From contig JACDAM010000078.1 in the NCBI GenBank assembly GCA_013695435.1, positions 1-33,777 on the forward strand: a stretch of 33,777 bases of DNA. Reading direction: 5' to 3'. Position numbers and translations under genes: made by a program. Below the pieces are notes generated by a model, which ran no database searches, was not told the origin of the DNA, and saw only the letters and a list, made by a program, of their open reading frames with translations. This DNA is from Burkholderiales bacterium (lineage in GTDB: Bacteria; Pseudomonadota; Gammaproteobacteria; Burkholderiales; JACMKV01). Positions 1 to 33,777 of the stretch are shown piece after piece; the stretch's first letter is position 1, and the number at the start of each line of letters is the position of its first letter.

Positions 1-238
1 GCTTTCTGGCAAGATCGATCCCGGTCACGCGCGCCCCGCGCAGCGCCATCGCTTCCGACAGAATGCCGCCGCCGCAGCCGACGTCGAGCACCGCCTTGTC
101 GCGCAGCGCGGCGATGCCGTCGATGTAATCGAGGCGCAGCGGATTGATGTCGTGCAGGGGTTTGAATTCGCTGCCCGGATCCCACCAGCGGTGGGCGAAC
201 TCGCTGAATTTCTCCAGTTCGGCAGGGTCCGCGTTCAT
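1..238 (-). CDS. ubiG: UbiG, ubiquinone O-methyltransferase (partial, N-terminal part)
   Basis: SAM-dependent methyltransferase that carries out the two O-methylations of ubiquinone biosynthesis at the inner membrane. Reading the minus strand from the ATG at 236-238 gives about 79 residues: an N-terminal stretch ending in HRWWDP, then [17 protein letters not shown], then the SAM-binding motif [14 protein letters not shown] and the start of the second strand ([10 protein letters not shown]). This is the UbiG N-terminus. The rest runs off the left edge of the window. The start lies 19 bases past the stop of the upstream deaminase gene on the same strand, so the two are probably co-transcribed. 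The ribosome site is weak (AAGG about 15 bases upstream). Pairing with an enzyme that removes S-adenosylhomocysteine or methylthioadenosine makes sense because UbiG releases SAH, but that link is inferred. Confidence 0.9.
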
Positions 239-257
239 GTCGTCGAGTTTGCCTTGG

Positions 258-1583
258 TCAGGCGGCCAGCGGGCTGATCCGCTTCCGCCACAGATTGGCT
301 TTCGCTTTCAGTTCTTCACTGTCCAGCACGGTCGATTCACCATCTTTCAGTAGTAATTTACCATTGACCCAGACGTGGCTGACATGTTCGCGGCCGGCCG
401 CGTAAACCAGGTGGGAAACCGGATCGTAGCACGGCGCCAATTCGGCGGCGGACAGGTCGATGGCGACCACATCGGCGCACTTGCCGATCCTTAGCGAGCC
501 GATCTTTTCATCGAGGCCGAGCGCGCGCGCCGGGTTGATTGTCGCCATCGCCAGCGCCATCTCGGCCGGTATCGATTCAGCCGAGCCGCTCGCGGCTTTG
601 GCCAGCAAAGCGGCGAGCCGCATCTCGGACCACACGTCGAGCCGGTTGTTGCTGGCGGCGCCGTCTGTTCCCAGGCCGACATTGACGCCGGCTTGCGTCA
701 AAGCGTGGATGGGCGCTACGCCGCTCGCCAGCTTCAGATTCGACGACGGGCAATGCGCCACATGGCTGCCGTGCTCGGCCAGTCTGGCGATCTCTTCGTC
801 GTCCACATGGACGGCGTGAACAGCGATGAAGCCCGGCCCCAGCAGGCCGAGCCCCTGCAACCGCGCCAGCGGGCGCACGCCGAAGCGCGAGACGCTTTCC
901 GCGACTTCATGCGCGGTTTCGTGCACGTGCATATGGATAGTCAGATCGAGTTGCCCGGCATACGTCAGCAGTTGGCTGAAACTGGCATCGCTGACGGTAT
1001 ACGGCGCGTGCGGCGCGAGGCAGAAATCGAGCAGGGGTTCGTGGCGCAACGCATCGCGGGTTGCCAGGCCCTTGCTCAGATAGTCCTGCGCGTCGCTGGC
1101 ATAGGCCGATGGAAAATCGATCACAACGATGCCGAGGGTCGCGCGCATGTGCGAGGCCAGGGCGGCGCGCGCCGCGGCCTCCGGAAAATAATACATGTCG
1201 TTGAAGCAGGTGACGCCGCCGTGCAGCATTTCGGCGCAGGCAAGCAGGGTGCCGTCGAAGACGAATTCGTCGCTGACGTACTGCCGCTCAGCCGGCCAGA
1301 TGTGATGATTCAACCAGTCCATCAGCGAAACATCGTCGGCCAGACCGCGCATCAGGCTCATCGCCGCGTGCGTGTGCAAATTGATCAGGCCGGGGATCAG
1401 CGCGTGCTGCGGCAGCCTCAGATGTTCACGCGCCGCATAGCGCTGCTGCGCGGCCGCGGTAGGCAGCAGATCGCGTATAGCTCCGCGATCGATAACAAGC
1501 GACGACTGGTCAAGAACCTCGCCGGCAGGCTCGACCGGGATGATCCAGCGCGCGTCGATCAAGGTATCGACTTCAATCGCCAT
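258..1583 (-). CDS. mtaD: TRZ/ATZ amidohydrolase, probable MTA/SAH deaminase
   Basis: Zinc-dependent amidohydrolase of 441 residues, most like 5-methylthioadenosine / S-adenosylhomocysteine deaminases, which convert the adenine moiety to hypoxanthine and release ammonia in the cytoplasm. Visible motifs: the metal-binding H-T-H pair (H70, H72, in [19 protein letters not shown]), the third histidine region [26 protein letters not shown], and the metal-binding Asp in [11 protein letters not shown]. The C-terminus returns to the small beta-sandwich ([11 protein letters not shown]). The open frame continues upstream to 1664, but those extra 27 codons overlap a degenerate dispersed repeat (1621-1682) and do not look like this family, so the ATG at 1583 is preferred. 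It is followed directly by ubiG. Substrate is inferred from family; other TRZ/ATZ members deaminate guanine or chlorohydrolyse triazines. Confidence 0.83.
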
Positions 1584-1620
1584 TTTCGCGTCGCGAAGTA
1601 TCTCGGTTAGTTCGTCATTC

Positions 1621-1682
1621 AGGCAACTCTGGACTCCCGCTTCCGGCTGACAGCCTGCTGACAAGCTTCGTGGGAATGACCG
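1621..1682 (-). repeat. Degenerate dispersed GTCATTCCC...GGGAATCC-type repeat
   Basis: Read on the minus strand, this begins GGTCATTCCCACGAAGCTTG and ends with AGCGGGAGTCCAG. It aligns over its full length with the plus-strand unit at about 6513-6572 (GTCATTCCCGCGCAGCTTG ... GGAGCGGGAATCCAG), with scattered substitutions and a few small indels. Both ends are imperfectly complementary, as in REP-like palindromic units. It lies between the ompA terminator and the deaminase gene. Confidence 0.65.
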
Positions 1683-1711
1683 TGAAGGGGAGACTTGTTC
1701 GGAGTCGCGCT

Positions 1712-1743
1712 AAACAAAAAGCCCCGCGCGAACGCAGGGCTTT
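1712..1743 (-). terminator. Rho-independent terminator of the OmpA-family gene
   Basis: On the minus strand an 11-bp stem (1743-1733 with 1728-1718, one G-T wobble) closes a TTCG tetraloop and is followed by TTTTTGTTTA-like T-rich sequence. It sits about 20 bases downstream of the stop codon at 1764. Confidence 0.85.
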
Positions 1744-1763
1744 CGATCGAACTGCGCGGAACG

Positions 1764-2486
1764 TTATTGTTCGACTTCCTTGCTGCCGGTGACTTCCACA
1801 TCGACGCGACGGTCCGGTTGCAGGCACTGGATCAGGGCCTTGCCGGGTTTGCCCTTGCATTCGCCTGCCGTGACCGGCTCTTTTTCGCCACGTCCTTCGG
1901 TCTGGATGCGATCAGCCGAGATGCCTTTGCCGACCAGATACTGCTTGGCCGCGGCCGCACGGCGTTCCGACAGCTTCTGATTATAGGCGTCGGAGCCAAT
2001 GCGGTCGGTATGGCCGACCAGCAGAATGACATCGTATTCGGCGCCTTCCAGAGTAGAGGCGAGATCGTCCAGCATGGTTTTGCCGTTCGGACGCAGCACA
2101 GCTTTGTCGAAATCGAACAGCGCATCGGCCGAGAAGTTGATTTTCTGCGGCAACAGCTTGATGGGGGCTGGCTTCGGCTCTTCCGGCGGCGCAATGGGCG
2201 CGGGCTCGGCCGGCGGCGGTACAGGCTCCGGCTTCGGTTCGGCTTTCGGCTCTTTTTTCACCAGATCGGGATCGCACGCTTCGATCGCCTGGGCGGGCGT
2301 CCAGTACCCGGTGCGCCAGCACAGACCGAAACCGCTGCGCGCAAGTTCACCGCGGCCATCGACGAGATAAGCATCGGTTTTTACTTTTTCTTTTTCTTGC
2401 GCGACTGCCGTCACGGGCGCCAGCGCCGCCACAACGGCCATACCGGCGAGTGTGGCGACGAGTATGTTCTTGCTGGTCAAACTCAT
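1764..2486 (-). CDS. ompA: OmpA-family outer-membrane / peptidoglycan-associated protein
   Basis: Secreted protein of 240 residues. The N-terminus is a signal peptide (MSLTSKNILVATLAGM ... AVA-Q). A short module with two cysteines (GLCWRTGYWTPAQAIEACD) and a proline/glutamate-rich linker (about residues 95-125) follow. The C-terminal OmpA domain (about 130-235) contains FDFDKAVLRP, GHTDRIGSDAYNQKLSERRA and the final PDRRVDVEV, including the Asp and Arg that bind diaminopimelate. There is no N-terminal eight-strand barrel as in enterobacterial OmpA, so it is a periplasmic or OM-tethering protein. The frame opens at 2525, but the ATG at 2486 has a good ribosome site (AAGGGG, 7-base spacing) and starts exactly at the signal peptide. 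It is transcribed divergently from gyrA and ends at its own terminator. Confidence 0.88.
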   Translation of the reverse strand: MSLTSKNILVATLAGMAVVAALAPVTAVAQEKEKVKTDAYLVDGRGELARSGFGLCWRTGYWTPAQAIEACDPDLVKKEPKAEPKPEPVPPPAEPAPIAPPEEPKPAPIKLLPQKINFSADALFDFDKAVLRPNGKTMLDDLASTLEGAEYDVILLVGHTDRIGSDAYNQKLSERRAAAAKQYLVGKGISADRIQTEGRGEKEPVTAGECKGKPGKALIQCLQPDRRVDVEVTGSKEVEQ

Positions 2487-2561
2487 CGTGTAGCCCCTTT
2501 TGGTTATTCGCTGCAGTATTCGCAAAAGTCACGAAAAAACGACAACTCGGAAGTGAGTCCC

Positions 2562-2590
2562 AGAATGCATCAATCGATTTCAATAGTCAA
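2562..2590 (-). promoter_or_regulatory. Candidate sigma-70 promoter for the OmpA-family gene
   Basis: On the minus strand TTGACT (2590-2585) is followed after 17 bases by CATTCT (2567-2562). The -35 box is good and the -10 box poor (3 of 6), so this is only a candidate. The 291-base divergent region 2487-2777 contains no gene that I can support. Confidence 0.25.
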
Positions 2591-2695
2591 AGGATTGTTA
2601 TGGCTAAACTATTTAATTGCGGACGAGGCCGCAATCATTTGTATTTTTGCAACAACAGGGCGCCTCAAAAAGTCGACGTGCTAGAATATCGGGTT

Positions 2696-2723
2696 TTGGA
2701 AATTTGCCGGTTTTGCGTAGAAT
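2696..2723 (+). promoter_or_regulatory. Candidate sigma-70 promoter for gyrA
   Basis: TTGGAA (2696-2701), a 16-base spacer and TAGAAT (2718-2723) lie about 55 bases upstream of the gyrA ATG. A second TAGAAT at 2682-2687 has no matching -35 box. Confidence 0.45.
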
Positions 2724-2777
2724 TTCCGCCGGTTTCTTCTTTGCTCTTTCGATTTATTCCCCCGGAATACCCGCTTA

Positions 2778-5336
2778 ATGGATCAGATCGCCAAAGAAAC
2801 ACTTCCGGTCAGTCTTGAGGAGGAGATGCGCCGCTCCTATCTCGATTACGCGATGAGCGTGATCGTCGGGCGCGCGTTGCCTGACGTGCGGGACGGGCTG
2901 AAACCCGTGCATAGGCGCGTGTTGTACGTGATGCACGAACTGAATAACGACTGGAACAAAGCGTTCAAAAAGTCCGCCCGCATCGTCGGTGACACTCTCG
3001 GCAAGTACCATCCGCATAGCCCGGAAGCCGTGTACGACTCGATCGTGCGCATGGCGCAGCACTTTTCGCTGCGTTATCCGCTGGTCGACGGGCAGGGCAA
3101 TTTCGGCTCGGTCGATGGCGACAACGCCGCGGCCATGCGTTATACGGAAATCCGCATGGCCAGGATAGGCCATGAGTTACTGGCCGACATCGAGAAAGAA
3201 ACCGTCGATTTCGGGCCGAACTACGATGGCTCGGAGCGCGAGCCGCTGGTGCTGCCCTCGAAAATCCCGAATCTGCTGATCAACGGCTCGTCAGGAATCG
3301 CGGTCGGCATGGCGACCAATATCCCGCCGCACAATCTGAACGAAGTCTGCGACGCTTGTCTTGCCCTGCTGAAAGATCCGGAAATGACGATCGACGAACT
3401 GATCGAGATCGTCCCGGCGCCCGATTTCCCGACCGCCGGCATAATCTATGGCACAGAGGGCGTCAAGGAAGGCTATCGCACCGGCCGCGGCCGCGTTGTC
3501 ATTCGCGCGCGCGCGCATATCGAAAACATGGACAAAGCCGGCAGCCGGCAGGCGATCATCATCGACGAACTGCCGTATCAGGTGAATAAAGCCAATCTGC
3601 TGATTCGCATTGGCGAACTCGTCCGCGAGAAAAAAATCGATGGCATTTCCGATCTGCGCGACGAATCCGACAAATCGGGCATGCGCGCGGTCATCGAGCT
3701 GAAGCGCGACGTCAACGCCGAAGTCATCCTGAACAAGCTGTACAAAGAAACGCAGATGCAGGATACCTTCGGCATGAACATGGTCGCGCTGGTCGACGTC
3801 CAGCCGCGGCTGCTGAATCTCAAACAATTCCTCGAAGCCTTCCTGCGCCATCGCCGCGAGGTGGTCACGCGGCGCATCGTGTTCGAGCTGCGCAAGGCGC
3901 GCGAACGCGGGCACATTCTGGAAGGGCTCGCGGTTGCGCTGTCGAACGTCGACGAAATCATCGCGCTGATCAAGGCTTCGGCGTCGCCTGCCGAAGCCAA
4001 GCGTGCGCTGCTCGCGCGCACCTGGCGCTCGCAACTGGTCGAAGACATGCTGCGCCGCGCCGAGGCCGAGGCGTCGCGACCCGAAGGGCTGGCGCCGGAA
4101 TTCGGGCTGCACAAACAAGGCTATCGTTTATCCGACGTGCAGGCGCAAGCCATCCTCGAACTGCGCCTGCAACGCCTGACCGGGCTCGAGCAGGACAAGA
4201 TCGTGACCGAGTACAAAGACGTTATGGAGACGATTGCCGATCTGCTCGATACCCTTGCCAAGCCTGCGCGCATCAACAAGATCATCGGCGTCGAACTGAA
4301 CGCGATCAAAACCCAGTTCGGCGACGAGCGCCGTTCCGAGATCGTCGTGCAGACGCAGGACCTCAGCATGGAGGACCTGATCGCCGTCGAAGACATGGTT
4401 GTAACGATGTCGCACAGCGGCTATATCAAGGCTCAGCCGCTGACCGATTATCAGGCGCAAAAGCGCGGCGGACGCGGCAAGCAGGCGACGGCGACCAAGG
4501 AAGACGATTTCATCGAGCACTTGTTCATCGCCAACACGCATCAGTACATCCTGTGTTTTTCCAGCCGCGGGCGCATGTACTGGATCAAGGTTTACGAAGT
4601 GCCGCAGGGTGGACGGGCAAGCCGCGGCAAGCCGATTGTCAATCTGCTGCCGCTGGAAGCAGGCGAAAAAATCAACGCCGTGCTGCCGGTCAAACAGTTC
4701 GCGGAAAACCATTACGTGTTCATGGCGACGTCGTTCGGTACTGTCAAGAAAACGCCGCTGTCCGATTTTTCGCGGCCGCGGCCCTCCGGCATCATCGCTG
4801 TCGGTCTGGACGAAGGCGACAAATTGATCGGCGTCGCGCTGACGTTCGGCAAACACGATGTCATGCTGTTTTCCGATGCCGGCAAAGCGGTGCGTTTCGA
4901 CGAAAAGGACGTGCGGCCGATGGGACGCGGCGCGCGCGGGGTGCGCGGCATGAAGCTTGGACCGAACCAGAAGGTGATTTCGATGCTCGCCGCGGAAAAC
5001 GAAAACACTACAGTGCTGACGGCGACCGAATTCGGCTACGGCAAGCGCACGCCGATCGCCGACTACACCCGCCATGGCCGCGGCACCCAAGGCACGATCT
5101 CGATCCAGACGAACAAGCGCAACGGCCGCGTGGTATCGGCGCGCCTTGTCAACAAGGAAGACGAAATCATGCTGATCACGACAGGCGGCGTGCTGATCCG
5201 CACCCGGGTTTCCGAAGTGCGCCAGATGAGCCGCTCGACGCAGGGCGTGCGCCTGATCAATCTCGACGAGGGCGAAAAGCTGGCCTGCTTCGAGACCGTC
5301 ATCGAAACCGAAGCACTGGAAGGGGGAAGCGAATAA
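2778..5336 (+). CDS. gyrA: DNA gyrase subunit A
   Basis: Breakage-rejoining subunit of DNA gyrase, 852 residues (E. coli 875), acting with GyrB to introduce negative supercoils. The N-terminal winged-helix and tower region is standard, with catalytic Tyr122 in AAMRYTEIR. The GyrA box is present as QKRGGRGK near residue 561, followed by the beta-pinwheel C-terminal domain; the acidic C-terminal tail of E. coli is shortened. Numbering matches E. coli exactly through the quinolone region. There the usual HPH-G81-D82-S/T83-AVYD87 reads HPH-S81-P82-E83-AVYD87, three consecutive changes with no length change. This should strongly affect the Ser83/acidic-87 water-metal bridge used by fluoroquinolones. 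The start ATG is the only one that gives the conserved N-terminus; its ribosome site is weak. The stop overlaps the serC start (TAATG). Confidence 0.97.
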
Positions 5337-6430
5337 TGGATCGCCGACACGAGTTTGTATTCAACTTCAGCGCGGGGCCGGCCATGCTGGCCGCGGCAGT
5401 TTTGCAGACTGCGCGCGACGAGGCGCTCGATTGGCGCGGCTCGGGCATGTCGGTCATGGAAATGAGCCATCGCGGGCCCGAGTTCAGCGAAATTGTGCGC
5501 CAGACCGAAACCGATTTGCGCACGCTGCTTGCGATCCCGCCCGACTACAAAATACTGTTTCTGCAAGGCGGCGCGACGACGCAATTCACCGCTGTGCCGC
5601 TGAACCTGCTGCGCGAAAAAAAATCGGCGGATTATATCGAGACCGGCGAGTGGTCGAAGAAGGCCATCGCCGAAGCGCAGCGTTTTTGCCAGGTCAACAT
5701 CGCGGCCTCGTCCAGGGATGCGAATTTCAGCTACGCGCCGGTGCAGGAAAAGTGGCGGCTCGATGCAGAAGCGGCTTATGTGCACTACACGCCGAACGAA
5801 ACCATACAAGGCGTCGAATTCAACTGGCAGCCGGAGACGAATGACGTGCCGCTGGTCGCCGACATGTCGTCCAGCATTCTGTCGCGGCCTATGGACGTGT
5901 CGCGCTTTGCGGTCATCTATGCCGGCGCACAAAAGAATATCGGTCCATCGGGGCTCACCATCGTCATCGTCCGGGAAGATCTGCTCGGGCACGCCGCGCC
6001 GCACACGCCGGTCATGCTCGATTGGCAGGTCCAGGCCGAAAACGATTCGATGTACAACACGCCGCCGACCTGGCCGATCTACATGGCCGGGCTCACGTTT
6101 CAGTGGCTGAAAAATCAGGGCGGTGTCGCGGCGATCGAAAAGACCAATATCGCCAAAGCCAAACTTCTCTACGACCAGATCGACGCCGGCGATTTTTATC
6201 GCTGCCCGGTCGCGAAGCCGGACCGTTCGCGCATGAACGTCGCATTCACCTTGCGCGACAGCTCGCTCGACGGCGAATTCTTGCGCCAGGCCGAAGTGCG
6301 CGGGCTGCTGCAGTTGAAAGGGCATCGCGCAGTCGGCGGCATGCGCGCATCGATCTACAATGCGATGCCGGTTGCGGGCGTGCAGGCGCTGGTCGATTTC
6401 ATGCGCGATTTCGAGCGCCGTCACGATTGA
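5336..6430 (+). CDS. serC: Phosphoserine aminotransferase
   Basis: PLP enzyme of 364 residues that converts 3-phosphohydroxypyruvate and glutamate to phosphoserine; it also acts in pyridoxal phosphate synthesis on the 4-phosphohydroxythreonine branch. Family landmarks are the N-terminal FNFSAGPAMLA, EMSHRGPEF, LQGGATTQF, and the PLP lysine K200 in YAGAQKNIGPSGLTIVIVRED; the C-terminal substrate-binding part reads GHRAVGGMRASIYNAMP. The ATG shares its A with the gyrA stop codon and is preceded by GGGGGA about 10 bases upstream. The same frame is open upstream inside gyrA to 4553, but that part is a shadow. A repeat cluster separates it from the dehydrogenase-like gene, which would act one step earlier in serine synthesis. 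Confidence 0.96.
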   Translation: MDRRHEFVFNFSAGPAMLAAAVLQTARDEALDWRGSGMSVMEMSHRGPEFSEIVRQTETDLRTLLAIPPDYKILFLQGGATTQFTAVPLNLLREKKSADYIETGEWSKKAIAEAQRFCQVNIAASSRDANFSYAPVQEKWRLDAEAAYVHYTPNETIQGVEFNWQPETNDVPLVADMSSSILSRPMDVSRFAVIYAGAQKNIGPSGLTIVIVREDLLGHAAPHTPVMLDWQVQAENDSMYNTPPTWPIYMAGLTFQWLKNQGGVAAIEKTNIAKAKLLYDQIDAGDFYRCPVAKPDRSRMNVAFTLRDSSLDGEFLRQAEVRGLLQLKGHRAVGGMRASIYNAMPVAGVQALVDFMRDFERRHD

Positions 6431-6453
6431 GGAACCCCCGAATAAATTCATCG

Positions 6454-6640
6454 CCGTCATTCCCGTTAAATCATTCGAGGGCAGGCTGCATCGGGAATCC
6501 AGCGCCCCCCCCGCCGTCATTCCCGCGCAGCTTGTCCCAGCATGCTTTAAGCCGGGAGCGGGAATCCAGCGGCTTTGCACTAGTCAGACTCCGGATTCCC
6601 GCCGCAGCCCTCGAATGATTTGTTCGGCGCGGGAATGACA
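6454..6640 (+). repeat. Composite palindromic repeat cluster (REP-like)
   Basis: Three related units occupy the gap between serC and the next gene. Unit A (about 6454-6504) starts GTCATTCCCG and ends GGGAATCCAGCG. Unit B (about 6513-6572) has the same ends but a different centre. Unit C (about 6589-6640) is inverted relative to A. A and C share a perfect 15-bp inverted repeat (6468-6482 AAATCATTCGAGGGC with 6607-6621) and terminal CATTCCCG/CGGGAATG arms (6456-6465 with 6630-6639). A transcript would fold into a long hairpin. A diverged copy of unit B lies at 1621-1682. No transposase is nearby. Confidence 0.8.
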
Positions 6641-6655
6641 ACTTGATTGGACGAC

Positions 6656-7843
6656 ATGCCCAAACCATTCCGCATCCTGACGCTGAACCAGATTTCCCCG
6701 ATCGGGATCGCCCAGTTCCCCGGCAACCGCTATGTGGTCGGCAAGGATCTGAGCGATCCCGACGCTATCGTGCTGCGTTCCCATAACCTGTACGACATGA
6801 CGATTCCGGCCAGCGTTCGCGTTGTCGGGCGCGCCGGCGCCGGCACCAACAATATTCCGGTCGCACGCTTGAGCACGCGCGGTATTCCGGTATTCAACAC
6901 GCCGGGCGCCAACGCCAACGCCGTCAAGGAACTGGTCATCGCCGGATTGCTGCTTTCGGCGCGCAACCTGATCCCCGCGGCGCGTTATGTCGAAGCTCTG
7001 CAGAGCGATGGCGACGCGCTCGAAGCCCAGGTCGAAGCCGGCAAGAAACAGTTTGCCGGGAGCGAGCTGCCGGGGCGCACGCTCGGTGTCATCGGTCTTG
7101 GCAAGATCGGCAGCCTGGTAGCCGACGCCGCCATCAAGCTCGGCATGAAAGTGCTCGGCTTCGATCCCGGGATCACGGTCGATGCTGCCTGGAGTTTGCC
7201 TTCGCAGGTGCAGAAGGCGCGCAGTATCGAGGAGCTGCTGAAGAATAGCGACTTCGTGACGGTACATGTGCCGCTGATCGACATGACGCGGCATATGATC
7301 GACCTCAAACGTGTGATGGCGATGAAGAACGGAGCCGTGCTGCTGAATTTTTCGCGCGACGCGATCGTCGATACCGGCGCCGTGCTCGAGGCGCTCAATA
7401 GCGGCCGCATCAAATATTATGTCTGCGATTTCCCTGACGCCAGGTTGCGCGGACACGCGAATGTGGTCGCTTTGCCGCATCTCGGCGCATCGACGACGGA
7501 AGCCGAAGACAATTGCGCGGTCATGGCGGCTAATCAGGTACGCGATTATCTTGAGCATGGCCAGATCGTCAACGCCGTCAATTTTCCGGACGTCGACATG
7601 GCGCGCGAATCGCCTTATCGGATCGGCGTCGCCAATGCCAATGTGCCGAATATGGTCGGCCAGATTTCGACGGCGGTTGCCGCCGCCGGGCTCAATATTC
7701 ACAATATGCTGAATAAATCGAAAGGCGAGATGGCCTACACGCTGGTCGATCTCGATAGCCCGGTCACACCCGATTTATGCAAACAGATCGCCGCCATTCC
7801 GGGCGTGCTGATGATCCGCTACCTTCCTGCCGACTTGTCCTGA
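6656..7843 (+). CDS. D-2-hydroxyacid dehydrogenase, 3-phosphoglycerate dehydrogenase-like with ACT domain
   Basis: 395 residues, close to the short (E. coli-type) SerA length. It has an N-terminal split substrate domain (SHNLYDM, VGRAGAGTNNIPV, FNTPGANANAVKEL), a Rossmann NAD domain (TLGVIGLGKIGSLVAD), and a C-terminal ACT domain (about residues 320-392). In serine biosynthesis such enzymes oxidise 3-phosphoglycerate to 3-phosphohydroxypyruvate, the substrate of the neighbouring SerC. Catalytic Arg234 (NFSRDAIVD) and His275 (LPHLGAST) are present. The conserved Glu of the DVFxxEP motif is not: the segment reads CDFPDARL, with Ala262 at that place, and the Arg-His spacing (41) is shorter than in E. 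coli SerA (52). The ATG at 6656 is chosen over the TTG at 6647. Serine-pathway function is likely from context; activity needs proof. Confidence 0.8.
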   Translation: MPKPFRILTLNQISPIGIAQFPGNRYVVGKDLSDPDAIVLRSHNLYDMTIPASVRVVGRAGAGTNNIPVARLSTRGIPVFNTPGANANAVKELVIAGLLLSARNLIPAARYVEALQSDGDALEAQVEAGKKQFAGSELPGRTLGVIGLGKIGSLVADAAIKLGMKVLGFDPGITVDAAWSLPSQVQKARSIEELLKNSDFVTVHVPLIDMTRHMIDLKRVMAMKNGAVLLNFSRDAIVDTGAVLEALNSGRIKYYVCDFPDARLRGHANVVALPHLGASTTEAEDNCAVMAANQVRDYLEHGQIVNAVNFPDVDMARESPYRIGVANANVPNMVGQISTAVAAAGLNIHNMLNKSKGEMAYTLVDLDSPVTPDLCKQIAAIPGVLMIRYLPADLS

Positions 7844-7850
7844 CGTCGCC

Positions 7851-7878
7851 ATGAACGACGCACCATGAACGACGCACT
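7851..7878 (+). repeat. 14-bp tandem duplication over the pheA start
   Basis: ATGAACGACGCACC (7851-7864) is followed at once by ATGAACGACGCACT (7865-7878), 13 of 14 identical. The second copy holds the pheA start codon. The first copy starts a five-codon frame (MNDAP) whose TGA overlaps that ATG. Confidence 0.85.
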
Positions 7879-8923
7879 GCAGCGCTATCGCGACCGCATC
7901 GACGCGATCGACGACGAGATCCTGAAACTCGTCAATCAGCGCGCCGAATGCGCGCGTGCGATCGGCGAATTGAAGGAAGACGGCCAGGTTTACCGCGCCG
8001 AACGGGAAGCGCAGATTCTGCGCCGCGTGAAAGAGAACAATCCGGGGCCGTTATCGGAAGCGGCGGCGCTGAATATGTTCGCGGAACTGATGTCGGCGTG
8101 CCGCGCGCTCGAAAAAAATCTGTCGGTCGCCTATCTCGGCCCGGCCGGAACGTTCAGCGAGCAGGCGGCGCGCAAACATTTCGGCAGTCAGATGCAAACC
8201 ACCTTGTGCGCATCGATCGATGAAGTTTTTCGCACGATCGAAGCCGGCACGGCGGCTTACGGCGTGGTGCCGGTCGAAAATTCGAGCGAAGGCGCGGTCG
8301 GGCGCACGCTCGATCTGCTACTCGCCAGGCCGCTGCAGATTTGCGGCGAAATTACGCTGCCAGTGCATCAATGTCTGCTGGCCGGATCTGCCGGCGCAAT
8401 ACGCAAAATCGTCTCGCATGCGCAAAGCCTCGCGCAGTGCAACGAATGGCTGAATCGGCACTATCCGGAAGCCGAACGCATTCCCGTCGTCAGTAATGCC
8501 GAGGCTGCGCGCATCGCCGGTTTCGAAGAAGATACGGCGGCGATTGCGGCGAAAAGCGCGGCGTCCTTGTATCAGTTGCAAGTCATCGCCGAAAATATCG
8601 AAGATGTGCCGAACAATACGACGCGCTTTCTGGTCATCTCGCTGCACGACGCGCTGCCGTCCGGCAAGGACCGCACCTCGCTGGTCATGTCGGCGGAGAA
8701 CCGCCCCGGCGCGGTCCACGCGTTGCTGACGCCGCTGGCCGAGCATCAGGTCAGCATGAGCCGCTTCGAATCGCGGCCATCGCGCGCGAGCGCATGGGAA
8801 TATGTGTTCTTCGTCGATATCGAAGGCCACCGGCAGGATGCGCAAATCGAGCGCGCGCTGGCCGCGCTGCGCGAGAAAGCCGTATTCGTCAAAATCCTCG
8901 GCTCGTATCCGCAGGCCATTTAA
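7865..8923 (+). CDS. pheA: Bifunctional chorismate mutase / prephenate dehydratase (P-protein)
   Basis: 352-residue cytoplasmic enzyme that converts chorismate to prephenate and then to phenylpyruvate for phenylalanine. An AroQ-type chorismate mutase domain occupies about residues 1-90 (YRDRIDAIDDEILKLVNQRAE). Prephenate dehydratase follows from about 90 to 270, with AYLGPAGTFSEQAA, PVENSSEGAVG and the catalytic TTRFLVI motif near residue 250. A regulatory ACT domain with ESRPSR closes the protein, so feedback inhibition by phenylalanine is expected. The ATG at 7865 gives the conserved N-terminus; a near-identical copy of the start region lies 14 bases upstream in another frame. It sits with hisC, tyrA and aroA in an aromatic amino acid operon. 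Confidence 0.95.
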   Translation: MNDALQRYRDRIDAIDDEILKLVNQRAECARAIGELKEDGQVYRAEREAQILRRVKENNPGPLSEAAALNMFAELMSACRALEKNLSVAYLGPAGTFSEQAARKHFGSQMQTTLCASIDEVFRTIEAGTAAYGVVPVENSSEGAVGRTLDLLLARPLQICGEITLPVHQCLLAGSAGAIRKIVSHAQSLAQCNEWLNRHYPEAERIPVVSNAEAARIAGFEEDTAAIAAKSAASLYQLQVIAENIEDVPNNTTRFLVISLHDALPSGKDRTSLVMSAENRPGAVHALLTPLAEHQVSMSRFESRPSRASAWEYVFFVDIEGHRQDAQIERALAALREKAVFVKILGSYPQAI

Positions 8924-8959
8924 TTTCGGCGCATTCAACTCCGCTTTCGTCTTCCGCTT

Positions 8960-10075
8960 ATGAGTTTGTGCGACCTCGCGCCGCCATACATCCGCGGCAT
9001 CGCGCCTTATGTTCCAGGCAAACCGGTCAGCGAGCTGGCGCGCGAACTCGGCTTGTCCGATATCGTCAAGCTTGCGTCGAACGAGAATCCGCGCGGCGCG
9101 AGCCCGCGCGCGATCGAAGCGGTGCATGAGGCGCTGACCGACGTTGCCCGCTATCCCGATGGCAGTGGTTTTGCGCTGAAGCGCGCGCTGGCCGACCGCT
9201 ATTTGGTGGCGCCGGAGCAGATTGTGCTCGGCAATGGCTCGAACGATGTGCTCGAACTGGCGGCGCGCGCTTTTCTCGATGCGCATTCGTCCGCGATCTA
9301 TTCGCAGCACGCATTCGCGGTTTATCCGTTGGCGACCCAGGCGACCGGCGCTGCCGGGATCGAAGCGCCGGCCAGGGATTTCGGCCATGACCTCGATGCG
9401 ATGCTGGCCGCCGTGCGCGCCGATACGCGTCTGGTGTTCATCGCAAATCCGAACAATCCGACCGGAACATTGCTCGCTGCCCGCGACCTGCGGCGTTTTC
9501 TGGAAAGCGTTCCGCGCTCGCTGCTGGTGGTCCTCGATGAAGCCTATGCCGAATATTTGCCGGACGATCTTTGTGCCCACAGCATCGACTGGCTGCGCGC
9601 GTTTCCCAATCTGATCGTGGCGCGCACGTTTTCGAAAGCGTATGGACTGGCTGGTTTGCGCATCGGCTTTGCGCTCGCGAACACCGGCGTTGCCGATCTG
9701 ATGAATCGCGTGCGCCAGCCGTTCAACGTCAGCAGCGTTGCGCTCGCAGCCGCCGAGGCTGCGCTTGCCGACCAGGATTTCGTTCGCGACAGCCGGCGGC
9801 TGAACGAAACCGGGATGGCGCACATCGTTGCCGGATTCATGCGCCTCGGCATCGAATTTATTCCGTCGCACGGCAACTTCGTCAGCTTCAAAGTCAGCGA
9901 CGCGAATGCCGTTTATCAACGCCTGCTGAGGCTCGGCGTGATCGTGCGGCCGATCGCGAACTACGGCATGCCGCAATACCTGCGCGTCAGCATCGGGCTC
10001 GAAGCGGAGAACGCGAAATTCCTCGACGCGCTGTCTCGCGCGCTCGATCAAAACGCGGCGCCGATGCATGGCTAA
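8960..10075 (+). CDS. hisC: Histidinol-phosphate / aromatic aminotransferase
   Basis: Fold-type I PLP aminotransferase of 371 residues in the HisC family. Motifs include [31 protein letters not shown], and the PLP lysine K226 in [16 protein letters not shown]. The family converts imidazole acetol phosphate to histidinol phosphate. Between pheA and tyrA it is likely the paralogue that also transaminates phenylpyruvate or 4-hydroxyphenylpyruvate, finishing phenylalanine and tyrosine synthesis; that assignment is from context, not from residues. There is no other his gene in the window. Its stop overlaps the tyrA start by 8 bases, indicating translational coupling. No strong ribosome site is visible before its ATG. 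Confidence 0.93.
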
Positions 10076-10976
10076 TTTCCGTATCGACAAACTCGTCATC
10101 TTCGGCGTCGGCCTGATCGGCGGTTCATTCGCGCTCGCTTTGCGCGAGGCAGACGCGGTCAAACACGTTGTCGGCGTCGGCCGCAACCGCGACAATCTCG
10201 AACGCGCGTTAGAACTCAAGGTTATCGATGAAATCGCGAGCGATATAAAGCGCGCGGTCAGCGATGCCGACTTCATACTGCTTGCGACGCCGGTCGGGCA
10301 AATGGCCGAGCTGATTAGAACGATTGCCCCGCACGTCAGCGCGCGGGCAATGATTACCGACGCCGGCAGCACCAAGCAGGATGTCGTGCAGCTTGCGCGC
10401 GAAAGTTTGCAGAAGTGCCTGCCCCGCTTCGTGCCGGCGCATCCGATCGCGGGCGCCGAAACCAGCGGCGTAGCCGCGGCGCGCGCCGATCTGTACCGCG
10501 GTAAAAATGTTGTCATCACGCCGCTTGCCGAAACCGATGCGCTCGCGATCGATACGGTGTGCGCCGCATGGCGCGCTTGCGGCGCGAAACTCGTCAGGAT
10601 GAAAGCCGACGAGCACGACCGGATTTTCGCCGCGGTCAGCCATTTGCCGCACGTGCTCGCCTATGCGCTGGTCAACATGCTGGCGCAGCGCTGGAACGCC
10701 GATCAGCTATTCGATTTCGCAGCCGGCGGTTTTCGCGACTTCACCCGCATCGCCGGCAGCTCGCCGGAAATGTGGCGCGATATCTGTGTCGCCAACCGCG
10801 AGGCGCTGGCGCGCGAACTGCGTCATTACCAGGCCGAAATCGAGCGCGTGACGGTGATGATCGAGGCCGGCCAGGCCGATCAGCTGCAAGCCTTATTTGC
10901 CGCCGCGCGCGAGGCGCGCAGCGCGTGGTCGGCCGGGCAAACGGATCAGACCGGGTCGGCCGAATCGATACCATGA
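10068..10976 (+). CDS. tyrA: Prephenate dehydrogenase
   Basis: 302-residue NAD(P)-dependent enzyme that oxidatively decarboxylates prephenate (or arogenate) to 4-hydroxyphenylpyruvate (or tyrosine). It has an N-terminal Rossmann motif [16 protein letters not shown], then [26 protein letters not shown] with the substrate-binding His, and the helical dimerisation domain with [13 protein letters not shown] and [20 protein letters not shown]. There is no fused chorismate mutase or ACT domain, so it is the stand-alone form usual in betaproteobacteria. The start overlaps hisC by 8 bases and the stop overlaps the aroA start (ATGA). Specificity for prephenate over arogenate cannot be decided here. 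Confidence 0.94.
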
Positions 10977-12310
10977 GCGACATCATGACGGCGCATTACG
11001 TCATTGCCGCGGGCGGACGGCTCGTCGGCGATGTGCGCGTTCCCGGCGACAAATCGATATCGCACCGCGCGATCATGCTGGGTGCGCTGGCCGAAGGCGT
11101 GACCGAAGTCGGGGGCTTCCTGGAAGGCGAAGACGCGATCGCGACCATGAATGTATTTCGCGCGCTTGGCGTTCATATCGATGGGCCCGATCAGGGCCGG
11201 GTGCGCATCGACGGCGTCGGCCTGCACGGGCTCAGGAAACCGCGCGGCGTACTCGATTGCGGCAATTCTGGAACGTCGATGCGGCTATTGTGCGGATTGC
11301 TGGCTGCGCAATCGTTCGAAAGCGAGCTGACCGGCGACGCCAGCCTGACCAGGCGGCCGATGCGGCGCGTCGCGCTGCCGCTGCGCGAAATGGGCGCCGA
11401 TATTCGCACCGCCGGCAATGGTTTCCCGCCGCTGACCATACATCCTGTGAATGAATTACACGGCATCAGCTACCAGCTTCCGGTCGCCAGCGCCCAGGTC
11501 AAAAGCGCGTTACTGCTGGCCGGCCTTTATGCCCATGGGCTCACCTGCGTCATCGAGCCGGCGCCGACGCGCGACCATACCGAGCGCATGCTATGGGCAT
11601 TCGCTTATCCGGTGCAGCGCGAAGGCCGAAGCACTTGCGTCAGAGGAGGGGCGGGGCTCACCGGGACGCGCATCGAGGTTCCTGCTGATATTTCGTCGGC
11701 GGCCTTTTTCATGGTCGGCGCCAGCATTGCGCCCGGCTCCGACATCATGTTGTTCGATGTCGGGATCAATCCGACGCGCGCCGGGGTCATCGAGATCCTG
11801 CGCATGATGGGTGCGGACATTTCGCTGCTGAACGAACGCAAGTTTGGCGGCGAGCCGGTCGCCGACATTCGCGTGCGTCATGCCGATTTGTGCGGCATCG
11901 CCATTCCACGCCGCCTCGTGCCGCTTGCCATCGACGAATTTCCCGCGCTGTTCATCGCCGCCGCCAGCGCCAGCGGCGAAACTTGGCTTCGCGGGGCCGG
12001 GGAATTGCGCGTCAAGGAGAGCGACCGCATACAAGTGATGGCCGACGGCTTGCAAGCGCTCGGTGTCGCGGCCGAACCGACAGCGGATGGCATGCGCATC
12101 GTCGGCGCAAGCCAGGGCAATCGTTACCGCGGCGGAGAAGTAGAGAGCCATGGCGATCATCGCATCGCAATGGCATTTTCGATCGCTGCGCTGGCGGCGA
12201 GCGAAACAATTACCGTGCGCGATTGCGCGAACGTCGCGACGTCGTTTCCCGGCTTTGTCGAAACCGCGCAGCACGCCGGCTTGCGGATCGAAAGCTATCT
12301 GCATGGATGA
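10973..12310 (+). CDS. aroA: EPSP synthase (3-phosphoshikimate 1-carboxyvinyltransferase), class II signature
   Basis: 445-residue enzyme of the shikimate pathway that joins phosphoenolpyruvate to shikimate 3-phosphate. The sequence shows VPGDKSISHRAIMLGALAEG near the start, GNSGTSMRLL (97-106) at the PEP/glyphosate site, SAQVK (173-177), RDHTE (200-204), NPTR (266-269), and DEFPALFIAAA and SHGDHRIAMAF near the end. The four short signatures published for class II (glyphosate-tolerant) EPSP synthases, R-x-H-[ST]-E, G-D-K-[ST], S-A-Q-x-K and N-x-T-R, all match. However, Gly100 takes the place of the Ala100 of the CP4 enzyme, so tolerance is not predicted with confidence. The start is the ATG overlapping the tyrA stop; a second in-frame ATG follows at 10985. 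The same frame is open upstream inside tyrA, as a shadow. Confidence 0.95.
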   Translation: MSDIMTAHYVIAAGGRLVGDVRVPGDKSISHRAIMLGALAEGVTEVGGFLEGEDAIATMNVFRALGVHIDGPDQGRVRIDGVGLHGLRKPRGVLDCGNSGTSMRLLCGLLAAQSFESELTGDASLTRRPMRRVALPLREMGADIRTAGNGFPPLTIHPVNELHGISYQLPVASAQVKSALLLAGLYAHGLTCVIEPAPTRDHTERMLWAFAYPVQREGRSTCVRGGAGLTGTRIEVPADISSAAFFMVGASIAPGSDIMLFDVGINPTRAGVIEILRMMGADISLLNERKFGGEPVADIRVRHADLCGIAIPRRLVPLAIDEFPALFIAAASASGETWLRGAGELRVKESDRIQVMADGLQALGVAAEPTADGMRIVGASQGNRYRGGEVESHGDHRIAMAFSIAALAASETITVRDCANVATSFPGFVETAQHAGLRIESYLHG

Positions 12311-12992
12311 ACCCGGAAGGCAAACGATTCCGGTCATCGCCATCGATGGCCCTTCGGCGTCGGGCAAAGGCGCGGTTGCCTGGGAAGTCGCGCAGCAACT
12401 GGGTTTTCACTATCTGGACAGCGGCGCGCTGTATCGGCTGGTCGCGTTCGCCGGGGCGCAGCAGGATATTCCGATCGACGACGAAGAGGCGCTCGCCGAT
12501 CTCGCCAGCAAGCTGAATGCGCGCTTCGCCGGGCAGCGAATATTCCTGAATGAACAAAGCGTGGACGACGCGATCCGCGCCGAGACGGTCGCGGCTGGCG
12601 CCTCGCAAGTCGCGGCCCTGCCGGCGGTCCGCACGGCCTTGCTTGCGCGCCAGCGCGCTTTCCGCCGGACGCCCGGTCTGATCGCCGAAGGACGCGACAT
12701 GGGAGCTATCGTTTTTCCCGGCGCGAATCTTAAAATCTTCCTGACCGCGAGCGCCGCGGAACGCGCTGCGCGGCGCGTTAAACAGTTGAAGGAAAAAGGA
12801 ATGCGTGCTAGTCTCCCCGGTACTTTGCGAGACATCCAGCAACGTGATGCGCGCGACAGCGAGCGCCGCATCGCACCCTTGCAATTGTGTGCGGATGCGA
12901 CTTTGCTCGATACCACGTCGCTGACAATCAGCGAGGTTGCAACCGAAGTGGTGCGGCTTTATCGGCAATCCCTCGCGCACGGGCTACCATAG
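12303..12992 (+). CDS. cmk: Cytidylate kinase
   Basis: 229-residue kinase that phosphorylates CMP and dCMP with ATP. The P-loop is GPSASGKG (residues 16-23), followed by FHYLDSGALYRLVA, the LID/NMP-binding GRDMGAIVFP, FLTASAAERAARR and the QRDARDSERRIAPL segment, all typical of bacterial Cmk. The ATG overlaps the end of aroA by 8 bases, giving the usual aroA-cmk-rpsA order. The open frame extends further upstream inside aroA but that part is not coding. Two hairpins separate it from rpsA. Confidence 0.95.
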   Translation: MDEPGRQTIPVIAIDGPSASGKGAVAWEVAQQLGFHYLDSGALYRLVAFAGAQQDIPIDDEEALADLASKLNARFAGQRIFLNEQSVDDAIRAETVAAGASQVAALPAVRTALLARQRAFRRTPGLIAEGRDMGAIVFPGANLKIFLTASAAERAARRVKQLKEKGMRASLPGTLRDIQQRDARDSERRIAPLQLCADATLLDTTSLTISEVATEVVRLYRQSLAHGLP

Positions 12993-13011
12993 TCCCGGCT
13001 CCGGAATCGGT

Positions 13012-13042
13012 CGTTCGCAACGCGCGAACGTTTCGCTTTTTG
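13012..13042 (+). terminator. Possible weak terminator after cmk
   Basis: A perfect 7-bp stem, CGTTCGC (13012-13018) with GCGAACG (13024-13030), is followed by TTTCGCTTTTTG. The T-run is interrupted, so termination would be weak. Confidence 0.35.
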
Positions 13043-13075
13043 AACTGAACTCTGGTTTTTATCGACGCTCCCGGC

Positions 13076-13102
13076 CCCGTCCCTTGTGACGGGTATTTTT
13101 TC
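13076..13102 (+). promoter_or_regulatory. Terminator-like hairpin in the rpsA leader
   Basis: CCCGTC (13076-13081) pairs perfectly with GACGGG (13088-13093) over a six-base loop and is followed by TATTTTTTC, only 15 bases before the rpsA ATG. It leaves too little room for another promoter, so it may be an attenuator or part of a structured leader used in S1 autoregulation. The function is inferred. Confidence 0.45.
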
Positions 13103-13117
13103 AGGTTTTCCACATAC

Positions 13118-14851
13118 ATGAATACTGCTGCCAACACCGCTTCCGCTTCCGCCGCAATCCCGGATTCGTCCGAAAATTTCGCCGCACTGTTCGAAGAAAG
13201 CCTGACGCGTCAGGAGATGCGCATCGGTGAAGTCATTACCGCCGAAGTCATCAGAGTCGATTTCAATCACGTCGTCGTCAATGCCGGTTTGAAATCGGAA
13301 AGCTTCATAGAACTCGATGAATTTCGCAACGATCGCGGCGAAGTCGAGGTCAAGGCCGGCGATTTTGTCGCGGTCGCGATCGATGCGCTCGAAGACGGCT
13401 ACGGTGAAACCAAGCTGTCGCGCGAGAAAGCCAAACGGCTGTCGGCGTGGCACGAACTCGAAGTCGCGCTCGAACAGGGCACCCAGGTCACCGGCCTGAT
13501 CAGCGGCAAGGTCAAGGGCGGGCTGACGGTGATGATCAATGGTATCCGCGCGTTTCTGCCCGGCTCGCTGGTCGATATCCGTCCGGTCAAGGATACCAAT
13601 CCGCTCGAAGGCAAGCACACCGAATTCAAGGTCATCAAGCTCGACCGCAAACGCAATAACGTCGTCGTGTCGCGGCGCGCCGTGCTTGAGGCAAGCCAAG
13701 GCGCCGAGCGCCAGCAACTGCTTTCGAATCTTCAGGAAGGCGCAATCGTCAAGGGCATCGTCAAGAACATTACCGATTACGGCGCATTCGTCGATCTGGG
13801 CGGCATCGATGGTCTGCTGCACATTACCGATCTTGCCTGGCGGCGGGTAAAGCATCCGTCCGAAGTGCTCGCAGTCGGCGACGAAGTCGAAGCCAAGGTT
13901 CTGAAGTTCGACCAGGAAAAGAGCCGCGTATCGCTCGGCATGAAGCAGCTCGGCGACGATCCGTGGGTCGGCCTGTCGCGCCGCTATCCGCAGAGTACGC
14001 GGTTGTTCGGCAAAGTCAGCAACCTGACCGACTACGGCGCCTTCGTCGAAATCGAGCCCGGCATCGAAGGCCTGGTGCACGTGTCGGAAATGGACTGGAC
14101 CAACAAGAACGTGCATCCGTCGCGCGTCGTTCAATTGGGCGACGAAGTCGAAGTGATGATTCTCGAAATCGACGAAGACCGCCGCCGTATTTCGCTCGGC
14201 ATGAAACAGTGCCAGCCGAATCCGTGGGAAGAATTCTCGGTCGATCACAAGAAAGGCGACAAGGTTCGCGGCCAGATCAAATCGATCACCGATTTCGGCG
14301 TATTCATCGGCTTGCCGGGCGGCATCGACGGGCTCGTGCATTTGTCCGATTTGTCGTGGAGCCTACCCGCCGAAGAAGCGGTGCGCAATTACAAGAAGGG
14401 CGATGAAGTCGAAGCTGTCGTGTTGTCGATCGACGCCGACCGCGAGCGCATTTCGCTCGGCGTCAAGCAGCTCGATGGCGATCCTTTCAACAGCTTCATC
14501 GCCGTGCATGACAAGAACAGCATCGTCGACGGCACGGTCAAGACGATAGACGCCAAGGGCGCCACGATCGCGCTCGGCGACGATGTCGAAGGCTATCTGC
14601 GCGCGTCCGAAGTGTCGCGCGATCGCGTCGAAGACATTCGCACGCACCTGAAGGAAGGCGATGCGGTCAAGGCGATGATCATCAACATCGACCGCAAGAA
14701 TCGCGGCATCAATTTGTCGATCAAGGCCAGGGACGCCGTGGAGGAATCGGAAGCGATGCAGAAAGTCGCGGCCGAAAGCTCGGGAAATGCCGGCACGACC
14801 AGCCTCGGCGCGCTGCTCAAAGCCAAAATGGATAACAAGAATACCGAATAG
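13118..14851 (+). CDS. rpsA: 30S ribosomal protein S1
   Basis: 577-residue RNA-binding ribosomal protein that helps initiation on mRNAs with weak or structured leaders. Six S1 (OB-fold) repeats follow one another from about residue 25 to 530; repeats 3-6 carry [71 protein letters not shown] and the shorter last repeat. E. coli S1 has 557 residues; the difference is mainly at the N-terminus (alanine/serine-rich first 20 residues) and the C-terminal tail. No Shine-Dalgarno sequence is visible in the 20 bases before the ATG, and a hairpin lies just upstream, in line with the known autoregulation of rpsA in E. coli. ihfB follows after 18 bases. Confidence 0.97.
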
Positions 14852-14869
14852 CAGAAAATGGGAGAGGCC

Positions 14870-15154
14870 ATGACCAAGTCGGAGCTGATCGTCAAACTGG
14901 CGGCGCGCTATCCGCAGTTGGTGGCGAAGGACGCCGAGCTCGCAGTCAAGATGATTCTCGATACCATGTCGAAAAGCTTGGCCGCCGGTCAGCGCATCGA
15001 AATTCGCGGGTTCGGCAGCTTTGGCTTGAATTACCGGCCGCCGCGCCTCGGCCGCAATCCGAAATCCGGTGAGAAGGTCAAGGTTCCCGCCAAGTACGTT
15101 CCGCACTTCAAGGCGGGAAAAGAATTGCGCGAACGCGTCGATATCGAAGCCTGA
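14870..15154 (+). CDS. ihfB: Integration host factor subunit beta
   Basis: 94-residue DNA-bending nucleoid protein, the beta partner of IHF. It begins [15 protein letters not shown] and contains the family segment [24 protein letters not shown], with the intercalating proline at 64 on the beta arm tip. The frame also has an ATG at 14858, but GGGAGAGG (14860-14867) between the two is the ribosome site of the second, and the family starts with MTKSEL, so 14870 is chosen. It sits directly behind rpsA, the common proteobacterial order. Confidence 0.96.
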
Positions 15155-15198
15155 ACTAGCCTGCGCGGTTCGACAGACTGGCTGGTTCGTCTGATTTG

Positions 15199-15221
15199 CA
15201 AGCGTCGTCGGCGCTTGTTTG
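15199..15221 (+). terminator. Weak hairpin after ihfB
   Basis: CAAGCG (15199-15204) pairs with CGCTTG (15212-15217), followed only by TTTG. It could slow transcription before lapA but lacks a real T-run. Confidence 0.25.
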
Positions 15222-15229
15222 CATTGTGA

Positions 15230-15529
15230 ATGCTCATGCGCTATCTGCTGTGGCTGCTTAAACTTGCGCTGTTTCTGGTGATCTTCGGCTTTGCGCTGAA
15301 AAACACCGACAGTGTTCTTCTGCGTTTCTATCTGGGTTATGAATGGAACGCGCCGCTCGTTTTCATCCTGTTGATTTTTTTCTGCGCCGGGGTTGCCGGC
15401 GGCATTCTCGCCACGCTCGGACACATTTTCAGGCAGCGCCGGGAAATCGCTTCCCTCAAGCGCGAACTTCGCGTCGCCAACCAGGAAGCGTCGCGGCGGC
15501 TGCCAGTCGTCCTGGACGACGGCGCGTAA
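15230..15529 (+). CDS. lapA: LapA-family inner-membrane protein (DUF1049)
   Basis: 99-residue membrane protein with two transmembrane helices (about residues 4-22 and 42-66) joined by the short periplasmic loop KNTDSVLLRFYLGYEWNAPL, then a basic cytoplasmic coiled-coil-like tail (RQRREIASLKRELRVANQ). This is the LapA/YciS layout. LapA partners LapB in assembling and controlling lipopolysaccharide synthesis. It starts at either the ATG at 15230 or the in-frame ATG at 15236; neither has a strong ribosome site. lapB starts 35 bases after its stop. Confidence 0.88.
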   Translation: MLMRYLLWLLKLALFLVIFGFALKNTDSVLLRFYLGYEWNAPLVFILLIFFCAGVAGGILATLGHIFRQRREIASLKRELRVANQEASRRLPVVLDDGA

Positions 15530-15563
15530 GCCGCCCACGCAGCCCCAAGTCCCGGCGAGCGAC

Positions 15564-16739
15564 ATGGAATTCGAGTTCTGGTGGTTGCTCGCCTTTCCGC
15601 TGTTTTTCAGTCTGGGCTGGCTGGCGGCGCGCATCGACATAAAGCAGTTGATGTCGGAATCGCGCGCGCTGCCCTTGTCTTACTTCCGCGGCCTCAACTT
15701 CCTGTTGAACGAGCAGCCCGACAAGGCGATCGAGGCGTTTATCGAAGTCGTCAAAGTCGATCCGCAAACCATAGAACTGCATTTCGCGCTGGGCAGCCTG
15801 TTCCGCCGCCGCGGTGAAGTGGATCGCGCCATCCGCATGCATCAGAACCTCGCCGAACGCGCCGACCTCGATCCCGACCAGAAGCTGAACGCGCTGTTCG
15901 AACTGGCGCAGGATTATCTTAAAGCCGGCTTGCTCGACCGCGCCGAGGAGGTGTTCGTCAAACTGCAGAACACGCGCCACGGGGAGGCATCGCTCAAATT
16001 CCTGCTCGAGATTTATCAGCAGGAAAAAGACTGGTCGAAGGCGGTTGTGGCGAGCCGCGAGCTGGCGGCGTTGACCGGGGAGTCGCGGCAAAAAGAAATC
16101 GCCAATTTCTACTGCGAACTGGCCACGACCGACATGATGAATTCGCGGCCCGAGGCCGCATCCGAGCATCTGCAGGAGGCCTTGGCCGTGCATCGCAATT
16201 CGGTGCGCGCAAGCGTACTGCTCGGCGAGGTAAAGGCGGCGCAAGGGCAATGGGCGGAAGCCATCGAAGCCTGGAAAAGAATCGAATCGCAAAGCCCGGC
16301 GCATCTGCAGTTGGTCGCGGAAAAGCTGCTGAATGCGTATCGCGAGATCGGGTCTGTCGACGAAGGCCTGAACCTGCTGCGCGGCTACCTGGCCAATTAT
16401 GCATCGCTCGATTTGCTGAATGTGGTATTCGAAGCGACGCTCGCCCGCTTTGGCGCCGAACCGGCCTACAGGCTGGTGCGCGACGAGTTGCAGCGCAATC
16501 CGACCTTGCTTGGGCTCGACAAGCTGCTTGAAGCGCAGTTGCTGGAAACGCCGCCGGAGCGGCGGCGCGATCTCGAATTGATCAAAACGCTGGTCCATCA
16601 GCACACGCGCAATCTGGCCCTGTATCGCTGCGACGATTGCGGTTTCAAGTCACGCCAGTTCTATTGGCATTGTCCGGCGTGCCGCGGCTGGGAAACCTAC
16701 CCGCCGCGCCGCACCGAAGAGCGCGGGCTGACTGTGTAG
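15564..16739 (+). CDS. lapB: LapB, lipopolysaccharide assembly TPR protein
   Basis: 391 residues (E. coli 389). One N-terminal membrane anchor (about residues 5-22) is followed by several TPR repeats beginning SYFRGLNFLLNEQPDKAIEAF. The C-terminus is a rubredoxin-type metal site with Cys356, Cys359, Cys370 and Cys373 (YRCDDCGF ... HCPACRGW). In E. coli LapB (YciM) presents LpxC to the FtsH protease and so sets the rate of lipid A synthesis. All key parts are intact. The ATG at 15564 gives the membrane anchor; the open frame further upstream overlaps lapA in another frame and is not coding. Its neighbours hldA and hldD also serve LPS. Confidence 0.93.
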   Translation: MEFEFWWLLAFPLFFSLGWLAARIDIKQLMSESRALPLSYFRGLNFLLNEQPDKAIEAFIEVVKVDPQTIELHFALGSLFRRRGEVDRAIRMHQNLAERADLDPDQKLNALFELAQDYLKAGLLDRAEEVFVKLQNTRHGEASLKFLLEIYQQEKDWSKAVVASRELAALTGESRQKEIANFYCELATTDMMNSRPEAASEHLQEALAVHRNSVRASVLLGEVKAAQGQWAEAIEAWKRIESQSPAHLQLVAEKLLNAYREIGSVDEGLNLLRGYLANYASLDLLNVVFEATLARFGAEPAYRLVRDELQRNPTLLGLDKLLEAQLLETPPERRRDLELIKTLVHQHTRNLALYRCDDCGFKSRQFYWHCPACRGWETYPPRRTEERGLTV

Positions 16740-16762
16740 AGGTACTAGCGTGGCGAGAATCC

Positions 16763-17770
16763 ATGCACGGTAAGTATGGAAACAAAAAGCGCGAGGACGA
16801 TGCCAGCCTTCATCGTCCATGCCCGCAGCCCGCCCGCGTTCTCGTCGTCGGCGACGTCATGCTCGATCGCTACTGGTTCGGCGAGGTCAGCCGGATATCG
16901 CCGGAAGCGCCGGTGCCGGTGGTCAGGATTCGCGATACCGAAGAGCGTCTCGGCGGCGCCGCCAACGTTGCAAGGAATGCCGCGGCGCTCGGTGCGCACA
17001 CCGAGTTGTTGTCGGTGATCGGCGCCGACGAAGCCGGCGATTGCCTCGCGCGTCTGCTCGAAGCTGCCGGCATTGACGCGTCGCTGCATCGCGATTCGTC
17101 TCTCGCGACTACGATCAAGCTGCGCGTGATCGGCCGCCAGCAGCAGTTGCTGCGTATCGATTTCGAAACGCCGCCTGGCCGCGAGGTATTGCTGTCCAAA
17201 CTCGCCGACCTGGAAGCCAGGGCACCTTATGCCGATGTCATCGTGTTGTCCGACTACGGCAAGGGAGGCATGGAACACGTCGCCAGCATGATTGCGATCG
17301 CCAACGCCGCCGGCAAGCCGGTCTTGGTCGATCCCAAAGGCGACGACTATTCGCGCTACCGCAACGCTACCTTGCTGACGCCGAACCTCGGCGAATTCCG
17401 CGAGGTCGCCGGAGGCTGGAAAGACGAGGACGCGTTTACCAGCAAAGCGCAGCGCCTGCGCGAGGAGCTGAATTTGCAGGCGCTGCTGGTCACGCGCAGC
17501 GAGCAGGGCATGACGCTGTTTCGCGAAGGCGAACGCTGCCACGAGCCGGCCGTGGCGCGCGAGGTGTTCGATGTCAGCGGCGCCGGCGACACCGTCATCG
17601 CGACCCTGGCCGTGATGCTGGCCGAAGGCAAAAGTTTTGCCGAGGCCATGCGTGTCGCCAACCGGGCCGCGGGCATCGTTGTCGGCAAGCTCGGCACCGC
17701 TATCGTCAGCCGCGAGGAGCTGTTCGGCGTTCAGCGCGCGACTGAAACGGCGCCTTTTTCCCCTTTGTAG
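16763..17770 (+). CDS. hldA: D-glycero-beta-D-manno-heptose-7-phosphate kinase (RfaE domain I)
   Basis: 335-residue PfkB/ribokinase-family sugar kinase that phosphorylates heptose 7-phosphate at C1 in the pathway to ADP-heptose for the LPS inner core. Family marks: VLVVGDVMLDRYWFGEVSRISPEAPVPVV, GGAANVARNAAALG (PfkB motif 1), VDPKGDDYSRY, LTPNLGEF, and DVSGAGDTVIATLAV (motif 2, catalytic Asp276). It lacks the C-terminal adenylyltransferase domain of the E. coli fusion HldE, so an hldC/rfaE2 gene must be elsewhere. The start is the ATG at 16763, 23 bases after lapB; a GTG just upstream stops after seven codons. hldD follows. Confidence 0.92.
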   Translation: MHGKYGNKKREDDASLHRPCPQPARVLVVGDVMLDRYWFGEVSRISPEAPVPVVRIRDTEERLGGAANVARNAAALGAHTELLSVIGADEAGDCLARLLEAAGIDASLHRDSSLATTIKLRVIGRQQQLLRIDFETPPGREVLLSKLADLEARAPYADVIVLSDYGKGGMEHVASMIAIANAAGKPVLVDPKGDDYSRYRNATLLTPNLGEFREVAGGWKDEDAFTSKAQRLREELNLQALLVTRSEQGMTLFREGERCHEPAVAREVFDVSGAGDTVIATLAVMLAEGKSFAEAMRVANRAAGIVVGKLGTAIVSREELFGVQRATETAPFSPL

Positions 17771-17856
17771 AACCCTTGCGAAGTGAAAGCGAATCGGCGC
17801 CGCCGTCCGCCCCTTGAAGAACAACATCGACCTCCCATCGAGCCCAGAAATCGACC

Positions 17857-18858
17857 ATGTACATCATCGTCACCGGCGCTGCCGGCTTTATCGGTTCCAA
17901 CGTCGTCAAAGCGCTGAACGCGCGCGCCGAAACCAATATCATTGCCGTCGACAACCTGACCGACGGCAGCAAATTCGGCAATCTGGTCGATTGTGAAATC
18001 GCCGATTACCTCGATCGGGAGCTGTTCCTGCGCGAGCTTGCCGATGGCGCATTCGCCGGTGAAATCGCCGCTATCCTGCATCAGGGCGCGTGTTCCGACA
18101 CCACCGAAAGCGATGGCCGCTACATGATGCAGAACAATTACCGCTATTCGGTCAACCTGCTCGAGTATTGCGAGGAAGAGGACATTCCGTTCGTCTATGC
18201 TTCGTCGGCGGCCGTGTATGGCGCGAGCGCGGTGTTCCGGGAAGCACGCGAGTTCGAAACGCCGCTCAACGTTTACGGCTATTCCAAATTCCTGTTCGAT
18301 CAGTACGTGCGCCGCAAGTATGCGCAGCACAATCTGCGCGCCGTCGGCCTGCGCTATTTCAACGTCTACGGCGAACGCGAACAGCACAAAGGGCGCATGG
18401 CGTCGGTCGCATGGCATTTCTTCAACCAGTACCAGGCAACGGGCAAGGTCAAACTGTTCGAAGGCAGCGGCGGTTACGAAGCAGGCGAGCAGCGGCGCGA
18501 TTTCGTTTCGGTGCACGACGCCGTCGCCGTCAATCTGTTTTTTCTCGATCGCCCCGAGCGCGCTGGTGTCTATAACGTCGGCACCGGCGCCGCGCAAAGT
18601 TTCAATGAGGTTGCGGTCGCCGTGGTGAACGCCTGCCGCGCGACGCATGGCGACGCGCCGCTGACGCTGGTCGAGATGCGGCAGCAGGGCATCATCGAAT
18701 ACATCGCATTCCCGGCGAATCTCAAGGATAAATATCAAAGCTATACCGAGGCCGATCTCGGCGCATTGCGCGGCGCGGGTTATGACGCGCTCTTCAAGCC
18801 GGTCGAACAGGGAGTAGCGGAATACGTGGCTACTTTGTCGCGCCAGTCCGATCGCTGA
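17857..18858 (+). CDS. hldD: ADP-L-glycero-D-manno-heptose 6-epimerase
   Basis: 333-residue NADP-dependent short-chain (extended SDR) epimerase that makes ADP-L-glycero-D-manno-heptose, the donor for inner-core LPS. The N-terminal GAAGFIGSN is the dinucleotide motif. Ser116 (ASSAAVYG), Tyr140 and Lys144 ([11 protein letters not shown]) form the SDR active site at the same numbers as in E. coli HldD. Other landmarks are [20 protein letters not shown] and [15 protein letters not shown]. It lies 86 bases after hldA with no terminator between them. The ribosome site is weak. Confidence 0.95.
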
Positions 18859-18871
18859 CGCAATTCGCGAA

Positions 18872-18911
18872 GCCGTCGTAACTGAATCCGCGCCGTCGTA
18901 ACTCAATCCGC
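18872..18911 (+). repeat. 20-bp tandem direct repeat before the sensor kinase
   Basis: GCCGTCGTAACTGAATCCGC (18872-18891) is followed directly by GCCGTCGTAACTCAATCCGC (18892-18911), 19 of 20 identical. It fills most of the 56-base gap and ends 3 bases before the TTG start of the kinase. Confidence 0.9.
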
Positions 18912-18914
18912 ACC

Positions 18915-21900
18915 TTGTCCGCTATCTCAGAATCGATAACCCGCGTTTCACGACTGCCACAGCCGACGCGATGGCTGCTTGCCGTGCTCGCGCTGGCCGT
19001 CGTCTACTATCTCGCGGCGCGCCTCGGGCTGCTGCTGGCTTTCGCCGAAAGCAATGTTTCCCCGGTCTGGCCGCCGTCCGGCATCGCGCTGGCCGCGCTC
19101 CTTTTGTTCGGTTATCGCGTCTGGCCGGGAATTCTGCTTGGCGCATTCGCGGCGAACCTGGCGGTGTTCGCGGCCAACGACGCGGCGGGCACGTCAACGA
19201 TCGTTGTCGTCGCGTCCGTCATCGCGCTGGGTAATACGTTCGAAGCCCTGCTTGGCGCCCTGCTGTTGCATAGGTTCGTGCCGTCGGGCAAACCGTTCGA
19301 GCAGCCGCAGGACGTGTTCCACTTCGCCCTGATCGCGCTTGTCATGTGTATGCTCGCCGCGACCGTCGGCGCCGTCGCCCTGATCGTCGGCGGCATCGTT
19401 TCGTCGCCCGCCTTGACGGCGCTCTGGAAGACCTGGTGGCTGGGCGATGTGGCCGGCGTCCTGACCTTTGCGCCTGCGCTGTTGGCGTGGGGCGTGGCGG
19501 GAACAGGAGCGGCGGCAGGCGCCGCGGCAGAAGGGGGTGGCACTATTCATCGGAAATGGAAATCGCTGCAACTGCCGGCAGCGAGCCACGCGATTGCCCT
19601 GCTCGCCGTGCTGGTGGTCGTCAGCGCGCTGGTGTTCCGGGGTCAGGCGCTGCCCGGAGACGCCGACCGTTTGCTCGTCTATCTCTTTATTCCGGTGATC
19701 GCGTGGACTGCCTATCGCTACGGCGCGCGCGGCGTCGCGGTCGTTTCGTTGCTGATTACCGGTATCGCGGTCGCGGCCACGACCCAAGGCTACGGCCCTT
19801 TCGCGAAGGGCGATCTGAATGACTCACTGATCGGCCTGCAAGTCTTCATCGGGCTGTGCACCGTGACCGGGCTTACGCTCGCCGCCGATCTTGCCGAACG
19901 CAGGCATTTGCTCGGCGCGCCGGCCTGGCGCGATGTCGCGCTGCCCTGGACTACGCTGCTCGCCGCCATCGCTGTTACGGTTCTGGGTTGGCACCTTGTC
20001 GCATCCGAATCCGGGCGCAATGCCGGCGAACGCTTCCACGTCCTGACCGATGAAATCGAATCGCGCATCACCGACAGGCTGCAGTCGGCCGAGGAAATTC
20101 TGCTCGGCGCCGCCGGCTTGTTCGCCGCTTCGCAATCGGTCGAGCGCGATGAATGGCGCGAATACGTGGCGCGGCTGCGGCTGGAAAAAAACTTTCCGGG
20201 CATCCAGGGCGTTGCCTACGCGCGGCGCATCCAGCCCGGCGAGAAAGATGCGCACGTCGAGCAGGTACGCAGCGCCGGCTTTCCCGATTACCGCATCAAG
20301 CCGGAAGGCGTGCGCGACGAATATAACGCCATCGTTTATATCGAGCCTTTCAGCGGCCGCAACCTGCGGGCGTTCGGCTACGACATGCTGACTGAGCCGG
20401 TGCGCGGTGCGGCGATGATGGCGGCGCGCGATACCGGCGAGACGACGATTTCAGGCAAGGTCACGCTGCAACAGGAAACCGAAACAGGCGTACAGGCCGG
20501 CTTCGTCATGTACCAGCCGGTCTATCGCAACGGCGCCGCGGTCGCGACCGTCGAACAGCGCGGGGCGGCGCTGTCGGGCTACGTCTCCGTTCCGTTTCGT
20601 GTAAACGATCTGCTCGCCAGCACACTGGATCGCGAGTTGCTCTTCGCGACGCTCCAAATATTCGATGGCGAGTCGCCGGTCGACGATGCTCTGCTGTACG
20701 ACAGCGAGCAGGTGCATGGGCGCGCGCGGCAACATGGCATACCCATTTTCACCTCGCAGACGATGCTCGACATCGAGAACCGGCGCTGGACTTTGCGCTT
20801 CACTTCACTGCCCGCTTTCGAGAAGACCATAGATCGGCAAAAGGCGCAGGTCGTGATGATCGCCGGCATCGTCATCAGCCTGTTGCTGTTCATTCTGGTG
20901 CGCTCCCTGGCGGTGACGCGCGAACGCGCGCTGGCGCTGGCCAAGGACATGACCTCTTCCGTGCTGGAATCGGAAGCCAAGTTCAGGTCGCTGGCGGAAT
21001 CGGCCAATGAAGCGATCGTGATCAGCAAGGGCGAGGGCAAAATTGTTTCGTGGAACCGGGGCGCGCAAGCGATCTTCGGTTATACGGCGCGGGAAATCGT
21101 CGATGACGACCTGACGCGCATCATGCCCGAGCGCTACCGTGAGCCGCATCGACGGGGGATGGAGCGCATGCGCATCGCGGGCGAGGGGCGATTGCTCGGC
21201 AAGACCATAGAACTCGCCGGTTTGCGCAAAGACGGCAGCGAATTCCCGCTCGAACTGTCGCTCGCCGCCTGGGAAACACACGAAGGCCGTTTCTACAGCG
21301 GCGTGATCCGCGACATCACCGGGCGCAAAGCGCTGGAAACCGAACTCGCCCAGAGGAACGAACTCGTGAACGCCGTGCTCGAAAACGTCGAATCGGGCAT
21401 CGTCGTTTGCGACGCCGAGGGCGCACTGACGCTGTTCAACCGCGCCACGCGCGAGTTCCACAATCTGCCGCAGGAACCGTTGCCGGCGTCGCGATGGGCC
21501 GAGCACTATGATTTGTATCACGCCGACGGCAGTCCGATGCAGTCCGCGGATATTCCGTTGTTCAAAGCCTTGCAGGATCAGCCGGTGCGCGATCAGGAGC
21601 TGATGTTCGTGCCGAAGCACGGCGGCAAAAAACGCGTGATGCTGGCCAGTGGCCAGGCACTGTTCGGCCACGGCGGCGAGAAGCTCGGCGCCGTTGTCGT
21701 CATGCACGACATCACCGAACGCCGGCAAAAGGAACAGGCGATCAGCGCCGCCCTGCGCGAAAAGGAAACCTTGCTGAAAGAGGTCTACCACCGCGTCAAA
21801 AATAACCTGCAGGTCATCACCAGTTTGTTCAACTTGCAGGTTCGTACGCTGCCCGCTGGCGAAGCGCGCAACGCCCTGCAGGAAAGCGCGAATCGCGTGC

Positions 21901-22403
21901 GCGCCATGGCGCTGGTGCACGAAAAGCTGTATCAATCGGGTGATTTGTCGTCGATCGATCTGAAAAGCTATATCGGCGATCTGTGCCATCGTCTCGGCGC
22001 CGCGGCTGGCGCCAAAGAGCAGGGTATCGATATCGTCAGCGTCGTCGAGGCGGTCGATGTCGGCATCGAGTCTGCTGTACCGCTCGGTCTGATTTTGAAC
22101 GAACTGGTAACGAACAGCCTCAAGCACGCGTTTCCCGACGGGCGCAAAGGCATTTTGTCGGTCGTCCTCGAGCGTTTCGACGACGGCACGGCATTGCTCA
22201 CCGTGGCGGACGACGGCGTCGGTATGGCCAATGATTCAGCGCCCGATGCCGCCGCTGCGTTGGGCGTCAAGCTGGTCGAAACCCTGAGCCGGCAACTGGA
22301 TGGCGATCTGACTTTCGAAAGCGCCGGCGGAACCCGCGCTCGGCTCAGGTTTCCGGTCCCCGATCTCCGCCCCAACCCTCCTCAGCAAGTGGGAAGGGGG
22401 TAA
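18915..22403 (+). CDS. Membrane sensor histidine kinase, MASE1-CHASE-PAS-PAS-HisKA_2-HATPase
   Basis: 1162-residue hybrid-architecture sensor without a receiver domain. A MASE1 membrane module (about residues 18-325) carries NVSPVWPPSGIALAALLLFGYRVWPG. A periplasmic CHASE domain (about 360-625, RFHVLTDEIESRITDRLQSAEEIL in two parts) and a further membrane helix (about 655-675) follow. Two PAS domains (about 685-810 and 815-940) come next, and then a HisKA_2 phosphoacceptor with His959 in KEVYHRVKNNLQV. The C-terminal ATPase has LNELVTNSLKHAF, a DDGVGM box and LGVKLVETLSRQLDG. CHASE domains sense small extracellular ligands; the ligand here is unknown. The start is a TTG, since the frame has a stop at 18879-18881 and no ATG or GTG before the first helix. 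The next gene encodes its likely response regulator. Confidence 0.88.
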   Translation: MSAISESITRVSRLPQPTRWLLAVLALAVVYYLAARLGLLLAFAESNVSPVWPPSGIALAALLLFGYRVWPGILLGAFAANLAVFAANDAAGTSTIVVVASVIALGNTFEALLGALLLHRFVPSGKPFEQPQDVFHFALIALVMCMLAATVGAVALIVGGIVSSPALTALWKTWWLGDVAGVLTFAPALLAWGVAGTGAAAGAAAEGGGTIHRKWKSLQLPAASHAIALLAVLVVVSALVFRGQALPGDADRLLVYLFIPVIAWTAYRYGARGVAVVSLLITGIAVAATTQGYGPFAKGDLNDSLIGLQVFIGLCTVTGLTLAADLAERRHLLGAPAWRDVALPWTTLLAAIAVTVLGWHLVASESGRNAGERFHVLTDEIESRITDRLQSAEEILLGAAGLFAASQSVERDEWREYVARLRLEKNFPGIQGVAYARRIQPGEKDAHVEQVRSAGFPDYRIKPEGVRDEYNAIVYIEPFSGRNLRAFGYDMLTEPVRGAAMMAARDTGETTISGKVTLQQETETGVQAGFVMYQPVYRNGAAVATVEQRGAALSGYVSVPFRVNDLLASTLDRELLFATLQIFDGESPVDDALLYDSEQVHGRARQHGIPIFTSQTMLDIENRRWTLRFTSLPAFEKTIDRQKAQVVMIAGIVISLLLFILVRSLAVTRERALALAKDMTSSVLESEAKFRSLAESANEAIVISKGEGKIVSWNRGAQAIFGYTAREIVDDDLTRIMPERYREPHRRGMERMRIAGEGRLLGKTIELAGLRKDGSEFPLELSLAAWETHEGRFYSGVIRDITGRKALETELAQRNELVNAVLENVESGIVVCDAEGALTLFNRATREFHNLPQEPLPASRWAEHYDLYHADGSPMQSADIPLFKALQDQPVRDQELMFVPKHGGKKRVMLASGQALFGHGGEKLGAVVVMHDITERRQKEQAISAALREKETLLKEVYHRVKNNLQVITSLFNLQVRTLPAGEARNALQESANRVRAMALVHEKLYQSGDLSSIDLKSYIGDLCHRLGAAAGAKEQGIDIVSVVEAVDVGIESAVPLGLILNELVTNSLKHAFPDGRKGILSVVLERFDDGTALLTVADDGVGMANDSAPDAAAALGVKLVETLSRQLDGDLTFESAGGTRARLRFPVPDLRPNPPQQVGRG

Positions 22404-22448
22404 ACCGGCTTCCCAACTAACCGGGGTTGATTCGTTTATTATTCGGTC

Positions 22449-24938
22449 ATGAAACAGGCCGCGATTGTTTCTACACGCTCCGACGCTCGCCCGGCGCCCG
22501 CCAAGATACTGGTGGTCGAGGACGAAGCCATCGTCGCGCTGGATATCGAACAGCAGTTGCTTGAAATGGGTTACGACGTCTGCGCCACCGTTGATAATGG
22601 CGCCCATGCGATCGCGCTCGCCCGCCAGCACCGGCCCAACCTTGTGCTGATGGATATCGTCATCAAGGGCGATATGGATGGCGTCGAAACGGCGCGCCAC
22701 ATCGGCCGCGGCCTGTACATTCCGGTCGTGTTTCTGACTGCTTACAGTGATGCGCGCACCGTCGAGCGCGCCGCGCGCACGGCGCCGCACGGCTATCTGA
22801 CCAAACCGTTTCAGCCGAAGGAATTGCGCGCGGCGATCGAAGTCGCCTTGTACAAGGCAATCATGGAACAGCGCCTGCACGAATCCGAGCAGTGGTTTGC
22901 GTCGACCTTGCGCTGCGTCGGCGATGCCGTCATCGCCACCGATCCACAAGCCCGCGTGCGTTTCATGAATCCGCAAGCAGAACTGATTACAGGCTGGGTG
23001 CAGGAGGAAGCGCTAGGCACGGATGTCGGCAAGATACTGCGATTGCGGGACGCGAAGACCGGCGCGCGGGTCGAGTCGCCGGCCAGTCGCGCGCTGCGCG
23101 AGAATGCGGCGGTCGGCATCGGTCACGGAACGTTGCTGGCGGCGCGCGACGACACCAGCCGGCCGATGGACAATTCGGCCGCGCCGATCCGCACCGAAGA
23201 CGGCAAGCTGCTGGGCGCTGTCGTCGTGCTGCGCGATGTCAGCGAACGCCTGCGCGCCGAGCAGGCGCTGCGTCACAGCGAGGCGCGCTTTCGCAACGCG
23301 TTCGATTTCGCGCCGGCGGGCATGGCGGTGGTCGCGCTCGACGGCCGTTTCCTGCAAGTCAACGCTGCCGTGTGCGCGCTGTTCGGCCGCGACGAGGCTG
23401 AGTTGCTGAGCCTCAGGCAAGAGGATGTGACGCACGCGAGCGACATGGGCATGGAGCGGAAATACCTGCTCGCGCTGCGGGCCGACAAGACGCCGTCGGT
23501 GCAATTCGAAAAACGCTACCGCGGCGCTGACCGCGGCGACATCTGGGCGCTGGTCAGCGTTTCGCTTCTGCGCGCGGAAGACGAACCGCTGTACTACCTG
23601 TATCAGATCCACGATCTTTCGCAGCGCAAAGAGGCGGAGCATCAGCTTGCGCAGCTCGCTTATTCCGATGCGCTGACCGGTCTTGCCAATCGCGCCCGGT
23701 TGCGCGACGAGGGCGAGCGTATGCTGAGCGCCGCCAAGCGCCGCAAGAAGCGCCTCGGCGTGGTGTTCCTCGATCTCGATCGCTTCAAACAGGTCAACGA
23801 CAGCCTCGGGCACGAAGCCGGCGACGTGCTGCTGCAAACCGTCGCCAACCGGCTCAAGACCTGCGTGCGCGATACCGACTGCATCGCGCGCCTCGGCGGC
23901 GATGAATTTGTGCTGCTGCTCAGCGATCTCGAGGAACCGAAGCATGCTGTCAGCATTACCGAAAAGGTGCGGAAATCGCTGTCGGCGCCGTGCCATTACC
24001 AGGGCCAGGAAATGCCGATGACAGCGAGCCTCGGTATCAGTTTTTATCCCGACGACGGCGCCGATTTGCAAAAATTGTTTCGCTGCGCCGACAGCGCGCT
24101 CTATCACGCCAAGGCCGAGGGCCGCAATAACACGCGTTTCTATCGTCCCGAGCTGACCGCGCAGGCGGAAGCCCGCCTCAAGCTAGAAACCGCGCTGCAC
24201 CGCGCGATCGAACGCAACGAGTTCGTCCTGTACTACCAGCCGATCGTCGCGCTGTCCAGCGGCAAGCCGATCGGCGCCGAAGCATTGCTGCGCTGGCGTC
24301 ATCCCGAAAAAGGTTTGATGTTGCCCGACGAATTCATACCCGCGGCCGAAGAAACCGGCTTGATTGTCGAATTGGGCGAGTGGGTTTTGCAGCAGGCGGC
24401 GCACGAGGCGGCGGCGTGGCAGCAGTCCGGCTCGCCGCTGACGGTTGCAGTCAACGTTTCGGCGCGCCAGTTCAAGGTCGGGGCGCTGGCCGATACGGTG
24501 CGGCGCGCCTTGCATTCGGCGCGCCTTGCGCCCGAACTTTTGTGCCTCGAAATTACTGAGCAGTTCTTGCTGCCCGACGATCCACACAACCTCGCGGTGC
24601 TCGACGAACTCAGACGCATCGGCGTTCAGATCGCGCTCGACGACTTCGGCGTCGGCTACTCGTCGTTGAGCTACATCAGGCGTTTCGGCCCCAGCAGCGT
24701 GAAAATCGATCGCTCGTTCGTGCGCGATGTCGCCGATGATCCTGATGACGCCGCCATCGTCGCCGCAATCATCGCCATGGCCAGGCGGCTGCGTATCAAT
24801 GTTGTCGCGGAGGGCGTCGAAAACGAGGCGCAGCGCGTGTTTCTGACAGGCGAAAGCTGCGATCATGCGCAAGGCTTTTATTTCGCGCATCCGTGCGCGG
24901 CGGACGAGTTTCGCGCCTGGCTCGGCGCCAACTCTTGA
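22449..24938 (+). CDS. Response regulator with REC-PAS-PAS-GGDEF-EAL, cyclic di-GMP enzyme
   Basis: 829-residue cytoplasmic protein. A receiver domain (about 18-135) has Glu24/Asp25, phosphoacceptor Asp69 (NLVLMDI), Thr97 and Lys119; its KGDMDGVETA stretch is typical of partners of HisKA_2 kinases. Two PAS domains follow (about 140-265 and 275-395). The GGDEF domain has an intact GGDEF at 483-487 and, five residues before it, an RxxD inhibitory site (RDTD). The EAL domain begins near residue 590, with E611-A-L, the DDFGVGYSS loop and AEGVENEAQ, all residues expected for activity. Both cyclic di-GMP synthesis and breakdown are thus possible. It starts 45 bases after the kinase, and phosphorylation by that kinase probably tunes the balance. 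The target process is unknown. Confidence 0.9.
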   Translation: MKQAAIVSTRSDARPAPAKILVVEDEAIVALDIEQQLLEMGYDVCATVDNGAHAIALARQHRPNLVLMDIVIKGDMDGVETARHIGRGLYIPVVFLTAYSDARTVERAARTAPHGYLTKPFQPKELRAAIEVALYKAIMEQRLHESEQWFASTLRCVGDAVIATDPQARVRFMNPQAELITGWVQEEALGTDVGKILRLRDAKTGARVESPASRALRENAAVGIGHGTLLAARDDTSRPMDNSAAPIRTEDGKLLGAVVVLRDVSERLRAEQALRHSEARFRNAFDFAPAGMAVVALDGRFLQVNAAVCALFGRDEAELLSLRQEDVTHASDMGMERKYLLALRADKTPSVQFEKRYRGADRGDIWALVSVSLLRAEDEPLYYLYQIHDLSQRKEAEHQLAQLAYSDALTGLANRARLRDEGERMLSAAKRRKKRLGVVFLDLDRFKQVNDSLGHEAGDVLLQTVANRLKTCVRDTDCIARLGGDEFVLLLSDLEEPKHAVSITEKVRKSLSAPCHYQGQEMPMTASLGISFYPDDGADLQKLFRCADSALYHAKAEGRNNTRFYRPELTAQAEARLKLETALHRAIERNEFVLYYQPIVALSSGKPIGAEALLRWRHPEKGLMLPDEFIPAAEETGLIVELGEWVLQQAAHEAAAWQQSGSPLTVAVNVSARQFKVGALADTVRRALHSARLAPELLCLEITEQFLLPDDPHNLAVLDELRRIGVQIALDDFGVGYSSLSYIRRFGPSSVKIDRSFVRDVADDPDDAAIVAAIIAMARRLRINVVAEGVENEAQRVFLTGESCDHAQGFYFAHPCAADEFRAWLGANS

Positions 24939-24964
24939 TGGATGGCGCAAGGCCGTATCGACGA

Positions 24965-25135
24965 CCACGCCTCCGGTTTTCCTGGAGGGGCCGACCCGCG
25001 GCGTGGGGTAGCTGAGTTTTCTTCCCTTCCGAGGGGTTCCCTCGGCAGGAAAGAAGGGAAACGGCCGGCGTCAACGCCTATCGTCGGCGCGGCGTTAAAA
25101 CAGGGCAGCGTTTGGATATTCCGACCTGCGCCTGT
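24965..25135 (+). other. Run of four predicted hairpins between the cyclic di-GMP gene and comEA
   Basis: Four inverted repeats follow one another: CCACGCC/GGCGTGG (24965-24971 with 25000-25006, with an inner CCTCC/GGAGG); TTCCCTTC/GAAGGGAA (25022-25029 with 25053-25060) enclosing CGAGGG/CCCTCG; AACGCC/GGCGTT (25073-25078 with 25091-25096); and ACAGGGCAG with CTGCGCCTGT (25100-25108 with 25126-25135, one bulge). No T-run follows the first two. It matches no riboswitch that I recognise. Confidence 0.5.
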
Positions 25136-25159
25136 CGTTCTGACCTGGAGGAAATGGAA

Positions 25160-25693
25160 ATGAAAAAATTGCTGCTGCTCGTCATCACGTTTGCGTTTTG
25201 CGGCTTTGCGTACGCTGTCGATATCAATACCGCGAGCCAGAAAGAGCTTGAGGGCGTTAAAGGCATCGGTCCGGTGAAGGCCAAGGCGATCATCGACTAT
25301 CGCAACAAGAATGGCGCATTCAAGAGCGTCGAGGATCTCGCCAACGTCAAGGGCATGGACGCCAAAAGTGTAGGCAAGATGAAGGGCGAATTGACCGCCG
25401 GCGGCGCGGGCAAGACGATGAGCCCGGCGGAAGCAAGCAAAAAAGCCGACGAGACGATGTCGAAAGACGCCCCGCGCAAGCCTGCGGCGGCGGGCAAGGA
25501 GGACCCGGTGGAAGCAAGCAAAAAAGCCGACAAGACCTTGTCGGAAGATGCGACGCGTCCCTTGCACGACAAGGAGGCGAAGCCCGGGCCGGTCGAAAAA
25601 TCGGGACCGGCTTCGGGCAGGAAAGCCGACGAGACGATGTCGCAGCCGTCCCCGCGCAAGCCCGCCAACCCGGACCCTGCCCGCGCGCAATAA
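25160..25693 (+). CDS. ComEA-like helix-hairpin-helix DNA-binding protein with repeat tail
   Basis: 177-residue exported protein. A signal peptide (residues 1-19, ending AYA) is followed by a ComEA-type double helix-hairpin-helix domain (20-79): VDINTASQKELEGVKGIGPVKA and FKSVEDLANVKGMDAKSVGKMKGEL. Such domains bind double-stranded DNA in the periplasm during natural transformation. The tail (80-177) is unusual: lysine-, alanine- and proline-rich with three copies of a KKADETMSxDAPRKPA-like unit at about 91-108, 118-134 and 152-169. The second copy is diverged. The ATG at 25160 is chosen over 25154 because GGAGG (25147-25151) is 8 bases from it but only 2 from the other. Other competence genes are not present here, so a role in DNA uptake is only suggested. 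Confidence 0.85.
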   Translation: MKKLLLLVITFAFCGFAYAVDINTASQKELEGVKGIGPVKAKAIIDYRNKNGAFKSVEDLANVKGMDAKSVGKMKGELTAGGAGKTMSPAEASKKADETMSKDAPRKPAAAGKEDPVEASKKADKTLSEDATRPLHDKEAKPGPVEKSGPASGRKADETMSQPSPRKPANPDPARAQ

Positions 25694-25702
25694 CCTGACC
25701 CG

Positions 25703-25728
25703 GCCCTGCGCCTCACGCGGGGCTGTTT
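25703..25728 (+). terminator. Probable terminator after the ComEA-like gene
   Basis: GCCCTGCG (25703-25710) pairs with CGCGGGGC (25716-25723), one wobble, over a five-base loop, followed by TGTTTC. Confidence 0.5.
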
Positions 25729-25741
25729 CAGCGCCGGCGAA

Positions 25742-25770
25742 TTGGCCGTGCTGAACGCATCTGGTATCCT
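25742..25770 (+). promoter_or_regulatory. Candidate sigma-70 promoter for cysM
   Basis: TTGGCC (25742-25747), a 17-base spacer and TATCCT (25765-25770) lie about 60 bases upstream of the cysM ATG and downstream of the preceding terminator. Both boxes match 4 of 6. Confidence 0.45.
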
Positions 25771-25829
25771 CGCGCATCGGGCGCTTTCTCGTCGGCGCCC
25801 GCCGAATTTCCCGAATCCCCGTTAGCGCG

Positions 25830-26717
25830 ATGTACAAAACCCTCGAAGATTTCGTCGGCAACACGCCGCTGGTCAGATTGAAGCGGCTGCCCGGCGCCAC
25901 CACCAATACCGTGCTGGTCAAACTCGAAGGCGACAACCCGGCGGGCTCGGTCAAGGATAGGCCGGCGCTATCGATGATCAAACGCGCGGAAGCGCGCGGC
26001 GACATCAAGCCGGGCGATACCTTGATCGAAGCAACCAGCGGCAATACCGGTATTGCGCTTGCCATGGCGGCGGCGATGATGGGTTATCGCATGGTGCTGG
26101 TGATGCCCGAACATCTGAGCGTCGAGCGGCGGCAGACCATGCGCGCGTTCGGCGCCGAATTTGTGCTCACCTCCGAAGCCGGCGGCATGGAAACCGCGCG
26201 CGATACCGCCGAGCGTATGCGCGACAACAATGAGGGAATCATCCTCGACCAGTTCGCCAATCCCGATAATCCCTTATCGCACTACGAAGGCACGGGCCCG
26301 GAAATCTGGCGCGATACCGACGGCCGCATCACGCACTTCGTCAGCAGCATGGGAACGACGGGAACCATTGTCGGCTGCTCGCGCTATTTCAAGGAAAAAA
26401 ACCCTGCCATCCAGATCATCGGCGCGCAGCCGTCGGAAGGTTCGCAGATCCCGGGTATACGGAAATGGCCGCCGGCTTATCTGCCGAAAATCTACGATGC
26501 GAGCCGCGTCGATCGCGTGCTTGAAGTCAGCCAGACCGACGCCGAGGAAATGACGCGGCGCCTCGCCAGCGAAGAGGGCATCTTCGCGGGAATTTCATCC
26601 GGCGGCGCGCTGCACATCGCGCTCCGACTCAGCGCCGAGCTCGACCATGCCGTCATCGTTTCGATCGTCTGCGACCGCGGCGATCGCTACCTGTCGACCG
26701 GAGTATTTCCGGCCTGA
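25830..26717 (+). CDS. cysM: Cysteine synthase B
   Basis: 295-residue PLP enzyme that makes cysteine (or S-sulfocysteine from thiosulfate) from O-acetylserine. Lys42 in NPAGSVKDRPA binds PLP; the substrate loop is EATSGNTGIALAMAAAMMGY (about 67-86), and the phosphate-binding TTGTIVG-like segment follows HFVSSMG. The short length, MPEHLSVERRQTMRAFGAE and the IPGIRKWPPAYLP loop are CysM rather than CysK features. Its substrate comes from serine, which the serC region supplies. It appears to have its own promoter. Confidence 0.94.
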   Translation: MYKTLEDFVGNTPLVRLKRLPGATTNTVLVKLEGDNPAGSVKDRPALSMIKRAEARGDIKPGDTLIEATSGNTGIALAMAAAMMGYRMVLVMPEHLSVERRQTMRAFGAEFVLTSEAGGMETARDTAERMRDNNEGIILDQFANPDNPLSHYEGTGPEIWRDTDGRITHFVSSMGTTGTIVGCSRYFKEKNPAIQIIGAQPSEGSQIPGIRKWPPAYLPKIYDASRVDRVLEVSQTDAEEMTRRLASEEGIFAGISSGGALHIALRLSAELDHAVIVSIVCDRGDRYLSTGVFPA

Positions 26718-26751
26718 AATGGAAATGCGCTGAGACACCTCTGACCAGACT

Positions 26752-28755
26752 CTGACCAACTTCCGCGCGCCCATTCTGCTTGCCGCACTCCTGATCAGCG
26801 GGCCGGGTTTCGGCCAGCAGATCGGTTTGTCGATAGCCGATATCCACAGTCCTTCGTTCAGCGCGAAATCGATCGAAGCCGGGTTGCACGGCGACGATTT
26901 ATCCAGACTCGAACTGCGCATAGGCGAACTCACCTTGCAGGGCAAAACGCTGCGCAATGTCGCGTTGACGTGCGGCCAATTCCAGCTCGAAAAAACGACG
27001 ATGCGCTGCGCCGAAGGCGTTCTCGACGCCGGCCGGAAATGGCCGATCCGTTTTGCCTACGAGACGGAAACGCAAAAGCTGGAGCTGATCCTGCAGCCGG
27101 AGAAAGGCGAGAGCTGGGAGCTGACTGCCGAATTTAAGCGCGAGCCGTTTACACTCGAACTCGTAATCACGCACGGCAAATTGCAGCGGCTCGCGGCGCT
27201 GTTGCCGGAGGCAGCGCCGAACGCATTTCCGAACACATTGCCGAAAGTGAGCGCCGGCGTCATCGACGGCCGCTTCACGCTGCGCGGCGGTCGTGGCCGT
27301 CTCAAACTCGCCGCCGATACGAAGTTTCGCGATCTTGCGTTCAGCGATGCCGCCGGTTTGCACGCCGGCGAAAAAATCGAAGCCGCGATTCGACTGACCG
27401 CCGACCAATACGGCGATGGCTGGCAATGGAAAACCGGGATCGACTGGATCGGGGGCGAGGTATTCTGGCAACCGCTGTATTTTGCGGGCGGACATCGCTT
27501 GACCGCGGCCGGCGCTGCGAGCGAGCGTTCGATCGAAATCACGTCTGGTCAGCTTGCTCTGGCGAAAATCGGCGAGATCGATGTGACTGCTTCATGGGAC
27601 CGGGGGGCGCATCGTCTGAACAGCGCCAGGGCGCGCACCGATGAGGTCGATCTGGCCGAGCTCTATGCGCAAGTGTTGAAGCCCATGCTTGGACAGACCG
27701 CGCTGGCCGATCTTCGCGTCGATGGCCGCGCCGGTTTCGATGTTCGATTCGGCGACGGCGCGGTGCAGGCGCTGACCCTGGCCTTGCAAGGCGTTTCGCT
27801 GGAAGACAAGCAACGCCGCTTCGCCATTTTCGATCTCGACGCGAATGTGCCGTGGCAACGCAGCGTGCCGACCAGGGCCGGCATTCGCATAAGCGGCGGC
27901 GAAGTGTTTCGTCTGCCGCTGGGGGCAGCCCAGGTTCCGCTCGAAATGAACGGCCTCAGCTTTGCCATACCGAAAACCGAAATTCCTATCCTTGATGGCA
28001 GGCTCGCGCTCAGCGATTTTCGCGCCGAGAAAAGCGGAGAGGAGTGGCAGTGGCAGTTCGGCGCCGGCCTGACGCCTGTCTCGATGGAGAGGCTGACGCA
28101 AGATCTCGGCTTGCCGCGCATGCTCGGCAGCCTGTCTGGCGTCATTCCAGCTGTGCGCTACCGCGATTCGACGTTGAGCGTGGATGGCGCGCTGTTGTTC
28201 AAGATTTTCGACGGCACGATCGTCGCGAAAAATCTGGTGATGTTCGATCCGCTCGGCGCTACTCCGCGGCTCTCGGCGGACGTCGATATGCGCAACCTGG
28301 ATCTCGATCTGCTGACGCGCACGTTCTCGTTCGGCAATATCACCGGCCGCATCGACGTGACTTTGAGCAAGGTGGAACTCGCCGATTGGCGGCCAGTCCA
28401 ATTCGACGCTTCGATCCGCAGCAGCCCGGGAAAGTATCCGAAGAAGATCAGTCAGACCGCGGTGCAGAATATTTCGGCGCTGGGCGGCGCCGGCGCGGTC
28501 GCCGCGCTGCAACGCAGCTTTTTGCGATTCTTCGAGCAGTTCGGTTATTCGCGCATCGGTTTGAGTTGCGTGCTGCAGAACAGCGTGTGTGAGATGGGCG
28601 GTATCGAGCCGGCCCAGCAGGGTTATGTGATCGTCGAGGGCGGCGGCATACCGGCGATCACCGTGTTGGGCTACAATCGCCGCGTCGCGTGGCAGGAATT
28701 GCTCGACCGGCTGAAGCGAATTACCCAGGAAAACGTTAAACCGATCGTGCGCTGA
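26752..28755 (+). CDS. ydbH: YdbH-like AsmA-family protein (intermembrane lipid transport), start uncertain
   Basis: About 667 residues from a proposed CTG start (E. coli YdbH 879). The body is beta-rich and repetitive, and the last 200 residues match the YdbH C-terminal domain: GTIVAKNLVMFDPLGATPRLSADVDMRNLDLDLL... with GRIDVTLSKVELADWRPV, then SQTAVQNISALGGAG and FFEQFGYSRIGLSCVL. In E. coli YdbH is one of three AsmA-like proteins (with TamB and YhdP) needed for outer-membrane lipid supply. The frame encodes a good signal peptide (TNFRAPILLAALLISGPGFGQQ) that lies upstream of the first standard start, TTG 26827. The only upstream candidates are CTG 26752 or ATG 26719/26725, which are cut off by an in-frame TGA at 26731. 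The gene is followed by a lipoprotein and a YdbL homologue, which supports the assignment. Confidence 0.75.
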   Translation: MTNFRAPILLAALLISGPGFGQQIGLSIADIHSPSFSAKSIEAGLHGDDLSRLELRIGELTLQGKTLRNVALTCGQFQLEKTTMRCAEGVLDAGRKWPIRFAYETETQKLELILQPEKGESWELTAEFKREPFTLELVITHGKLQRLAALLPEAAPNAFPNTLPKVSAGVIDGRFTLRGGRGRLKLAADTKFRDLAFSDAAGLHAGEKIEAAIRLTADQYGDGWQWKTGIDWIGGEVFWQPLYFAGGHRLTAAGAASERSIEITSGQLALAKIGEIDVTASWDRGAHRLNSARARTDEVDLAELYAQVLKPMLGQTALADLRVDGRAGFDVRFGDGAVQALTLALQGVSLEDKQRRFAIFDLDANVPWQRSVPTRAGIRISGGEVFRLPLGAAQVPLEMNGLSFAIPKTEIPILDGRLALSDFRAEKSGEEWQWQFGAGLTPVSMERLTQDLGLPRMLGSLSGVIPAVRYRDSTLSVDGALLFKIFDGTIVAKNLVMFDPLGATPRLSADVDMRNLDLDLLTRTFSFGNITGRIDVTLSKVELADWRPVQFDASIRSSPGKYPKKISQTAVQNISALGGAGAVAALQRSFLRFFEQFGYSRIGLSCVLQNSVCEMGGIEPAQQGYVIVEGGGIPAITVLGYNRRVAWQELLDRLKRITQENVKPIVR

Positions 28756-28770
28756 AATGCTAAGGAAACC

Positions 28771-28974
28771 ATGACGAATAAAGGGATTGTTCTGCTGGCG
28801 GGTTCGCTGCTTGCCGGGTGCGTGACGATCAATATTTACTTTCCGGCCGCAGCGGCAGAGAAGGCGGCAGACAAGATCATCGATGAGGTCTGGCAGCTCA
28901 AGGACGGCGCGGCGGATGGCGCAGGCGGCGCCAAGAGCGATGCACCGGCGGCGCAACCCAAGCCGACAAAATAA
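28771..28974 (+). CDS. Small YnbE-like lipoprotein
   Basis: 67 residues: a lipoprotein signal peptide with lipobox LLAG-Cys17, then VTINIYFPAAAAEKAADKIIDEVW and a short alanine/lysine-rich tail. Its place between ydbH-like and ydbL-like genes matches E. coli ynbE, whose small outer-membrane lipoprotein pairs with YdbH. Sequence likeness to YnbE is weak (a TIN-type strand then a charged helix), so the name is withheld. A good ribosome site (AAGGA) lies upstream, 15 bases after the previous stop. Confidence 0.8.
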   Translation: MTNKGIVLLAGSLLAGCVTINIYFPAAAAEKAADKIIDEVWQLKDGAADGAGGAKSDAPAAQPKPTK

Positions 28975-28983
28975 GGAGGCGAT

Positions 28984-29403
28984 ATGACTATGCGTTTCGC
29001 ACGCGTTTTGTTCCTTTGTTTGATGTCGATAGCGACCCTGGCGTACGCCCAGGCTGATATCGAAATCAACACGCCGGCGATCACGACGCTGAAAAACAGC
29101 ATGCAGCAACGCCACAACCAGCTCGCGCCGCATTACGCGAGCGGAGCGGTTGGTTTGACGCGCGACGCGCAGATCGTGCTGCGCGATGCGAATGCCGTGC
29201 CGTTGCCGCAGCGCCAAGCGGTCAACTCGCTGGTCGGCGCCGAGAATCAGGACAGGTCGGCGCTCTACCGTGAAATCGCGCGCGCCAACCAGCATCCGGA
29301 ATGGGAGAGCGAAATCCGCTCGACTTTCGCCGGGCGCTGGATCGAAAAAGCGCAGTCCGGCTGGTGGGTGCAGGACGGTCAGGGCGGCTGGAAGAAAAAA
29401 TAA
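28984..29403 (+). CDS. ydbL: YdbL-like periplasmic protein (DUF1318)
   Basis: 139 residues with a signal peptide (ending AYA-Q) and a DUF1318 domain: NTPAITTLKNSMQQRHNQL, GAVGLTRDAQIVLRDANAVPL, NQDRSALYREIARANQHPEWE and the C-terminal KAQSGWWVQDGQGGWKKK, which parallels the E. coli YdbL ending. In E. coli YdbL is the periplasmic protein that keeps YnbE from self-associating wrongly so it can work with YdbH. A perfect AAGGAGG precedes the ATG at 28984; a second ATG at 28990 is 10 bases from it and equally possible. It is translated just after the lipoprotein gene. Confidence 0.85.
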   Translation: MTMRFARVLFLCLMSIATLAYAQADIEINTPAITTLKNSMQQRHNQLAPHYASGAVGLTRDAQIVLRDANAVPLPQRQAVNSLVGAENQDRSALYREIARANQHPEWESEIRSTFAGRWIEKAQSGWWVQDGQGGWKKK

Positions 29404-29516
29404 GAGTCTGCTCACGTCGCGGCTGCATCGCCAAGCGTTTGGCCGCATTCTCCCAGGCGAGCCGCTGGCGACGTTCGCCTGTCCTGCTCGCTCATCCACA
29501 ATTCGCCCGGATTTTC

Positions 29517-30290
29517 GTGACGCCAACTCTCGTATTCGACATCGAAACCATACCTGACGTCGCCGGGCTGCGCCGGCTGTACGGCCTCGGTGACGATATC
29601 GACGATGCCGGCGTGGTCGATATGGCCAGTCATCGCCGCCGGCAGACGCATGGCAGCGATTTCCTGCAATTGCATTTGCACCGGATCGTCGCCATTTCCT
29701 GCGCATTGCGCGAAGGCGACAACTTCAAAGTCTGGTCGCTGGGCGAAGCCGACGACGGCGAGGCCGAACTGATCGGCCGTTTTTTCGATGGCATCGCGAA
29801 ATACACGCCGCAGCTCGTATCGTGGAATGGCTGCGGCTTCGATTTGCCCGTGCTGCACTATCGGAGCCTCGTCCACGGCGTCAGTGCGCCGCGCTACTGG
29901 GAGCAGGGAGACGACGATCGCGAATTCAGATGGAACAATTATCTGGGCCGCTATCACACCCGGCATATCGACTTGATGGACATGCTTGCGTTGTACCAGC
30001 CGCGCGCCAATGTGCCGCTCGACGACATGGCCAGGCTCATCGGCTTTCCGGGCAAGCTCGGTCTGCACGGCTCGAAAGTCTGGAGCGCATTTCAACGCGG
30101 CGAAATTGCGGCGATCCGCAATTACTGCGAGACCGATGTCGCCAATACGCATCTGGTGTTTCAGCGATTTCAGTTGATGCGCGGCGTCCATACCGAACAG
30201 CAATATCGCGACGAATGCGATCTCGTTCGGACCACGCTGGCGGCTTCATCGGCGCCGCATTGGCGTGAATTCATCGAGGCCTGGCGTTGA
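29517..30290 (+). CDS. Predicted 3'-5' exonuclease, PolB-type DnaQ fold
   Basis: 257-residue protein of the stand-alone DNA polymerase B-like exonuclease family (PF10108 type). The three exonuclease motifs are visible: FDIETIPD near the start (Exo I), SWNGCGFDLPVLHYR (Exo II), and YCETDVANTHLVF (Exo III, Tyr-x3-Asp). The middle reads LDDMARLIGFPGKLG, typical of the family. The physiological role is not known; nuclease activity is expected from the intact metal ligands. The start is GTG 29517, which gives the conserved N-terminus; the frame upstream overlaps ydbL. A 7-bp hairpin (29454-29460 with 29475-29481) lies in the 113-base gap before it. Its TGA overlaps the ATG of the next gene. Confidence 0.88.
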   Translation: MTPTLVFDIETIPDVAGLRRLYGLGDDIDDAGVVDMASHRRRQTHGSDFLQLHLHRIVAISCALREGDNFKVWSLGEADDGEAELIGRFFDGIAKYTPQLVSWNGCGFDLPVLHYRSLVHGVSAPRYWEQGDDDREFRWNNYLGRYHTRHIDLMDMLALYQPRANVPLDDMARLIGFPGKLGLHGSKVWSAFQRGEIAAIRNYCETDVANTHLVFQRFQLMRGVHTEQQYRDECDLVRTTLAASSAPHWREFIEAWR

Positions 30291-30700
30291 TGACCGACGC
30301 GCTCGCCGTCGATTTGAATTATCGCAAGCTGTGGTTGGCGCTCGGCTGGCTGCTGGTCGGCGTTGTCGTCTATGCGTCGCTCACGTCAAGTACGCCGGAG
30401 ACACTGCCATTCGACGATGCCGACAAGTTCGGCCATTTGCTTGCGTACGCGGTTTTGATGGGGTGGTTCTGCCAACTGTTTTGGTCAATCAGCGATCGCT
30501 TGAAGTTGGCCGCCGCGTTTGCCGTGATGGGAATCTCGCTCGAGTTCGCGCAAGCGTTGACTGGCTACCGCTCTTTCGATTACGCCGACATGCTGGCCAA
30601 TGTCCTCGGCGTAGCCGGCGGCTGGATGGCGATCAAGACGCGCTTGCGCTACAGCTTGTCGGCGTTCGATCGCTATATCAGTGCGGTTACGGCGGGCTGA
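30290..30700 (+). CDS. VanZ-like membrane protein
   Basis: 136 residues with about four transmembrane helices. The VanZ-family pattern is present: DDADKFGHLLAYAVLMGWF, then LEFAQALTGYRSFDYADMLANVLGVAGGW. The family is named after a teicoplanin-resistance protein, but most members have unknown functions and this one should not be read as a resistance gene. The ATG overlaps the stop of the exonuclease gene (TGATG). Confidence 0.82.
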   Translation: MTDALAVDLNYRKLWLALGWLLVGVVVYASLTSSTPETLPFDDADKFGHLLAYAVLMGWFCQLFWSISDRLKLAAAFAVMGISLEFAQALTGYRSFDYADMLANVLGVAGGWMAIKTRLRYSLSAFDRYISAVTAG

Positions 30701-30754
30701 TATTCCAGTTTCCTTGCTAAACAAAGCGCTTGGGCATTCGACCGGATTCAAGCC

Positions 30755-32056
30755 GTGACGGTCATCGTCGAGTCGCTGGATCAGGAAGGCCGCGGCATCG
30801 CCCGCGAAGCCGGCGGTAAGGTCGTGTTCATCGAAGGCGCCTTGCCGGGCGAAGTCGTCAGCACTATCCCGCTGCGCAACAAGAAAAAATTCGCGCTCGC
30901 CAGGCTGGACCGAATCATTAAATCGAGCGGCGCCAGAGTCGAACCGGGTTGCCCGCACTTCGGTGTTTGCGGCGGGTGCAGCCTGCAGCATCTTGAGCCG
31001 CGCGCGCAGGTCGCCGCCAAGCAGCGCATACTCGAAGAGACGCTCTGGCATATCGGCGGAGTCAAGGCGGAAACGCTGTTGCCGCCGATATACGGACCGA
31101 GCTGGGGCTATCGACAGCGCGCCCGGTTTTCAGTCCGCTATGTAGCAAAAAAGGGCAGGGCGCTGGTCGGCTTTCACGAGAAAAACAGCCGCTATATTGC
31201 CGATATGACGAGCTGCCCGGTTTTGCCCGCGCGCGCGTCGCGTCTCCTTGCGCCGTTGCAGGAGCTCGTCACCGTGTTGTCGATCAAAAGCCGCGTTCCG
31301 CAGATCGAGTTGTCGATCGGAGAAGAAAATCTGGTCCTCGTGGTGCGCATTCTGGAAGCGTTGACGGCCGCTGACGAAAACCTGATCGAACGTTTTGCCG
31401 AACTGCACAGCGTCATCGTATTCGTGCAGCCGGGCGGACCGGACTCGGCGTCCCAGTTTCATCCGCGGCAAGCGGCGACACTCGAATACCGGCTTCCCGA
31501 ATTCGATTTGCGCATGCCGTTTCATCCAACCGAATTTACCCAGGTCAACCATGCGGTCAATCGCATGCTGGTGCGGCGCGCTATCAGTTTATTGGCGCCG
31601 GCCGAAGGTGAGCGCATCGCCGATCTCTACTGCGGTCTCGGCAATTTTTCGCTGGCGGCCGCACGGCGAGGCGCGAACGTGGTCGGCGTCGAAGGCAGTG
31701 CAGCGCTGGTGGGGCGCGCGCAGGAAAATGCGGGGTACAACGGGCTGACGCAAAACACGCGATTTTTGCAAGCCGATCTGTTTGCGATTTCAGCGTCGGA
31801 GCTGGCTGAATTCGGCCATTTCGACAAGCTGCTGATCGATCCGCCGCGCGATGGCGCTGTCGCTATCGTCAAGGCGCTCGGCGAAGAGCTGGAGCCGCCG
31901 CGGCGCATCGTTTACGTGTCGTGTAATCCGGCCACGCTGGCGCGCGATGCGGCGCTGCTGACGCAGGTCAAGGGCTATCGCTTGGCCGCGGCGGGCGTGA
32001 TCAATATGTTCCCGCAAACCTCGCATAGTGAATCGATCGCGTTGTTCGAACGGTAG
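30755..32056 (+). CDS. rlmD: 23S rRNA (uracil-1939-C5)-methyltransferase
   Basis: 433-residue SAM-dependent RNA methyltransferase (RumA/RlmD). It has an N-terminal TRAM domain (residues 2-57, VESLDQEGRGIAREAGGKVV), a 4Fe-4S cluster formed by Cys66, Cys72, Cys75 and Cys154, the SAM motif ADLYCGLGNFSLAAA, and the catalytic Cys390 in VSCNPATLARD. These match E. coli RlmD one for one. The start is GTG 30755, which places the TRAM domain at the very N-terminus. It ends at a bidirectional terminator. Confidence 0.95.
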   Translation: MTVIVESLDQEGRGIAREAGGKVVFIEGALPGEVVSTIPLRNKKKFALARLDRIIKSSGARVEPGCPHFGVCGGCSLQHLEPRAQVAAKQRILEETLWHIGGVKAETLLPPIYGPSWGYRQRARFSVRYVAKKGRALVGFHEKNSRYIADMTSCPVLPARASRLLAPLQELVTVLSIKSRVPQIELSIGEENLVLVVRILEALTAADENLIERFAELHSVIVFVQPGGPDSASQFHPRQAATLEYRLPEFDLRMPFHPTEFTQVNHAVNRMLVRRAISLLAPAEGERIADLYCGLGNFSLAAARRGANVVGVEGSAALVGRAQENAGYNGLTQNTRFLQADLFAISASELAEFGHFDKLLIDPPRDGAVAIVKALGEELEPPRRIVYVSCNPATLARDAALLTQVKGYRLAAAGVINMFPQTSHSESIALFER

Positions 32057-32071
32057 TGGCGCCGAAGCGAA

Positions 32072-32101
32072 AAAAAAGGGCAGCCGAAGCCGCCCTTTTT
32101 T
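32072..32101. terminator. Bidirectional terminator between rlmD and the BI-1 gene
   Basis: AAAAAGGGC (32073-32081) pairs with GCCCTTTTT (32092-32100), and the loop holds a second short stem (GC-CGAA-GC). There are A-runs on one side and T-runs on the other, so it can serve both convergent genes. Confidence 0.9.
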
Positions 32102-32114
32102 GATGCCGGGTACG

Positions 32115-32804
32115 CTATTCGCGCTGACCGGTGAAAGCCAGCAGCAGATGAAGGAGGCTCACGAACAGATTGTAGATGCTCAGATACAAGCCCAAGGTCG
32201 CACTGATGTAGTTGGTTTCGCCGCCGTGAATGATGCGGCTCACGTCATACAGGATAAAACCCGAGAACAATAACACCGCCACCGCGGAAATGGTCAGCGA
32301 GACGGCCGGCACCTGGAAAAACAGGTTGGCGACGATCGCGATCAAGAACAGCACCGCGCCTATCGTCAGGAAGTTGCCCATGAAGCTGAAATCCCTGCGC
32401 GTGACGGTTGCGATTCCGGCCAGGGTGAAGAAAATCGCCGCCGTGCCGCCGGCCGCCAGACCGATAATTTGCCCGCCGTTACCGAAGCTCAGCGCGACCT
32501 GCAGGATCTGGCTCAGCCATAGCCCCATGAAGAACGTAAAGGCCAGCAGCAAGGCAACGCCGAGGCCGCTGTTCTTGGTTTTTTCGATCGCGTAGAAAAA
32601 TCCGAACGCCCCCGCCAGAAACAGCAAACCGCCCATGATCGGGTTGGTGGCCATGAACGAAACCTGCATGTTGATGCCGATCATCGCCCCGATCATTGTC
32701 GGAACCATGCTCAGCGCCAAAAGCATATACGTATTTCGCAAAACCTTGTGCTGGGCAACCGCAACTTGCGAAGATTGCGCCGCCGGGATTCGTAGTTCAG
32801 CCAT
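32115..32804 (-). CDS. Bax inhibitor-1 / YccA-family membrane protein
   Basis: 229-residue integral membrane protein with seven predicted helices, ending in GGETNYISATLGLYLSIYNLFVSLLHLL, the family's signature including the C-terminal helix. Bacterial members (YccA, YbhL, BsYetJ) are proton- or calcium-leak type proteins or FtsH modulators; the role here is not known. The ATG at 32804 is chosen over GTG 32810 because GAGGAG lies 8 bases before it. It is convergent with rlmD. Confidence 0.92.
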   Translation of the reverse strand: MAELRIPAAQSSQVAVAQHKVLRNTYMLLALSMVPTMIGAMIGINMQVSFMATNPIMGGLLFLAGAFGFFYAIEKTKNSGLGVALLLAFTFFMGLWLSQILQVALSFGNGGQIIGLAAGGTAAIFFTLAGIATVTRRDFSFMGNFLTIGAVLFLIAIVANLFFQVPAVSLTISAVAVLLFSGFILYDVSRIIHGGETNYISATLGLYLSIYNLFVSLLHLLLAFTGQRE

Positions 32805-32836
32805 TGTCACCGCTCCTCATTGAAAAACTGTTACTA

Positions 32837-32865
32837 AGACTACCCAAGCCCCACTTAAGTTGCAA
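32837..32865 (-). promoter_or_regulatory. Candidate promoter for the BI-1 gene
   Basis: On the minus strand TTGCAA (32865-32860), 17 bases, TAGTCT (32842-32837). The -10 box is poor, so this is tentative. Confidence 0.25.
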
Positions 32866-32946
32866 CTCTGGCAGGGCATGGGCTCGCCTTGTATCATTCG
32901 TTTCGACAGGGGTTTTTGTGAGGGTTTACGCGGATTCAGGCGTTCG

Positions 32947-33031
32947 GGAAGGGTGGCAGAGCGGTCTAATGCACTGGTCTTGAAAACCAGCGAGTCGCAA
33001 GGCTCCGTGGGTTCGAATCCCACTCCTTCCG
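32947..33031 (+). tRNA. tRNA-Ser (anticodon TGA)
   Basis: The acceptor arm GGAAGGG (32947-32953) pairs with TCCTTCC (33024-33030), with one G-T pair. The anticodon stem-loop is CTGGT-CTTGAAA-ACCAG with anticodon TGA. A long variable arm (GAGTCGCAAGGCTC) and TGGGTTCGAATCCCA T-arm follow, as in serine tRNAs. Discriminator base is G33031; the next three bases are CCG, so the CCA end is not encoded. Reads UCA and probably UCG codons. Confidence 0.97.
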
Positions 33032-33063
33032 CCGAGGATGCGTCAGTTTTTAGCTGATCGGCC

Positions 33064-33211
33064 GCAGGGGACAGCATTGAATACCGCGTTGCGCGCATGG
33101 CGAAAAAGCTTCTCTGGATGGTCTTGATCTGGACTGCGGGTGTCGTCGCGCTGGGCCTGGTTGCGTACGGTATCCGTTTGGTGATGGACGCCGCCGGGTA
33201 GTGTCCCCTGC
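33064..33211. repeat. 10-bp perfect inverted repeat flanking the DUF2474 gene
   Basis: GCAGGGGACA (33064-33073) and its exact complement TGTCCCCTGC (33202-33211) enclose 128 bases. The right arm begins directly after the stop codon of the 34-residue gene. No flanking direct repeat is visible. Confidence 0.75.
33097..33201 (+). CDS. 34-residue membrane protein, DUF2474 type
   Basis: A small frame, MAKKLLWMVLIWTAGVVALG then LVAYGIRLVMDAAG, forming one transmembrane helix with a basic N-terminus. The WxVLIWxxxVxALGxVAxxIRLxMxAAG pattern is that of DUF2474, small proteins normally encoded just after cytochrome bd-type (cyanide-insensitive) quinol oxidase subunits and thought to resemble CydX. 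No oxidase gene is in this window; the neighbours are tRNA-Ser and a hypothetical protein. The ribosome site is not evident. The protein's own pattern is the main evidence. Confidence 0.7.
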   Translation: MAKKLLWMVLIWTAGVVALGLVAYGIRLVMDAAG

Positions 33212-33245
33212 TCTAACCGTTTTGAATTTCTGAAAGAGGGCGCCG

Positions 33246-33719
33246 ATGCGCAAGCGAATCATTGCTCCAACCCGGCAAGACATTCTTCCCAGGGACCAGG
33301 ATAATCTGGATGTGGAAACCCTGGCCGAAATAGAAATGACTTCCGAGGACGCGGCGCATCCGATCGAATCGGCTCTGCTGCCGGGTTCCGGCGCGGGCTG
33401 GCGCGCCGCCGGACCGGGCAAACAAACGATCCGGCTGCTCTTCACGCAGCCGCAAAGGCTGCGCCGGATCTCGGTGCATTTCGTCGAGCCCGATGCGTCG
33501 CGTACGCAGGAATACGTGTTGCGCTGGTCGCCCGATTACGGGCAAACGGTTCGGGAAATCGTGCGCCAACAGTGGAATTTCAATCCCGAGAGCGCGAGCA
33601 GCGAATCGGAAGACTACCGCGTCGATCTGATGGGCGTCACAGTGCTCGAGCTCATCATTGTTCCAGACATAAGCGGCGGCAATGCTGTCGCTTCTCTTGC
33701 GCGGTTACGTCTTGCCTAG
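33246..33719 (+). CDS. Conserved hypothetical protein with galactose-binding-like (discoidin-type) fold
   Basis: 157 residues, no signal peptide or membrane helix. The segment from about residue 55 to 157 (KQTIRLLFTQPQRLRRISVHF, TQEYVLRWSPDYGQTVREIVRQQWNF, VDLMGVTVLELIIVPDISG) has the strand pattern of F5/8-type C or carbohydrate-binding beta-sandwiches. I recall similar proteins described as carbohydrate-binding proteins of unknown role. The N-terminal part (APTRQDILPRD, EDAAHPIESALLPG) is also conserved-looking. A ribosome site (AGAGG) precedes the ATG. Function is unknown; the rest of the window to 33777 holds nothing that I recognise. Confidence 0.72.
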   Translation: MRKRIIAPTRQDILPRDQDNLDVETLAEIEMTSEDAAHPIESALLPGSGAGWRAAGPGKQTIRLLFTQPQRLRRISVHFVEPDASRTQEYVLRWSPDYGQTVREIVRQQWNFNPESASSESEDYRVDLMGVTVLELIIVPDISGGNAVASLARLRLA

Positions 33720-33777
33720 TTCACAGCGCAAAGCCATGAAAAGCCAGGCCAGACCTGTCAAGCCCATAAAAAAAATT

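Follow-up and report, generated by a model that had tools for sequence, protein, structure and literature searches.

A ydbH-like envelope gene with no standard start codon before its export signal: a possible CTG start in a family of weak starts

Introduction

Where does translation begin in a gene whose export signal is preceded by no ATG, GTG, or TTG? The question is raised by a ydbH-like gene of a Burkholderiales bacterium, which lies in the window (by which we mean the whole stretch of DNA analyzed here, a complete contig of 33,777 bases from a 2.97-Mb genome in 302 contigs). The original prediction, made from the letters of this DNA, had read ATG-GAA-ATG-CGC-TGA in the frame of the gene, a signal peptide behind the TGA, a CTG at 26752, and the first standard start only at TTG 26827, and it had offered three explanations: a CTG start, a nonsense mutation, or readthrough. 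Each of these elements is confirmed on the sequence. The three explanations also prove to be the right set to argue about; among them, we have come to favor the CTG start and to disfavor readthrough.

In this paper, we have tried to follow that one question through the spacer in front of the gene, the closest relative, and the homologous loci of the order: what could start this gene, and how odd is it, really?

Results

The start region

The features on which the argument turns are the following, in coordinates of the window.

25830 to 26717, plus strand: cysM (cysteine synthase B), matched by NF008735 (E = 2e-159) and TIGR01138, with 95.6% protein identity to the sister genome
26719 to 26733, plus strand: four-codon mini-ORF ATG GAA ATG CGC TGA in the spacer, read from the sequence
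26739 to 26758, plus strand: 9-nt direct repeat CTCTGACCA, two copies at 11-nt spacing, the second copy holding the candidate start
26752 to 26754, plus strand: CTG, the proposed start codon, with no Shine-Dalgarno-like pairing
26752 to 26814, plus strand: signal peptide if translation starts at the CTG, its core ILLAALL-S-PGF-QQ common to the sister
26752 to 28755, plus strand: ydbH-like gene as proposed, 667 codons plus stop, on the evidence of dN/dS, an AlphaFold2 model, and gene order
26827 to 26829, plus strand: TTG, the first standard start in frame, aligned with CTA in the sister
28771 to 28974, plus strand: gene for a small lipoprotein at the ynbE position, with LLAGC in its translation
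28984 to 29403, plus strand: ydbL (DUF1318), matched by PF07027 (E = 1.1e-21)

The cysM stop codon is TGA 26715-26717, and one base downstream of it ATG 26719 opens a short run in the ydbH-like frame (GAA, ATG 26725, CGC) that closes at TGA 26731-26733. From 26734 the frame, which begins DTSDQTLTNFRAPILLAALLISGPGFGQQIGL, stays open to the stop at 28753-28755, a stop-free run of 673 codons. Its first ATG, GTG, or TTG is TTG 26827, and the list of open reading frames places the start of the gene there, with the result that the hydrophobic signal is cut off. Only one CTG precedes the hydrophobic core, at 26752-26754; it lies 34 nt past the cysM stop (the core is at +49 nt) and is spanned by the second copy of the direct repeat (26739-26747 and 26750-26758). 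By inspection, it is only from this CTG that the core is preceded by a short, positively charged n-region, and the peptide then reads (M)TNFRAPILLAALLISGPGFG, with cleavage placed by eye before QQ: a good prediction, made by eye, of a normal, short signal peptide. Upstream of the CTG, no Shine-Dalgarno-like pairing was found (duplex energies of +0.7 and +0.5). Scanned against Rfam at gathering thresholds, the window gave nothing beyond one tRNA, and the exact 19-base pattern of the spacer, sought in viral contigs, had no match there.

The in-frame TGA, which had first been put forward as the anomaly, is indeed present, but it is mostly a red herring. Because TGA 26731 lies in the spacer between cysM and the ydbH-like gene, an in-frame stop at that place is unsurprising and probably incidental; the true oddity is that no standard start precedes the signal core.

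Could this TGA be read as a sense codon? Readthrough of TGA 26731, by selenocysteine or by misreading, would join ATG 26719 to the signal peptide, and the genome does encode a tRNA-Sec with anticodon TCA (68.4 bits over the family cut-off) as well as SelB (363 bits over its cut-off). Yet a stable hairpin after the TGA was not found: in a general comparison of folding with shuffled sequences, the z-score was +1.28, and 184 of 200 shuffles folded at least as well. The sister genome has no alignable sequence in the region of the TGA, and we know of no role for selenocysteine in a cleaved signal peptide. With the machinery present but no stable hairpin past the stop, selenocysteine readthrough is unlikely, and readthrough of either kind strikes us as very improbable. 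As an observation in its own right, the genes for tRNA-Sec (G000:C182:3744-3836) and SelB (C184:3723-4826) suggest that the genome to which the window belongs probably makes selenoproteins.

The sister genome and selection

Within the genus, the comparison is with one congener, G001 (the sister), whose ydbH-like locus lies on a contig with a start region identical to JACMKV010000233.1 and whose ydbH-like protein is 85% identical to that of the window. The signal core ILLAALL-S-PGF-QQ, including the QQ that follows it, is common to the two genomes in the same frame, so the signal peptide is part of the gene, as had been supposed. The sister starts with GTG (L003:1474), the sole standard start before its core, and reads VSSVAKVICATILLAALLASRPGFCQQIDLSIADIHS. 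Of the two codons singled out at the beginning, CTG 26752 stands opposite GTC and is thus not conserved in the sole congener compared; the sequence around TGA 26731 is unalignable.

What of the first standard codon in frame? Translation from TTG 26827 would give a protein that is not exported, since such a start, as the original prediction had pointed out, removes the signal peptide. As a start, the TTG is not conserved (the sister has CTA at this position), nor does it look like a useful one: the signal core upstream of it is shared in frame, the relatives have an equivalent hydrophobic signal, and the cut would fall within the first strand, QQI-L-I, that is common in the family. We find a start at the TTG scarcely credible.

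Between the window and the sister, the whole-gene dN/dS is 0.177; that is, the gene is under purifying selection. Over the 19 aligned signal codons, which hold six synonymous and six non-synonymous differences, the value is 0.289, and it is 0.44 when the n-region from the CTG is added (23 codons). In a rate test, departures from the family majority number 5 in the window and 14 in the sister (p 0.06), and one of the six outgroups listed gives the reverse (19 window-only versus 14 sister-only). An old pseudogene is unlikely, because there is one open frame of 673 codons, because dN/dS is about 0.18, and because the copy in the window evolves no faster than the sister's.

These tests of frame, dN/dS, and rate would miss a very recent loss. 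Might a start have been lost only a short time ago? The ancestral start would then be ATG 26719 or another one in the spacer, since removed by a nonsense or start mutation, and the gene would now yield little or no product. In at least five relatives (L022, L026, L030, L033, and L037), the start that scores best is placed exactly 1 nt past the end of cysM, which is the position of ATG 26719, and the short direct repeat in the spacer is a sign of local change. Against this, the reading frame is unbroken throughout and the lineage of the window has gathered no surplus of changes, so any loss must be very recent; furthermore, with ATG 26719 as the start, the core would follow an n-region of 16 residues that includes one E and two D, which would be unusual in a signal peptide. 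We consider a recent loss of the start to be possible and unlikely.

The spacers themselves differ in length: counted from the cysM stop, the sister's core is at +241 nt and that of the window at +49. A dispersed, ~126-bp repeat that has inverted ends and recurs in the sister genome makes up part of the sister's gap, and because a compact arrangement is common among the loci of relatives, it is probably the sister that has the expanded spacer. The copy between cysM and ydbH lies at L003:1289-1414, with ends GCTCTGA...TCAGAGC; elsewhere G001 has one near-full and several partial copies, and the genome of the window has only traces of 27-29 bp. In G001, moreover, ydbH is not followed by ynbE-ydbL, which are found on another contig, C161 (L003, L045), a sign of either a broken operon or a chimeric contig in the sister.

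Starts across the order

Is the missing start peculiar to the window? In one of the homologue searches, 73 of the 399 genomes searched within the order gave a match. Starts were read at 100 loci, of which 9 were without a tblastn match and 5 were skipped with a match beginning beyond residue 60; among the nine, four are second copies of genomes read elsewhere and one is downstream DNA only, and the loci truly lost are L070, L093, L094, and L100. Genomes with a match beginning beyond residue 150, or with fragments only, were left out of this reading. The criterion, applied to 69 distinct loci, was an ATG, GTG, or TTG no more than 30 codons ahead of the signal core (L062 and L080, with a TTG or ATG inside the core, are counted as having a start), and three loci have none: the window, G048, and G091. 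G048 (L013) has a GAGGAG followed by CTG codons, a parallel that favors the CTG reading. In its congener G091 (L085), the signal is preceded by no standard start and by no CTG either, and therefore another cause can yield such a pattern. For ydbL, our control, a standard start is found in 53 of 53 readable loci. The 69-locus and 53-locus counts used slightly different limits; under one rule, applied to 51 matched loci (the sister, with its ydbL on another contig, is not among them), two ydbH genes and no ydbL genes lack a standard start.

In the same 51 loci, an ATG is available for 29 ydbH genes versus 49 ydbL genes, and the median of the best Shine-Dalgarno pairing is -2.8 kcal/mol for ydbH versus -8.5 kcal/mol for ydbL, a locus without a start being scored 0 kcal/mol. 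The pairing is weaker for ydbH in 48 loci and stronger in 3, with p-values for pairing strength (1e-9 and below) that overstate the case, as the loci are related by descent. Escherichia coli K-12 goes in the same direction (-4.1 for ydbH versus -6.2 for ydbL). In other words, the initiation sites of ydbH are weak across the order, relative to those of ydbL. Part of this contrast is due to strong ydbL sites, for the starts of cysM are only moderately better than those of ydbH: cysM has ATG in 25 of 30 loci and a median of -3.8, and ydbH, in the same loci, has ATG in 17 of 30 and a median of -2.4.

A side observation concerns tRNA genes. Directly before ydbH, L053:1357-1432 and L062:3486-3561 (minus strand) hold a tRNA-Thr(CGT) gene, and the ydbH frame crosses the tRNA; in L055, the upstream frame resembles the remainder of the same tRNA-Thr(CGT), and ARAGORN finds no tRNA there.

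Do the counts tell us whether the contig is simply wrong? One wrong base could hide a standard start at 26752 or create TGA 26731, and the gene would then be ordinary. The genome is in 302 contigs, and CTG starts are so rare that, by our estimate, a consensus error may have a comparable prior. Still, background error alone does not account for the pattern, because two further loci of the 69 share it and no ydbL gene of the 53 does (the numbers are small). The error would also have to be a substitution: by inspection of the sequence, a single indel at the TGA would bring the frame to TGA 26742 or 26753, a further stop, ahead of the core. An assembly error of this kind is, we think, an unlikely explanation that deserves to be kept in mind.

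Spacing and the neighbor upstream

Of 52 loci, 33 have cysM as the immediate upstream neighbor of ydbH, and 24 of the 33 place the best-scored ydbH start between -17 and +29 nt relative to the cysM stop. The spacing in the window is compact as well: its signal core (+49 nt) is inside the common range of the cysM-adjacent loci, and its CTG (+34 nt) is slightly farther from the cysM stop than the starts in those 24. Does coupling to cysM account for weak initiation? It would do so only partly, because loci without cysM are weak too: the 19 loci without a visible adjacent cysM have a median of -3.3 kcal/mol versus -1.9 kcal/mol with cysM (p 0.03). Like pairs of genes coupled by termination and re-initiation, most of these loci have the ydbH start near the cysM stop; unlike them, the window has a gap of 34 nt, which is long for re-initiation by the standard of an E. 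coli reporter in which, in the data given, re-initiation was at background (<3%) at a spacing of 40 nt (PMC2268962).

What the gene may encode

The name "YdbH-like" holds up in gene order, in a beta-rich model, and in a weak profile match; it finds no backing in PF11739, the family of E. coli YdbH. The order ydbH-ynbE-ydbL is found here, with DUF1318 third and a small lipoprotein between. We take the LLAGC in the product of 28771-28974 to be a lipobox; this small lipoprotein has no Pfam match, PF13617 included. PF11739 matched none of 22 alignment members, the protein of the window among them, and for that protein Pfam gave no families at E<=1 and NCBIfam also gave nothing. As a control, E. 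coli YdbH matches PF11739 at 3e-291; searched in 369 genomes of the class, E. coli YdbH found 2 matches. By hhalign, the probability was 1.3% against E. coli YdbH alone, in the C-terminal region, and 10% (E 0.003) against three YdbH sequences, in the same region, which is a weak match. The AlphaFold2 model is mostly beta strands (mean pLDDT 79.6). The best PDB matches of the fold search were ApoB100 and porins, with an rmsd so large that they are too loose to place the fold, and no AsmA-like structures were among the matches listed; by sequence, PDB gave three matches at E about 1, which are not meaningful.

In E. coli, according to one account (PMC8593681), AsmA-like proteins including YhdP, TamB, and YdbH have a predicted inner-membrane anchor in the form of an N-terminal helix, and the same three have been proposed to bridge both membranes; YdbH is described as interacting with YnbE (PMC12977461). 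The likeness to the phospholipid-transport bridge YdbH-YnbE-YdbL (PF11739, PF13617, DUF1318) lies in the gene order, with DUF1318 third, and in a long, beta-rich protein with an N-terminal hydrophobic segment and a weak C-terminal profile match. The differences are those of length (879 residues in E. coli YdbH versus 667 here), of profile (no PF11739 match here and no PF13617 match for the lipoprotein), and of the N terminus, where the protein of the window has a cleavage-like end after the hydrophobic segment. The neighbor upstream is divergent ldhA in E. coli and cysM in the window. By analogy, from gene order and the model, the ydbH-like product is probably an intermembrane bridge protein, and its role may be that of E. 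coli YdbH, the bridging of both membranes.

Discussion

How, then, might this gene get its start? The reading that we prefer, and to which we give an even chance of being right, is that the ydbH-like gene is intact and functional and that its translation starts at CTG 26752, perhaps coupled to cysM. Ribosomes terminating cysM at 26717, and perhaps also those terminating the mini-ORF at 26719-26733, would feed the CTG; re-initiation there, at a low rate, would give the protein a normal Sec signal peptide; and the exported, beta-rich product would probably link inner and outer membranes together with the downstream lipoprotein and YdbL. TGA 26731 would then be a mere spacer stop. Use of the CTG, re-initiation, export, and the bridging function are all things that we infer.

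Genes with rare CUG or AUU starts are the natural comparison (infC is an example of a bacterial gene with an AUU start). The ydbH-like gene resembles them in being an intact gene with only a non-standard start before its functional N terminus; it differs from them in that the codon is absent in the sister, the Shine-Dalgarno sequence is missing, and the start is a predicted one. Those first two differences also speak against use of the CTG, as do the rise of dN/dS once the n-region is added, the slightly long gap to the cysM stop, and the dependence on a single assembly of the metagenome type. The start proposed is a rare one: in the figures given by one study (PMC11497404), CUG makes up 0.024% of bacterial starts and has an output of ~0.86% of AUG output, and in those of another (PMC5622118), of 61,358 ancestral starts, 2 went from AUG to CUG.

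One might go further and imagine that poor starts, often close behind cysM, hold the ydbH-like bridge protein low across the order, with a CTG start in some lineages, that of the window included. Translational throttling would then be a trait of the family; the idea is a tentative one, and we would sooner bet against it than on it.

The window holds a modest but real oddity: an envelope gene that is ordinary in other respects, in a family of generally weak starts, and that most likely begins at a rare CTG. Natural starts at CTG are rare, and this would be one, if real; a gene finder that accepts only ATG, GTG, and TTG would truncate such a gene, with loss of the export signal. It would also point to a testable general feature, namely much weaker initiation at ydbH than at ydbL, which lies two genes further along. 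Where a gene is annotated from its first standard start codon, an envelope protein can be made to look cytoplasmic.
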